Assembly (NCBI RefSeq): GCF_018449475.1
Contig: NZ_JAHCQH010000018.1
Location: 62,001 to 126,000 of the forward strand
Length of the DNA stretch: 64,000 nt
Source of the DNA: Ancylobacter radicis
GTDB taxonomy: Bacteria > Pseudomonadota > Alphaproteobacteria > Rhizobiales > Xanthobacteraceae
Reading direction: 5' to 3'
The notes beneath the pieces were generated by a model, which saw only the letters and a program-made list of their open reading frames with translations, ran no database searches and had not been told where the DNA came from. Position numbers and translations under genes: made by a program. This document shows, piece by piece, positions 1 through 64,000 of this stretch. The first letter of the stretch is position 1, and each line of letters opens with the position of its first letter.

Positions 1-147
1 GCGCCCGAGGGCGGGGGCAAGACGCTCATGCTGCCCTTCACCCGCGCCGTGGTGCCGTCCGTCGACCTGAAGGGCGGGCGGATCGTGGTCGAGCCCGGCG
101 AATGGGCGCGCGAGGAAGCCCCGCCGCCCGAGGCGGATCAGAACTAG
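1..147 (+). CDS. rimM: Ribosome maturation factor RimM, C-terminal end (partial)
   Basis: Only the last 48 codons are in the window. The tail carries LMLPFTRAVVPSVDLKGG, the PRC-barrel C-terminal part typical of RimM, followed by an acidic tail and a TAG stop. RimM assists late 30S subunit assembly by binding ribosomal protein S19. The order rimM-trmD-rplS that follows is the conserved arrangement and supports the call. The 5' part lies outside the window, so start and N-terminal domain cannot be judged. Confidence 0.9.
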   Translation, partial: APEGGGKTLMLPFTRAVVPSVDLKGGRIVVEPGEWAREEAPPPEADQN

Positions 148-154
148 AGCCGTC

Positions 155-257
155 CCGTCATCCCGGTCAGGCAAGGTGCAGGGACGGGATCGCGCGCCGT
201 AGAACCCTCTCCTTCACGCGATCCCGGATACGGCCTGCGGCCCTTCCGGGATGACGG
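155..257. repeat. Intergenic inverted repeat of the CCGTCATCCCGG type
   Basis: Between rimM and trmD a perfect 12-bp inverted repeat, CCGTCATCCCGG (155-166) and CCGGGATGACGG (246-257), encloses about 79 bases that contain further GATCCCGGAT-like segments. A related element lies between gltB and gltD. Such short palindromic elements are dispersed in many Hyphomicrobiales genomes; copy number here cannot be judged from one window. Confidence 0.6.
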
Positions 258-293
258 CCGGACGATGTCGGCCACCGGATCGGAACCCCTGCC

Positions 294-1013
294 ATGTGGC
301 GCGCCTCTCTCGTCACCATCTTCCCCGATATGTTCCCCGGCCCGCTCGGCCTGTCGCTGGCTGGCCGGGCGCTGGGGCAGGGCGGCTGGGGGATCGAGAC
401 GGTCGATCCGCGCGATCACGCCACCGACCGCCACCGCTCGGTCGACGACACGCCGGCGGGCGGCGGGCCGGGCATGGTGATGCGGGTGGATGTGCTGGCC
501 CGCGCCATCGACGCCGCCGCGCCCGAGGGCGACACCCGCCCGCGCCTGCTGATGACCCCGCGCGGCGCGCCGCTGACGCAGAAGCGCGTGCGGGAACTGG
601 CGGCCGGGGAGGGCGTCGTCATCGTCTGCGGCCGTTTCGAGGGGGTGGATGACCGCCTCGTCGCCGCGCGCGGGCTGGAGGAGGTCTCGGTCGGCGATGT
701 CGTGCTGTCCGGCGGCGAGATCGGCGCGCTGGTGCTGCTCGATGCCTGCGTGCGCCTGCTGCCGGGCGTGATGGGGCACCCGGAATCCGGCACAGAGGAG
801 AGTTTTTCCGCCGGGCTGCTGGAGTACCCGCAATATACCCGCCCGCAGAGCTTCGAGGGGGTGGAAATCCCCGCCATCCTCACCTCGGGCGATCATGCCA
901 AGGTCGCGCGCTGGCGGCGCGCGCAGGCGGAAGCGGCGACCAAGGCGCGCCGTCCGGATTTATGGGCGGCCTATCGCGCCGCGCATGACGGTTCTGCGAC
1001 CAAGGGGGAATGA
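294..1013 (+). CDS. trmD: tRNA (guanine-37-N1)-methyltransferase TrmD
   Basis: 239 residues, normal length for TrmD. It methylates N1 of G37 next to the anticodon using S-adenosylmethionine, preventing +1 frameshifting. The trefoil-knot SPOUT motifs are visible: [12 protein letters not shown] at 51-62, [10 protein letters not shown] at 112-121, LSGGE at 138-142 and LEYPQYTRP near 176-184. It follows rimM by 146 bases and precedes rplS, the usual ribosomal cluster. The ATG at 294 has only a weak purine-rich stretch upstream, but the [14 protein letters not shown] start matches the family. Confidence 0.97.
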
Positions 1014-1124
1014 CAACGCGGCCAAACTCGCGTATAGGGCGCGCCGTCACTACCGAACTGACAACAGCAATATGCGAGCGGCAGGGTCTGACGTCCCACA
1101 GCCGACTTCGCCTGAGGTGATAAC

Positions 1125-1532
1125 ATGGTCGATATCATTAAAGAGCTCGATGACGAGCAGGCCGCCAAGCTGGCTGCCGTCCGCGCCATTCCCGACTTCC
1201 AGCCCGGCGACACGGTGATCGTGAACGTCAAGGTGAAGGAAGGCGAGCGCACCCGCGTGCAGGCCTATGAAGGCGTTGTGATCGCCCGCAATGGCGGCGG
1301 CATCAATGAGAGCTTCACGGTTCGCAAGATTTCCTATGGCGAGGGCGTCGAGCGCGTCTTCCCGCTCTACTCGCCGAACATTGACAGCCTGAAGGTTGTC
1401 CGTCGCGGCAAGGTGCGTCGCGCCAAGCTCTATTACTTGCGCGACCGTCGCGGCAAGTCGGCCCGTATCGCCGAGCGTCAGGACAAGAACAAGCTCAAGG
1501 CCAAGAAGGGCGCCCCCGTCGCCGCCGAGTGA
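1125..1532 (+). CDS. rplS: 50S ribosomal protein L19
   Basis: 135 residues. L19 sits at the 30S-50S interface and forms an intersubunit bridge. The sequence has the [16 protein letters not shown] and [20 protein letters not shown] blocks and the basic tail with [14 protein letters not shown]. The ATG at 1125 is preceded by TGAGGTG (1113-1119) at normal spacing. A 111-base leader separates it from trmD, so it may have its own promoter. A strong terminator follows at 1573-1600, ending the rimM-trmD-rplS unit. Confidence 0.98.
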
Positions 1533-1572
1533 TCGGTTACGACTGGGCGGGCGGCTTTCGCGCCTGAACGAC

Positions 1573-1600
1573 AAAAGCCGGGGCTCGCCCCGGCTTTTTT
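1573..1600 (+). terminator. Intrinsic terminator after rplS
   Basis: AAAAGCCGGGG, a CTCG loop and CCCCGGCTTTTTT form an 11-bp stem followed by six T residues, 40 bases after the rplS stop. The A-run on the left arm makes it potentially bidirectional, so it could also stop the convergent small minus-strand gene. Confidence 0.9.
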
Positions 1601-1644
1601 GTTGCCCGTGCCGGTGCGCCCTGCGCTCCGCCCCGCGATAGTCG

Positions 1645-1896
1645 TCAGCAGTCCTTGATGTGGCGGACTTTGGTGTTGGTCTGCTGCTCGACGATGAGCG
1701 TGCCGTCGCCGAGCATGGCGGCCTGCATCACCGTGGCGAAATCGGGCTTGCGCATCGGGCAGGTGATCAGCTGGGCCTGTTTGCGCGGCTCGACGGCCGG
1801 CGGCGGCGAGGTCACCTCGACGCGGTTGCGCGCCTCGACCGCGGCGACGAAGGCGCCGAGAGTGGCAATGATCAGAGCGATGTCGGTGATGCGCAT
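1645..1896 (-). CDS. Small membrane-anchored hypothetical protein
   Basis: 83 residues from the ATG at 1896. I do not recognise a family. It begins with a hydrophobic segment (MRITDIALIIATLGAFVAAV) that would be one membrane helix or uncleaved signal, then a Pro-rich spacer and a C-terminal part with two cysteines (ITCPMRK and the final residue) that could form a disulfide outside the membrane. GGGAG lies about nine bases upstream. The frame stays open to 2028 and would add a second hydrophobic stretch (VLQVIVAILIIF), but that extension lies in A/T-rich DNA that may instead be promoter. Confidence 0.5.
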   Translation of the reverse strand: MRITDIALIIATLGAFVAAVEARNRVEVTSPPPAVEPRKQAQLITCPMRKPDFATVMQAAMLGDGTLIVEQQTNTKVRHIKDC

Positions 1897-2028
1897 GAGG
1901 GGCAACTCCCGCTTCTTCTGCATCAGCCTAACGTAAGGAATGTCTTTCTTCCATAGGGTATTACGTAGGGTGAACGACGTAAATATAATCAGAATGGCGA
2001 CGATTACTTGTAATACATTATCCCACAT

Positions 2029-2404
2029 CCCATGTAGCTCGGCGCGCTTTCACGCCCTCGTGCGGCGCGTGCCGGGCGCGGTGGCTGCGGCGCTGATTGT
2101 TCCGCGCGCCGAGACTTGCTAGAAGAGTTCCATGAACAACAGAGCCGGCATCATCGTGAGCGTGCGCCGGGGCGTGGACATGTCCGCCGCCCCTGATGCC
2201 GCGCGCCCGGAAGCGCGCCGCCGGTTGCCCACCACGATCGGCTTTGCCGCCGTGCCGGACCATGTCCGCCTGCCGGCGCGTTTCTTCGGCCGCTTCACCG
2301 CCTGCGCGGTCGCCGGGCTTAGCTGAGCGCCGCCCGGAGCCGATCCGCGCTCCCGGCCGCGCCGCCGAGCCCCATGCCCTGTTTTCTTCCAGTGAGACGC
2401 CGAG
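2029..2404 (+). other. Leader/intergenic region upstream of leuC
   Basis: 376 bases between the small minus-strand gene and leuC. A sigma-70-like pair TTGTTC (2097-2102), 17-base spacer, TAGAAG (2120-2125) points toward leuC and would start transcription near 2132, giving a leader of about 270 bases. An open frame of 64 codons runs 2132-2326 starting with an ATG at the predicted transcription start, but its composition (Arg/Ala/Pro rich) is not persuasive and it has no Leu-codon run of an attenuation peptide. I see no clear terminator-antiterminator pair. Confidence 0.4.
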
Positions 2405-3826
2405 ATGAGCACGTCCGCGCCCCGTACCCTGTACGACAAGATTTTCGACGACCATGTGGTGGACCGTCAGGAGGACGGCACCTGCCTCCTCTATATCGAC
2501 CGCCATCTGGTGCATGAGGTGACCAGCCCGCAGGCCTTCGAGGGTCTGCGCCTCGCCGGCCGCCGGGTTCACGCGCCGAGCAAGACGCTGGCGGTGGTCG
2601 ACCATAACGTGCCGACCTCGGACCGGCGCTTCGGCATCGACGACCCCGAGAGCCGCACCCAGGTCGAGACGCTGGCCGAGAACGCCCGCGATTTCGGCGT
2701 CGAGTATTTCAACGAGCTCGACAAGCGCCAGGGCATCGTCCACGTCATCGGCCCGGAGCAGGGCTTCACCTTGCCGGGCACGACCATCGTGTGCGGCGAC
2801 AGCCATACCTCGACCCATGGCGCCTTCGGCGCGCTTGCCCATGGCATCGGCACCTCGGAGGTGGAGCATGTGCTCGCCACCCAGACGCTGATCCAGAAAA
2901 AGAGCAAGAACATGCGCGTCAGCGTCGACGGCACGCTGCCCGAGGGCGTGACTGCCAAGGACGTGACGCTGGCCATCATCGGCGTGACCGGCACGGCCGG
3001 CGGCACCGGCTATGTCATCGAATATTCCGGCGAGGTGTTCCGCAACCTCACCATGGAAGGTCGCATGACGGTCTGCAACATGTCCATCGAGGGCGGGGCC
3101 CGCGCCGGCATGGTGGCGCCGGACGAGACCACCTATGCCTATGTGAAGGACCGCCCGCGCGCGCCCAAGGGCGCCGCCTGGGATGCCGCCCTGCGCTACT
3201 GGGACACGCTGCGCACCGATGAGGGCGCGTTCTTCGACAAGGAAATCCGTCTCGACGGCGGCGCCCTGCCGCCCATCGTCTCCTGGGGCACCAGCCCCGA
3301 GGACGTGATCTCGGTGGACGGGCTGGTCCCCGACCCCGACCTGATCGAGGACGAGGGCAAGCGTGAGGCGAAGAAGCGCGCGTTGGCCTATATGGGCCTC
3401 ACCGCCGGCACCAAGATCACCGACATCGCCATCGACAAGGTGTTCATCGGCTCCTGCACCAATGCCCGCATCGAGGATCTGCGCGCCGCCGCCAAGATCC
3501 TCGACGGTCACAAGGTGCGCGAGGGCGTCTCCGGCATGGTCGTGCCGGGCTCGGGGCTGGTGAAGCTGCAGGCCGAGGCCGAGGGTCTGGACCTGATCTT
3601 CAAGGCCGCCGGCTTCGACTGGCGCGAGCCGGGCTGCTCCATGTGCCTGGGCATGAATGCCGACAAGCTCCTGCCCGAGGAGCGTTGCGCCTCGACCTCG
3701 AACCGCAATTTCGAGGGCCGGCAGGGCTACAAGGCGCGCACGCACCTTGTCTCGCCGGCCATGGCGGCGGCGGCGGCGATCGCCGGCCACTTTGTCGACA
3801 TCCGCCGCTGGCCCTATTCGGTCTGA
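2405..3826 (+). CDS. leuC: 3-isopropylmalate dehydratase large subunit LeuC
   Basis: 473 residues, full length. With LeuD it isomerises 2-isopropylmalate to 3-isopropylmalate in leucine synthesis. Aconitase-superfamily features are present: VDHNVPT near 60, [22 protein letters not shown] near 130, and the three 4Fe-4S cysteines Cys351 (IGSCTN), Cys411 and Cys414 (CSMC). leuD and leuB lie downstream but are separated by unrelated genes, so this is a dispersed rather than compact leu operon. The ATG at 2405 gives the family's usual N-terminus ([12 protein letters not shown]). Confidence 0.98.
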
Positions 3827-3843
3827 CGGCGCGGGAGCATCGG

Positions 3844-3978
3844 GTGGCGCATTCCCCCTTCACCGACCCGCCGGACAACGACCCCATGGAAGTGTGGGGC
3901 CGGCGGATCGGGCGCGGGCTGGCGGTGGTCGTCGCGCTTGGGCTCGGGGTGTGGCTGATCGCGACCTATATGAGGTGA
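3844..3978 (+). CDS. Very small single-pass membrane protein
   Basis: 44 residues from a GTG at 3844, preceded by GGGAG (3832-3836). A short polar N-terminus is followed by one membrane helix (LAVVVALGLGVWLIATYM) with Arg residues before it, suggesting N-in orientation. It starts 17 bases after leuC and stops 4 bases before the next gene, so it is probably co-translated in the same transcript. An internal ATG at 3886 would leave 30 residues. No family recognised. Confidence 0.6.
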   Translation: MAHSPFTDPPDNDPMEVWGRRIGRGLAVVVALGLGVWLIATYMR

Positions 3979-3982
3979 TCGC

Positions 3983-4414
3983 ATGAGCGCCCTTGCCCCG
4001 GATGACGCCGCCGTCTGGTCCGCCGCCGTCGCGCCCTCGCTGGCGCTGATGGAGGTGATGGCCGAAGAGGCCTATGCGCGCCTGCCCGAGAGCTTCCGCG
4101 CGTTGTGCGGCAATCTTGTCATCCGCGTCGAGGACTTCCCGACCGACGAGGTGCAGGAGGAGATGGAGGCGGAAAGCGCCTTCGATCTGCTCGGCCTGTT
4201 CCAGGGCATCGGTCTGGCGCAGGGCTATGAGACGGTGACGGGCGTGCTGCCCAATATGATCTTCCTCTACCGCCGGCCCATTCTCGACTACTGGGCCGAG
4301 CATGAGGAATCGCTGGGCGACATCGTCACCCATGTGCTGGTGCACGAGATCGGCCACCATTTCGGCCTGTCGGACGAGGACATGGAAGCCATCGAGGCGG
4401 CGGCGGATACGTAG
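3983..4414 (+). CDS. Zincin-like metallopeptidase family protein (PF06262 type)
   Basis: 143 residues. The zinc-protease motif HEIGHHFGLSDEDME begins at His121, near the C-terminus, as in the small minimal-zincin family formerly DUF1025. The N-terminal half contains the family pattern FRALCGNLVIRVEDFP. The motif predicts Zn binding by the two His and a downstream acidic residue; substrate is unknown for this family. It lies four bases after the small membrane protein, so it belongs to the leuC transcript. A large palindrome starts 15 bases after its stop. Confidence 0.88.
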   Translation: MSALAPDDAAVWSAAVAPSLALMEVMAEEAYARLPESFRALCGNLVIRVEDFPTDEVQEEMEAESAFDLLGLFQGIGLAQGYETVTGVLPNMIFLYRRPILDYWAEHEESLGDIVTHVLVHEIGHHFGLSDEDMEAIEAAADT

Positions 4415-4429
4415 GTGAACGCATTGGCA

Positions 4430-4475
4430 ATGCGCACCTCCAAATTTAGAATGTCTCTAATTTGGAGGTGCGCAT
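4430..4475 (+). promoter_or_regulatory. Large hairpin/palindrome burying the cybB ribosome binding site, with Irr-box-like centre
   Basis: The left arm 4430-4450 begins ATGCGCACCTCCAAATT and the right arm 4456-4475 ends AATTTGGAGGTGCGCAT. They pair over 17 outer bp, then over TTAGA/TCTAA with a single bulged T, leaving a 5-base loop ATGTC. The right arm contains GGAGGTG (4464-4470), the Shine-Dalgarno sequence of the ATG at 4477, so the RNA hairpin would hide it. The centre 4445-4461 reads TTTAGAA-TGT-CTCTAAT, matching 12 of 14 fixed positions of the Irr box TTTAGAA-N3-TTCTAAA known from rhizobia. Whether it works as RNA, operator or both is inference. Confidence 0.7.
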
Positions 4476-4476
4476 C

Positions 4477-5037
4477 ATGGTCCAACCGGTTTCCGCCGCG
4501 TCTGCCGTTCAGCCGTACAGCTTTCCGCTCCGGTCCCTCCATTGGGCGACGGTGATCGCGATCATCGTCGTCTATGGGGTGACCTATCTCGAAGACCTGT
4601 TCGAACGGGGATCCGCCGGGCGGGCTTATGTGTGGTGGACCCATATTTCGGTGGGTCTGACAATCCTCGGCCTCGTTGCGTTGCGCTTCGCGTTCCGCAT
4701 CGCCGGGCCGGTGCCGCCGCCCTCGGCGGCCCTGTCGCGGCCGGTTCATCTGGCCTCGTCCGCGGTTCATGTGCTGCTTTATGCGCTGCTTGTCGTCACT
4801 CCGCTTGTCGGCATCTATCTCGCCTTCCTGCGCGGCAACGAGGTGACGTTCTTCGGTCTGTTCACGATCCCCGCACCGTTCGCGGTCGATCGCGAGGCAG
4901 CCCGGCCGGTGCAGGAGGTGCACGAGTTGCTGGCCAATGCGCTGGTCATCCTCGCGATGCTGCACGCGGTTGCGGCGCTGGCGCATCATTTCGTCCTGAA
5001 GGACGATGTGCTGCGCCGGATGCTGCCGGGCCGCTAA
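4477..5037 (+). CDS. cybB: Cytochrome b561 (CybB family)
   Basis: 186 residues with four predicted membrane helices. Likely di-haem b-type cytochrome taking electrons from the quinone pool; four histidines sit at the expected places: His22 (RSLHW), His56 (WWTHISVG), His149 (QEVHELL) and His163 (MLHAVAAL). The ATG at 4477 is chosen because GGAGGTG ends six bases upstream; a TTG at 4462 is part of the hairpin stem. Expression is probably controlled by the palindrome covering its ribosome binding site. It interrupts the interval between leuC and leuD. Its partner is not known. Confidence 0.9.
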
Positions 5038-5093
5038 ACGCGAGGGGCAGGGCACGCGGCCGGCGCGGTGTGTTATGGAGGGCGGGAATTGAC

Positions 5094-5117
5094 GGCTGGC
5101 GGCCCGTGCGGCCAGCC
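5094..5117 (+). promoter_or_regulatory. Short hairpin just upstream of the leuD ribosome binding site
   Basis: GGCTGGC (5094-5100) and GCCAGCC (5111-5117) form a 7-bp stem with a 10-base loop, ending five bases before AAGGAGGA, the leuD Shine-Dalgarno sequence. It has no T-run, so it is not an intrinsic terminator. It could protect the leuD message 5' end or affect initiation; function is not established. Confidence 0.35.
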
Positions 5118-5135
5118 GGACGAAGGAGGAACCGC

Positions 5136-5741
5136 GTGGACAAGTTCACCACACTGAGCGGCATCGCCGCACCGCTGCATCTGGTCAATGTCGACACCGA
5201 CATGATCATCCCCAAGCAGTATCTGAAGACGATCAAGCGCACCGGCCTCGGCACGGGGCTGTTCTCGGAGCTGCGCTACAAGGATGACGGCTCGGACAAC
5301 CCGGATTTCGTGCTGAACAAGCCGTCCTACAAGGGCGCGAGCATCCTGGTCGCCGGCGACAATTTCGGCTGCGGCTCCTCGCGCGAGCACGCGCCCTGGG
5401 CGCTGCTCGACTTCGGCATTCGCTGCGTGATTTCCACGTCCTTCGCCGACATTTTCTACAATAACTGCTTCAAGAACGGCATCCTGCCAATCGTGGTGAC
5501 GCCCGAGCAGCTCGCCGCCCTGTTCGACGATGCCGAGCGCGGCGCCAATGCGCGTGTCACCGTCGATCTGGAAAGCCAGACCATCAGCGGGCCGGATGGC
5601 GGCACGATCTCCTTCGAGATCGACCCTTTCCGCAAGCACTGCCTGCTGAACGGGCTGGACGATATCGGCCTCACCCAGGTGAAGGCGGACAAGATCGCCA
5701 CCTATGAATCCAAGCTCGCCGAAGAACGCCCCTGGGCGTGA
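5136..5741 (+). CDS. leuD: 3-isopropylmalate dehydratase small subunit LeuD
   Basis: 201 residues from a GTG at 5136 preceded by AAGGAGGA (5123-5130). It partners LeuC to form isopropylmalate isomerase. Diagnostic segments are [17 protein letters not shown] near 21-37 and [13 protein letters not shown] near 79-91, the swivelling-domain substrate loop. The frame is open far upstream to 4542 but that part overlaps cybB in another frame and is not coding. It lies about 1.3 kb downstream of leuC with cybB between. Confidence 0.97.
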
Positions 5742-5768
5742 GCCCGGCCGCGTCCGCTCGCGCCTGCC

Positions 5769-5802
5769 CGTCATGCCCGGCCTTGCGCCGGGCATCCATG
5801 TC
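5769..5802. repeat. Short palindromic dispersed repeat (CGTCATGCCCGGC type)
   Basis: ATGCCCGGC (5773-5781), loop CTTGC, GCCGGGCAT (5787-5795) followed by CCATG. This CGTCATGCCCGG...CCGGGCATCCATG unit resembles short palindromes frequently scattered between genes in Hyphomicrobiales. It lies between leuD and the RidA gene; it lacks a T-run. Confidence 0.55.
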
Positions 5803-5825
5803 CTGAAGGACCGGAAGACGCCCCC

Positions 5826-6212
5826 ATGTCCCAGCGCCGCCTGATCTCCTCCCATTCCGCCTTCGAGAAGGTGGCCGGCTATTCGCGCGCGGTGGTGGAC
5901 GGGGACGACATCTTCGTCTCCGGTACCACCGGCTATGATTATGCCGCGATGGTGCTGCCGGATGATCTGGTCGAGCAGACCCATGGCTGTTTCCGCAACA
6001 TTGCGAGCGCGCTCGCCGAGGCCGAGGCCAGCCTCGATGATGTGGTGCGGGTGCGCTACATCGTGGCGCGGGCGGAATATGCCGAGACGGTGTTCCCGAT
6101 CTTCGGCCAGTATTTCGCCACGGCCCGTCCGGCGGCGACGCTGATCGTCGCCGGAATGCTCCAGCCGGAGATGAAGATCGAGATCGAGGTCACCGCGCGT
6201 CGGCGCAGGTAA
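5826..6212 (+). CDS. RidA family (YjgF/YER057c/UK114) protein
   Basis: 128 residues, standard RidA length. RidA proteins are trimeric enamine/imine deaminases that hydrolyse reactive intermediates from PLP enzymes. The family's active-site arginine is present (RPAATLIVAG, Arg101), followed by the acidic strand MKIEIEV near 116-122. The central block LVEQTHGCFRNIASALAEAEASLDDVVRVR is typical. It may be one of the divergent RidA subfamilies rather than the archetype, as the N-terminus differs. Position near leuD/leuB may reflect branched-chain amino acid metabolism, but this is inference. Confidence 0.88.
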   Translation: MSQRRLISSHSAFEKVAGYSRAVVDGDDIFVSGTTGYDYAAMVLPDDLVEQTHGCFRNIASALAEAEASLDDVVRVRYIVARAEYAETVFPIFGQYFATARPAATLIVAGMLQPEMKIEIEVTARRRR

Positions 6213-6260
6213 GGCCTGTCGCAACTTACGCTTTACAGCGGCGCCTTCCGGGGGTGGAAT

Positions 6261-6279
6261 CGTTCAAAATAGATGAACG
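6261..6279. promoter_or_regulatory. Inverted repeat CGTTCA-N7-TGAACG upstream of the RHH gene
   Basis: A perfect 6-bp inverted repeat with a 7-base A/T-rich spacer ends 15 bases before the start of the ribbon-helix-helix gene. Ribbon-helix-helix proteins commonly bind such short inverted repeats and repress their own genes, so this is a candidate autoregulatory operator. No binding data are available. Confidence 0.35.
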
Positions 6280-6294
6280 TTCCGGGAGAACGCC

Positions 6295-6636
6295 ATGTGC
6301 CATATCTTTGCGGGCCAAGCGCCCGAGACCTATGAGGGCCAGACGCGCTCCGTGCGCATCGGCGGCCATTCCACCTCGATCCGGCTGGAGGCGGCCTTCT
6401 GGACCGTGCTGGAGGAGGTCGCCGCGCATCAGGGCATGAGTCTGGGCAAATTCGTCACCAAGCTGCATGACGAGGTGCTCGACCTGCATGGCGAGGTGCG
6501 CAACTTCGCCTCGCTGCTGCGCTGCTCCTGCCTGATCTACCTCGCCGAGGTGCGCCCGGCCCACCAGCCCGCCGAGGCCGCGCGCGAACGCTATCTGTGC
6601 GAGAGCCGCCGCCTGCATCTGGAGGCGGCGGAGTAG
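6295..6636 (+). CDS. Ribbon-helix-helix domain protein (RHH_4 type)
   Basis: 113 residues. The central part SVRIGGHSTSIRLEAAFWTVLEEVAAHQGMSLGKFVTKLHDEV is the pattern of the alphaproteobacterial RHH_4 family (often misannotated as arylsulfate sulfotransferase-like): a beta strand with RLE, then two helices. The C-terminal half continues as helix with several Cys residues (LRCSCLIYL, YLCESRR). Probable DNA-binding regulator of unknown targets. GGGAG lies ten bases before the ATG. An inverted repeat immediately upstream may be its operator. Confidence 0.8.
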   Translation: MCHIFAGQAPETYEGQTRSVRIGGHSTSIRLEAAFWTVLEEVAAHQGMSLGKFVTKLHDEVLDLHGEVRNFASLLRCSCLIYLAEVRPAHQPAEAARERYLCESRRLHLEAAE

Positions 6637-6751
6637 TGCCGCGCACATCGTGGTGATGTGCTAGCAGCCTACCACCACGCCCTCTTCCCCCGGCCTAGCA
6701 TCCTCTCGACGGCGGCAGTCGCGTCGCCGCAGGACCAGGCCGGAGGGACAG

Positions 6752-7147
6752 GTGGCGAAGGCCATTCATTCGATGATCCGCGTGCTCGACGAGGCACGCT
6801 CGGTTGATTTCTATGCGCGCGCCTTCGGGCTCGCCATTGCCGATCGCTTCGCGTTCGACGACTTCACCCTGATCTATCTGCGCAGCCCCGATGCCGACTT
6901 CGAGGTCGAGCTGACGGTCAATCATGACCGCACGGAGCCTTATGTGCTGGGCGACGGCTACGGCCACATCGCCTTTGCGGTCGAGGATCTCGAAGCCGAG
7001 CATTCGCGCTTCGTCGAGGCCGGGCTCAATCCCAACCCGATCAAGGAGTTCTTCCGCGACGGTGCGCTGCTCGCCAAGTTCTTTTTCGTCACCGATCCCG
7101 ACGGCTACAAGATCGAAGTTCTGCAGAAGCACGGACGCTACCGCTGA
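6752..7147 (+). CDS. VOC family protein (lactoylglutathione-lyase-like)
   Basis: 131 residues from a GTG at 6752 with GGAGG upstream. Two beta-alpha-beta-beta-beta modules are visible: IHSMIRVLDEARSVDFYARAFGL at the start and YGHIAFAVEDLEAEHSRF in the middle. Candidate metal ligands are His5 (IHSMIRV), a Glu in FEVELT, His in GHIAF and Glu in YKIEVLQ, the arrangement of glyoxalase I. It could be a true glyoxalase I, detoxifying methylglyoxal-glutathione, or another VOC enzyme. A gloB gene occurs at 21.1-21.9 kb. Confidence 0.82.
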   Translation: MAKAIHSMIRVLDEARSVDFYARAFGLAIADRFAFDDFTLIYLRSPDADFEVELTVNHDRTEPYVLGDGYGHIAFAVEDLEAEHSRFVEAGLNPNPIKEFFRDGALLAKFFFVTDPDGYKIEVLQKHGRYR

Positions 7148-7214
7148 CAGCAACGCGCCGGAACGCCAGCGGCGCGACGACTGGAAAATACATAAAAATA
7201 TCCGGGAGGAAACA

Positions 7215-7751
7215 ATGACAACTCTGATCGACAGGCGGGGTCCGTCACGCCGGGCCCTGCTCACCGGCCTCGGTGCCGCCGGGGCGCTGATGGTGAGCGG
7301 CGCCGCCGTGCTCAACCCGCGCGAGGCCTGGGGCCTCGAAGTCACCGCTCTGAAGCCGGAGACCATGCGCACCCTCATCGTGATGGCGCGCGACGTCTAC
7401 CCGCATGACCGCATCCCGGACCGCTTCTACGCCATCGCCATGAAGCCCTACGAGACCGGCGCGGCCACCGATGCGGCGCTGAAGACGCTGGTGGAGGAGG
7501 GCGTCATCACCCTCGACACGCTGGCCAAGGCCAAGCACGGCGTCGCCTATGCCGATGTCGGCTGGGAGGACCAGCGCGTCGCCCTGCTGCGCCAGATCGA
7601 GGACGGCGCCTTCTTCCAGAAGGTGCGGGGCGGCCTCGTGGTCGGCCTCTACAACCAGGAGGATGTCTGGCCGATCTTCGGTTACGAGGGCTCCTCGGCC
7701 GACAAGGGCGGTTACATCGACCGCGGCTTCAACGATCTCGCCTGGCTGTGA
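7215..7751 (+). CDS. Tat-exported small subunit associated with GMC oxidoreductase (gluconate 2-dehydrogenase subunit 3-like)
   Basis: 178 residues from the ATG at 7215 with GGGAGGA immediately upstream. A twin-arginine signal is seen at residues 11-20 (SRRALLTGLG) followed by a hydrophobic stretch and AWG. The mature part resembles the small subunit family paired with membrane-bound GMC dehydrogenases; LIVMARDVYPHDRIPD and DVWPIFGYEGSS are typical-looking blocks. It stops 15 bases before the GMC gene. In such pairs the small subunit carries the Tat signal and probably takes the cofactor-loaded large subunit across the membrane. Confidence 0.8.
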   Translation: MTTLIDRRGPSRRALLTGLGAAGALMVSGAAVLNPREAWGLEVTALKPETMRTLIVMARDVYPHDRIPDRFYAIAMKPYETGAATDAALKTLVEEGVITLDTLAKAKHGVAYADVGWEDQRVALLRQIEDGAFFQKVRGGLVVGLYNQEDVWPIFGYEGSSADKGGYIDRGFNDLAWL

Positions 7752-7766
7752 GGGGAGCACCGAACC

Positions 7767-9338
7767 ATGTCCGCACCCTTCGATCTGAATGATGATTCCG
7801 TCGTCGTTATCGTCGGCTCCGGCGCCGGCGGCGGCACGCTCGGCACCGAGCTCGCGCTCAAGGGCGTCAAGGTGGTGATCCTTGAGGCCGGCCAGCGCCA
7901 CAACATGGAAGACTTCGTCAATAACGAGTGGGAGAGCTTCGCCCAGCTCGCCTGGACCGACATGCGCACGACCTCCGGCTCGTGGCGCGTGCACAAGAAC
8001 TTCCCCAACCTGCCGGCCTGGATCGTCAAGGCGGTGGGCGGCTCCTCGGTCCACTGGGCCGGCGCCTCGCTGCGCTTCCAGGAGCACGAGTTCAAGACCC
8101 GCACCACCTATGGCGACCTCGACGGGGCGAACCTGCTGGACTGGCCGATCACGCTCGCCGAGCTTGAGCCCTGGTACGCCAAGGCCGAGGATCGCATGGG
8201 CGTGACCCGCACCAACGGCATTCCCGGCCTGCCCGGCAACAATAATTTCAAGGTGTTCGAGGCCGGCGCGAAGAAGGTCGGCTATCAGGAAGTGTCGACC
8301 GGCCACATGGCGATCAACAGCCAGCCGCGCGCCGACCGGGGCTCCTGCCAGCAGATCGGCTTCTGCTTCCAGGGCTGCAAATCGGGCGCGAAATGGTCGA
8401 CGCTGATCGCCGAGATCCCGCGCGGCGAGGCGACCGGCAATCTGGAGGTGCGCCCGCAATCCATGGTGCTGAAGATCGAGCATGATGCGAGCGGCAAGGC
8501 GTCCGGGGTCGTCTATGTCGACAAGGACGGCAAGACGCAGCGGCAGAAGGCGCGCATCGTCGCGGTAGCCGGCAATTCCATCGAGAGCCCGCGCCTGCTG
8601 CTCAACTCCGCGAGCAGCCAGTTTCCGGACGGGCTCGCCAATTCCTCCGGCCAGGTCGGGCGCAACTACATGCGGCACATGACCGGCTCGGTCTACGCCA
8701 TCTTCGACAAGCCGGTGCACATGTATCGCGGCACGACGATGGCCGGTGTGGTGCGTGATGAGGCCAGATACGACACCAAGCGCGGCTTCGTCGGCGGCTA
8801 TGAGATGGAGACGCTCTCGCTCGGCGTGCCCTTCATGGCGGCCTTCCTTGATCCCGGCGGCTGGGGGCGTTCCTTCACCTCGGCGATGGACGGCTATGTC
8901 AACATGGCCGGCATGTGGCTGGTGGGCGAGGACATGCCGCAGGAAACCAACCGCGTCACCCTCAACACCGATGTGAAGGACCGCTTCGGCCTGCCGGTCG
9001 CCGATGTGCATTTCGACGACCATCCGAACGATGTCGCCATGCGCAACCATGCCTATGCGCAGGGCGCGGCGGTCTATGACGCGGTGGGCGCCACCCGCAC
9101 CCTGCCGACCCCGCCTTATCCGTCGACGCATAATCTCGGCACCAACCGGATGAGCGAGAAGCCGCGCGACGGCGTGGTGAACCGGCACGGCCAGACCCAC
9201 GACATCCCGAATCTGTTCGTCTCCGATGGCAGCCAGTTCACCACCGGCGGCGCGGAGAATCCGACGCTGACCATCGTGGCGCTGGCGCTGCGTCAGGCCG
9301 AGTTCATCGCCGGGGAAATGTCGCGCAAAACGATCTGA
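7767..9338 (+). CDS. GMC family FAD-dependent oxidoreductase
   Basis: 523 residues. The N-terminal dinucleotide fold VVIVGSGAGGGTLGTELALKG lies near 12-32 and ends in ILEAG. The C-terminal GMC block shows HNLGTNRMSEKPRDGVVN, then FVSDGSQFTTGGAENPTLT. It has no signal of its own and starts 15 bases after a Tat-signal protein, so export as a hetero-oligomer to the periplasm is likely. Relatives oxidise gluconate, fructose, sorbitol or other alcohols and pass electrons to a multihaem cytochrome c; no cytochrome gene follows here. Substrate cannot be assigned. A terminator follows at 9421. Confidence 0.88.
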   Translation: MSAPFDLNDDSVVVIVGSGAGGGTLGTELALKGVKVVILEAGQRHNMEDFVNNEWESFAQLAWTDMRTTSGSWRVHKNFPNLPAWIVKAVGGSSVHWAGASLRFQEHEFKTRTTYGDLDGANLLDWPITLAELEPWYAKAEDRMGVTRTNGIPGLPGNNNFKVFEAGAKKVGYQEVSTGHMAINSQPRADRGSCQQIGFCFQGCKSGAKWSTLIAEIPRGEATGNLEVRPQSMVLKIEHDASGKASGVVYVDKDGKTQRQKARIVAVAGNSIESPRLLLNSASSQFPDGLANSSGQVGRNYMRHMTGSVYAIFDKPVHMYRGTTMAGVVRDEARYDTKRGFVGGYEMETLSLGVPFMAAFLDPGGWGRSFTSAMDGYVNMAGMWLVGEDMPQETNRVTLNTDVKDRFGLPVADVHFDDHPNDVAMRNHAYAQGAAVYDAVGATRTLPTPPYPSTHNLGTNRMSEKPRDGVVNRHGQTHDIPNLFVSDGSQFTTGGAENPTLTIVALALRQAEFIAGEMSRKTI

Positions 9339-9420
9339 CGCGGCGGGCGCCCCGTATCGGTCAGGTCGGCACGTTCCGGCCACCCGAACGGGTGAAGCCT
9401 CCACTCGTCTCGTTCCCTCA

Positions 9421-9454
9421 GCCGCCGGCGCGCCCCCGCCGGCGGCTTTCTTTC
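9421..9454 (+). terminator. Intrinsic terminator after the GMC oxidoreductase gene
   Basis: GCCGCCGGCG and CCGCCGGCGGC form a strong GC stem with a short C-rich loop, followed by TTTCTTTC. It lies about 80 bases after the GMC stop and about 110 bases before leuB, separating the two units. Confidence 0.75.
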
Positions 9455-9561
9455 TTGAAGGTCAGGAGGTTGTCTTGCCAGCGTCGACATGAGCCATTAG
9501 CAACGCCTCGCCCGCTTAAAATCGGCTGACCCCCGGGCTCACAGGCGCACGCGAGGAAACC

Positions 9562-10671
9562 ATGGCGACCCACAAGCTCCTTCTCCTTCCCGGCGACGGC
9601 ATCGGCACCGAGGTGATGGCCGAGGTGAAGAAGGTCATGAGCTGGCTCGATGCGCAGGGCATTGCCTCTTTCGCCATCGAGGAGGACCTCGTCGGCGGCG
9701 CGGCCTATGATTCCTGCGGTCTGCCCATCTCCGAGGAGGCCATGGCCAAGGCCTTCGCCGCCGACGCCATCCTGCTCGGCGCGGTCGGTGGCCCGAAATG
9801 GGCGAATGTGCCCTATGAGGCGCGCCCCGAGGCCGGCCTGCTGCGCCTGCGCAAGGATTTGCAGCTGTTCGCCAATCTGCGGCCGGCGCTGTGCTACCCG
9901 GCGCTCGCCGATGCTTCCAGCCTCAAGCGCGAACTGGTCGAGGGGCTCGACCTCCTGATCGTGCGCGAACTGACCGGCGGCGTCTATTTCGGCGAGCCGA
10001 AGACCATCACCGACATCAGCGACGGGCAGAAGCGCGCCGTCGACACGCAGGTCTATGAATCCTACGAGATCGAGCGCATCGCCCGCGTCGCTTTTGAGCT
10101 CGCCCGCACCCGTCGCGGCAAGGTGGTCTCCACCGAGAAGCACAACGTCATGAAGACCGGCGTGCTCTGGAAGCAGGTGGTGAGCGAGGTTCACGGCTCG
10201 GAATACAGCGACGTGACGCTGGAGCACCAGCTCGCCGATTCGTGCGGCATGCAGCTCGTGCGCGCGCCCAAGCAGTTCGACGTGATCGTCACCGACAATC
10301 TGTTCGGCGATATTCTCTCGGACGTGGCGGCCATGCTCACCGGCTCGCTCGGCATGTTGCCGTCCGCCTCGCTTGGCGGGGTCGAGGAAATTTCTGGCAA
10401 GCGCCGCGCGCTCTACGAGCCGGTCCATGGCGCGGCGCCCGACATTGCCGGCAAGGGCCTCGCCAACCCGATCGCGATGGTGGGCTCGCTCGCCATGGCG
10501 CTGCGCTATTCCTTCGGCCAGATCGAGGCGGCGGACCGCGTCGAGGCGGCGATCGCCGGTGTGCTGGCGGCGGGCTATCGCACGGGCGACATCTATTCCG
10601 AGGGCATGACCCGCGTCGGCACGGCCGGCATGGGCGACGCCATCGTCGCCGAGCTCGGCAAGGCGGCCTGA
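9562..10671 (+). CDS. leuB: 3-isopropylmalate dehydrogenase LeuB
   Basis: 369 residues. NAD-dependent oxidative decarboxylation of 3-isopropylmalate to 2-oxoisocaproate, the third leucine-specific step. The fold's markers are [12 protein letters not shown] at the start, [17 protein letters not shown] near 95, ELTGGVYFG near 138, [16 protein letters not shown] near 190 and [15 protein letters not shown] near 244. GAGG lies 6-9 bases before the ATG. It stands alone between two terminators, so it has its own promoter in 9455-9561 despite proximity to leuC and leuD. Confidence 0.98.
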
Positions 10672-10728
10672 TTCGCGCCATCGCGCCGCACCCCGCCTGC
10701 GGGCGGGGGCAGCCGGAGGGGCCCAAAC

Positions 10729-10756
10729 AAAAAGCCCGGCGCGAGCCGGGCTTTTT
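10729..10756. terminator. Bidirectional intrinsic terminator between leuB and a convergent small gene
   Basis: AAAAAGCCCGGC, loop GCGA, GCCGGGCTTTTT: a perfect 12-bp palindromic stem with A-run and T-run on the two sides, so it can terminate leuB on the plus strand and the secreted-protein gene on the minus strand. Confidence 0.92.
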
Positions 10757-10796
10757 CATGAGCGCGTAAAGGCGGCGCCGGGTGGCGCGGCGCGAA

Positions 10797-11069
10797 TCAG
10801 TAGCGCGGCAGGTCGAAACGGCCAGGCAGCGGGTAGCGCGTGCCGGTGATGGTGCTGTCCTCGCCATAGGTGGGATAGCGCGGCTGCACGGCATACACAT
10901 AGTTCAGATAGCCGGTGGAGCCGGGCTTCACCACGGTGCCGGGATCGAGATAGGAGCGCGGCGGCTGCTTGCGGATGATGATGCGCGTCTCCTGGGCCTG
11001 CGCCGGAGCGAAGGCGGCAAAGGCGCTGCCGGCAACAAGGCCGGCGAGAAGGAAAGCGGCGACACGCAT
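10797..11069 (-). CDS. Small secreted hypothetical protein
   Basis: 90 residues. A clear Sec signal peptide (MRVAAFLLAGLVAGSAFAAF, cleavage likely at AQA-QE near residue 25) precedes a 65-residue mature part rich in Pro, Tyr and Arg (VQPRYPTYGEDS, YPLPGRFDLPRY). GGAGG lies upstream of the ATG. No family recognised; similar short periplasmic proteins are common in this order. It is convergent with leuB across a shared terminator. Confidence 0.72.
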   Translation of the reverse strand: MRVAAFLLAGLVAGSAFAAFAPAQAQETRIIIRKQPPRSYLDPGTVVKPGSTGYLNYVYAVQPRYPTYGEDSTITGTRYPLPGRFDLPRY

Positions 11070-11159
11070 GGGAACCTCCTGGTGACGCGAAGCGAACCAG
11101 CTCGGACGTCACGATAAGATATGGTCGCAACTTATCGTTCCGTCGAGATGAGGAAAGTC

Positions 11160-12095
11160 CTAATTCCGTCGGTAGGCGATGAAGCGGGCGGCTTCCACAA
11201 GGAGTGTGGCTTTGCTGCCGAAGGGAGCGAGGGCCGCCTCGGCCATATGGACGAGCCGGTCAAGCTCCTCCCGCGCGCCCTCGACGCCCATCAGGCCGAC
11301 CAGCGTCGCCTTCCCGGCGGCGGCATCCTTGCCCACCGCCTTGCCGACCGTGCCGGCGTCGCCTTCCACGTCGAGCAGGTCGTCGGCGATCTGGAAGGCG
11401 CGGCCGATGGCCTGCGCATAGGCGTCCAAGGCCAGCATCTGGCCGGGCGAGGCGCCGCCCACCAAGGCGCCGGCCTCGCAGGCATGGCGCAGCAGGGCGC
11501 CGGTCTTCAGCGATTGCAGATGCTGGATTTCCGACAGGTCGAGCGCCCGGCGGCCGGCCGTCTCGAAGCGCCCCTCGGCGGCGAGGTCGAGCATTTGCCC
11601 GCCCACCATGCCGGCGGCCCCCGCCGCGCGGGCGAGGCCGGCGACAAGGGCGATGCGCACCTGCGCATCCGGCCCGGCCTCGGGCCGAGCGAGAATCTCG
11701 AAGGCGAGGGTGAGCAGGCCGTCGCCGGCAAGAATCGCGGTGGCCTCGTCAAAGGCGCGGTGCACGGTCGGCTGGCCGCGTCGCAGATCGTCATCGTCCA
11801 TCGCCGGCAGGTCGTCATGCACCAGCGAATAGCAATGCACGCATTCCAGCGCCGCCGCGGCGGGAAGGGCGGCGGTGGGCGCGACACCGAACAGGGCAGC
11901 GGTCTCCACCACCAGCAAGGGGCGCAGCCGCTTGCCGCCGGCCAGCGCGCCATGCCGCATGGCGGCGGCGAGCCGGGCGCTCGGCTGCGCGCTCGCGGCG
12001 ATGGCCGCCTCAATATAGGTGCTGACCGCCTCGGCGGTGGCGCTGAGGGAATCGGCGAGGCGGGTGGAAAGATCACCGGTTGAGGCTGCGGTCAT
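11160..12095 (-). CDS. ispA: Polyprenyl synthetase family protein, probable farnesyl diphosphate synthase
   Basis: 311 residues. It condenses isopentenyl diphosphate with dimethylallyl/geranyl diphosphate for quinone, hopanoid and undecaprenyl synthesis. Both Asp-rich motifs are present: DDLPAMDDDDLRRG (first, ~100-113) and FQIADDLLDVEGD (second, ~230-242), and GGKRLRPLL near the N-terminus. No Dxs gene is adjacent, which is the common neighbour elsewhere. It is divergent from mtgA with 175 bases between starts. IspA fits the length; a geranylgeranyl synthase cannot be excluded. Confidence 0.9.
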   Translation of the reverse strand: MTAASTGDLSTRLADSLSATAEAVSTYIEAAIAASAQPSARLAAAMRHGALAGGKRLRPLLVVETAALFGVAPTAALPAAAALECVHCYSLVHDDLPAMDDDDLRRGQPTVHRAFDEATAILAGDGLLTLAFEILARPEAGPDAQVRIALVAGLARAAGAAGMVGGQMLDLAAEGRFETAGRRALDLSEIQHLQSLKTGALLRHACEAGALVGGASPGQMLALDAYAQAIGRAFQIADDLLDVEGDAGTVGKAVGKDAAAGKATLVGLMGVEGAREELDRLVHMAEAALAPFGSKATLLVEAARFIAYRRN

Positions 12096-12270
12096 GTCTG
12101 GGCACTCGCGACAGGGGCGTCGTTTCCGTGCCCGAGCGGCCCCGGCCGGTCAAGCGAACCGTTGCTTGCTCCGCAACGCCGGGGAAACGTTCCGTGCGGG
12201 ACGGCGTTACCAGCCCGGCGCGGTCGACCCGCGTGCCGGGGCTGGATAAGGTTGAGTCGCAGGGGGAGCG

Positions 12271-12951
12271 ATGCGCGCCATTTGGACGTGGGCTATTCGG
12301 CTGGTGGTGCTGCTCGTGGCGGCGCCGCTGCTGCTGGGGCTCCTTTATAATCTCGTGGCGCCGGTTTCGACGCTCATGCTGGCCCGCTGGGCCACCGGGC
12401 AGCCGGTCACCCGCAGCTGGGTGCCGATCGAGGACATGGCGCCGGCGCTGGTGCGCAGCGTGCTCGCCTCGGAGGATGCGCGCTTCTGCCAGCATATCGG
12501 CGTCGACCTCGTCGAACTGCAGAATGTGATGGACACCGCCGACGATGGCGAGCCCGCGCGCGGGGCCTCCACCATCACCATGCAACTCGCCAAGAATCTC
12601 TTTTTGTGGGGCGGGCGCAGCTACATCCGCAAGGGGCTGGAAATGCCGCTCGCGCTCTATCTCAATATCGCCATGCCGAAGCGGCGGCAGCTTGAGATCT
12701 ATCTCAACATCGCCGAATGGGGGCCGGGCGGGGAATTCGGCGCCGATGCGGCGGCTCGGCGCGCCTTCAACCGGGGCGTGGGCGAGCTCTCCGCCCGGCA
12801 GGCGGCGCTGCTGGCGGTGACGCTGCCCAACCCCTATCGCCGCAATCCGGCCAAGCCGGGTCCGGGGCTGAACCGGCTCGCCAGCAACCTTCAGGCGCGG
12901 CTGCCGCGCGAGGGCGCGGAGCTGACCGCCTGCCTCGGCCTGTCGCGCTAG
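12271..12951 (+). CDS. mtgA: Monofunctional biosynthetic peptidoglycan transglycosylase MtgA
   Basis: 226 residues. An N-terminal membrane helix (LVVLLVAAPLLLGLLYNLV) anchors a glycosyltransferase-51 domain that polymerises lipid II into glycan strands in the periplasm. Family motifs: ASEDARFCQHIGVD with catalytic Glu near residue 68, RGASTITMQLAKNLFL, RKGLEMPLALYLN and KRRQLEIYLNIAEWG. No penicillin-binding transpeptidase domain follows, which defines the monofunctional form. The GGGGGAG stretch sits just upstream of the ATG. Confidence 0.96.
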   Translation: MRAIWTWAIRLVVLLVAAPLLLGLLYNLVAPVSTLMLARWATGQPVTRSWVPIEDMAPALVRSVLASEDARFCQHIGVDLVELQNVMDTADDGEPARGASTITMQLAKNLFLWGGRSYIRKGLEMPLALYLNIAMPKRRQLEIYLNIAEWGPGGEFGADAAARRAFNRGVGELSARQAALLAVTLPNPYRRNPAKPGPGLNRLASNLQARLPREGAELTACLGLSR

Positions 12952-12970
12952 GCTGGGCTGGTGACGCTGG

Positions 12971-13009
12971 CGAGTAACTCGGGCGAGTGACTCCGGCGAG
13001 TGACTCGGG
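12971..13009. repeat. Three tandem 13-bp units with GAGTNACTC cores
   Basis: CGAGTAACTCGGG (12971-12983), CGAGTGACTCCGG (12984-12996) and CGAGTGACTCGGG (12997-13009) are adjacent direct repeats, each with a palindromic core. They lie just after mtgA and 165 bases before rpmF. Two copies contain GACTC, a CcrM (GANTC) methylation site. Confidence 0.8.
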
Positions 13010-13067
13010 AACGCCAAGCGTGTATGACGCGCGCGGATAAAGTCTCGCGCAGACTCGCCGCGGCCCC

Positions 13068-13096
13068 TTTCGCTGGGACGCACGAGTCTGTATAAG
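13068..13096 (+). promoter_or_regulatory. Candidate rpmF promoter overlapping a GANTC site
   Basis: TTTCGC (13068-13073), a 17-base spacer and TATAAG (13091-13096) form a housekeeping-like promoter that would start transcription about 75 bases before rpmF. GAGTC at 13084-13088, a potential CcrM site, lies in the spacer next to the -10 element; three further GACTC sites lie within 100 bases upstream. Confidence 0.45.
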
Positions 13097-13173
13097 CCGC
13101 CACTCGAATTACGCACGACCCGGCGCCGGCCCTCCTGTCAGGGGCGTGAGCCATGCCGGTACAGGAGAAGACA

Positions 13174-13359
13174 ATGGCCGTTCCGAAGAAGAAAACCAGC
13201 CCGTCGCGTCGCGGCATGCGCCGTTCCGCCGATGCCCTCGCCAAGCCGACCTATATCGAGGACAAGGATTCCGGCGAGCTGCGTCGTCCGCACCATCTCG
13301 ACCTGAAGACCGGCATGTATAAGGGCCGTCAGGTTCTCAAGGTGAAGGCCGAGGCCTGA
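13174..13359 (+). CDS. rpmF: 50S ribosomal protein L32
   Basis: 61 residues starting [17 protein letters not shown], the invariant L32 N-terminus. AGGAGA (13163-13168) precedes the ATG at 13174; the open frame extends seven codons upstream but that would destroy the family start. It is the short alphaproteobacterial form without the zinc-binding cysteines of many other L32 proteins. It is not followed by plsX or fabH here; a terminator comes after 43 bases, so it is a single-gene unit. Confidence 0.98.
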
Positions 13360-13402
13360 GCCTCGCCCGGCGCTGAGCGTCAGCGATCACGCGATCTGAA
13401 AC

Positions 13403-13434
13403 GCCGGCCTTCCCCCGAAGGCCGGCTTTCGCTT
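13403..13434 (+). terminator. Intrinsic terminator after rpmF
   Basis: GCCGGCCTTC, loop CCCC, GAAGGCCGGC gives a perfect 10-bp stem, followed by TTTCGCTT. It lies 43 bases past the rpmF stop. Confidence 0.85.
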
Positions 13435-13546
13435 GTCTGGATGGTGCGGGCCTTTACCTCTGGTTCACGTCGTTCGGACGAGTTGTTCCTTGGCGTGCGG
13501 GCAAGTGGTATGAAGGGCCACCTCGGGCGGTGCCGAGAGCGAGGCC

Positions 13547-14842
13547 GTGTTGCTTATCAAGCGTATCAGTTACCTGCGTGTCTCGACGGACCGGGCGTTT
13601 GTGGCCAAGGCGGGTGCGCGTCGTGCCGGCCTTGCCGCTGCGTTTGTGAGCCTCTCGCTGCTTGCCGCCTGTGCCGGTCGCCCCGGCCCCGAGGCGCTAG
13701 CCGCCATCAACGAGACCACGGTGCAGGGCGCGAGCGAGCATGTGATCCTCGTCGCCTCCTCGCGCGAGCGCGATCCCAATCCCGGTATTTTCTTCAATGG
13801 CGAGCGCACCACGGCGCTGAATTTCGCCCGCATCGACATGACGGTGCCGCCGACCCACAAGCCGGGCATGGTCGAGATTCCGCGCGGCGTCGCCAATCCC
13901 GCCACCGACATGACGGTGCGCGAGGCGCTGTATCGCGACACGCCGGCGCAGTTCAGCGCCGACCTCAAGGCGGAACTCGCGCGCCGCAAGCCCGGCGATC
14001 GCGACGTGACGATCTTCGTCCATGGCTACAACACGCTGTTCTCCGAGGCGCTGTACCGCTTCGCGCAGATGGCGGAGGATTCCAAGCAGCCCGGCGTGCC
14101 GGTGCTGTTCACCTGGGCCTCGCGCGGTTCGGTGGCCGATTATGTCTATGACAATAACAGCGCCACGGCGGCCCGCGACCGGCTGGAGGAAACCATCCGC
14201 CTCGTCTTCGACAGCGGCGCCGAGAATGTGACGATCCTCGCCCACTCGATGGGCAATTGGGTGACGGTGGAAGCCCTTCGCCAGATCAAGATTTCCGGCA
14301 AGCCGATTCCGCAGAGCAAGATCGAGAACATCATCCTCGCCGCGCCGGACATCGACGTCGACGTGTTCAAGAGCCAGCTCAAGCGCCTCGGCAAGCCGCC
14401 CAAGCCGTTCATCGTCATCGTCTCGCGGGACGACAAGGCGCTCGCCTTTTCCGACTTCATCGCCGGCGACAAGCCCCGGCTCGGCGCCTACACCAACGAT
14501 CAGGAACTGGTCGAGCTCGGCGCGGTCGTGGTCGACATGACCAAGGTGAAGTCGCTCGACGAATTCAACCACGGCAAGTTCGCCCAGTTGGCGCAAATGG
14601 CGCCCGAACTGCGGGGCATGATGGCCCATGCGCGGGCGAAGAATTCCGCCTTCACCCTGCCGGAACAGACCACCATTGCCGGTGTCGAGTTTGTCGGCGC
14701 GGACAAGCTGGTGCCGACGCTGGCCAATGCGAGCGGCAATCCCGGCTCCTCCACCGCCGGCACGCGGCAGGGGGCGGCATCGGCTTCGTCCGGGCCTTCC
14801 GAGGCTGCGGCGCAAAGCGAAGGCGAGACCTCGCCCCAATAG
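13547..14842 (+). CDS. DUF900 family alpha/beta-hydrolase lipoprotein
   Basis: 431 residues from a GTG at 13547. The N-terminus ends in a lipobox-like LLAAC near residue 42, so the protein is probably a lipoprotein. The hydrolase fold shows VTIFVHGYNT (oxyanion region), the nucleophile elbow LAHSMGNW with Ser, and an Asp-containing strand ILAAPDIDVDVF. These are the marks of the DUF900 group, whose substrates are unknown. The C-terminus is a low-complexity Ser/Ala/Gly tail after residue 395. It stands alone between rpmF and the GGDEF/EAL gene. Confidence 0.82.
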   Translation: MLLIKRISYLRVSTDRAFVAKAGARRAGLAAAFVSLSLLAACAGRPGPEALAAINETTVQGASEHVILVASSRERDPNPGIFFNGERTTALNFARIDMTVPPTHKPGMVEIPRGVANPATDMTVREALYRDTPAQFSADLKAELARRKPGDRDVTIFVHGYNTLFSEALYRFAQMAEDSKQPGVPVLFTWASRGSVADYVYDNNSATAARDRLEETIRLVFDSGAENVTILAHSMGNWVTVEALRQIKISGKPIPQSKIENIILAAPDIDVDVFKSQLKRLGKPPKPFIVIVSRDDKALAFSDFIAGDKPRLGAYTNDQELVELGAVVVDMTKVKSLDEFNHGKFAQLAQMAPELRGMMAHARAKNSAFTLPEQTTIAGVEFVGADKLVPTLANASGNPGSSTAGTRQGAASASSGPSEAAAQSEGETSPQ

Positions 14843-15015
14843 TCGAGACCTCGCCCCCCATCGTCTCGTCGTTCCGTTAACCGCGCGCACGGCCCGGCTT
14901 GCGCCCCTCGTGCCGAGTTGTGGCGCACGCGACAGAGGGTGGTACACTCGCGTCGAACTCGACGATCCCTCGATGGTTGTCGGCTTAACGTCTCGTTGCG
15001 TAATCGGAAGCCCGA

Positions 15016-16722
15016 ATGCCTGAGCGCGTCGCGCCGCTGCATGCCCCCGTCGCCTTGCTGACGCCTGAAGAGGTGGCTGGTATTGTCGGCGAGCTGAGCG
15101 GCGCCGCCTATCGCTGGACGCCGGGCACGGACCAGCTGGCCTGGTGCGGCACCGCTGCCGATGTGCTGGGCACCGAGCGCCTGCCGCACGTCCATTCCGG
15201 CCGGGATTATCAGGCGCTGGTCGCTCCGGGTTCCGGCACGCCCCGCGTCGAAGCGGCCCGCACCGCCCAGACGCCGGGCCTCAAACCCGGCACCCGCCTG
15301 TTCGAGACCACCTATTGCCTGACGGCGCCGGCCGATGCCGAGCTGAGCCGTCTGTGGCTGGAGGACCGGGGCATCTGCCATCTGGCGGAGGACGGGCGGC
15401 TGGAGAGCGTGGAGGGCATCGTCCGCCGGCTGTCGGTCGGGCGTCCCGTGCGCACCGCGGGCGTGTTCGGCGGGGTGGAGCCGCAATCCGAGCGGCAGCG
15501 CCTGTCACAGATGGTCGATGAGCGCCTCACCGCCGCCTACCGGGACGGCAGCGAGTTCGGCTTCCTGCTGGTCGGCATAGACCAGCTCGGGCGTTTGAAT
15601 GATTCCTACGGCTTCCAGATCGGCGACGAACTGGTCGACATCGTCTGGATGCGGCTTCGCGCCCAACTCCGCGAGGGCGAGGAGATCGCCCGCTTCTCCG
15701 GGGCGAAATTCGGCATTCTGCTGCCCCGTGTGGGGGGCGAATGGCTCGCCTCGGCCCAGCGCATCCTCGCCGGCGTCAACACCACGCCGCCGCGCACCAG
15801 CGCCGGGGGCGTGGCGATCAGCGTCTCGGCCGGCGGGCTGGTGGCGCCGCGCCATGGCCGTTCGGTGGCGGAGGTTTTTTCCCACGCGCAGGACATGCTT
15901 GTCGCCGCCCGCGCCGCCGGGCGCGGCAGCCTTCATATCTATTCGCCGGGGATCGACCGCGCGGCCGAGCGGCGGGCCAATCTGCGCTTCGCTGACGACA
16001 TCATCTCGGCGCTGGGCGAGGGGCGGGTGACGCTTGCCTTCCAGCCGATCGCGCGGACGGGCGGCCGCACCATCGCCTTCCATGAGGCGCTGGTGCGCAT
16101 TCAGGGCCGCAACGGGCGGGTCTATGACGGCTCCAGCATCATCCCGACGGCGGATCGCTTCGGCCTGACGCGGCTGCTGGATCAACGTTCGCTGGAACTG
16201 GCGCTGGCCACATTGCGGGCGGAGCCGGAACTTCATCTCTCGGTGAATGTCGCGCCGGGCTCGATCCATGACAGCGTCTGGCAGCACAGCCTTGAGACGG
16301 CGGCGGATGAGGGGCTGTGCCGGCGGCTCATCATCGAGCTTACCGAATCCGCCTCGATCTCCGACATCGACACGATGCGCGCCCGCGTTGTCTGGCTGCG
16401 CGGGCTGGGCTGCCGGGTGGCGATGGACGATTTCGGCGTCGGCTACACCTCGTTCCGCAGCCTGCGCCGGCTGGGCGTCGATCTGCTGAAGATCGACGGC
16501 AGCTTCATCTGCTCGATGATGCAATCGGAGGACGACCGCCATTTCGTGCAGGCGCTGCTGGAACTCGCCGGCAAGCTCGGCATCGAGACCGTGGCGGAAT
16601 GGGTTCTGGATGAGGAGGCCGCCCGCCTGCTTGGCGACTGGGGCTGCACCTATCTTCAGGGCGAACTGGTCGGGATGGCGACCGAGCGGCCGGCCGCGGG
16701 CGACATCGCCGCGGGTGCCTGA
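15016..16722 (+). CDS. GGDEF/EAL domain protein with degenerate GGDEF site
   Basis: 568 residues, apparently cytosolic. Residues ~1-165 form a PAS-like sensory region. A GGDEF domain follows, but its active-site loop reads FSGAKFG near 230-236 instead of GG(D/E)EF, so cyclase activity is unlikely. The C-terminal EAL domain keeps key residues: Glu357 in HEALVRI, Asn in SVNVAPGS, Glu in IIELTES, Asp471-Asp472 in MDDFGVGYTS, Lys492 in LLKIDGSF and Glu in ETVAEWV. It therefore may act as a c-di-GMP phosphodiesterase, with the GGDEF half possibly a GTP-binding regulator. Confidence 0.88.
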   Translation: MPERVAPLHAPVALLTPEEVAGIVGELSGAAYRWTPGTDQLAWCGTAADVLGTERLPHVHSGRDYQALVAPGSGTPRVEAARTAQTPGLKPGTRLFETTYCLTAPADAELSRLWLEDRGICHLAEDGRLESVEGIVRRLSVGRPVRTAGVFGGVEPQSERQRLSQMVDERLTAAYRDGSEFGFLLVGIDQLGRLNDSYGFQIGDELVDIVWMRLRAQLREGEEIARFSGAKFGILLPRVGGEWLASAQRILAGVNTTPPRTSAGGVAISVSAGGLVAPRHGRSVAEVFSHAQDMLVAARAAGRGSLHIYSPGIDRAAERRANLRFADDIISALGEGRVTLAFQPIARTGGRTIAFHEALVRIQGRNGRVYDGSSIIPTADRFGLTRLLDQRSLELALATLRAEPELHLSVNVAPGSIHDSVWQHSLETAADEGLCRRLIIELTESASISDIDTMRARVVWLRGLGCRVAMDDFGVGYTSFRSLRRLGVDLLKIDGSFICSMMQSEDDRHFVQALLELAGKLGIETVAEWVLDEEAARLLGDWGCTYLQGELVGMATERPAAGDIAAGA

Positions 16723-16773
16723 GGGCAGGGCGATCTGCTCGCGCCGCCCCCAGACAGGATGTCACGTCAGGAC

Positions 16774-17352
16774 TCAGTCCTTCTTGTCGCCAAGCTGGTC
16801 GAGGCGCTTCTGCATGTCGGCGACCTGACGCTTGAGTTCGTCGAAATCGTCGCTCTTTGGCGCGGCGGCCGGAGCGCCTCCGGCGGCGGGGGTCTCTTCA
16901 ACCCGGCCATTGGGCAGGAACATCTTGAAGGTGCGGTCGAAGATTTCCATGTTGCGCCGGACCTGATCCTCCATCACGCCGAATCCGCCCACGCCGAAGG
17001 TCTTGGAGAACTGCTCGCGCATGTTCACCTGTTCCTTTGTGAAGTTCTCGATCGACATGTCGAGGTATTTCGGTACCAGCATCTGCATGCTGTCGCCGTA
17101 GAACCGAATGATCTGCCGAAGGAAGTTGATGGGCAGAAGACTCTGGCCCTTGCCTTCCTGCTCGAAGATGATCTGGGTCAGGACAGAGTGTGTGATGTCT
17201 TCGGACGATTTCGCATCGTAGACAATGAAGTCCTCGCCGTTTTTAACCATCTGCGCGAGATCCTCGAGCGTCACGTAAGTGCTCGTTCCGGTGTTATACA
17301 GCCGGCGGTTCGCGTATTTCTTGATGGTGACGGGTTCGTTGGATTTTGCCAT
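16774..17352 (-). CDS. phaR: Polyhydroxyalkanoate synthesis repressor PhaR
   Basis: 192 residues from the ATG at 17352; the frame extends upstream to 17505 but MAKSNEPVTIKKYANRRLYN is the usual N-terminus. The PHB/PHA accumulation regulator DNA-binding domain (IKKYANRRLYNTGTSTYVTL) occupies about residues 9-70. A Pro/Ala linker and a short coiled coil (FDELKRQVADMQKRLDQL) end the protein. It represses phasin and PHA genes and binds PHA granules, releasing DNA when polymer is made. It is divergent from phaA-phaB. Confidence 0.95.
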   Translation of the reverse strand: MAKSNEPVTIKKYANRRLYNTGTSTYVTLEDLAQMVKNGEDFIVYDAKSSEDITHSVLTQIIFEQEGKGQSLLPINFLRQIIRFYGDSMQMLVPKYLDMSIENFTKEQVNMREQFSKTFGVGGFGVMEDQVRRNMEIFDRTFKMFLPNGRVEETPAAGGAPAAAPKSDDFDELKRQVADMQKRLDQLGDKKD

Positions 17353-17621
17353 TGTGATCCAGTCGCCTTGGTCGTTTCCCGTTGAAAACTCTAGGACGTT
17401 TCCAGCCCCCCGGCTACAGGATTGTGCGCCGCGCCATGGGGCGGATATGCCGGCCGTGCGGGGCGGGTAATATACCGACGCGGAATGCGGGCCTGCCATT
17501 GACATGGATCAGTTGCCCCGCCGACCATAGAGGCACAGTAACAGGGGGCAGCGGCGCGGCACCCGGTCGGGGACAGGCGCCGGAGCGACCCCGGAAACAC
17601 CCAAGCGGGAGGAATGTCTTC

Positions 17622-18800
<1,179 letters not shown>

Positions 18801-18825
18801 CGCCGCAGGCGCGTCGGCAACGGCC

Positions 18826-18850
18826 GGCAAGGCGGGCCTCCCGCCTTGCC
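18826..18850 (+). promoter_or_regulatory. Strong intercistronic hairpin between phaA and phaB
   Basis: GGCAAGGCGGG (18826-18836), loop CCT, CCCGCCTTGCC (18840-18850) forms a perfect 11-bp stem starting 25 bases after phaA. No T-run follows, so it is not a standard terminator; it may protect the phaA 3' end or reduce read-through into phaB. Confidence 0.55.
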
Positions 18851-18943
18851 CCAAGGTAAAAACAACGTACAAACCGTACGCAGAGGCCGGGTTCGGTCCG
18901 ATGCGCATGTTCCTTGGGGAAGGAACGCCAGAGGGGAAGGCAG

Positions 18944-19669
18944 ATGGGTCGAGTTGCGTTGGTCACCGGGGGTACCCGGGGAATCGGTGCGGCAGTCAGC
19001 AAGGCGCTGAAAGCCGCGGGTTATCAGGTTGCCGCCAGCTATGCCGGCAATGACGCGGCGGCGGCGGCCTTCACCGCCGAGACCGGCGTGCCGGCCTTCA
19101 AATGGGACGTGGCGGATTTCGAGGCCTGCAAGGCGGGCATCGCCGCCGTCGAGGCCGCGCTCGGCCCGGTCGAGATCCTCGTCAACAATGCCGGCATCAC
19201 CCGCGACGGCATGCTGCACAAGATGACCCCCGACCAGTGGCATGCCGTGATCGGCACCAACCTGACCTCGGTGTTCAACATGTGCCGCAACGTGATCGAG
19301 GGCATGCGCGAGCGCAATTTCGGGCGCATCGTCTCGATCTCCTCCATCAATGGCCAGAAGGGCCAGATGGGGCAGACCAATTATTCCGCCGCCAAGGCCG
19401 GCGAGATCGGCTTCACCAAGGCGCTGGCGCAGGAGAGCGCCCGCAAGGGCATCACCGTCAACGCCATCTGCCCGGGCTATATCGGCACCGAGATGGTGCG
19501 GGCGATCCCGCAGGATGTGCTCGACAAGCAGATCCTGCCGCAGGTTCCGCTCGGCCGGCTCGGCGAGCCCGAGGAAATCGCGCGCTGCGTGCTGTTCCTG
19601 GTGGCCGACGATGCCGGCTTCATCACCGGCGCCACGCTCTCCGCCAATGGCGGCCAGTACATGGTGTGA
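18944..19669 (+). CDS. phaB: Acetoacetyl-CoA reductase PhaB
   Basis: 241 residues from the ATG at 18944, with AGGGGAAGG immediately before it; an earlier in-frame start at 18914 is less likely. This NADPH-dependent short-chain dehydrogenase makes (R)-3-hydroxybutyryl-CoA for PHA synthase. The Rossmann motif VTGGTRGIG lies at 7-15, NNAGIT near 85, and the catalytic Ser-Tyr-Lys set is in SISSINGQKGQMGQTNYSAAK read in order. A 17-bp tandem duplication spans its stop codon. A terminator follows at 19713. Confidence 0.97.
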   Translation: MGRVALVTGGTRGIGAAVSKALKAAGYQVAASYAGNDAAAAAFTAETGVPAFKWDVADFEACKAGIAAVEAALGPVEILVNNAGITRDGMLHKMTPDQWHAVIGTNLTSVFNMCRNVIEGMRERNFGRIVSISSINGQKGQMGQTNYSAAKAGEIGFTKALAQESARKGITVNAICPGYIGTEMVRAIPQDVLDKQILPQVPLGRLGEPEEIARCVLFLVADDAGFITGATLSANGGQYMV

Positions 19670-19708
19670 GCACGCGCGTGGTGTGAGCACGCTCTTGGCG
19701 TGAGCGCC
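19662..19708 (+). repeat. 17-bp tandem duplication spanning the phaB stop codon
   Basis: TGGTGTGAGCACGCGCG (19662-19678) is followed at once by TGGTGTGAGCACGCTCT (19679-19695) and a weaker third unit TGGCGTGAGCGCC (19696-19708). The first unit contains the phaB stop TGA (19667-19669), so the gene's end has been duplicated into the 3' untranslated region. Confidence 0.75.
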
Positions 19709-19712
19709 CTTT

Positions 19713-19731
19713 GCGGGACGCCCGCCTTTTT
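19713..19731 (+). terminator. Intrinsic terminator after phaB
   Basis: GCGGG, ACG loop, CCCGC followed by CTTTTT: a short 5-bp stem with T-run, 44 bases after the phaB stop. Short but well placed. Confidence 0.6.
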
Positions 19732-19810
19732 GATGTGGGACGACCGGGCTGCGGCCCCTTGGCGCGCGGCGCGGCGGCGGTCATAAGGAGCCTCCCGCCG
19801 AGGTGTCCTG

Positions 19811-20674
19811 ATGTCCCGCACCACCGCTACCCTGATCGGTTGCACCGCCATCCTGCTCTGGGCGAGCCTTGCGCTCGCCACGTCCTCCACCGGGGCGGTG
19901 CCGCCCTTCCTGCTCACCGCGCTCACCTTCGCCATTGGCGGCGGTGTTGGCCTGGCGGTGACTCTGGCGCGCGGCGTCGGGCTCGGCGTGTTCCGCCAGC
20001 CCTGGCCGGTCTGGCTGCATGGCGTCGGCGGGCTGTTCGGCTACCATTTCTTCTATTTCTCGGCGCTGAAGCTCGCCCCGCCGGCGGAGGCCGGGCTCAT
20101 CGCCTATCTCTGGCCGCTGCTCATCGTGCTGCTCTCGGCCTTCCTGCCGGGCGAAAAGCTGCGCGCCGCCCATGTGGTGGGCGCGCTGATGGGCCTGGCC
20201 GGTACGGTGGTGCTGCTCGGGGCCAAGGCCGGGGGCTTCGGTTTCGCGGCGGAATATGTGCCGGGCTATCTCGCGGCGGGTGTCTGCGCGGTGGTGTGGG
20301 CGGTCTATTCGGTCGCCTCGCGGCGTTTCGAGACCGTCCCGACCGATGTGGTGGCCGGCTTCTGCCTGGCCACGGCGGCGCTGTCGGCGATCTGCCACGC
20401 CCTGTTCGAGCCGTCGATCTGGCCGGTGGGCAATGAGTGGCTCGCGGTGGTGGCGCTGGGCATCGGCCCGGTCGGCATCGCCTTCTACACCTGGGACATC
20501 GGCATGAAGCGCGGCGACATCCGCCTGCTCGGCGTCGCCTCCTATGCCGCGCCGGTGCTCTCGACGCTGCTGCTGGTGGCGGCGGGATTCGCCGCGCCGA
20601 GCGGGTCGCTGGCGGCGGCCTGCGCGCTGATCGTCGGTGGCGCGGTGGTGGCGACGCTGTTCGCGCGCCGCTGA
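19811..20674 (+). CDS. DMT superfamily (EamA) transporter
   Basis: 287 residues with about ten hydrophobic helices in two EamA-like halves, typical of drug/metabolite transporters. The start TLIGCTAILLWASLALAT and segments such as PAEAGLIAYLWPLLIVLLSAF and GDIRLLGVASYAAPVLSTLLLVAAG recall the YddG aromatic amino-acid exporter branch, but substrate is uncertain. GGAG lies about 20 bases before the ATG and a closer weak GAGG at 19800 fits better. It converges with the cupin gene; the stop codons are two bases apart. Confidence 0.82.
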   Translation: MSRTTATLIGCTAILLWASLALATSSTGAVPPFLLTALTFAIGGGVGLAVTLARGVGLGVFRQPWPVWLHGVGGLFGYHFFYFSALKLAPPAEAGLIAYLWPLLIVLLSAFLPGEKLRAAHVVGALMGLAGTVVLLGAKAGGFGFAAEYVPGYLAAGVCAVVWAVYSVASRRFETVPTDVVAGFCLATAALSAICHALFEPSIWPVGNEWLAVVALGIGPVGIAFYTWDIGMKRGDIRLLGVASYAAPVLSTLLLVAAGFAAPSGSLAAACALIVGGAVVATLFARR

Positions 20675-20676
20675 AT

Positions 20677-21114
20677 TCAGCCCGGCGACCAGCCGGGGGC
20701 GGCAAGCTCGAAGCCGGCGAATTCAAATCCCGGCGCGACCGTGCAGCCGACCAGCGTCCAGGCGCCGAGGCTGCGTGCCGCCTGCCAGGCGCCATGCGGC
20801 ACGAGGCGCTGGGGTTCCTCGCCGTTGAGCAGGTCTGGCCCGAGCCGGAGCGTCTCGACCGGACCGGCATCATCCGGCGCGATCTGCAATTCCAGCGGCG
20901 ACCCGGCATGCCAGTGCCAGATCTCGACCGCGTCGACCCGGTGCCAGTGCGAGCGTTCGCCGGCGGCCAGCAGGAAATAGATGGCGGTGGAGACGGCGCG
21001 CCCCTGTTCGGTGCGGCGTGCATCGCGGAAGGTCTCGCGGAAATACCCGCCCTCCGGGTGGGGCTGAAGCCCGAGGCGGGTGATGATCTCCTGCGCCGTC
21101 AGCCCGTTTTTCAT
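20677..21114 (-). CDS. Cupin protein of the DUF985 (PF06172) family
   Basis: 145 residues from the ATG at 21114. The opening TAQEIITRLGLQPHPEGGYFRETF is diagnostic for the DUF985 cupins, and the metal-binding histidines are in RSHWHRVDAVEIWHWHAG near 63-80. Biochemical role is unknown for the family. It starts seven bases after the gloB stop, so the two genes are co-transcribed on the minus strand. This places it near glutathione-dependent detoxification, but a shared function is inference. Confidence 0.85.
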   Translation of the reverse strand: MKNGLTAQEIITRLGLQPHPEGGYFRETFRDARRTEQGRAVSTAIYFLLAAGERSHWHRVDAVEIWHWHAGSPLELQIAPDDAGPVETLRLGPDLLNGEEPQRLVPHGAWQAARSLGAWTLVGCTVAPGFEFAGFELAAPGWSPG

Positions 21115-21121
21115 CGCCCGC

Positions 21122-21895
21122 TCAACCCTTGAAACGGCTCTTGAGGCTGCGCAGCTCGGTGAACACCGTGGCGGGGTCCGACTCCGAGAGGCCGAGGCGG
21201 GTGGCAAGCTCGGGATCGTCCGCCCGCAGGAAGGGGTTGGTCGCCTTCTCCTCGCCGATGGTGGTCGGCACGGTCGGCGTGCCGGCCGCGGTGAGGGCCT
21301 CGACCTCGGCGGCCTTGGCCTTCAGCGCCTCATTGTCCGGGTCGACGCTTAGCGCGAAGCGGGCATTGGAGAGGGTGTATTCGTGGCCGCAATAGACGGC
21401 GATGTCGTCGGGCAGGGCGCGCAGCCGCAGCAGCGATTCCCACAAGACCGGCGGGTCGCACTCGAAGGGGCGCCCGCAGCCCATGACGAACAGCGTGTCG
21501 CCGGCAAACAGCAGCCGCTCATCCTCGAACAGGAAAACGATATGGCCCTTGGTGTGGCCCGGCGTTTCCAGCACGCGGCCGACCAGGCTGCCGACGGCCA
21601 CAGGGTCGCCATCCACCACCGTCACGTCGATGCCGGGAATGGTGTCGCGCTCGGCGCGCGGGCCAACCACGGTGGCGCCGTAACGCTCCTTGAGCACCAG
21701 CACGCCGGCAATGTGGTCGGTGTGATGATGGGTGACGAGGATATGGGTCAGCGTCCAGTTCTCCCGCTCAAGAGCGGCGAGAATGGGAGCGACTTCCGGG
21801 GCGTCGATGAGGGCCGTCGTCTCCGTCGTCGGATCGTGCAGCAGGACCGCGTAATTGTCCGAGAGGCAGGGGATGAGACGCAGTTCAACCGACAT
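21122..21895 (-). CDS. gloB: Hydroxyacylglutathione hydrolase (glyoxalase II)
   Basis: 257 residues, normal for glyoxalase II. It hydrolyses S-D-lactoylglutathione to D-lactate and glutathione. The metallo-beta-lactamase motif THHHTDHIAG lies near 55-64, with further ligands in TPGHTKGHI, FAGDTLF and YCGHEYT. The C-terminal domain after residue 170 carries the glutathione-binding segment. It is the first gene of a two-gene unit with the cupin gene. A VOC protein at 6.8 kb could be the partner glyoxalase I. Confidence 0.94.
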   Translation of the reverse strand: MSVELRLIPCLSDNYAVLLHDPTTETTALIDAPEVAPILAALERENWTLTHILVTHHHTDHIAGVLVLKERYGATVVGPRAERDTIPGIDVTVVDGDPVAVGSLVGRVLETPGHTKGHIVFLFEDERLLFAGDTLFVMGCGRPFECDPPVLWESLLRLRALPDDIAVYCGHEYTLSNARFALSVDPDNEALKAKAAEVEALTAAGTPTVPTTIGEEKATNPFLRADDPELATRLGLSESDPATVFTELRSLKSRFKG

Positions 21896-21929
21896 GTCGC
21901 TCCTCGGGGCTCGTCGTCGGAAAGGGGGA

Positions 21930-21951
21930 GCGACCGCCCTTGAGCGGTCGC
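21930..21951 (-). terminator. Possible terminator hairpin after the IalB-type gene
   Basis: GCGACCGC, loop CCTTGA, GCGGTCGC (8-bp stem). Read on the minus strand it lies 62 bases after the IalB-type stop and is followed by TCCCCCTTT, a weak T tract, so terminator activity is uncertain. Confidence 0.4.
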
Positions 21952-22012
21952 GCCTTGTCCAGTCTAGCCGACCCGCCCCGCGCGAGTCAGCGCCGTAAAC
22001 ACCGTCCGCCGC

Positions 22013-22531
22013 TCAGCGGCATTCCTGCGCGGCGCGGTCGACTGCGGCCGAGATACCGTTCAGAGAATAGGTGTCGGTGGTGACATTTCCGCGTCCCGAG
22101 GTGCTCTTGACCTTCACGTCGCGGCCCTTGCGCAGGGCGTCGACCAGTCGGGTCTCCTCGGCCACGTTGCGCACCCAGGCGCCATTGCCACGGGTGTACA
22201 GGTCGAACTGGGTCGGCCCGATGGTGAGGGTGGCGTCGACGCCTTCCTTGAGCGGGAAGCCCATCACCACGCTGACCTCGCCCTTCACATTCTCGGCCGT
22301 GCGGGTCGAGATGAAGAAATAGGCGGGATCACGGGCGAGCCCGGCCGGCTCGCGGGTCTTGGGCTGGGACAGGGCGTAGCAGATCTTCCCGTTGCCGCTG
22401 GTGTCGAGATACACGCCCCAGTCGCCGAACTGACCGACAAGTTTCGGTGCACCCTGGGCGCTTGCGCCGGACACTCCGATGAAAGCCAGTGCCAAGCCGG
22501 CGAGAGCTGCGCGCACGATGCGTCCTGCCAT
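22013..22531 (-). CDS. Invasion-associated locus B (IalB) family protein
   Basis: 172 residues from the ATG at 22531; the frame runs upstream to 22660 but MAGRIVRAALAGLALAFIG is a clean signal peptide ending ASA-QG. The mature domain shows FGDWGVYLDTSGNGKICYAL with the first Cys and ends YSLNGISAAVDRAAQECR with the second, matching PF06776 and implying a disulfide. The name comes from Bartonella; most homologues in free-living bacteria are periplasmic proteins of unknown role. It is a single-gene unit. Confidence 0.88.
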   Translation of the reverse strand: MAGRIVRAALAGLALAFIGVSGASAQGAPKLVGQFGDWGVYLDTSGNGKICYALSQPKTREPAGLARDPAYFFISTRTAENVKGEVSVVMGFPLKEGVDATLTIGPTQFDLYTRGNGAWVRNVAEETRLVDALRKGRDVKVKSTSGRGNVTTDTYSLNGISAAVDRAAQECR

Positions 22532-22772
22532 GGTCTCCGTCCTCCGTTCTTTCACCGCAATGCGGATCACGCGATTCTCCGTTGAAGCCGCCACAGGGAT
22601 AAACAGACCGTCCGGCCCTGTGAACCCTTGCTCCGGGAATGCGACGGCATTCGCGATCAAATGCTGCGAGATCGGCGGCTAATTGAAGGCATGGTGAAGG
22701 AAAGCTTACCGCAATCCACCACCGACATACCGTCTGCGTGAGGCGACAGGATCTTAGGCCGCGGCAAGGGAA

Positions 22773-23201
22773 TCAGCGCCCCGCCAGCCGGTCGAGCGCG
22801 GCCCGCGCGGCGTCGCGATGGGCCGGGCTGATGTGGCCCGCCAGCAGGTTGAGGGCGGTGGCGATCACGGCGGCATCATCGGTGAAGCCGAGCGCGGGGA
22901 GAATGTCCGGCAGCGCGTCGGAGGGCAGCAGGAAATAGGCGAGGGCGCCGAACAGCAGGGCGCGCACCCGCGTCGGGGTGCGCCGGTCGAGCGCGCAATA
23001 ATAGGCGGCGGTGGCCTCCTCGGCGAAGGGCACCCGCGTGACCACGCCGGCCAGCTTGCGGAAGAAGCCGGCGCGCACGCGGGCCTCTTCCTCGGGCGAG
23101 GCGGCATCAATTCCGAGGTCGTCCATCCCGACATCGTCCATCCCGAGATCGTCGGAACCGGTCGTGTCAAAATCAGAGGTCTTGTCGGCTCGTGCGGCCA
23201 T
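22773..23201 (-). CDS. YkvA family (DUF1232) protein
   Basis: 142 residues from MAARADKT; an alternative start at 23219 adds six residues. The C-terminal DUF1232 domain is marked by LFGALAYFLLPSDALPDILPALGFTDDAAVI, with one or two hydrophobic helices. The N-terminus contains an acidic repeat DDLGMDDVGMDDLGID encoded by imperfect 15-bp tandem DNA repeats near 23115-23150. Function is unknown. It follows thpR by about 60 bases on the same strand and may share its transcript. Confidence 0.8.
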   Translation of the reverse strand: MAARADKTSDFDTTGSDDLGMDDVGMDDLGIDAASPEEEARVRAGFFRKLAGVVTRVPFAEEATAAYYCALDRRTPTRVRALLFGALAYFLLPSDALPDILPALGFTDDAAVIATALNLLAGHISPAHRDAARAALDRLAGR

Positions 23202-23264
23202 CGGCGGCGTCTCCCTCATCTTTCGAGATGGTTGCGCCGATGCCCCCGCGCAAGGATGCGCCGC

Positions 23265-23798
23265 TCACATCAGCGGGTAGGCGGCCTCCAGCCGGTACGG
23301 TCCGCCGCCCACCGAATCGCGGGAGGAATAGAGCACGAAGCGCGAGACCTCGAAGGTGGGGCTGCGGAAATAGCCGCGCAAGGCGAGATATTCCGCCACC
23401 TGCCGGGGGGCTACATCTCGCAGCCGGGCGAGCGTGACATGCGGTTTGAAATTACGTCCCTCGGGCGGCAGGCCGATGCGCTTCATCGCCCGCTCGTGCT
23501 CGGCCTGAAGATCGGTGAGCGCGTCATTGCCCTTCACGCCGACAAAGATCGAGTGCGGCTTGTGATTGCCGAACTGGTCTACGCCGGTGAGCGTCAGATC
23601 GAAGCCGAAGCGGTCGATCTCGTCGAGCGCGGCCGCCGCGTCGCGGGCCACCGCATGATCGACATCGCCGATGAAGCGCAGCGTCACATGGTAGAAGTCC
23701 GGGCTGATCCAGCGGGCGCCGGGGAGCCCGCCGCGCAGCATCGACAGCGTTTCGGCGATGTCGGACGGGATTTCGAGGGCGGTGAAAAGCCGCGGCAT
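23265..23798 (-). CDS. thpR: RNA 2',3'-cyclic phosphodiesterase ThpR
   Basis: 177 residues from the ATG at 23798. The much longer open frame (to 24851) is antisense to the MOSC gene and is not coding. This 2H-superfamily enzyme opens RNA 2',3'-cyclic phosphates. Both HxT motifs are present: YHVTLRFIGD near 36-45 and FKPHVTLARL near 120-129. The start MPRLFTALEIP matches the family. GGAGG is immediately upstream. Physiological substrate is uncertain; it was originally described as 2'-5' RNA ligase. Confidence 0.93.
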   Translation of the reverse strand: MPRLFTALEIPSDIAETLSMLRGGLPGARWISPDFYHVTLRFIGDVDHAVARDAAAALDEIDRFGFDLTLTGVDQFGNHKPHSIFVGVKGNDALTDLQAEHERAMKRIGLPPEGRNFKPHVTLARLRDVAPRQVAEYLALRGYFRSPTFEVSRFVLYSSRDSVGGGPYRLEAAYPLM

Positions 23799-23984
23799 TG
23801 GCCCCCTCCTGTGTTTTCCTGCAAGGAAAGCGAGTCGATTTGACACGGATTCGCCAGCAGAGGAAAAGCGGAAAATGCGACAGGGCGAAAACACCCGCTC
23901 GCCGGCCGCCGCGCGTGGCCTCTGATCCGGTCTTTCCGGCGGTTGAAGCTGACGATCCGGCTTCGAGCCTATAAGGTGTGGGCG

Positions 23985-24818
23985 ATGAACGAATCGACCG
24001 AAGATGCGGGCTTTCCCGCCGATGAGACGCCCGCCCTCGCGGCGCCGATCACCTTTGCCAACATCGCCGCGATCTATCGCTACCCGGTGAAGGGCCTCAC
24101 GCCCGAAAAGCTCGAGGTGGTGGAGCTTGAAGAGGGGCGCTATTTCCCCGGCGACCGGCTGTTCGCGATCGAGAACGGCCCGTCCGGCTTTATCCCCGAG
24201 GCGCCGTCCTTCCAGCCCAAGATCAAGTTCCTCATGCTCATGCGCAATGAGCGTCTCGCCGCGCTCGATGCGCGCTTTGAGGATGCGACCAGCGAACTGG
24301 TGATCCGGCATGAGGGCACGGAGGCCGTGCGCGGCGATCTGCGCACCGCCGAGGGCCGCGCCGCCATAGAGGGGTTCTTCCAGCGTTATTCGCGCTACGA
24401 GCTGCGCGGCGCGCCCAAGGTGCTGGCCGCCCCGGAGGGCTTCCGTTTCGTCGACACGACGGAGGGGTTCGTCTCGCTGATCAATCTGGCGAGCTGCCGG
24501 GCGCTGGGCGAGATCATCGGCCAGGAGGTCGATCCGCTGCGCTTCCGCGGCAATCTCTATCTCGACGGTCTTGAGCCGTGGGAGGAGTTCGATCTGGTCG
24601 GCCAGACCATCGATGTCGGCAACCATGTGCGGCTGAAGATCACGCAGCGCATCTTCCGCTGTGCCGCGACCAATGTGGATCCCGTCACCGCCAAGCGCGA
24701 CATGGACGTGCCGGGCACGCTCATGCGCCATCTCGGCCATACCGATTGCGGCATCTTCGCCGAAGTGGTGCGGGGCGGATTGCTGACCGAAGGCGATTCG
24801 CTGCGCATCACGCTGTGA
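23985..24818 (+). CDS. MOSC domain-containing protein
   Basis: 277 residues from the ATG at 23985. The N-terminal MOSC beta-barrel begins IAAIYRYPVKGLTPEKLEVVEL near 24-45, and the MOSC core carries the conserved cysteine in IFRCAATNVDP near 222-232, the presumed sulfur or molybdenum-ligand site. Relatives include YcbX and the mitochondrial amidoxime-reducing component, which reduce N-hydroxylated compounds; here no ferredoxin domain is fused. A bidirectional terminator follows. Confidence 0.88.
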   Translation: MNESTEDAGFPADETPALAAPITFANIAAIYRYPVKGLTPEKLEVVELEEGRYFPGDRLFAIENGPSGFIPEAPSFQPKIKFLMLMRNERLAALDARFEDATSELVIRHEGTEAVRGDLRTAEGRAAIEGFFQRYSRYELRGAPKVLAAPEGFRFVDTTEGFVSLINLASCRALGEIIGQEVDPLRFRGNLYLDGLEPWEEFDLVGQTIDVGNHVRLKITQRIFRCAATNVDPVTAKRDMDVPGTLMRHLGHTDCGIFAEVVRGGLLTEGDSLRITL

Positions 24819-24888
24819 TCCGGCACGCGGGCGCCGGGCCAGCCTCGGCATCCGGCCGCGCCCGTCCCTGACGCTCTCCCAGAATCAG

Positions 24889-24913
24889 AAAGGCCCGGCT
24901 GAGCCGGGCCTTT
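24889..24913. terminator. Bidirectional terminator between MOSC and DUF4167 genes
   Basis: AAAGGCCCGGCT, two-base turn GA... GCCGGGCCTTT forms an 11-bp palindromic stem with A and T tracts on both sides, 71 bases after the MOSC gene and 38 bases after the minus-strand DUF4167 gene. Confidence 0.85.
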
Positions 24914-24950
24914 CGCGTTTCAGAGGTGCTTGTTCAGCGGCGCGTGCCGC

Positions 24951-26126
24951 TCACTCGCCGGCTTCGGCGGGGGCGGGATTCGGCGTCTCGCTGCCGCCCT
25001 CGGCCTCGTTATCGGCCTGGCGATAGCGGCGGCGGCGCGTGCGCGGGGCGCGGGCTTCGCCGTCCTCGGCATCCGCGGCCGCCACGGGGGCCGGTTCGGC
25101 CGCGGCAGGGGCCGCCTCAACGGCCGCCTTGGTGCGACGCGGGGCGCGCGGCTCCTTGGCCGGACGCTCCTTGGTCGCGGCATCCTTGGCCGGCGTTTCC
25201 GCCTTGACCGGGGCCTGATCTATCGCGGCCGGGGTCTCGGCGCGCGGAGCCGGTGCGGCCGGGGTGGGGCTGGTGGTCTGGGTGATGAAAGCGGGCAGGC
25301 CGATTTCGATCTCAGCTTCCGGCCCGAGCCGGGGCTGCGGCTGCTGGGCCGGATCGCGGTACGGCGCGCTCTCACTGGCCGCGGCGCGGGGCTCACGGGG
25401 TTCGCGCGGTTCACGATAGGGACGGTCGCGCCAGCGATTCTCGCGACCACCCTCGGCCCGCTCCTCGCGGGGGCGGTCTTCACGGGGACGTTCCTCGCGG
25501 GGCGCGCGATCCTGATTGCGATCCTGGTTCCGGTCACGGTCCTGATTGCGATCCGGGCCGCGATCCTGGTTCCGATCCTGATTGCGGTCGCGGTTGTCGC
25601 GATTGCGGTTGTCCCGGTCGCGGTTGTCGCGATCACGGTAGAAGTCGCGCGGGCCGTTGCCGTTGTCACGGTTGCCGTTGTCGCGATTGCCGTCGCGGCC
25701 CTGCTCGCGCTGGCCGTTGCCGTTGTCGCGCGGGCCGTTGTCACGGTTGCCATTGTCGCGCTGATGCTGCGGCTCGCGGGCCTGGAAGGCCGGCTGCACG
25801 TCGGTGCCGCCCTCCTCGAAGTCCTCGTCATACTCCTCGTCATCCGTGCGGGAGTAGGGCTGTCCCTGGACGCCGAACTGCGCCTGGGCGGCCATGATGA
25901 TGCGGTAATAATGCTCGGCGTGCTGCAGATAGTTCTCGGCGGCGACATGGTCGCCCGAGGCCTGCGCGTCCCGCGCCAATTGCTGGTATTTTTCGACGAT
26001 ATGCTGCGCGGTGCCCCGCACCTTCACGTCCGGCCCGTTCGATTCATAGACGCGGGTGAGCGGGTTCTGGCTACGCCGGTTATTGTTCCGGCCACGCATA
26101 CGCTTCTGCTGGTTATTATTTCGCAT
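24951..26126 (-). CDS. DUF4167 domain protein with Arg/Asp/Asn low-complexity region
   Basis: 391 residues. The N-terminal ~90 residues are the DUF4167 domain (NPLTRVYESNGPDVKVRG, YQQLARDAQASGDHVAAENYLQHAEHYYR), conserved in Hyphomicrobiales. Residues ~125-240 are a repeat of RDN, NRD and NQDR units, then Pro/Ala/Glu-rich sequence with RRTKAAVEA and RTRRRRYRQ. Such RD-rich disorder suggests RNA binding, but function is unknown. It lies downstream of lysC-ptsP-prfA-prmC on the same strand, separated by a 573-base lower-GC gap. Confidence 0.88.
   Translation of the reverse strand: MRNNNQQKRMRGRNNNRRSQNPLTRVYESNGPDVKVRGTAQHIVEKYQQLARDAQASGDHVAAENYLQHAEHYYRIIMAAQAQFGVQGQPYSRTDDEEYDEDFEEGGTDVQPAFQAREPQHQRDNGNRDNGPRDNGNGQREQGRDGNRDNGNRDNGNGPRDFYRDRDNRDRDNRNRDNRDRNQDRNQDRGPDRNQDRDRNQDRNQDRAPREERPREDRPREERAEGGRENRWRDRPYREPREPREPRAAASESAPYRDPAQQPQPRLGPEAEIEIGLPAFITQTTSPTPAAPAPRAETPAAIDQAPVKAETPAKDAATKERPAKEPRAPRRTKAAVEAAPAAAEPAPVAAADAEDGEARAPRTRRRRYRQADNEAEGGSETPNPAPAEAGE
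25490..25760 (-). repeat. Low-complexity repeat region inside the DUF4167 gene
   Basis: Short direct repeats of the kind GGTTGTCGCG and GATCCTGATTGCG/GATCCTGGTTCC recur many times and encode the RDN/NQDR runs. Unit length is 6-18 bases and copies are imperfect, so the region is prone to length variation between strains. Confidence 0.8.
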
Positions 26127-26364
26127 CGAGCTGGTCTCTGAAGCCGGTACGCCGCCGGCGGGTTAACCCCGGATCGGGCACAGGCGGGTCCATCGCCTAA
26201 TTAACCGTCGTTCCGTTCCGTTCAGGCTAGGGCCGGTCGGGAGTGGGAGCGTCGGGAAAACATGTCCTTGGATCGGCAATGATCCGACGAAAACCAAAGC
26301 CATCAAGCTCTGGCACGCGGAGGGTCGCCGCCGACCTCTGGACTTCCTGCATGGGAGCGCACCG
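26127..26364 (-). other. Upstream region of the DUF4167 gene
   Basis: 238 bases with visibly more A/T than its surroundings in places (GTTAATTAGGCG on the minus strand, ~26195-26206). It likely holds the DUF4167 promoter, but I cannot fix -35/-10 elements. A minus-strand frame 26163-26420 is open but lacks a recognisable product. With the neighbouring small frame it makes up a 573-base insertion between prmC and the DUF4167 gene. Confidence 0.35.
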
Positions 26365-26703
26365 TCAAGATGCCCCGCGACCGGCCAAGCCGGCTGCGAT
26401 CGATTGGGACCGATGATCACTCGGTCTCAATCCGGCGAGCGCAACGTCGCGCTTCAGCCATTCCCATGCTTCATCGTGCAACCAAGGCCGCACCGATAAA
26501 ACCGTGAAGCATTCGCCTGCAAGACAATCGACACATCCATTATGGGCGTCGTCGCCTAGTTTTCTACCGGCGTCCTCCGAAGAGGCGTCGCGGATCAGAT
26601 CGCTATGTGGCGGGTGATGTCTCGGGTCGATTCCTGTTGTGGACACTAGTCGGTTCGATACCTCGTTCCAAGAGCTTTTTTGCCACAGCACAGCGTATTT
26701 CAA
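26365..26703 (-). CDS. Hypothetical protein in a lower-GC patch, coupled to prmC
   Basis: 112 residues if started at TTG 26703, which overlaps the prmC stop as TTGA, or 108 from a GTG at 26691. No family recognised. The segment CVDCLAGECFTVLSVRPWLHDEAWEWLKRDVALAGL looks like folded protein with three cysteines. The DNA is less GC-rich and its third positions less biased than the flanking genes, suggesting either recent acquisition or non-coding decay. No good ribosome binding site is seen, so confidence is low. Confidence 0.35.
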   Translation of the reverse strand: MKYAVLWQKSSWNEVSNRLVSTTGIDPRHHPPHSDLIRDASSEDAGRKLGDDAHNGCVDCLAGECFTVLSVRPWLHDEAWEWLKRDVALAGLRPSDHRSQSIAAGLAGRGAS

Positions 26704-27547
26704 AGGGCCATGGTCACGATGGCGCGTGCGACGCCGCCGAGATCGCGTCGCGCCGGACCATCCGGCGGCACGCCCTTCGCCGCGAGCAACGCCGCCACCT
26801 CGACCTCCTGGCCAATGCCGAGTTCGAGGATCGCCCGCCCTCCCGTCGCCAGCAGGCGGGGCAGGGACTCGGCGATGGCGCGATAGGCATCGAGCCCATC
26901 ATTACCGCCGTCGAGGGCCAGACGCGGATCGTGATCGCGCACCTCCACATCCAGCATGGGGATATCCGTGCTGGGAATATAAGGCGGATTGGAGACCACC
27001 AGGTCGAAGCGCCCGGAAATCGCCGCGTCCCATGTCCCGACGATCACCGCGGCGCGGCGGTTGAGGCCGAGCGGCGCGAGGTTCTCCCGTGCCTGCCGGG
27101 CGGCGCCCTCCGACAGGTCGACGCCCAGCCCCCACGCCGCCGGGTATTCACTGAGCAGGGCGGCGAGGATGGCGCCGGAGCCGGTGCCGAGATCGAGGAT
27201 GCGCAAGGGCGCGCTCCGATCGGGAAACACCTCCAGCGCCGCCTCGATCAGTGTCTCGGTGTCGGGGCGCGGCACCAGCGTGTCGGGCGACAGGGAAAGG
27301 TCGAGGCTCCAGAATTCGCGGCGACCGGTCAGGCGGGCGAGCGGCTCGCCTCCCGCGCGGCGCGCGGCAAGGCCGCGCAGCCGGGCCACCTCGTCCGCCG
27401 CTACCGATTCCTCGCCCCGCGCCAGAAGATCGAGGTCGGAGAGGCCGAGAGCCGCCTTCACCAAGGCCCGCGCCTCGCGCTCGGGCGCCTCCAGTCCGGC
27501 GGCGGCGAAACCGGCCGCCAGCTCGCGCAGCAGCTCGGTGCGGCGTG

Positions 27548-27551
<4 letters not shown>
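26700..27551 (-). CDS. prmC: Peptide chain release factor N5-glutamine methyltransferase PrmC
   Basis: 283 residues. It methylates the glutamine of the GGQ motif in release factors RF1 and RF2. The SAM-binding motif [16 protein letters not shown] is near 123-138 and the catalytic NPPY is in [12 protein letters not shown] near 182-193. The start codon overlaps the prfA stop by four bases (ATGA), so the enzyme is translationally coupled to its substrate RF1. It is the fourth gene of lysC-ptsP-prfA-prmC. Confidence 0.96.
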
Positions 27552-28645
<1,094 letters not shown>

Positions 28646-28655
28646 AGGCAGGCAC

Positions 28656-30923
28656 TCACAGGGGAAGTCCCGCCTTTTCGGCGAAGCTCTTGAGCTGGGG
28701 ACGCAGCGTCGAGACCTCCGAGCCGGTCGCCAGCAGCGGAGCCACCAGCGCCGAGACGGCAGCGACATCGAGTTCCAGCAGCATCGCCTTCACCGGGCCA
28801 TAGGAGGCGGGCGAGAGCGAGAGCTTGCGGTAGCCGATGGCGATCAGCGCCAATGCCTCAAGCGGCTTGGACGCCAGCTCGCCGCACAGCGTGACCTGCT
28901 TGCCATATTCGGCCGCCTTGTCGGCGATGAGCTTGAGCGCCCGCAAGGTGGAGGGCGCCAGCGCGTCGAACCGGTCGGCGACGCGCGGATTGCCGCGATC
29001 GGCGGCATAGAGGAACTGCACCAGGTCGTTCGAGCCGACCGAGGCGAAATCGACCTTCTCGAACAGCTGGTCGAGCTGGAACAGCAGCGCCGGCACTTCC
29101 AGCATGACGCCGATCAGCACCCGGTCCGGCAGGCCGTGGCCGTGGCGGCGCAGATGGGTCAGCTCGCGCTCGACAATGTGGCGGGCGCGGTCGAATTCCT
29201 CGACCGCCGAGACCATCGGAAAGATGAGGCGCAGCTCGCGCCCGGTCGCCGCCCGCAGCAAGGCGCGGACTTGGCTGCGCAAGAGGCCCGGCCGGTCGAG
29301 GCCGAGGCGGATGGCGCGCCAGCCGAGGGCCGGGTTCTCCTCCTCGATCGCCCGCATATAGGGCAGCACCTTGTCGCCGCCGATGTCGAGCGTGCGGAAC
29401 ACCACCGGGCGCTCGCCCGCCACGTCCAGCACCGAGCGGTAGAGCTTGAGCTGCTCATTGGTGCGGGGAAAGGCCGAGGCGATCATGAATTGCAGCTCGG
29501 TGCGGAACAGCCCGATGCCGGAGGCGCCCGTCTCCTCGATATGCGGCAGGTCGACCAGCAGGCCGGCATTGAGATGCAGTTCCACGCTCACCCCGTCGCG
29601 GGTGACGGTCGGCAGGTCGCGCAGCGCGGCATATTGTTCGAGCCGCTTGGCGCGGAAGCGCACCTTCTCGGCATAGGCCACCTCGACATCGGCGGGCGGG
29701 CGCACATGCACCTCGCCGCCCACGCCGTCGACGATGATGCCGTCGCCGGAATCGACCACGCCGACGATGTTCTCGACATGGCCGACCGCGGCGATGCCGA
29801 GCGCGCGGGCGACGATAGTAAGGTGGCTGGTGGCCGCGCCTTCTTCCAGCACCAGGCCGCGAATGCGCGTGCGGTCATAGTCCAGCAGCGCCGCCGGGCT
29901 CATATTGCGGGCGACGATGATGGCGTTGTCCGGCAGCTTGTTCTGTTCCGGCCCGCCGGAGCGGCCGGTGAGCTGGCGCAGCAGGCGGTTGGCCAGATCG
30001 TCGAGATCGTGCATCCGCTCGCGCAAGTAAGGGTCGGTCATGCGCAGCATGCGCGCGCGGGTGTCCGACTGCACGCGCTCGACCGCGCCCTCTGCGGTGA
30101 GGCCGGTCATCACCGCCTCGCGCATCCGGCCGATCCAGCCGCGATCATGGGCGAACATGCGGTAGGCTTCGAGAATGTCGCGGTGCTCGCCGACGCGGGC
30201 GACGCCCTCGTCTTCCAGCATGATGTCGATCGAGGTGCGCAGCGTCTGGACCGCGCCGTCGAGCCGGTTCAGCTCGGCCGGCAGGTCGTCGGCGATGACC
30301 TTGGTGACCTCGATGCGCGGCTCGTGCAGCACCACATGGCCGAGGCCGATGCCCTCCGACAGCGCGAGGCCGGTGAGGTGCAGCGGGCGGCGGGCGGCGG
30401 GCTCGGCGCCGGGCAGCGCCATGGCCGTGAGTTCGCCCGAGGCGATGATTTCCGCCAGCACCATGGCGGTGGTCTGGAGCGCCTCGATCTCCTCCTCGGT
30501 ATAGGAGCGGTGGGCGCGGTTCTGCACCACCAGCACGCCGAGCGTGTTGCCGGAGCGCAGGATCGGCACGCCGAGGAAGGAGTGGTAGATTTCTTCGCCC
30601 GTCTCCGGCCGGTAGGAGAAGGCCGGGTGCGCCTGCGCATTGGACAGGCTGATCGGCTCGGCCTCGCGCGCCACGGTGCCGACGAGGCCCTCGTCGATGC
30701 GCATGACGGTCAAGTGAACCGCCGAGCGGTTCAGACCTTCGGTGGCGTAGAGTTCGAGCGTGCCGTCGACGCGCAGCACATAGACCGAGCAGACCTCGGC
30801 CACCATGTTGGCCGCGATCAGAACGACGATCTTGTCGAGGCGGTCCTGCGCGCTGACCGGCTCCGCCATGACCTCGCGGAGCCGTCTCAATAGCACGCGC
30901 GGGCCGCCGAGCGCGCCACGCAT
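28656..30923 (-). CDS. ptsP: Phosphoenolpyruvate-protein phosphotransferase PtsP (EI-Ntr)
   Basis: 755 residues from the ATG at 30923 (frame open to 31064). An N-terminal GAF domain (~20-170), where EI-Ntr senses glutamine or 2-oxoglutarate, precedes the enzyme I body. The phospho-acceptor His is in [16 protein letters not shown] near 355-370, and the PEP-binding C-terminal domain shows [23 protein letters not shown] and [12 protein letters not shown]. It phosphorylates NPr, feeding nitrogen and potassium control. It lies between lysC and prfA on the same strand. Confidence 0.95.
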
Positions 30924-31002
30924 TGGCCGTCCTCGGTTTCCGGGAAAACCGATCCCGGAGGTCCTACGAAAGGCGCGACTCAGGCCGCGCCATTGCCCTC
31001 GC

Positions 31003-32253
31003 TCAGGCGTCCAGCCCGTATACCGAATGCAGCGTCCGAACGGCAAGTTCGGTATAGGCCGCATCGATCAGCACCGAAATCTTGATTTCGGAGGTCGAGA
31101 TGGCGCGGATATTGATACCGCGCTCGGACAGCGCCTTGAACGCCTTCGCCGCGACGCCGGCATGCGAGCGCATGCCGATGCCGATCACCGAGATCTTCAC
31201 CACGTCGGTGGCGCCCTCGATGGTCTCGTAGCCGATCTCGTCCTTGACCACGGCGAGCGCCGCCTTGGCGCGCTCGAAATCGGTGCTCGGGACGGTGAAG
31301 GTGATGTCGGTGAAGCCCTCTGCCGAGATGTTCTGAACGATCATGTCGACATTGATGTGGGCGTCGGCCAGCGGGACAAAGACATTGGCGGCGATGCCGG
31401 GCTTGTCCGGCACACGGCGGATGCTCACCTGGGCTTCGTCCCGTGCGAAGGCGATGCCGGTGACGACTTCACTCTCCACGATTTCCTCCTCGTCGCAGAT
31501 CAGGGTGCCGGGCGGGTCGCCGGCGGTCATGAGTTCGGGTGCATAGGGGTCGGTGAAGCTGGAACGCACGAAGGTGCGCACCTTGTGGACCATGGCAAGC
31601 TCGACCGAGCGCACCTGAAGCACCTTGGCCCCGAGCGAGGCCATTTCCAGCATCTCCTCGAACGCCACCTTGTCCAGCCGCTTCGCCTTCGGGACGATGC
31701 GCGGATCGGTGGTGTAGACGCCGTCGACATCGGTGTAGATGTCGCAGCGATCGGCCTTGATGCCGGCGGCGACCGCCACCGCGCTGGTATCCGAGCCGCC
31801 GCGCCCGAGCGTGGTCACCCGGCCGGACGGCAGATGGATGCCCTGGAAGCCGGCGATCACCGCGACCTCGCCCTCGGCGAAACGCTTGATGATCTCCTCG
31901 CCATTGACATCGAGGATGCGGGCCGAGCCATGGGCATCGTCGGTGGAAATCGGCAATTGCCAGCCCTGCCAGGAGCGGGCCGGAATGCCCATGTCCTGAA
32001 GCGCGATGGCGAGCAGGCCGGAGGTGACCAGTTCGCCCGAGGCGACGATGGCGTCATATTCGCGCGCGTCGTGCAGCACGGAGGTTTCGCGGCACCAGCC
32101 GACCAGTTCATTGGTCTTGCCGGACATGGCGGAAACCACGACCGCCACCTCGTTGCCGGCCTCGGTCTCGCGTTTCACATGGCGCGCCACGTTGCGAATG
32201 CGCTCAATGTTGGCGACCGAGGTGCCGCCGAACTTCATCACCAGACGTGCCAT
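31003..32253 (-). CDS. lysC: Aspartate kinase LysC
   Basis: 416 residues from the ATG at 32253, starting [14 protein letters not shown]. It phosphorylates aspartate for lysine, threonine, methionine and diaminopimelate synthesis. The kinase domain shows KFGGTSV at 7-13, [16 protein letters not shown] near 170-185 and [11 protein letters not shown] near 197-207. Two C-terminal ACT domains ([17 protein letters not shown] and [19 protein letters not shown]) give feedback control. It is divergent from ubiG and followed on the same strand by ptsP after 79 bases. Confidence 0.97.
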
Positions 32254-32417
32254 TGCGGGAAACCGTAAACCGTTCTTTTGTCGGGGCCGGGCGGGAGAAG
32301 GTGGGCTCCCGGCCAAAAAGGCGCGTATACATATCCACCTCGCGTCCGCCCCGCAACGGGCCGCTCGCGAGCTTGGAAACGTTTCGGGAACCGTCCCGGA
32401 TAGATCAGAGAGTCCCG

Positions 32418-33161
32418 ATGAGCGAGACCGCCACCACCGTCGATCCCCGCGAGGTCGAGCGATTCGCCGCGCTCGCCGCCGAGTGGTGGAACCCGCGCGG
32501 CAAGATGCGGGTGCTGCACAAGTTCAACCCCGTGCGCCTGTCTTATCTGCGCGAGCATCTGACCACCCATTTCGGCCGCGACCCGCGCGCCATCCGCCCG
32601 CTCGACGGGCTGCGCCTGCTCGACATCGGCTGTGGCGGCGGGCTGCTAAGCGAACCGCTGGCGCGCATGGGCGCACAGGTCGTCGGCATCGACCCGGCGG
32701 AGAAGAATGTCCGCGTCGCCGCGCTTCATGCCGAGGAGAGCGGCGTGCCGGTCGATTACCGCGCCACCACGGCCGAGGCGCTGGCCGATGCCGGCGAGCG
32801 ATTCGACGTGGTGATGGCGATGGAAGTCGTCGAGCATGTCGCCGATGTCGGCCTGTTCCTCGCCCGTGCGAGCGAGATGGTGAAACCCGGCGGCCTGATG
32901 GTGGCGGCAACGCTGAACCGCACCAAGCGGTCCTTCGCGCTGGCCATTGTCGGGGCGGAATATGTGCTCGGCTGGTTGCCCAGGGGCACGCATGACTGGA
33001 ACAAGTTCGTCACCCCGGACGAGCTGGAGGCGGCGCTGGCGGCCGGCGGCCTGAGCGTGATCGACCGTCAGGGCGTGGTGTTCAACCCGCTGGCGGATGA
33101 ATGGCGCCGCTCCAGCGATCTGTCGATCAACTACATGCTGCTGGCCGAGCGGCCGGTGTGA
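32418..33161 (+). CDS. ubiG: Ubiquinone biosynthesis O-methyltransferase UbiG
   Basis: 247 residues from the ATG at 32418. It catalyses both O-methylations in ubiquinone synthesis. Family signature [25 protein letters not shown] occupies residues 14-38; the SAM motif [19 protein letters not shown] is near 65-83, and [16 protein letters not shown] follows. LysC-UbiG divergence is a common arrangement in Hyphomicrobiales. The frame open to 32247 upstream overlaps the lysC promoter region and was not used. Confidence 0.96.
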
Positions 33162-33238
33162 GACACTGCGTCCGTTAGGTAACGGGGAACTGTGACGCCC
33201 GCGCGGGCTTATCGGTCGTCCTCCAGCGGAACCCCCTC

Positions 33239-34504
33239 ATGACCGCCATGTCGTCGCTCGCCGGGCTCGCCGCGCTCAATCTGTTTCTCTCCGACGTGCG
33301 CGATGGGCTCGGGCCCTTTCTCGGGGTGTTCCTGCAACAGAAGCAGTGGTCGCCCGGCGAGATCGGGCTGGTGATGACCATTGGCGGCCTCGCCGGCATG
33401 GTGGCCACCATCCCGATGGGGGCGCTGGTCGATTCCAGCCGCGCCAAGCGGACCATCGTCATCTGCGGTTCGGCGGTGGTGATCGCCGCCTCGATGGCCA
33501 TTCTGCTGGCGCCCCATTTTGCCGTGGTGACGCTCGCGCAGGCGGTGAACGGCATCGCGGCGGCGGCACTGGGGCCGGCCGTGGCGGGCATCACGCTCGG
33601 TCTTGTCGGCGCCGCCGGGTTCGACCGCCAGCTTGGCCGCAACGAGGCCTTCAACCATGCGGGCAACATCATCGCCGCCATATTGGCCGGGGTGCTCGGC
33701 TGGTGGCTCGGCCTTCCGGCGGTGTTCGCACTGATGGCGGCGATGGCGGTGGGATCGGTGCTCTCGGTCCTGTCGATCCGGCCGGGCGACATCGACCATG
33801 AGGCGGCGCGGGGCATGGCCCGTGCGGCGCCGGGGGAGGAGCGCGGCGCGGAAGGCTGGCGCGGCCTGTTGTCCGACCGGCGGCTGCTCACCGTCGCTTT
33901 CACCATGGGGCTGTTCCATCTCGGCAACGCCGCCATGCTGCCGCTGTTCGGGCAGGGCATGGTCGCGCGGGGCGCCGGAGACCCGTCGACCCTCACCGCC
34001 CTGACCGTCGTCGTGGCGCAGGCGACCATGATCCCCATGGCCCTCATGGCCGCCCGCCTCGCCCAATCGCGCGGCTACCGGCTGGTGCTGCTGATGGCGC
34101 TGGCAGCCCTGCCGGTGCGGGGCCTCATCGCGGCGGCGGCCACGCAATGGGATATCGGTCTCGGCCTCTATCCCGTGCAGATCCTCGACGGCGTCGGCGC
34201 CGGCCTTCTCGGTGTCGCCACGCCCGGCATCGTCGCGCGCATTCTCCAGGGTTCCGGTCGCTTCAATGCCGGTCTCGGGCTGGTCATGACCGCGCAAGGC
34301 ATCGGCGCCGCGCTTTCGACGTCGCTGGCGGGGTTCATCGCCCAGTCTGCCGGCTATGCCGCCGCCTTCCTCGTGCTCGGGGCGGTGGCGCTGGTGGCGG
34401 CCCTTGCCTATCTCCTCGGCGGGGCGCCGGGCGGGGACGCGCCCGCGGCTTCGGGCGGGGCATCGGCCATCGCGCCGGGCGCTCGCACAAAAACAGCGGC
34501 TTGA
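33239..34504 (+). CDS. Major facilitator superfamily transporter
   Basis: 421 residues with about twelve hydrophobic helices. The loop between helices 2 and 3 reads MGALVDSSRAKRTI, a variant of MFS motif A. N-terminal LAALNLFLSDVRDGLGPFLGVFLQQKQWSPGEIG suggests the DHA1-type family that includes several exporters. Substrate cannot be assigned. It follows ubiG by 77 bases, which contain the palindrome GCCCGCGCGGGC (33197-33208), and precedes clpB. C-terminus is a Gly/Ala tail. Confidence 0.85.
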   Translation: MTAMSSLAGLAALNLFLSDVRDGLGPFLGVFLQQKQWSPGEIGLVMTIGGLAGMVATIPMGALVDSSRAKRTIVICGSAVVIAASMAILLAPHFAVVTLAQAVNGIAAAALGPAVAGITLGLVGAAGFDRQLGRNEAFNHAGNIIAAILAGVLGWWLGLPAVFALMAAMAVGSVLSVLSIRPGDIDHEAARGMARAAPGEERGAEGWRGLLSDRRLLTVAFTMGLFHLGNAAMLPLFGQGMVARGAGDPSTLTALTVVVAQATMIPMALMAARLAQSRGYRLVLLMALAALPVRGLIAAAATQWDIGLGLYPVQILDGVGAGLLGVATPGIVARILQGSGRFNAGLGLVMTAQGIGAALSTSLAGFIAQSAGYAAAFLVLGAVALVAALAYLLGGAPGGDAPAASGGASAIAPGARTKTAA

Positions 34505-34662
34505 TCGCGCTCAACGCCCTTCCGTTGCCGATGGGCCACACTACATGAGGGTGGACGGATCGCCGTACCGGGGTCCGTTGCGGTGGCCGGGATACGGGCG
34601 CCGCCGTCCCGAGTGAGCGTTCGTGCCTTTCAAAGGGCGGATGCGGGGCCAGGAGGCTGATG

Positions 34663-37281
<2,619 letters not shown>

Positions 37282-37314
37282 CTGGCCTGACTGTTCACCC
37301 CACTACGCAAAAAC

Positions 37315-37340
37315 AAAGGGCGCCGCGAGGCGCCCTTTTT
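37315..37340 (+). terminator. Intrinsic terminator after clpB
   Basis: AAAGGGCGCC, loop GCGA, GGCGCCCTTTTT forms a 10-bp stem with T5 tail, 33 bases past the clpB stop. The A-run allows use by the convergent galU on the other strand. Confidence 0.9.
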
Positions 37341-37391
37341 CATGCATCGGGTCTCGTCTTTCTGCCCGATCGGGGCAGGAAATAAGCGCCC

Positions 37392-38282
37392 TCACTGCTT
37401 CGCCAGCAGCGCCTTCAGCTCCGGCAGGAAGCTCTCGGCAATGTCGGGACGGTCCAGCGCATAGGCGACATTGGCGGTGAGGAAGCCGAGCTTCGAGCCG
37501 CAGTCATAAATCGAGCCGTCGAAGGTAACGCTATAGAAATCCTGCTTTTTCGCCAGCTTGAGCATGGAATCGGTGAGCTGGATCTCGCCGCCGGCGCCGC
37601 GCTCCTGGGTGGCGAGCAGGTCGAAGATCTCCGGCTGGAGGATGTAGCGGCCGGAAATGGCGAGGTTGGAAGGCGCCACGCTGGTCTTCGGCTTCTCCAC
37701 CATGCGGGAGATGCGGTGGACATTGTCGGACAGCGGCTCGCCGAGCCCGACGATGCCGTACTGGTCGGTCTGCTCCGGCGGCACCTCATAAACAGCCAAG
37801 TGGTTGCCGCCGCCCGCTTTTCTGTAGGCGTCGACCATCTGCGCGAGGCAGCCCTTGCCGTTGCGCGGCTTGTGCAGCATGTCCGGCAGCAGCAGCGCGA
37901 AGGGCTCGTTGCCGATGATGTCGCGGGCGCACCACACCGCATGGCCGAGGCCGAGCGGGAGCTGCTGGCGGGTGAAGCTGGTCTTGCCCGGCCCCATCGT
38001 CTCCTCGCGCAGCACGTCGAGCAAATGGTGCTTGCCGCGCTCGGAAAGGGTGGCTTCCAGCTCGTACTGGCGGTCGAAATGGTCCTCGATGACGCCCTTG
38101 TTGCGGCCTGTGACGAAGACGATGTGCTCGATGCCGGCGGCGCGCGCCTCGTCGACCACGTGCTGGACGACGGGACGGTCCACCACGGTCAGCATTTCCT
38201 TCGGGACGGCCTTGGTGGCCGGAAGGAAGCGGGTGCCGAGGCCGGCAACGGGCAGGATCGCTTTGCGTATCGGAGTAGCCAT
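37392..38282 (-). CDS. galU: UTP-glucose-1-phosphate uridylyltransferase GalU
   Basis: 296 residues from the ATG at 38282 ([19 protein letters not shown]). It makes UDP-glucose for polysaccharides, glycolipids and LPS. Nucleotide-binding signature [20 protein letters not shown] lies at 11-30, [11 protein letters not shown] near 110, and MVEKPK near 200. It is convergent with clpB. The 211-base upstream region is shared with the divergent lytic transglycosylase gene. Confidence 0.97.
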
Positions 38283-38589
38283 GGAAACGTGATGCCGCTT
38301 TTGATCGGTGGAAACGGAAGTCGGGCGGATCGGTGGGCTCTTGCTGGCCTTAACCGTTCGCTCTGGTGAATGACACATTGCTTATAACGCGTTGCGACCC
38401 ATTCGGCTCCCTCGCCCGTGCAATGTCTCGCCCGGCATCATAGCGCGAGTGGATGAATATTTGCGTACCATTTGGCGTGCCGTCATCGCCTCCCGAGCTG
38501 GCGAAACCCTGATTCCACGCCGGCGTTAAGCGCTTGGAAACCCTGCCGCGTCCCTAATCCCGCCTCGGGTTCGCGTAAGGGTAGGCGTT

Positions 38590-39975
38590 ATGAGTAATCG
38601 AACGACGGGTCTCGGCCGGCGCTCGGCCGGCGGCATCGCCGCGTTGATGATGGGTCTCGGCCTCGCCGGCTGCGCCTCGCCGGACGACGTGACCGGCACG
38701 CTGGCGACGCCCGCCTCCCGCCCGGTGGCGGCGGCGAACTATGCGCCGCCGGCTGCTTCTCCCCGCCCATCCGCGTCCCGACCCGCCCTATCCGCCCCGC
38801 AGGCGTCGAGCCACCCCGAGATGACGCCGGCCGCGCTGACCCGCGCCGAGGCCAATTTCAGCCGCTGCATCGCTTCCCTGGAGCCCGCCGCGCGCGCCAG
38901 GGGCGTCTCGGCCGCCGGCTTCCGCCGCTACACGGCCGGGCTCAAGCCCGATATGGGCATCATGGAGAAGCTGCAGATGCAGCCGGAATTTACCCGCACG
39001 GCGGGCGACTATGTGACGATGCTGGTCTCCGAGACCCGCATCCGCCGGGGCCGCGAGGCCATGGCGCAGAACGCCGCCGTGTTCGAGGCGGTGAGTCGCA
39101 CCTATGGCGTCGACCCTTACGTCGTCGCCGCCATCTGGGGCATCGAGACCAATTACGGCAGCGCGCGCGGCTCCTATCCGGTGTTGCAGGCGACCGCCAC
39201 GCTCGCCTGCGTCGGCCGGCGCCAGCCTTATTTCCGCGACGAGTTCGTCGCCGCGCTGCGCATCGTCGACAGGGGCGACATCCCCGAGAGCCATCTGCGC
39301 GGCTCCTGGGCCGGCGCCTTCGGGCTGACCCAGTTCATGCCGACCGCCTTCCAGCGCGACGCGGTGGATTTCGACGGCGACGGGCACCGCAATGTGGTGG
39401 ATTCGGTCGCCGACGCCATGGGCTCGACCGCCAACAAGCTCAAGCGCGGCGGCTGGCAGGCCGGGCACTCCTGGGGCTATGAGGTCGTGCTGCCGGCGCG
39501 CTTCAACTATGTGCTGGCCGACAAGAACCTGCGCAAGCCGATGCGCGAGTGGTGGGCGATGGGCGTGCGCCGCCCGGATGGCCGGTCGATGCCGTCGGGC
39601 GACGAGATGGCCTATCTGCTGCTGCCCGCCGGCGCGCAGGGCCCGGCCTTCCTGATGACTGATAATTTCAAGGCCATCCTCAGCTACAACCCGGCCGATG
39701 CCTATGCACTGGCCATCGGTCATCTGGCGGACCGCATCCGTGGTGGCGGGCCGTTCGTGCAGCCCTGGCCGGAGGATGCGCGGGCGCTGTCGCGGCTGGA
39801 GCGTGCCGAACTCCAGCGCCGCCTCGCCTCGCGCGGCTATGATGTCGGCCCGGTGGACGGGGCGCTCGGCAGCAAGACCCGCGTCGCCGTGCGGGAATAT
39901 CAGGTGAGCGTCGGCCTGCCGGCGGACGGCCACCCCTCCGACAAGGTGCTGGACAGCCTGCGCAGCGGTTCGTGA
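38590..39975 (+). CDS. Lytic murein transglycosylase (MltB/SLT_2 family) with peptidoglycan-binding domain
   Basis: 461 residues. A lipoprotein signal ends LAGCAS near residue 29, so it is probably anchored to the outer membrane. After a Pro/Ala linker, the SLT_2 domain (~80-370) contains the catalytic Glu in IWGIETNYGSARGSYPVLQ and GAFGLTQFMPTAF. The C-terminal ~60 residues are a peptidoglycan-binding type 1 domain (LQRRLASRGYDVGPVDGALG). It cleaves glycan strands forming 1,6-anhydro-muramyl ends. Confidence 0.93.
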   Translation: MSNRTTGLGRRSAGGIAALMMGLGLAGCASPDDVTGTLATPASRPVAAANYAPPAASPRPSASRPALSAPQASSHPEMTPAALTRAEANFSRCIASLEPAARARGVSAAGFRRYTAGLKPDMGIMEKLQMQPEFTRTAGDYVTMLVSETRIRRGREAMAQNAAVFEAVSRTYGVDPYVVAAIWGIETNYGSARGSYPVLQATATLACVGRRQPYFRDEFVAALRIVDRGDIPESHLRGSWAGAFGLTQFMPTAFQRDAVDFDGDGHRNVVDSVADAMGSTANKLKRGGWQAGHSWGYEVVLPARFNYVLADKNLRKPMREWWAMGVRRPDGRSMPSGDEMAYLLLPAGAQGPAFLMTDNFKAILSYNPADAYALAIGHLADRIRGGGPFVQPWPEDARALSRLERAELQRRLASRGYDVGPVDGALGSKTRVAVREYQVSVGLPADGHPSDKVLDSLRSGS

Positions 39976-40095
39976 GGGACGGCGAGGCGGTCGCCTGGAG
40001 CCGCCGGGACTTGAAACCGCCGCGAGAATGGTTCACGCCTGACGCCGGAATTCCACTCCGGCATCGTCCGTGAGCGTCGATCAACAGGGCAAGTC

Positions 40096-41559
40096 ATGAG
40101 CGCGCGCCGCATCGCTCGGGTTCTCAAGGCGCTGCCGCTGGCACTCGTGCTGGCGGCGGGTGGCCTGTGCCCGTCGGTCCCGCCGCTCGGCATCACGCCC
40201 GCCCTCGCGCAGAGCGACTGGTTCCGCCCGCCTGGCAATGTCGGTTCGCCCGCCACGCGTCAGGCGCCGTCCCAGCAGCGGCAGGCGCAGCCGCGCCAGC
40301 AGCCCCGGCGCCAGCAGGCGGCTCCTCAGGCGCAGCGCCGGCAGGCGCCGCCGCCCCAGCGCCAGACCTGGTCGCCCTTCCAGCCCTTCCTGAACCTGTT
40401 CCGCTCGGACCAGCCCCGCCGCATGGTTCCGAGCCGGCCGAACGACAGCTACGCCGCCCCGCCCGTCGCCGCCCCGCCGGTCATCGCCCAGCCGGCCGTG
40501 CCGCGCGGCACGGTGTTCGACACGGCCGCCGCCGCGCGGGACGAATCCGACGCCATCAAGGAGATCGTGCTGGTGCTCGGCGATGAGCTCGCCGCTCCGC
40601 TGGCGCAGGGGCTGGCCGACGGCTTTGCCGCCGACCGCGAGAGCGTCGCCGTGGTGGCGCGCACCGAGCCCGGTTCCGGCTTCGGCCCCCTGAGCGGTTT
40701 CGACTGGATCAGCAAGGGCCGCCAGTTCACGGCCGGTGAGCAGCCCAATGTGGTGGTGGTGTTCGCCGGCATGAACGACCTGACGCCGATCGACGATCCG
40801 GCGGGCCGGGCCGAACTGTTCGACGAACGCTGGCGCGACCTTTACGGCCGGCGGGTGGATGATTTCCTGCTCGGCCTCAAACTTGCCGGCAGGCCGGTCG
40901 TGGTGGTCGGTCTGCCGCCGGTCGAGGATCCGGCGGCCAATGAACGCAATGTGCAGCTTAACGCCCTGCTGAAGGAGCGCACCGAGCGCGCCGGCCTCGT
41001 CTTCGCCGACGTCACCGACGGCTTCGTCGACGAGGAGGGCAAGTTCATGATGTCCGGCCCGGATGTCGATGGCCAGCGCCGACGCCTGCGCAATGCCGAT
41101 GGCGTGGGCTTCACCCGCGCCGGCGGGCGCAAGCTCGCCTTCTTCGTCGATCGCCATCTCGACGCGCTGCTGGCGCAGCCGATCGACCCGGCCGCCGCGG
41201 CGGCTGCCGCCAATCCGGCGGAGGCGCGGCCCTCCATCATCCTGCTCACCGGCGGGGCGTCGGCCGGGGCGCGCACCCTCGCCGGAGCGCCGGGTGCGCC
41301 AGCGGTGGCGACCCCCGCCATTCTTTCCGGCCGGCCGGAGGAGCCCGAGCCCGCCAGGGCTCTGGTCAGCGGCGCGGCGCTGCCGGTCGTGGCCGGACGG
41401 ACCGATGATTTCCGCTGGCCCGCCGGCCAGCCCGCCGCCACCGCCGAACCGCTGGTGCCGGCGGCTCCCGCGTCAGTGCTGCCGGCCGGCCCGCTGCCGA
41501 ACGCCGCCCCGGCCGGGACACCCGCGAGCGGGGCCGGGGTGGGGACGACGGCGCCGTAG
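40096..41559 (+). CDS. DUF459 (SGNH hydrolase-like) exported protein
   Basis: 487 residues. A signal peptide ends near ALA-QS (residue 39). A Gln/Pro/Arg-rich stretch (~50-100) precedes the DUF459 domain (~150-360), with EIVLVLGDELAAPLAQGLAD as the block I region, VVVVFAGMNDLTPIDD as block III and TRAGGRKLAFFVDRH near the catalytic His end. In block I the usual Gly-Asp-Ser is GDE, so the SGNH nucleophile is not obvious. The tail after 370 is Ala/Pro-rich. Possibly a cell-wall esterase relative; function is unknown. Confidence 0.8.
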   Translation: MSARRIARVLKALPLALVLAAGGLCPSVPPLGITPALAQSDWFRPPGNVGSPATRQAPSQQRQAQPRQQPRRQQAAPQAQRRQAPPPQRQTWSPFQPFLNLFRSDQPRRMVPSRPNDSYAAPPVAAPPVIAQPAVPRGTVFDTAAAARDESDAIKEIVLVLGDELAAPLAQGLADGFAADRESVAVVARTEPGSGFGPLSGFDWISKGRQFTAGEQPNVVVVFAGMNDLTPIDDPAGRAELFDERWRDLYGRRVDDFLLGLKLAGRPVVVVGLPPVEDPAANERNVQLNALLKERTERAGLVFADVTDGFVDEEGKFMMSGPDVDGQRRRLRNADGVGFTRAGGRKLAFFVDRHLDALLAQPIDPAAAAAAANPAEARPSIILLTGGASAGARTLAGAPGAPAVATPAILSGRPEEPEPARALVSGAALPVVAGRTDDFRWPAGQPAATAEPLVPAAPASVLPAGPLPNAAPAGTPASGAGVGTTAP

Positions 41560-41568
41560 TCCGCTGAG

Positions 41569-42033
41569 CTAGATTGCCTGTGCGGCCCGCAGGCCGAGGC
41601 TCTGTGAGAAGCGGATGAGATAGCCGTCCGGGTCCTGCACGAGGAACTGGCGCACGCCGACCTCTTGCTCGCTTGCGCGATACCATTTTTCCTCGACGGC
41701 CATATGCAGCGGCCAGTCGGCGGCCTTGAGCGCGGCGAGGATCGGCTCGACGGCGCTCACGGCGATCTGGAAATTCAAACCCCGCCCGAACGGGCGTTCG
41801 AGAGGGCCGGTGATCCATTGCCGGCCCTCGCCGATCTCCTCCAGCATGAGCTGGGCGCCCTCGCGCTGGAGATAGGCAAAGCCGTCCTCCTCGCGCGCAT
41901 AGGCGATGGCGAAGCCGCAGAGGCCGCACCAGAAGCCGAGGCTGGCGGCGATATCCGTCACCAGCAGTTCCGGGACCAATGCGGCCCAGACGAAGTCCTG
42001 CGGGAGCGGCGGCGTCGCCGTGCCGTCGGACAT
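41569..42033 (-). CDS. VOC family protein (bleomycin-resistance-like fold)
   Basis: 154 residues. One VOC unit starts ALVPELLVTDIAASLGFWCGLCGFAIAY and continues with GAQLMLEEIG; the second half has LNFQIAVSAVEPILAALKAADWPL and ends VQDPDGYLIRFSQSLG. This pattern is typical of small VOC proteins annotated as glyoxalase or bleomycin resistance, but the substrate is unknown. It starts ten bases upstream of gltD's stop in the minus direction, so it lies directly downstream of gltD and may be read from its transcript. Confidence 0.8.
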   Translation of the reverse strand: MSDGTATPPLPQDFVWAALVPELLVTDIAASLGFWCGLCGFAIAYAREEDGFAYLQREGAQLMLEEIGEGRQWITGPLERPFGRGLNFQIAVSAVEPILAALKAADWPLHMAVEEKWYRASEQEVGVRQFLVQDPDGYLIRFSQSLGLRAAQAI

Positions 42034-42042
42034 GTCCCGCCC

Positions 42043-43467
<1,425 letters not shown>

Positions 43468-43593
43468 TGCGCCCTCTTTCGCGGAGCACCGCCACCTTGG
43501 AGACGTTCCAGCCCCAGGTGCAGATACATCAATCATGCCAATTGGAAAATGACGGCGCGGCACGGGGCCGAGCATTCATCGTCACCGTTTAGG

Positions 43594-43689
43594 TCGTCAT
43601 CCCGGACGGCCGGCGGCCGATCCGGGATCGTGCGGCGATTAGCCTGCCCGCGATCCCGGCTCTGCGCGACGCTTCGGCCGGGACGACGG
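43594..43689. repeat. Dispersed palindromic repeat between gltB and gltD
   Basis: CGTCATCCCGG (43595-43605) and CCGGGACGACG (43678-43688) form imperfect inverted ends around GATCCGGGATCG and GCGATCCCGGC segments. It is closely related to the 155-257 element. Lying inside the gltB-gltD transcript, it could fold and influence the relative expression of the two subunits. Confidence 0.6.
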
Positions 43690-43697
43690 CCCGCGTT

Positions 43698-48428
<4,731 letters not shown>

Positions 48429-48935
48429 CCCCGTATCTCCCTTCGGGTCTTCTCCGGCGCGCCGGAAGCTTCCGGCTCCCGCGGGGCGCTCCCCCCGCGA
48501 AGATGCACGCCGTTCTGGAATTACGCTAGTTTCGGTCACGCCCATGCGGTGCAGAGCGGTGACCTCTCCGATTATAGGACAGTATAGCTGCCCTATCAAC
48601 CGCGAAGATGCCAGAATTGACGGCCTCGCACAAGCGTCGTGACATATCCTGTCCCGGCGAATTTTGCGACTTGTTGCGGCGAGGCCCCTTCCGGCGAAAC
48701 GAACGGTAAGGCTCCCCGATTCCCCGCGCAATGCTCTTGCCCGTGATCGGGTGCCACCAATCCGCCGGTTTTGGCAGGGCGCGACTGGGGCGCGGTTCTC
48801 GTGAGCCTCGCGCAAGCCCCGTCATGGCAGGCTGGTGCGGCGCGCCACTACCGGCGGTGCTGCCCCGCTTCGTCCTGCCCTTGCCGCATTCGCGCGCTGT
48901 TATGCCGCTTCGGAACGTTCCCCTCGGAGGCTTCC
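48429..48935. other. Divergent intergenic region between gltB and a secreted-protein gene
   Basis: 507 bases without a convincing gene. It should contain the gltB promoter and leader. ATAGGACAGTATAGCTGCCCTAT (start 48574) is an imperfect palindrome about 150 bases before gltB that could be an operator. I cannot place a sigma-54 promoter (GG-N10-GC with correct context) with confidence. On the plus side only the CGGAGG ribosome binding site of the next gene at 48925-48930 is clear. Confidence 0.4.
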
Positions 48936-49856
48936 ATGCCCGCCCTTCCGGCCCGTGTCGCCCGGCCCCGCTCGCGGGCCCTTCTCGCGGTCATTGCTCT
49001 CTTGTCTTCCGCCGCTCCGGCGGCGGCGCAGTTCTATGACCGGCCCTACGGCCGGCCTTATGTGCAGCCCTATATCGACATGGACCTCAACGCCTACAAC
49101 CAGCCGGGCCCCGCCGATTATAACGCCCCGCCGGTCGGCCTGCCGCCGCAGGATGTCGAGCCGATGCTGCGCTCCATGGGCATGCGCAATGTCGGGCGCG
49201 TGCGGGCGGGCGGCAACATCTACGCGGTCGATGCCACCGATCCCCGCGGCATGCGCCAGCGCGTGCGCATCGACGCCATGAGCGGACGCATCATCTCCAT
49301 GATCCCGCTCGGGCCCGACACCGGCGCCACGCGCTACGGCGCGACCCCGCCGGGCAATGGCAACTGGAACCCACCGCCGGCGGTGATGAACGTGCCCAGC
49401 GGCGTGGGGGCCCCGGTCGCGCTCCCGGCCGAGCCGCCGCTGCCACCGATCCGTCAGCCCGAATTCGCCGCCGTTCCGCCGGCGGATGAGCCGCCCGCCG
49501 ACGCCCCGCCTGCCGGAGCATCGCCTGCGGCCAGCCCTCCGCTGGGGAGTGCGGCCGAGAGCCCCGCGCCGCCAGCGACTGCCGGCCCGGCCGATCCGGC
49601 CGTAGCCGGCCCGGCCAAGGTCGATGCCGCGAAATCAGAGACGCTCGATGCCGGCGCCGCGCCGGCCGCCGCCAATGGTCCAATCCGGGTCATTCCCGGC
49701 GTCGCCGTGCCACCGGGAACCGAACCGACCTCGATGGCTCCCGCTCAGGCGGGTGTTGGCACCGGCATGGGGACGGGCACGGGAGAAGCGGCGGGCTCGG
49801 CCGGCACGGCCTCGGTCGTCGCCCGCGACAGCGGCTCGACCACCCCGGCCCCCTGA
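48936..49856 (+). CDS. Secreted protein with PepSY-like domain and Pro/Ala-rich tail
   Basis: 306 residues from the ATG at 48936, with CGGAGG just upstream. Signal peptide ends AAA-QF near residue 31. After a Tyr/Pro/Gly-rich segment, residues ~68-128 (PPQDVEPMLRSMGMRNVG..., then QRVRIDAMSGRIISM) look like a PepSY-type fold. The last ~150 residues are low-complexity Pro/Ala/Gly. The folded module is similar to the one in the gene at 50646, suggesting a duplicated family around hsp20. Function is unknown. Confidence 0.7.
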   Translation: MPALPARVARPRSRALLAVIALLSSAAPAAAQFYDRPYGRPYVQPYIDMDLNAYNQPGPADYNAPPVGLPPQDVEPMLRSMGMRNVGRVRAGGNIYAVDATDPRGMRQRVRIDAMSGRIISMIPLGPDTGATRYGATPPGNGNWNPPPAVMNVPSGVGAPVALPAEPPLPPIRQPEFAAVPPADEPPADAPPAGASPAASPPLGSAAESPAPPATAGPADPAVAGPAKVDAAKSETLDAGAAPAAANGPIRVIPGVAVPPGTEPTSMAPAQAGVGTGMGTGTGEAAGSAGTASVVARDSGSTTPAP

Positions 49857-49868
49857 GTCTTCTTCAAT

Positions 49869-49902
49869 ATAAAAGCGCCCCGGTGTTGCCGGGGCGCCCT
49901 GT
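49869..49902. terminator. Terminator shared by the convergent secreted-protein and hsp20 genes
   Basis: GCGCCCCGG (49875-49883), loop TGTTG, CCGGGGCGC (49889-49897) is a perfect 9-bp stem. On the minus strand it is followed by TTTTATATTG, so it best serves hsp20; in the plus direction the tail is CCTGTCATTTT. Confidence 0.8.
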
Positions 49903-49936
49903 CATTTTCGGCTCACCGGGTGAGCGTCGGGGGCGG

Positions 49937-50416
49937 TCACGCCGCTTTGGCGTCGCCCACCTTGGCCTCGATCGCCCGCGCGGCGGACGTGCCAGCCGCG
50001 ATCGGAACGCGGCGGGGTTTCATCGCCTCGGGGATTTCGCGCACCAGGTCGACATGGAGCAGCCCGTTGGCGAGGCTGGCGCCACGCACTTCCACATGGT
50101 CGGCGAGCTGGAAACGGCGCTCGAAGGCGCGCGCGGCAATGCCCTGATAGAGCACCTCGCCGGCCTTGCCCGCGCTCTCGCCGGTGCGATCGCCGCGGAT
50201 GGCGAGGGTGTTCTCCTTCACCTCGATGTCGAGGTCCTGCTCGGTGAAGCCGGCCACCGCCACGGTGATGCGGTAGGCATTCTCACCGGTGCGCTCGATA
50301 TTGTAGGGCGGGTAGGTCGTGGAGGTGTCCACATTGCCCACCTGATCGAGCATGGAGAACAGCCGGTCAAAGCCGACGGTGGAACGCTGGAGGGGGGTAA
50401 AGTCAAACGTACGCAT
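49937..50416 (-). CDS. Small heat-shock protein of the Hsp20 family
   Basis: 159 residues from the ATG at 50416 (MRTFDFTPLQRSTVGFDRLF); GAGG ends eight bases upstream, whereas the in-frame ATG at 50422 is only two bases from it. The alpha-crystallin domain spans about 35-135, with YPPYNIERTGENAYRITVAVAGF at its start and ALANGLLHVDL-like ASLANGLLHVDLVREIP at its end. This class A (IbpA-like) holdase prevents aggregation on heat stress. A heat-shock promoter and ROSE-like leader precede it. Confidence 0.94.
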   Translation of the reverse strand: MRTFDFTPLQRSTVGFDRLFSMLDQVGNVDTSTTYPPYNIERTGENAYRITVAVAGFTEQDLDIEVKENTLAIRGDRTGESAGKAGEVLYQGIAARAFERRFQLADHVEVRGASLANGLLHVDLVREIPEAMKPRRVPIAAGTSAARAIEAKVGDAKAA

Positions 50417-50506
50417 AGGCATATCCTCACTTTCAAGCGACATGCGACTGAGAGGTCCGCTCTCCTGAGCCGGACCCGATTTGCGTACCGCCTCACGGCC
50501 GGTACG
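50417..50506 (-). promoter_or_regulatory. ROSE-like RNA thermometer in the hsp20 leader
   Basis: The predicted leader folds into three successive hairpins on the minus strand: 50506-50484 (CGTACCG...CGGTACG, one bulged G, GTGA loop), 50476-50454 (GGTCC/GGACC and GCTC/GAGC around AGGA) and 50455-50425, where CCTC can pair with the GAGG ribosome binding site. The last segment reads TCGCTTGAAAGTGAGGATAT, similar to the conserved (U)YGCU...GAGGAU element by which ROSE thermometers hide the Shine-Dalgarno sequence below heat-shock temperature. Fold was judged by eye. Confidence 0.7.
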
Positions 50507-50512
50507 TCTTCG

Positions 50513-50540
50513 AGATAGGAAGCCTGCGCGCGCTCGCAAG
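50513..50540 (-). promoter_or_regulatory. RpoH (sigma-32) type promoter of hsp20
   Basis: On the minus strand CTTG (50540-50537), a 17-base spacer and CCTATCT (50519-50513) match the alphaproteobacterial heat-shock consensus CTTG-N17/18-CYTATNT. Transcription would begin close to the foot of the first leader hairpin, giving an untranslated leader of about 90 bases. Confidence 0.75.
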
Positions 50541-50645
50541 AGGGGCAATGGCGGGGGCAGATGAACGGCAGATGAACGGGGCGACAGGAGGCGGTTCAGT
50601 CCCCGCCGGCTATTCCCGCCTTTGCCCCTGAACGGAGGAAACCGC

Positions 50646-51008
50646 GTGGTCAGGCTGGCGTCCGGGATGCTCGTCGTCCTTCTCCTGCTCGGCGTGCCGG
50701 GCGGAATGGTCGCGCATGGGCAGGGTTATGCCCCGCCGCCCGGACCTTATGGCGCCGCGCCTGGCCCGTTCGATCCCTATAATGCCCCCCCGCCGCCGCG
50801 CGCGGGCGGGGAGGTGGATGGCGAGGCGGCGAGCCGCATGCTGGCGGCACGTGGCTTCACCAATATCCAAGTGGTCCGGCGGCGTGGCCCCACGCTGGTG
50901 ATGGAGGCGAACGGGCCGCGCGGCGAGCGGGTGCAGGTCATCGTCGACAGTGCCTCGGGCGCCATCAACGGCATGAAGGTCATCGGTTTCGGCGACAAAC
51001 GCTACTAA
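50646..51008 (+). CDS. Small secreted PepSY-like protein
   Basis: 120 residues from a GTG at 50646, preceded by GGAGGA. A signal peptide ends near HGQ-GY (residue ~25). A Pro/Gly/Tyr-rich linker is followed by a C-terminal module of about 65 residues (EAASRMLAARGFTNIQVVRR, then RVQVIVDSASGAINGMKVIG) that parallels the module in the 48936 gene: same helix-strand order and the same RV-V-D--SG-I-M pattern. It may be a minimal PepSY domain, a fold associated with inhibition or folding of exported proteins. Confidence 0.7.
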   Translation: MVRLASGMLVVLLLLGVPGGMVAHGQGYAPPPGPYGAAPGPFDPYNAPPPPRAGGEVDGEAASRMLAARGFTNIQVVRRRGPTLVMEANGPRGERVQVIVDSASGAINGMKVIGFGDKRY

Positions 51009-51034
51009 TGGGGCCGCGGTCGGTTCCTTCCAAT

Positions 51035-51083
51035 CACGGTTCGTCCCGTCACCGGTTTGTCCCGTCATCGGTTTGTCTCGTCA
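51035..51083. repeat. Three imperfect 15-16-bp tandem repeats (CGGTTTGTCCCGTCA type)
   Basis: CACGGTTCGTCCCGT, CACCGGTTTGTCCCGT and CATCGGTTTGTCTCGT follow one another directly in the 112-base gap before the hydrolase gene. Their role is unknown. Confidence 0.7.
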
Positions 51084-51120
51084 CATGGGTCCGCTATAAG
51101 CCCTGCCCAGCTATAAGCGT

Positions 51121-52113
51121 GTGCCTCGTTTTCCGTCCTTTCTCGCGCAAGATGCCCGCCTGATGACGCTGTTCAGCACCAAGGACAATCCCGTGCCCGA
51201 GGGCGCGGAGACCGGACAGGTCGTCGCGGCCGACGGCGTGTCGCTGCGCTTCGCCCGCTGGCGCCCGGAGCCGACGACGCCTTTGCGCGGCACGGTGTGC
51301 CTGTTCGCCGGACGTACCGAGAAGATCGAGAAATATTTCGAGACGGTGCGCGATCTGCTGCGGCGCGGTTTTGCCGTCGCCACCGTCGACTGGCGCGGGC
51401 AGGGCGGCTCGCAGCGCCTGCTGCGCAACCCGATGAAGGGGCATATCGACGATTTCGCCGACTACCAGTACGACCTCGAAGCCTTCATGCGCGAGGTGGT
51501 GATCCCCACCTGCCCGCCGCCCTATTTCGCCCTTGCCCATTCCATGGGCGCGGCGATTCTGCTGGATTCCGCACGCGAGGGCGACCGGGTGTTCGACCGG
51601 ATGTTCCTGGTCGCGCCGATGCTGGAGCTGTCGCTGCTGAAGCACGATGTCGCCGCCCGGCGCATGGCGCGGCTGCTCACCGGCGTCGGCTTCTCGCGCG
51701 CCTATGTGCCGCGCGGGCGCCGGGCGCGGATCAACGAGTTCCATTTCGACGGCAACCGCCTGACCTCGGACACCAAGCGTTTCGCCCGCAACCTGACCAT
51801 CACCATGGAGCAGCCGCAGCTCGATGTCGGCCCGCCGACCATCGGCTGGGTGACGGCGGCGTTCGACCTGATGGAGCGGTTCACCGACCCTCTGGTGGCG
51901 CGGTCGATCCGTCAGCCGCTGCTGATGGTGGCGGCGGGCGACGACCAGATCGTCTCGACCCCGGCCATCGAGCGTTTCGGCACGCGGCTCATCGCCGGCG
52001 CTAGCCTGGTCATTCCCGGCGCGCGGCACGAATTGCTACAGGAGCGCGACACGTTCCGCGAACCGCTGCTCGCCGCCTTCGACGCCTTCATTCCCGGCAG
52101 CGCGCGCCCCTGA
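51121..52113 (+). CDS. Alpha/beta hydrolase (lysophospholipase-like, serine aminopeptidase S33 type)
   Basis: 330 residues from a GTG at 51121; the ATG at 51163 is an alternative start. The fold shows RGTVCLFAGRTEKIEKY, TVDWRGQGGSQRLL, the nucleophile elbow LAHSMGAAILL (Ser near 142), an acid in VAAGDDQIVSTPA and a terminal His in GARHELLQE. These fit the monoacylglycerol lipase/lysophospholipase L2-like group. No signal peptide. It converges with hisN, twelve bases apart, and may be involved in membrane lipid turnover. Confidence 0.88.
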   Translation: MPRFPSFLAQDARLMTLFSTKDNPVPEGAETGQVVAADGVSLRFARWRPEPTTPLRGTVCLFAGRTEKIEKYFETVRDLLRRGFAVATVDWRGQGGSQRLLRNPMKGHIDDFADYQYDLEAFMREVVIPTCPPPYFALAHSMGAAILLDSAREGDRVFDRMFLVAPMLELSLLKHDVAARRMARLLTGVGFSRAYVPRGRRARINEFHFDGNRLTSDTKRFARNLTITMEQPQLDVGPPTIGWVTAAFDLMERFTDPLVARSIRQPLLMVAAGDDQIVSTPAIERFGTRLIAGASLVIPGARHELLQERDTFREPLLAAFDAFIPGSARP

Positions 52114-52125
52114 CGCGGGCCCGCC

Positions 52126-52911
52126 TCAGCCCTGCTGGAGAACCTTAAGCGCGGCTTCATGCGCGCGCGGATCGCCCGCCGCGATCACCCGGCCGCTCGA
52201 CAAGTCCGACGTACCTTCCCAACTGGTGACGATGCCGCCCGCGCCCTCGATGACCGGGACCAGCGGCAGGATGTCGAAGGCCTTCAGATTGGTCTCGATG
52301 ACGAGATCGACATGGCCGGCGGCGAGCATGCAATAGGCATAGCAGTCGCCGCCATAGCGCGGCAGGCGCACGCGCTCCTCCACCGCGCGGTAGCGGGCGC
52401 GGTCGGGCTCGTCCATCAGCAGCGGCGAGGTGGTGAGCAGGATCGCCTCGTCGAGCCCGCCGCAGGGCCGGGCGTGCAGGCGGCGCTCGCCGGCGGGGCC
52501 GCGATAGCGCGAGACCGCGCCGTCGCCATAGAAGCGTTCGCCGATGAAGGGCTGGTGCATCATGCCATAGGCCGGCTGGTCCTCGCGGCACAGGCCGATC
52601 AGCGTGCCCCAGGCCGGCAGGCCGGTGATGAAGGATTTGGTGCCGTCGATCGGATCGAGCACCCAGACATATTCGGCGTCGAGGCCCTCATCGGCGAATT
52701 CCTCGCCGCGCACGCCATGGCTGGGGAAGTGGCGGCGGATCAGCGTGCGCATCGCCTGTTCGGCGGCGCGGTCGGCGGCGGTGACGGGATCGAACGCGCC
52801 GCCGCTGTTCTTGTCCTCGACACCCAGCGCCGTGCGGAAGAAGGGCAGGATGGCCTGGCCGGAGACCGTTGCCAGCTCGTGCACGAAACCCTCGAAATCC
52901 ACCGCGCTCAT
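52126..52911 (-). CDS. hisN: Histidinol-phosphatase of the inositol monophosphatase family
   Basis: 261 residues from the ATG at 52911. It likely dephosphorylates histidinol phosphate, the step done by HisN in actinobacteria and many alphaproteobacteria. The metal-binding signature is VLDPIDGTKSFITGLPAWG near 82-100, with GEE upstream and GGDCYAYCMLAAGHVDLVIE downstream. The related SuhB-type inositol monophosphatases share these motifs, so the substrate is an inference. It is divergent from the small-RNA cluster starting at 53161. Confidence 0.88.
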   Translation of the reverse strand: MSAVDFEGFVHELATVSGQAILPFFRTALGVEDKNSGGAFDPVTAADRAAEQAMRTLIRRHFPSHGVRGEEFADEGLDAEYVWVLDPIDGTKSFITGLPAWGTLIGLCREDQPAYGMMHQPFIGERFYGDGAVSRYRGPAGERRLHARPCGGLDEAILLTTSPLLMDEPDRARYRAVEERVRLPRYGGDCYAYCMLAAGHVDLVIETNLKAFDILPLVPVIEGAGGIVTSWEGTSDLSSGRVIAAGDPRAHEAALKVLQQG

Positions 52912-53090
52912 GCGCTTGCGCTCCCGCTGCCGGCGCCGGGGCCGTCCGGCGCTGCGCAACGCATATCGAGACGCAGGCGGCTCGGCAATCGCGCGACCTG
53001 TCCCGCGCGCGTGAAACGGTAAGCGGGGAAGAGGGCGGCGGCAAAAGCTGAGATGCGCCCCTCATCCGCCCCGCGCCTGACGCATGGCTG

Positions 53091-53115
53091 CCATTCCAAC
53101 AAGGCTAAGGAATGG
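53091..53115. promoter_or_regulatory. Inverted repeat upstream of the first small RNA
   Basis: CCATTCC (53091-53097) and GGAATGG (53109-53115) are a perfect 7-bp inverted repeat with an 11-base spacer, ending 13 bases before the -35-like TTGCAC at 53129. The position fits an activator or repressor site. A second palindrome, GGCAG-TGAAG-CTGCC (53138-53152), sits in the promoter spacer. Confidence 0.45.
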
Positions 53116-53160
53116 GCATGCCTAAGCGTTGCACTCAGGCAGTGAAGCTGCCATATTATT

Positions 53161-53263
53161 GCAGCGCGGCAGGGTGATTGGCGTTGCCCTTCCGCCGCCC
53201 TTCTTGGGCGTTTCCTCCCTAGACTTGGGCCGCTCCGGCAACGTGAGCGGCCCCTTTCTTTTT
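53161..53263 (+). ncRNA. Small RNA, tandem copy 1 (CCTCCC core, alpha-r14/suhB-like)
   Basis: About 103 nt. Promoter-like TTGCAC (53129-53134), 17-base spacer, CATATT (53152-53157). The transcript begins GCAGCGCGG, then GTGATTGGCGTTGC, a small hairpin GCCC-TTCTT-GGGC, the invariant core TTTCCTCCCTAGACTTGGG, and an intrinsic terminator GGCCGCTC...GAGCGGCC followed by TTTCTTTTT. The CCTCCC stretch is complementary to GGGAGG ribosome binding sites. Multi-copy tandem arrangement and location beside an inositol-monophosphatase-family gene recall the alpha-r14/suhB and CcsR small RNAs; membership is unverified. Confidence 0.8.
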
Positions 53264-53502
53264 ATAACCATCTGAAATCGCTAGCATTTATCGCCCTCGT
53301 CGGGAGGCGTGCCCTTGGGCATGCTCCAGCGCGGCCGGCGCCCGCCGGGGTGACGGTCCTGCCGGCAACTTCAGCGATGCCTCTGTCCAGACAATGCTCG
53401 CGCAACGCGCGAATTGCGACATTCGCGCTCACGCTCGGGTGAATGAGTTTCGTTTCTTTCGTTTTAGCCTTGCCATTTGTGCGGCGCACCGCTATCAAGA
53501 TC

Positions 53503-53606
53503 GCAGTGCCGGGACGTGATTGGCGTTGCGCTCCGGCCGCCCTTCTTGGGCGTTTCCTCCCTAGACTTGGGCCGCTCCGCTTTTGCGCGAGCGGCCTCTT
53601 TCTTTT
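53503..53606 (+). ncRNA. Small RNA, tandem copy 2 (CCTCCC core)
   Basis: About 104 nt. Promoter-like TTGCCA (53470-53475), 16-base spacer, CTATCA (53492-53497). From GTGATTGGCGTTGC through CCGCCCTTCTTGGGCG and the core to GGCCGCTCCG it is nearly identical to copy 1. The terminator loop differs (CGC-TTTT-GCG extends the stem) while the GGCCGCTC/GAGCGGCC stem is kept, a sign that the hairpin is under selection. It ends in TCTTTCTTTT. Confidence 0.8.
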
Positions 53607-54138
53607 CAGCCCCTGTTTTTCGCCCCGGCGGCGACGATGCGATCGGCCGGCGCGCCGGCCCTTCGGCCGAGCGGCGGGCAAGACGCACGCACCTCACGCT
53701 TTGATGGAAGGGCGCCGGCTTCGGCCAGGCATATCCGTGCCGGTGGCGAGCCTGCGCCCGGCATGAACGGCGGGATGGGGATGGCTGACCGGCGGGCTAG
53801 GCCTAGACTTCGGCTTCTGCCTCAGTCGCGGGAGCGGGTCGCGCCCGGCGCGGCGCTCGTGTCTCACCCGCGCGGGGTTTGCCCGCGCGTGGCTTGCCCC
53901 TGGAATCGCTGCTGCGGGGCGCAGGGGGGCGGCGGCGGGCGGCACAAACAAATAAGGCCCGCTCCAGAGCCTCCCGCCCTGGGCGGTTCAGCGTGGAAAC
54001 GAGCCTTCAATGGGCGAATGAGGTCCGACAGGGCCGAAAACGCGGCATTAATGTCACACGGGACCTGCATGCGTATCTGGTATGCCAGAAAATGGCGGCG
54101 CTTGCCTTGATTATTCCGCAATGCACCTACATCTTCCA
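53607..54138. other. Gap between small RNA copies 2 and 3
   Basis: 532 bases. Frames are open in several directions (for example plus 53583-54110) but give Arg/Ala/Pro/Gly-rich translations typical of non-coding GC-rich DNA. I see no domain, no ribosome binding site and no repeat of the small-RNA core. It may be the remains of a lost gene that separated what were once adjacent small-RNA copies. Confidence 0.4.
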
Positions 54139-54239
54139 ACTCGTACGCAGCGATTGGCGTCGCTCCGTACAGCCCTCCTTGGGCGTTTCCTCCCTAGACT
54201 TGGGCCGCTCCGCTATTGCGTGGGCGGCCTCTTTCTTTT
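54139..54239 (+). ncRNA. Small RNA, tandem copy 3 (CCTCCC core, most diverged)
   Basis: About 101 nt. A weaker promoter-like pair TTGCCT (54102-54107) and CTACAT (54127-54132) precedes it. The 5' part is shorter and diverged (CGATTGGCGTCGCTCC), the first hairpin is GCCC-TCCTT-GGGC, and the core TTTCCTCCCTAGACTTGGG is identical. The terminator stem GGCCGCTC/GGGCGGCC keeps pairing by a G-U pair, with inner CGC-TATT-GCG, and ends CTCTTTCTTTT. Compensatory changes against copies 1 and 2 support a functional RNA. Confidence 0.78.
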
Positions 54240-54510
54240 GGTCCGGGTCGGGCGTTCCGTGCCGGCTGGAGCCGATCTTCGTCACGACCGCTTGGCGTTC
54301 CCGGCACCCGATAGGGTGGCTGGGGTTCGGGGTAGTTTCTCCCTGCCGCTTGGCGCGGTCTCGCCCGATGGGGTGAGGGAGATTGTGCCCGGAACCGAGC
54401 GTGCAGAATTGGTATAGCTCTCATGTTCAAAATGCAAGGCTGTTATGCGGCCTTTTGCATCATGCGATCACATTTTTGTAGTGTTCGGCGTAACATGTTG
54501 ATCTGCTTAT

Positions 54511-55398
54511 CTATTCTGCGGCCGTCCGGCTCGGTGTGAGCTCCACCTGAGCGATTTTTCCGAGGGTGGCGGCCACATCCATCAGGTCGCGACGCACATT
54601 TTCGAACGCATCCGATGCCTGATAAGTAGGCTCATGCATATAGAGCGCGCGGTTGATCTCGATCTGCACCGCGTGCACGCCCGAGGCCGGGTTGCCGTAA
54701 TGCTCGGTGATGAAGCCGCCGGCATAGGGCTTGTTGCGCACCACCGAATAGCCGCGCCGCCGCAGTTCGCCCTCCAGAATATCCGCGATCACCGGCGCGC
54801 AGCTCGTGCCGTAGCGGTCGCCGATCACCATGTCGATGCGGTTGCGCTCGTCGCGCTGGCAGCCGGAGGGCATGGAGTGGCAGTCGACCAGCACCGCCAT
54901 GCCGAAGCCGCGCTGCAACTGCGTCACGATCTGCCGGAGCGTGCGGTGATAGGGCTTATAGAGCGTGTCGATGCGCGCGATCGCGTCATCCACCGGAATG
55001 CGCCGCGCATAGATTTCCTGCGCTTCGCCGACGATCCGGGCGATGGTGCCGAGCCCGCCGGACACCCGCATCGAGCGCGTATTGGCATAGGCCGGCAGTC
55101 GCCCCTCGAACATGCGCGGATCGAGCTCATAGGGCTCGCGGTTCACGTCGAGATAGCAGCGCGGGAAATGCGCGCGCATGAACGCCATGCCGAGGCGGGT
55201 CACATCGGCGAACAGCGCGTCCACCAGCGTGTCCTCGGAGCGGCGCAGCATCGGCAAATCGAGCCGCGACTGCTCGACGAAGGCGCGGGGATAGACCACG
55301 CCGCTATGGGGCGAGTTGAACAGGAAGGGCAGGGCCGGCCGGGCCGGCATGACGACCTCAAAGGCAGGATCGATGGTTTCGGCAATGACAGCCATCAT
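54511..55398 (-). CDS. N-formylglutamate amidohydrolase family protein
   Basis: 295 residues from the first of two adjacent ATG codons (MMAVIAETIDPAFEVV). The family core is clear: LPFLFNSPHSGVVYP near 27-41, RCYLDVNREPYELDP, VLVDCHSMPSGC and YGNPASGVHAVQIEINRALYM. True HutG enzymes release formate from N-formylglutamate in histidine breakdown, but no hut genes are near and members of this branch may act on other substrates. It is convergent with the small-RNA cluster and divergent from cpdR. Confidence 0.9.
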   Translation of the reverse strand: MMAVIAETIDPAFEVVMPARPALPFLFNSPHSGVVYPRAFVEQSRLDLPMLRRSEDTLVDALFADVTRLGMAFMRAHFPRCYLDVNREPYELDPRMFEGRLPAYANTRSMRVSGGLGTIARIVGEAQEIYARRIPVDDAIARIDTLYKPYHRTLRQIVTQLQRGFGMAVLVDCHSMPSGCQRDERNRIDMVIGDRYGTSCAPVIADILEGELRRRGYSVVRNKPYAGGFITEHYGNPASGVHAVQIEINRALYMHEPTYQASDAFENVRRDLMDVAATLGKIAQVELTPSRTAAE

Positions 55399-55751
55399 CT
55401 CAAGGACCAGCTCAACCCCGTCTTCCGTCCGCGCCTGCCCCCTCCCGGCACGCGGCGAGGGAAGCCGTGCCGGCGCGAGCCAGCCTGCACCAATTCCTCT
55501 GTAACATGAGCGTTCCCGGTGCGGAACGAGGAACGCACAGGAAGAACAGGCGCCCGCGCGCCGCGTGCGCACGAGGCTGTGAGCGGCGCCCGCACAGCGT
55601 TTTGCCCGCCACACACCTGTGGAAAGCGCGCCGTATCCCCCGGCGATTCACGATGTGCTAAGAGCCGAGGGAGTACCGATGAGGGCAACAGGCTGCCGGG
55701 CGTGCGGATTCTCGACGTTCCGCGCCATTGCGAGTGAACAGGGTGCAAGGG

Positions 55752-56111
55752 ATGTTGAAGATCCTTCTCGCCGAAGACGACAACGATATGCGTCGCTTCC
55801 TGGTGAAGGCGTTGCAGAATGCGGGCTATGAAGTCGCGTCCTTCGACAATGGCCGCTCGGCCTATGACCGGCTGCGCGAGGAGCCGTTCGAACTTCTACT
55901 GACCGATATCGTCATGCCGGAGATGGACGGCATCGAACTCGCCCGCCGCGCCACCGAGCTCGACCCGGACATCAAGGTGATGTTCATCACCGGCTTCGCC
56001 GCCGTGGCGCTGAATGCCGACAACCGGGCGCCCAAGGATGCGAAGGTGCTCTCCAAGCCCTTCCACCTGCGCGATCTGGTCAATGAGGTCGGCAAGATGC
56101 TGGCGGCCTGA
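55752..56111 (+). CDS. cpdR: Single-domain response regulator CpdR
   Basis: 119 residues from ATG 55752 (MLKILLAEDDNDMRRFLVKAL); a TTG at 55755 or upstream GTGs are possible starts. The receiver domain has the acidic pair near 9-10, phosphoacceptor Asp52 in LLLTDIVMPEMDGIEL, Thr in FITGFAAVAL and Lys in LSKPFHLRDL. In Caulobacter CpdR, when unphosphorylated, primes ClpXP to degrade cell-cycle proteins and is itself degraded through a C-terminal Ala-Ala, also present here (KMLAA). Two GATTC (CcrM-type) sites lie at 55645 and 55707 upstream. Confidence 0.93.
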   Translation: MLKILLAEDDNDMRRFLVKALQNAGYEVASFDNGRSAYDRLREEPFELLLTDIVMPEMDGIELARRATELDPDIKVMFITGFAAVALNADNRAPKDAKVLSKPFHLRDLVNEVGKMLAA

Positions 56112-56233
56112 GGCCGCGCGGCGCTCCGGTCCCTGTCGCGCCGCGCGTAACTGTCCACATCCCCGTCGGGGGCGCTTGCACTCTCAGAAGCGAATGGATA
56201 TAGGGAAGCCCCGCTCGCAAGAGACCACGGAAT

Positions 56234-56308
56234 GGGCGCGTAGCTCAGCGGGAGAGCACCTCGTTGACATCGAGGGGGTCACAGGTTCAATCCCTGTCGC
56301 GCCCACCA
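56234..56308 (+). tRNA. tRNA-Val (anticodon GAC)
   Basis: 75 nt including an encoded CCA. The acceptor stem GGGCGCG pairs with CGCGCCC (56298-56304), followed by discriminator A and CCA. The D arm reads TAGCTCAGCGGGAGAGCA, the anticodon loop contains GTTGACATC with GAC, and the T arm is CAGGTTCAATCCCTG. GAC reads GUC and GUU valine codons. It lies 122 bases after cpdR, a common neighbour in this order. Confidence 0.97.
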
Positions 56309-56475
56309 TTCCATTCCCTGACGGTAATCCTCGCATCCATCCGGCGCCGCACGCGCCGCCGCACGGCATGACGGTGCCGGTCCAACGGCGGCGGCACAAC
56401 CTTGGCCCGAGGGGGCGGCTCTGCTAAAGCCGTCCGCGCGCTCGCGCAGGATGTATTCCCCTTGGTGCTGTGGGC

Positions 56476-57564
56476 ATGATTCCCTTCTGGAAGTTGAAGC
56501 GCGAAGCGGTACGGCTCGGCCGCAAGGCCAATGCCGTTCCCTGGTTCTTTCGCGGCCGCTGGCGCCGCTGGCTCTATGACCGCCAGCGCGCCGCCAGGCT
56601 GCGTGTGACCGAGGGCGCCCAGCCGGCCCGCACTGAGATGGCGGTGCTGCTGATCTATCAGCCCGCCGGCCTCGTCGCCTCGACCTTCCTGACCCTCGAT
56701 TATTTCGCCAGCCAGGGCGTCTCGACGGTTGTCGTCTCCAACACCCCGCTCAGCGAAGCCGATCGCCGGCAACTCGCCGCCCGCAGCTACCTCGTGATCG
56801 AGCGGCCGAATGTCGGCTATGATTTCGGCGGCTACCGCGAGGGCGTGATGACCCTGCTGGAGCGCGGCCTCCATCTGGACGCGCTCTATGTGCTGAACGA
56901 CAGCATCTGGTTTCCGCTGTCCCGCGACAGTGATGCGCTGGCGCGCTGCCGGGCGCTGGACGCGGATGTGGTCGGCCTGCTCATGGGCAATGCCGGCAAA
57001 CCGTCGCCGGACAATGAGTACATCCAGTCCTATTTCTTCCGCTTTTCCGGCCGGCTGATCGCCGATCCGCAATTCGTCCGCTACTGGCGGGACATGCCGC
57101 TGGTCGACGATAAATATCTGGTCGTCCATCGCTTCGAGCGTTTCGTGTCGCGCCATTTCAAGCAGCGCGGCTTTGCCGTCACGGCGCTCACCCATTGGAG
57201 CGAACTGGCGGACAGCCTGGCGCGGGTGGAGGACGAGGCGACGCTGCGGGCGATCTTCACCCATCAATGCGGCATCGCGCCGAAGGACCACAACGCCATC
57301 GCGCCCGGACTGGCCGCCGGGCAGTCGCCGCTTGCGCTGCGCGACGAGCTGGTGCCCCGCGTGGCGCAGCATGAGCTGTTCGCCTCCACCGTCCACGCCC
57401 ATCCGGTCCTGCTGATGGATATGGGCATGGCCTTCCTGAAGAAGCGCATCCAATCGCAGCACGCCGAACTGACCTGCTTCGGCCTGCTGGAGCGGCTCGA
57501 TCCGGTGATCCGGGCCGAGATCGCCGTGGAAAGCCCTGACGGGGAATCCGCACGGGATATCTGA
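56476..57564 (+). CDS. Rhamnan synthesis F family protein
   Basis: 362 residues from ATG 56476; a GTG at 56470 adds two. The RgpF/rhamnan synthesis F domain is shown by VAVLLIYQPAGL-like MAVLLIYQPAGLVAS near 58-72, ERPNVGYDFGGYREGV near 115-130 and LYVLNDSIWFPL near 141-152, which is the typical order. Such proteins take part in rhamnose-rich surface polysaccharide synthesis. The N-terminal ~45 residues are very basic (RGRWRRWLYDRQRAARLR). It is isolated from other glycan genes apart from galU at 37-38 kb. Confidence 0.88.
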   Translation: MIPFWKLKREAVRLGRKANAVPWFFRGRWRRWLYDRQRAARLRVTEGAQPARTEMAVLLIYQPAGLVASTFLTLDYFASQGVSTVVVSNTPLSEADRRQLAARSYLVIERPNVGYDFGGYREGVMTLLERGLHLDALYVLNDSIWFPLSRDSDALARCRALDADVVGLLMGNAGKPSPDNEYIQSYFFRFSGRLIADPQFVRYWRDMPLVDDKYLVVHRFERFVSRHFKQRGFAVTALTHWSELADSLARVEDEATLRAIFTHQCGIAPKDHNAIAPGLAAGQSPLALRDELVPRVAQHELFASTVHAHPVLLMDMGMAFLKKRIQSQHAELTCFGLLERLDPVIRAEIAVESPDGESARDI

Positions 57565-57580
57565 GAGGGCACAGGGGCGG

Positions 57581-57841
57581 CTATTCCGGCAGTCCGGCCC
57601 CCTCGACCAGTATGCCATTGGCCTCGGCCCACCATTTGAAGGCGTTGCCGGCCTCGATCCGGTCCGCCGTTTCGCTGGCGCTCTGCAGCCGGCGGATCAG
57701 GCCCTCATAATCGCCCCTGGGGTGCGGATGGGCCTCGGCGAAAGCCAGCGCCTCGTCCAGCGTCGCGATGTCTGCCAGCGTGTCGCCATCGCGCAACTTC
57801 AGCGGCGGGATGAGCGCGGAATAAGTCTCGGTCGGCTGCAT
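57581..57841 (-). CDS. Small protein resembling DUF982
   Basis: 86 residues from ATG 57841, with AAGGAG upstream. The pattern DTLADIATLDEALAFAEAH, then DYEGLIRRLQSASETADRIEAGNAFKWWAEANGILVEG resembles the short DUF982 proteins that are numerous in Hyphomicrobiales: a strand, a helix and a terminal Gly-Ile-Leu-Val. Function is unknown. It is convergent with the rhamnan-synthesis gene, 16 bases between stops. Confidence 0.65.
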   Translation of the reverse strand: MQPTETYSALIPPLKLRDGDTLADIATLDEALAFAEAHPHPRGDYEGLIRRLQSASETADRIEAGNAFKWWAEANGILVEGAGLPE

Positions 57842-57968
57842 GGCTCGCTCCTTGGTCTGCCGAACGGTAATGCGCGGCGCGGCCGGCCGTTCCCCGGTGC
57901 GGATGGACCGCCTGTCGACTCCCCCTGTCCGTCGCGGAATCGCCGGGCCGCGCACGATTGCAGCAGGG

Positions 57969-58023
57969 CCGATGAAACTCTTTGGCGAATGCTTCGTTAT
58001 GTCTGCAATTGAACTTTCATCGG
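57969..58023 (+). promoter_or_regulatory. Long-range inverted repeat in the leader of a small secreted-protein gene
   Basis: CCGATGAAA (57969-57977) pairs with TTTCATCGG (58015-58023), the latter overlapping the start of the GGGAGGT ribosome binding site (58022-58028). The 37-base interval is A/T-richer than the surroundings. Pairing would bring an upstream helix against the ribosome binding site; function is inferred only from position. Confidence 0.35.
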
Positions 58024-58032
58024 GAGGTAGAC

Positions 58033-58305
58033 ATGATCTCGAAAACTATCGCCATGACCGCCGGAGCTGCGGCACTTGCCGTGACTTTCATGATCCCGGC
58101 GGCGCCGGCCCACGCCACCACCACCACGACCAAGCCGCTGCCGGCGATCGGCAGCTATGAGCAGCGGGACGTGCGCGAGCGTGAGCGTGTGCGCCGCCAG
58201 CAGGTGCGTCAGAACGCGCACCGCCCGTTCTATGAGCCGTTCTTCCATCCGCTGTACAAGGGCAAGAACTCGCCCGGCCAGCAGATCAAGCGCACCTTCG
58301 ACTGA
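58033..58305 (+). CDS. Small secreted basic hypothetical protein
   Basis: 90 residues from ATG 58033 with GGGAGGT upstream. The signal peptide MISKTIAMTAGAAALAVTFM ends at AHA-TT (~residue 26). The mature part is short, strongly basic in the middle (RDVRERERVRRQQVRQ) and ends with an aromatic segment (FYEPFFHPLY). No family recognised. It could be a periplasmic polyanion-binding protein, but nothing in the sequence proves this. Confidence 0.65.
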   Translation: MISKTIAMTAGAAALAVTFMIPAAPAHATTTTTKPLPAIGSYEQRDVRERERVRRQQVRQNAHRPFYEPFFHPLYKGKNSPGQQIKRTFD

Positions 58306-58347
58306 CAGCGCGCTTCACGACTTACGACGCGGGGGAGTATCCGTGGG

Positions 58348-59082
58348 TCAGGTGCAGCCGGAATCGGCGGGCCGGCCCTCGGGCGCTCCCCAGTCGTTTG
58401 ACGGCAAATTGGCGTAGGGCGGCTTGAAATATTGCCGCACCGTAGAAAATCGTGACGGCACCGTCGCGGTCGGGCTGTCATAGTCCAGTATCCAGAAGAA
58501 ATTATAGTTGCTGTTGGGCCAGGTCTTCGGCACCCCGCCCGGCACGCCCTTCACCTCATCGAGGTTGAGCAACTGGCGCAGTGTCACCTCCTGCCCGGCG
58601 AATTCCTGCTCCAGCGCCGCGCTGGCGATGTGGAAATGCTCCCACACCATCACCACCGTCGTGCCGTGCCAGCGCGGATTCTCCAGCAGATCGCGGGCCA
58701 CGCGGCGGTTCTGCACATTGATCAGCGCATTGTCGTGCCGGTCGTTCTTGATCGGCATCAGCATCAGCGGGTTGGTGGCGATTCTCATGCCCCACGCCTT
58801 GGCGGTGGGGCGCGCGGTCTCCAGCGTATGCAGGGTGATGGCAAGAATCGCCGCCGGCTTGTCCTTGGCGATCAGGCTCATCGGGCTGGTCGGCGAGAGA
58901 TACTGCGCGGCCAGCGCCTGCGCCCGCTCCTTGCCCAGCGCGCACAGGCTGAGGGCGGAGAGCTTTTCGCCATGACGCACGATGATGATGCGTTTGGGCG
59001 CCGCCTGCGCGGGTAGCATGGGGGTGGCGAAGGCAAGGCCTGCCAGTGCCGCCAGGGCCGTCATCCATCGTCCGCTGCGCAT
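58348..59082 (-). CDS. Exported histidine phosphatase family protein
   Basis: 244 residues. The signal peptide MRSGRWMTALAALAGLAFAT ends near AQA-AP. The catalytic RHG motif is in IIIVRHGEKLSALSLCALG near 32-50, with the second His likely in VWEHFHIASAA near 157. This is the phosphoglycerate-mutase-like branch acting on phosphoesters; the periplasmic location suggests scavenging or envelope phosphatase activity, but substrate is unknown. It converges with the small secreted protein gene and is divergent from pepF. Confidence 0.83.
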   Translation of the reverse strand: MRSGRWMTALAALAGLAFATPMLPAQAAPKRIIIVRHGEKLSALSLCALGKERAQALAAQYLSPTSPMSLIAKDKPAAILAITLHTLETARPTAKAWGMRIATNPLMLMPIKNDRHDNALINVQNRRVARDLLENPRWHGTTVVMVWEHFHIASAALEQEFAGQEVTLRQLLNLDEVKGVPGGVPKTWPNSNYNFFWILDYDSPTATVPSRFSTVRQYFKPPYANLPSNDWGAPEGRPADSGCT

Positions 59083-59245
59083 TCATTCCCCCGTCGCCGC
59101 CCGCCGGCGGTGCTAAAATGCCGCTGCCCGTGGCGGCCCGCAAGCATGTGAAGTGGGAACGCATGGGCGCGGGGTGGATTGATAGGCCATGAGCAGGCAC
59201 GTTATCTGTGCCTGTAGCGAATGATTTTTCCCGCCCGGAGTGACC

Positions 59246-61087
59246 ATGCTTCCCCCCGCCTTTGGCCTCGTGCCCCGTTCGCCCGACATGCCCGTCGCTT
59301 CCGCCGCCCTCGGCGCCTTGCCGCAATGGGACCTCAGCGACCTCTATCCCGGCATGCAGTCCCCCGAGCTGAAAGCCGACCTCGAACGCGCCGCTGCCGA
59401 CTGCGCGGCCTTCGAGGAAGCCTATAAGGGCAAGCTCGCGGCGATTCTCGACGGCGCGGACGCGGGCGGGCAGATGGCGATCGTCGTCTCCCGCTATGAG
59501 GCGATCGAGGATCTGCTCGGCCGGCTCTATTCCTATGCCGGCCTCATCTATTCCGGCGACACCACCGATCCCGTGCGCGCCAAATTCTATGGCGACGTGC
59601 AGGAAAAGCTGACCGAGGCCTCGACCCATCTCCTGTTCTTCACGCTGGAGCTGAACCGGCTGGACGATTCGAAGATGGAGGCCGCGCTCGACGGGCCGGC
59701 CTTCGGCAAATACCGGCCGTGGATCGAGGATGTGCGGGCGGAAAAGCCCTACCAGCTTGAGGACCGCATCGAGCAGCTGTTCCACGAGAAGGGCGTGTCG
59801 AGCCGCAGCGCCTGGAACCGGCTGTTCGACGAGACCATTGCCGGCCTGCGCTTCGATGTGCGCGGCGAGATCCTGCCGCTGGAGCAGACGCTGAACTTCC
59901 TCGCCGAATCGGAGGAGGACAAGCGCCGCGATGGCGCGCAGGCGCTCGGCAAAGTGTTCCACGAGAATGTGCGGCTGTTCACCCTCATCACCAACACGCT
60001 GGCCAAGGACAAGGAAGTCTCCGACCGCTGGCGCGGCTTCGAGGACATCGCGGATTCGCGCCACCTCGCCAACCGCGTCGAGCGCGAGGTGGTGGATGCG
60101 CTGGTCTCCTCGGTCCACGCGGCCTACCCCAAGCTCGCGCACCGCTATTACCGGCTGAAGGCCAAGTGGTTCGGCAAGGATAAGCTGGAATATTGGGACC
60201 GCAACGCCCCGCTGCCCAAGGTCGAGACCCGGACCATCGGCTGGGACGAGGCGCGCGACACCGTGCTCGGCGCCTATTCCACCTTTTCCCCGCGCATGGC
60301 GGACATTGCCCGCACCTTCTTCGACAAGCACTGGATCGATGCCGGCGTGCGGCCGGGCAAGGCGACCGGGGCGTTCGCCCACCCGACCGTTCCCTCGGCG
60401 CATCCCTATGTGCTGGTGAACTATCTCGGCAAGCCGCGCGACGTGATGACGCTCGCCCATGAGCTTGGCCATGGCGTGCATCAGGTGCTGGCCGCGCCCA
60501 ATGGCGCGCTGATGGCGCCGACGCCGCTGACGCTGGCCGAGACCGCCTCGGTGTTCGGCGAGATGCTGACCTTCCGCCGCCTGCTGGCGGCCGCCCCCGA
60601 TGCCCGCGCCCGCAAGGCGATGCTGGCCTCGAAGGTCGAGGACATGATCAACACGGTGGTCCGGCAGATCGCCTTCTATACCTTCGAGCGCCGCATCCAC
60701 ACCGAGCGCAAGAATGGCGAACTGACCGCCGAGCGCATCGGCCAGATCTGGATGGAGGTGCAGAGCGAAAGCCTGGGCGACGCCATCCATCTCGGGCCGG
60801 GCTACGAGAATTACTGGGTCTATATCGGCCACTTCATCCATTCGCCGTTCTATGTCTACGCCTATGCGTTCGGCGATTGTCTGGTGAACTCACTCTATGC
60901 CGTCTACGAGAACGCCGCCGACGGCTTTGCCGAACGCTATCTCGGCATGCTGGCGGCGGGCGGCACCAAGCATCACTCGGAACTGCTCAAGCCCTTCGGC
61001 CTCGACGCCCGCGACCCCGCCTTCTGGCAGACCGGGCTGAGCCTGATCGAGCGGATGATCGCCGAGCTTGAAGCGATGGAAGACTGA
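59246..61087 (+). CDS. pepF: M3 family oligoendopeptidase PepF
   Basis: 613 residues from ATG 59246, with CGGAG seven bases upstream; a GTG six bases earlier is less well placed. This zinc oligopeptidase degrades short peptides in the cytosol. The metal site is His405 in LAHELGHGVHQ, with the third ligand Glu in ETASVFGEML about 28 residues on. The N-terminal PepF-type helical domain is present (LPQWDLSDLYPGM). The leader contains a hairpin CAGGCAC-GTTATCT-GTGCCTG (59194-59214) followed by a short T-run. Confidence 0.94.
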   Translation: MLPPAFGLVPRSPDMPVASAALGALPQWDLSDLYPGMQSPELKADLERAAADCAAFEEAYKGKLAAILDGADAGGQMAIVVSRYEAIEDLLGRLYSYAGLIYSGDTTDPVRAKFYGDVQEKLTEASTHLLFFTLELNRLDDSKMEAALDGPAFGKYRPWIEDVRAEKPYQLEDRIEQLFHEKGVSSRSAWNRLFDETIAGLRFDVRGEILPLEQTLNFLAESEEDKRRDGAQALGKVFHENVRLFTLITNTLAKDKEVSDRWRGFEDIADSRHLANRVEREVVDALVSSVHAAYPKLAHRYYRLKAKWFGKDKLEYWDRNAPLPKVETRTIGWDEARDTVLGAYSTFSPRMADIARTFFDKHWIDAGVRPGKATGAFAHPTVPSAHPYVLVNYLGKPRDVMTLAHELGHGVHQVLAAPNGALMAPTPLTLAETASVFGEMLTFRRLLAAAPDARARKAMLASKVEDMINTVVRQIAFYTFERRIHTERKNGELTAERIGQIWMEVQSESLGDAIHLGPGYENYWVYIGHFIHSPFYVYAYAFGDCLVNSLYAVYENAADGFAERYLGMLAAGGTKHHSELLKPFGLDARDPAFWQTGLSLIERMIAELEAMED

Positions 61088-61120
61088 ACCGGGGACGGAG
61101 CCTCCCGCGCTCCCGCCGAC

Positions 61121-61153
61121 CCCTCATCCCCGGGCGAGGCCCGGGGATCTACC
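61121..61153. repeat. Palindromic repeat between pepF and the autotransporter gene
   Basis: ATCCCCGGGC (61126-61135), loop GAG, GCCCGGGGAT (61139-61148): a perfect 10-bp stem of the CCTCATCCCCGGG...CCCGGGGATCTACC type. It lies between two convergent genes and could also act as a transcription barrier, though no T-run is present. Confidence 0.55.
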
Positions 61154-61166
61154 TTGCGGTAGAGGC

Positions 61167-63146
61167 CTAAAGCCGGACCTTGAGCCGGACCGAGCCGATC
61201 TGGTTGAAATAGCCGGAATCGCTCGCCTGCACGTCGTAATTGACGCCGAGGCTGAAACTTTCCGTCACCGGCGAGGCAAGGCCCACCCCGCCGGTGAACA
61301 GCCAGCGCGACACGTCCGGTCCGGTGGTGACGAAGGGATCGCCGCCGCCGGAAAAGCTCGCTGTCACCGCGCTCGCCGTATCCAGCATGTTGTAGCCGGC
61401 GGAGCCGCGCGCGGTCAGGTCGAGGCGGTCGGTGAGCGCGTAGCGCAGCGCGATGTCGGCGCTAACGATCAGTTCCTGATAGCTGTCCGAATCGACATAG
61501 AGGTCGAGCGGGCCCGCCCCGCTCTCGTCATAGCTGCCGGAACTCACGGTCAGATAATCCAGCCGCACGCCCGGCGTCAGCGTCAGCGCATCGGACACCG
61601 CATAGGCCTTGTGCAGCCCGGCCCCGAGCCCGAGCACGAGGCTCTGATAGCTGCCCTCCGCCACGCTGCCCATGAAGGCGATGCTGCGGCTGGTCGAGGT
61701 GTCGACCACCCCGGCATTGGCGGCGAAGGTGAGGTTGAGGCCGGGGCTCAGCTCATGCGCGCCGTAGAGGCCGAGCACATAGGACTGAAGGTCGGCGGAG
61801 CCTTGCGCGAGGCTCGCCGTGTCGGTGTCGGTGCTGGCGTCGAGCACGGTGGAGGCGAAGGCGAACAGCCCGCCGATCCGCGTGCCGGAGCCCACGGCCC
61901 GGTCCGCGCCGGTGGCAAAGCCGCCGCCGCTCATCGTGTAGCCGGGCACCCCGTCCACCGCGCTCTGCCGGCTGGCGCCGCCGAGCGGCTGCACCCAGAG
62001 CTGGCTGTCGGGCGCGGCATCGACATCGGCGAGGCGGTTGGCGACCACCTGCCCGATCATGCGCTGCGTGTTGGCGGTCGCCTGCGCGGCCGCGCCCGAG
62101 AGCACCGGCACGGTCTGGCTCAGCGCCCCGGAGAGCGCGCTGCCGGACAGGTTGTTGAGCACGCTGGTGACCGGCGCCATGTCGCCGATCAGCCCGTCGC
62201 TCGTCCCGGCGATGGCGTAGAGCACCTGCGCCGCCCCGAGCGCGGAGACGGTGCCGGTCGCCTGCGCCGTTTCCTGATAGGGCCGCACGACCTGCGTGAG
62301 CGTGATGTCGCCGGTGAACAGCGCCGAGGCATCATAGGTGCCGAGCAGCATCTGCGCGGTGGAAGGATCGCCGGCTATGCCGCCATAGAGGCTGAGCAAC
62401 TGGGCGCTCGAATCGGTGATGTTGAACAGCACGCGCCCCTGTGGCGTGATCGAGCCGAGCAGGCTGAACTGGGTGCCGTCCGGCCGCAGGCCAATGCCCC
62501 AGAAATAGCCGCTCTTGTAGCCGGTGATGATGAAGGTGCCCGGCGCGCTGGTGCCGAAGGCTTCCGGGCTGACGATCCGCCAGGGCGTGCCCTCGGTCCA
62601 GGCCCATTGCGGCGAGAGATTGCTCGGCACCACCTGCGCCGTCGGCGGGGTGAAGGTGGCGGGATCGTAGGGGGCCATATAGGCCCAGTGGCTGACCAGC
62701 GGATTGGTGCCGATGATCATCTGCATTTCCATGGTCGTGATGCCGCCGACCTGCTGCATCACGCCGAGGCCGATCGTGCTCGGGCCGCCCGTTGTCGAGG
62801 TGAACACGATGCTCACCATCCCGTCGGGCGTCACCATTCCCTGCATGGTCAGTTCGGAGGTGCTGGTGATCGGGCCGATGGCCAGCGTGCCGGTGCTGAG
62901 CCCGGAGAAAACGCCGTTTACCGAGGTGCCGAGCGCCCACAGCGTCTGGTCGCCGATGGGCAGCGGGTTGGAGAAATCGTCCGGCGGCGCGGCATAGGCC
63001 AGCATCTGCGGCACAGTCACGTACCAGTAGCTGTTGCTGATCACCGGGTCCCAGACCGATTGCGCCCGGACCGGGCCAGCCCCGCAGGCGAGGGCGATGA
63101 CCGACAGCGCCACCCGTCCTCCGCCCGTCAACCAACGCACATACAT
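61167..63146 (-). CDS. Autotransporter-like outer-membrane protein
   Basis: 659 residues from ATG 63146; a TTG at 63179 is an alternative. The signal peptide ends VRA-QS near 28. Residues ~30-385 form a passenger rich in Ser, Thr and Gly with no evident beta-helix repeats, including a helical segment (AAAQATANTQRMIGQVVANRL) just before the barrel. The C-terminal ~270 residues have alternating beta strands typical of the autotransporter domain (LWVQPLGGASRQ, LGLYGAHELSPGLNLTF, FSLGVNYDVQ) and end KVRL. Passenger function is unknown. Confidence 0.82.
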   Translation of the reverse strand: MYVRWLTGGGRVALSVIALACGAGPVRAQSVWDPVISNSYWYVTVPQMLAYAAPPDDFSNPLPIGDQTLWALGTSVNGVFSGLSTGTLAIGPITSTSELTMQGMVTPDGMVSIVFTSTTGGPSTIGLGVMQQVGGITTMEMQMIIGTNPLVSHWAYMAPYDPATFTPPTAQVVPSNLSPQWAWTEGTPWRIVSPEAFGTSAPGTFIITGYKSGYFWGIGLRPDGTQFSLLGSITPQGRVLFNITDSSAQLLSLYGGIAGDPSTAQMLLGTYDASALFTGDITLTQVVRPYQETAQATGTVSALGAAQVLYAIAGTSDGLIGDMAPVTSVLNNLSGSALSGALSQTVPVLSGAAAQATANTQRMIGQVVANRLADVDAAPDSQLWVQPLGGASRQSAVDGVPGYTMSGGGFATGADRAVGSGTRIGGLFAFASTVLDASTDTDTASLAQGSADLQSYVLGLYGAHELSPGLNLTFAANAGVVDTSTSRSIAFMGSVAEGSYQSLVLGLGAGLHKAYAVSDALTLTPGVRLDYLTVSSGSYDESGAGPLDLYVDSDSYQELIVSADIALRYALTDRLDLTARGSAGYNMLDTASAVTASFSGGGDPFVTTGPDVSRWLFTGGVGLASPVTESFSLGVNYDVQASDSGYFNQIGSVRLKVRL

Positions 63147-63308
63147 TGACTGCGATGCCCGTACTGCCACCCCCGGCAATTGAACAGGGGCGATAGCGGT
63201 TTTTCAATCCCGAAATCCATTCCGAGAAAGTATATACAGGCGATAGTCAGGCCGTCACGCAGCCTCCTCTAGGGAAGGGTGGTCGCCGTCGCTGCTTTCC
63301 CCGCGCGG

Positions 63309-64000
63309 CTATCCCCGCCGTCCATGCCCGCCGGGCAGGCGCACGCCGGGGGCGGGGCGCTCGATCAGCACCTCGCGGCGGAAGCGCACGAGGCGGGCCG
63401 GGCGCCCGCCGGTCTCCGCTGTGGTCTCGCCGGTTTCCTCGACGAGGCGCTGCTGCTCGATCAGCCGGCGGAAATTCTGCTTGTGCAGCCGCACGCCGGA
63501 GAGCGCCTCCACCGTGCGCTGGAGCTGGAGCAGGGTGAAGTTCGGCGGCATCAGCTCGAACACTACCGGGCGGTATTTGATCTTGCCGCGCAGCCGGCCG
63601 ATGGCGAGGGCCAGCATGCGGCGGTGGTCCTCGCGCATCTCCACGCCCGAGGGGCCGGGGGCGGTGCGGTCGGAGCCGCGCTCGCGCAGCGCCTCGGCCA
63701 CCAGCCCGGCCTCGTAGAGCAGTTCATAACGCTCCAGCACGCGCTCCTCGTTCCAGCCGGCCTCGCCCGTGATCGCCCCGCCGAAGCACAGCGTCACCCG
63801 CTCGGCCCGCATCTCCGCCATGCGCGGATTGGTGGCGGAGGCGGCCCAGGCGCGCAGCCCCGGTATCAGTGCGTCGAGCAGGGCCGGGCGCCCGTCGCGC
63901 CAGTCCTCCCAGGGGAAATAGCGGTACCAGCTTTCCCACGCGGCATCGGAATCGCCCGCCGGGCGGGCCTCGCGCACCAGAGCGAGATAGGCGAGCGAGA
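63309..64000 (-). CDS. NrtR-like Nudix regulator, C-terminal part (runs off the window)
   Basis: The reading frame continues past 64000 with SLAYLALVREARPAG, so this is the 3' part only, 230 codons. The C-terminal winged-helix region is typical of NrtR-type regulators: LMPPNFTLLQLQRTVEALSGVRLHKQNFRRLIE, followed by GRPARLVRF. NrtR proteins bind ADP-ribose through the Nudix domain and control NAD metabolism genes. The Nudix box is not visible in the part shown, and target genes are outside the window. Confidence 0.82.
   Translation of the reverse strand, partial: SLAYLALVREARPAGDSDAAWESWYRYFPWEDWRDGRPALLDALIPGLRAWAASATNPRMAEMRAERVTLCFGGAITGEAGWNEERVLERYELLYEAGLVAEALRERGSDRTAPGPSGVEMREDHRRMLALAIGRLRGKIKYRPVVFELMPPNFTLLQLQRTVEALSGVRLHKQNFRRLIEQQRLVEETGETTAETGGRPARLVRFRREVLIERPAPGVRLPGGHGRRG

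Follow-up and report, generated by a model that had tools for sequence, protein, structure and literature searches.

Small RNAs of the alphaR8 family (RF00519, present Rfam name MmgR) were described as suhB, an RNA transcribed opposite the suhB gene, multi-copy and not bound to particular neighbours, with a short 5' helix and a terminator as the only conserved structures and with five copies in Bradyrhizobium japonicum (Corbino 2005, PMC1273637). According to a 2025 Caulobacter study, alphaR8 RNAs carry a terminator and the 10-mer UUUCCUCCCU, which is single-stranded below a weak hairpin, and in most species the gene adjoins that for N-formylglutamate amidohydrolase, a usual and not a universal neighbour (PMC12559287). 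In Caulobacter crescentus, SisA uses this 10-mer, together with Hfq, to repress numerous targets (PMC12559287), and the paralogues SisA-D reportedly differ in their expression patterns. MmgR of Sinorhizobium meliloti is Hfq-dependent and has a link to PHB and carbon (PMC7143759), and SuhB of Sphingopyxis granuli TFA is an Hfq-dependent repressor that represses thnR in carbon catabolite repression (PMC6563040). The available parts of PMC5082802 and PMC4842269 make no mention of suhB, and those of PMC3927594 none of suhB, RF00519 or SmelC689.

In this study, we found three copies of such a gene in the window, that is, in the whole 64-kb stretch of Ancylobacter radicis DNA that was analysed. The window contains exactly three sites of the 19-nt core TTTCCTCCCTAGACTTGGG, which lie on the plus strand at positions 53211, 53553 and 54186, and a search allowing up to three mismatches still returns three sites, with 0.01 expected by chance. 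An earlier note made from the sequence alone had described these three copies and the intrinsic terminator that ends each of them (a G+C-rich stem followed by a T tract, 3/3) and had given nearness to an inositol-monophosphatase gene as a trait of related RNAs; all of this was borne out, such a gene being the upstream neighbour. The exactness of the shared core stood as well, the block itself beginning earlier than the note had placed it and including GATTGGCG and the GCCC..GGGC helix. The features are as follows.

52129..52926, minus strand: flanking gene, inositol monophosphatase family (PF00459, E 1.1e-48)
53129..53157, plus strand: copy 1 putative promoter TTGCAC-17-CATATT (by eye)
53166..53195, plus strand: copy 1 5' hairpin, 12-nt arms, loop TTGGCG, one mismatch (pairing counts, predicted fold)
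53197..53209, plus strand: copy 1 GCCC..GGGC helix, the first of the Rfam model (cmscan alignment; invariant in 90 copies)
53211..53229, plus strand: copy 1 anti-Shine-Dalgarno core (RF00519 match at 53190-53268, 66.3 bits)
53227..53264, plus strand: copy 1 intrinsic terminator (sequence, cmscan, predicted fold)
53470..53498, plus strand: copy 2 putative promoter TTGCCA-17-TATCAA (by eye, weak; copy-2 sites vary in the genus)
53508..53537, plus strand: copy 2 5' hairpin, loop TTGGCG (sequence, pairing counts, predicted fold)
53539..53571, plus strand: copy 2 GCCC..GGGC helix and core (RF00519 match at 53532-53611, 60.4 bits)
53569..53607, plus strand: copy 2 intrinsic terminator (sequence, predicted fold)
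54107..54135, plus strand: copy 3 putative promoter TTGATT-17-CATCTT (by eye, uncertain)
54143..54170, plus strand: copy 3 5' hairpin, 11-nt arms, loop TTGGCG (sequence, pairing counts, predicted fold)
54172..54204, plus strand: copy 3 GCCC..GGGC helix and core (RF00519 match at 54165-54245, 60.0 bits)
54202..54239, plus strand: copy 3 intrinsic terminator (sequence, predicted fold)
54511..55614, minus strand: flanking gene, N-formylglutamate amidohydrolase, a usual alphaR8 neighbour (PF05013, E 6.8e-72)

The predicted RNAs of copies 1, 2 and 3 are 99, 102 and 100 nt long, and each folds more stably than all of its 200 shuffled versions (z = -4.24, -4.54 and -4.87). The covariance-model comparison that the earlier note had recommended, run with Infernal cmscan against 4227 Rfam families, reported only RF00519 at the three positions, with 66.3, 60.4 and 60.0 bits against a cut-off of 41 and over all 77 model positions. 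The note's suggestion of a multi-copy suhB-family RNA with an anti-Shine-Dalgarno core thus holds, as plain membership of RF00519 and not as the diverged sister family that it had also considered. The alphaR8 features are likewise present: all three copies have a Rho-independent terminator, the 10-mer occurs exactly between hairpin and terminator, where it is unpaired in the predicted folds, and the neighbouring gene encodes an N-formylglutamate amidohydrolase (PF05013 match at 54514-55614). Together with the Rfam matches, these features make the array a member of a known family, and by sequence the three units are RF00519 alphaR8 RNAs, kin of S. meliloti MmgR, Caulobacter SisA-D and Sphingopyxis SuhB. 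Elsewhere in the genome, a fourth RF00519 match (C20:26156-26237, L004) reached 31.5 bits, below the cut-off, and was not counted as a copy because it lacks the CCTCCC core.

Like the array, SisA-D of C. crescentus belong to this family, occur as paralogues, share the exact 10-mer and act on Shine-Dalgarno sequences, an action that is predicted here, and sisA also has the amidohydrolase gene as its neighbour; unlike the array, SisB-D are dispersed and the regions upstream of sisA-D share no motif (PMC12559287). Furthermore, the 10-mer of SisA lies near nt 34 (PMC12559287), so that a 30-nt 5' hairpin is probably absent from SisA RNA. MmgR shares the family and differs in its length of 77 nt (PMC7143759) and in being the sole alphaR8 sRNA of S. 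meliloti (PMC12559287), and SuhB of S. granuli, which is of the same family by name, differs in its length of 61 nt (PMC6563040).

The array, with exactly three copies, was present in all 30 Ancylobacter genomes searched; the core is conserved among these relatives, its absence from related genomes being what the earlier note had named as evidence against its reading. BjrC2a-c of B. japonicum, also RF00519, are multi-copy like the array. In the 30 genomes, copies 1 and 2 are separated by 324-383 nt and copies 2 and 3 by 342-2354 nt, the latter spacing being 1.7-2.4 kb in four genomes (G004, G012, G017 and G022) and 0.3-1.2 kb in the other 26. Among the best 80 named loci listed for the monophosphatase gene, an exact 11-mer was found three times in 19, twice in 15, once in 43 and not at all, within the available locus DNA, in 3. 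The three-copy loci of this set were from Ancylobacter (15), Bosea (1) and Xanthobacteraceae without a genus (3), the two-copy loci came from Xanthobacter, Aquabacter, Azorhizobium and others, and in all 77 positive loci the copies were opposite in strand to the monophosphatase gene. At wider range, RF00519 matches above the cut-off were found in 194 of 198 genomes of the family and in 71 of 144 genomes drawn from the class. Two genomes of another family of the class have three matches in a row, ~230-290 nt apart (G241:C7:54432-55030 and G351:C4:3801090-3801687); therefore, tandem triplets exist outside the genus too. The main evolutionary study of alphaR8 is reportedly that of Lagares 2016. 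Extra RF00519 copies off the array (L063, L064, L065 and L066) were seen in some genomes of the genus (G014, G021 and G025), L064-L066 with a similar 5' hairpin, and a prophage origin of L063, L064 and L066 found no support, as none of the four adjacent ORFs tested matched PHROG.

The 5' hairpin, a feature absent from the earlier note, precedes the GCCC helix and lies outside the Rfam model. Its ATTGGCG loop is invariant in all 90 copies of the genus, as is the whole GCCC helix. Pairing of the outer stem was counted from the loop, in place of RNAalifold on a MAFFT alignment, which missed this stem because alignment gaps shift the register. Stem positions 4-11 outward from the loop pair in 607 of 720 cases, compared with 228 to 426 when one arm is slid by 1-3 positions, and 79 of the 90 copies retain 9 or more of the 11 inner pairs when counted from the loop, the other 11 falling short of this in that register. 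Each arm fits its own partner best (6.74 of 8 pairs): partners exchanged between copies of one class gave no more than 6.24 in 500 shuffles, and partners exchanged irrespective of class no more than 5.10. Two-sided changes occur in three of the four inner pairs of the genus alignment; given the whole structure, the 14 two-sided change cells compare with 3.6 in shuffles, none of 500 being as high, and the number of two-sided pairs is less striking, 27 of 500 shuffles reaching three. Outside the genus the loop differs and the hairpin stays, with z < -2 in 25 of 33 class-level copies (best-scoring loci) and in 51 of 71 and 32 of 37 family copies, two sets that may overlap in organisms, while four other windows taken from these loci gave 0 to 6.

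An alternative, which we consider somewhat unlikely, is that this hairpin is a DNA element, an operator or a promoter spacer, and that the mature RNA has 60-80 nt and starts near the GCCC helix. Such lengths have been reported for Sphingopyxis SuhB (61 nt, PMC6563040) and S. meliloti MmgR/SmelC689 (77-80 nt, PMC7143759; PMC2873474), SisA residues 33-45 cover the 10-mer (PMC12559287) and thus leave too little room for a 30-nt hairpin, and the constancy of ATTGGCG in the genus could be that of a protein site. However, the stem changes on both sides with its pairs kept, a pattern not expected if selection acted only on the DNA sequence, and the hairpin persists outside the genus while its loops differ. 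Furthermore, 13 of 33 class-level and 33 of 71 family copies carry a -10-like YATATT box before the hairpin, often together with TTGNNN at a 17-nt spacer; in each other window tested, no more than 2 copies have the box. In the genus, the best site of at least 13 of the 30 copy-1 regions is CATATT, placed 62 nt ahead of CCTCCC and preceded by TTGNNN across a 17-nt spacer; the automatic promoter scan was clearest for copy 1 and for copy 3 preferred other sites in most genomes. From its position, the YATATT box speaks for a transcription start at the hairpin in these lineages, which would make the hairpin part of the RNA.

The earlier note had seen compensatory or G-U changes in the terminator stems, a fair description that needs sharpening. 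The pair of stems it quoted, GAGCGGCC and GGGCGGCC, differs by a one-sided change from U-A to U-G, so this example is of the G-U kind only, and 8 of the 9 terminator pairs counted are invariant or change on one side only (90 copies of the genus, 76 of them distinct). The top pair (columns 84-99), in addition, shows two-sided change in 19 of the 76 distinct copies, a value reached in none of 500 shuffles. Within a genome, the terminators of copies 2 and 3 are more alike than between genomes (0.881 vs 0.781; 0 of 1000 permutations), and these stretches are identical in 9 of the 30 genomes. For copies 1 and 2 and copies 1 and 3 such likeness is weak (1 and 2 of 1000 permutations), and upstream stretches show none (265, 931 and 93 of 1000 permutations), the upstream regions being copy-specific across species. 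As terminators are shared within genomes and upstream regions are not, the simplest reading of these sequences is that the 3' halves have undergone gene conversion and the promoters have stayed independent. A view of the copies as redundant remnants of duplication, with no separate roles, is rather improbable: the likeness of the copy 2 and 3 terminators, weaker for the other two pairs, points to gene conversion and would agree with it, but an array of exactly three in all 30 genomes and upstream regions that stay copy-specific across species speak against it.

Membership of a different anti-Shine-Dalgarno family (alpha-r14/NfeR1, alpha-r15/AbcR or CcsR) has a negligible chance of being correct. 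Those RNAs do have similar CU-rich motifs, a multi-copy habit and a three-hairpin layout (PMC7143759), but the full-length RF00519 matches of all three copies count against families within the Rfam set, and the exact alphaR8 10-mer and the amidohydrolase neighbour (PMC12559287) count against this reading as a whole. In the predicted folds, the anti-Shine-Dalgarno motif is not unpaired in all three hairpin loops, as it is in alpha-r14/NfeR1: loop 1 is TTGGCG, the CCTCCC core lies outside the loops, and helix 2 has a short CU-rich loop, CTYCT. The alpha-r14 label used in the earlier note was mistaken, RF00519/MmgR being alphaR8 (PMC12559287) and alpha-r14 the NfeR1 family (PMC7143759).

Regarding putative targets, the GGGAGG sites that the earlier note had named exist (7204, 17607 and 58022), and GGGAGG-N3-12-ATG is not enriched in the window (6 found vs 7.8 expected). 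The 8-mer GGGAGGAA occurs 7 times in the window against 2.0 expected, three of the seven being the sRNA copies, and GGGAGGAA-N2-11-ATG occurs 23 times in the genome, with one site counted twice, whereas the reversed pattern occurs 2 times. By Pfam, the 19 downstream ORFs include four solute-binding proteins, together with a PTS protein (IIB and IIC), a thiolase (PhaA), Fae, an aldehyde dehydrogenase and a glutamate dehydrogenase. In a second species of the genus set (G012, 30 of 49 matches read), 9 of 23 such ORFs encode solute-binding proteins and 4 more encode transporters, whereas control ORFs behind other ribosome sites gave 0/14, 1/13 and 0/17 solute-binding proteins. These counts cover ORFs of at least 60 aa; all 23 test matches of the own genome were read, and the control matches read were 30 of 31 there and 30 of 38 plus 30 of 135 in G012. 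Pfam was run on all 42 test ORFs and on 10/14, 10/13 and 0/17 of the control sets, the remainder being judged by eye; the AAGGAGG control set contains ATGs inside longer frames, and three of the 42 test ORFs (L188, L198 and L202) show no sign of being genes. L190 and L292, which look like glycerol-type binding proteins, were left out of the solute-binding count.

Pooled, 13 of 42 GGGAGGAA ORFs against 1 of 44 controls encode solute-binding proteins (Fisher 2.8e-4); the difference is smaller without the last and weakest control (13/42 vs 1/27, p 0.006) or against Pfam-tested controls only (13/42 vs 1/20, p 0.025), and it comes to p = 0.12 for the own genome alone (4/19 vs 0/14) and p = 0.0013 for G012 alone (9/23 vs 1/30). 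Genes whose ribosome site matches the core thus appear rich in solute-binding proteins, a motif statistic that weakens with cleaner controls, and solute-binding proteins may simply use strong ribosome sites. Such enrichment fits the carbon-supply roles of SisA and SuhB. One sugar-binding-protein gene was recovered from 24 genomes (E 1e-150 or better), and its leader carries GGGAGG in every one of them; five of these proteins are only 67-69% identical and may be paralogues, and the full GGGAGGAA is present in only 7 of the 24. For phaA, an example given in the earlier note and rejected here as a conserved target, GGGAGG is found in 6 and GGGAGGAA in 1 of 30 leaders of the genus, and this poor conservation speaks against the example.

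Copies of the RNA were also found on phages. The exact 23-mer TTGGGCGTTTCCTCCCTAGACTT occurs in 83 IMG/VR contigs, from which 80 viral loci, representing 71 distinct elements, were read. An antiterminator profile, seeded from three of these loci with proteins matching PHROG 6386, matches upstream on the same strand in 34 of the 80 loci, and a terminase large-subunit profile, seeded from two loci, matches downstream in 26; in 22 loci, or 19 distinct elements, the RNA lies between the two (e.g. L490:8640-8745, L439 and L448, among the viral loci L411-L490). In 46 of the 80 loci no antiterminator is seen nearby, in some for lack of flank. The same arrangement recurs in two named Bradyrhizobium phages, ppBeUSDA76-1 and ppBdUSDA122-1, in which an antiterminator homologue (E 3.9e-49 and 1.2e-69) is followed by the RNA, an HNH endonuclease and the terminase; in OP596613.1 the RNA lies at 16034-16138. 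In the same record, WAX24340.1 (L494:3964-4641) is annotated as an ABC transporter substrate-binding protein, an annotation that looks doubtful because the protein matches the antiterminator profile with E 3.9e-49. The RF00519 cut-off was passed by 10 of 11 phage loci tested, and the ppBdUSDA122-1 copy, without part of the core, is not above it. The 5' hairpin of the phage copies is weaker than that of the host, 22 of 67 having z < -2 compared with 10 and 0 of 67 in the control windows, and a CATAGG-like box, a pattern made after inspection, is found in 26 of 29 antiterminator-linked copies vs 5 of 38 others. An RF00519 RNA of 62.8 bits is also present in a phage recorded with a Microcystis host (PP395640.1:42325-42361), a host entry that may be doubtful because RF00519 is described as alphaproteobacterial, and 38 plasmid records match the phage element as well.

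In the papers searched we found no earlier report of a phage-borne suhB/alphaR8, which does not prove that none has been published; the available parts of a review of phage sRNAs (PMC12197685) mention none, and the word 'prophage' occurs 0 times in the Caulobacter paper (PMC12559287). It is tempting to speculate, at slightly less than even odds, that alphaproteobacterial temperate phages took over a host alphaR8 sRNA as a terminated late-operon leader and thereby couple the phage stage to host metabolism. In such phages, the antiterminator gene would be followed by an alphaR8-type RNA that has a promoter and a terminator of its own, and this RNA by the terminase. Until the antiterminator acts, an alphaR8 mimic would be produced by the prophage or in early infection and would join the host nutrient-uptake regulon; afterwards, polymerase would read through into the late genes. 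The host array in the window would then be the normal input of that network. In phage lambda, the late-leader (6S) RNA at pR'-tR' is a small terminated RNA between the late antiterminator and the late genes. The phage copies, and these only, resemble it in this position, whereas in sequence they are unrelated to it and are of a host sRNA type.

In summary, the array is a triplet of the known alphaR8 family that is kept in the genus, and its kind as such is already known. Building on the copies, their family membership and conservation, the structure supported by comparison and the motif statistics, we give a probability of roughly 0.7 to the reading that these are three paralogous alphaR8 sRNA genes, each with its own promoter and terminator, which with Hfq block GGGAGG-type sites chiefly of solute-uptake and carbon genes. 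Each gene would be transcribed from the hairpin into an RNA of ~100 nt, consisting of the 5' hairpin, the GCCC..GGGC hairpin, the single-stranded UUUCCUCCCUAGACUU and the terminator. The core would pair with GGGAGG-type Shine-Dalgarno sequences and, presumably with Hfq, block translation, and the repressed genes would be chiefly those for solute-uptake proteins and other carbon-source genes. Three copies would provide dose and, as the pairing core cannot vary and promoters can, separate promoters.

According to the comparative work, the Rfam model appears to be truncated at the 5' end in many lineages, and solute-binding proteins are proposed as a target class. Three paralogues kept throughout the genus, with an invariant core and diverging promoters, offer a clean natural set for testing why sibling sRNAs persist. 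In our judgement, the side results, above all the phage copies, deserve follow-up more than the array itself. The same sRNA, found in phages at a recurring place ahead of the late genes, could tie phage development to the carbon uptake of the host.
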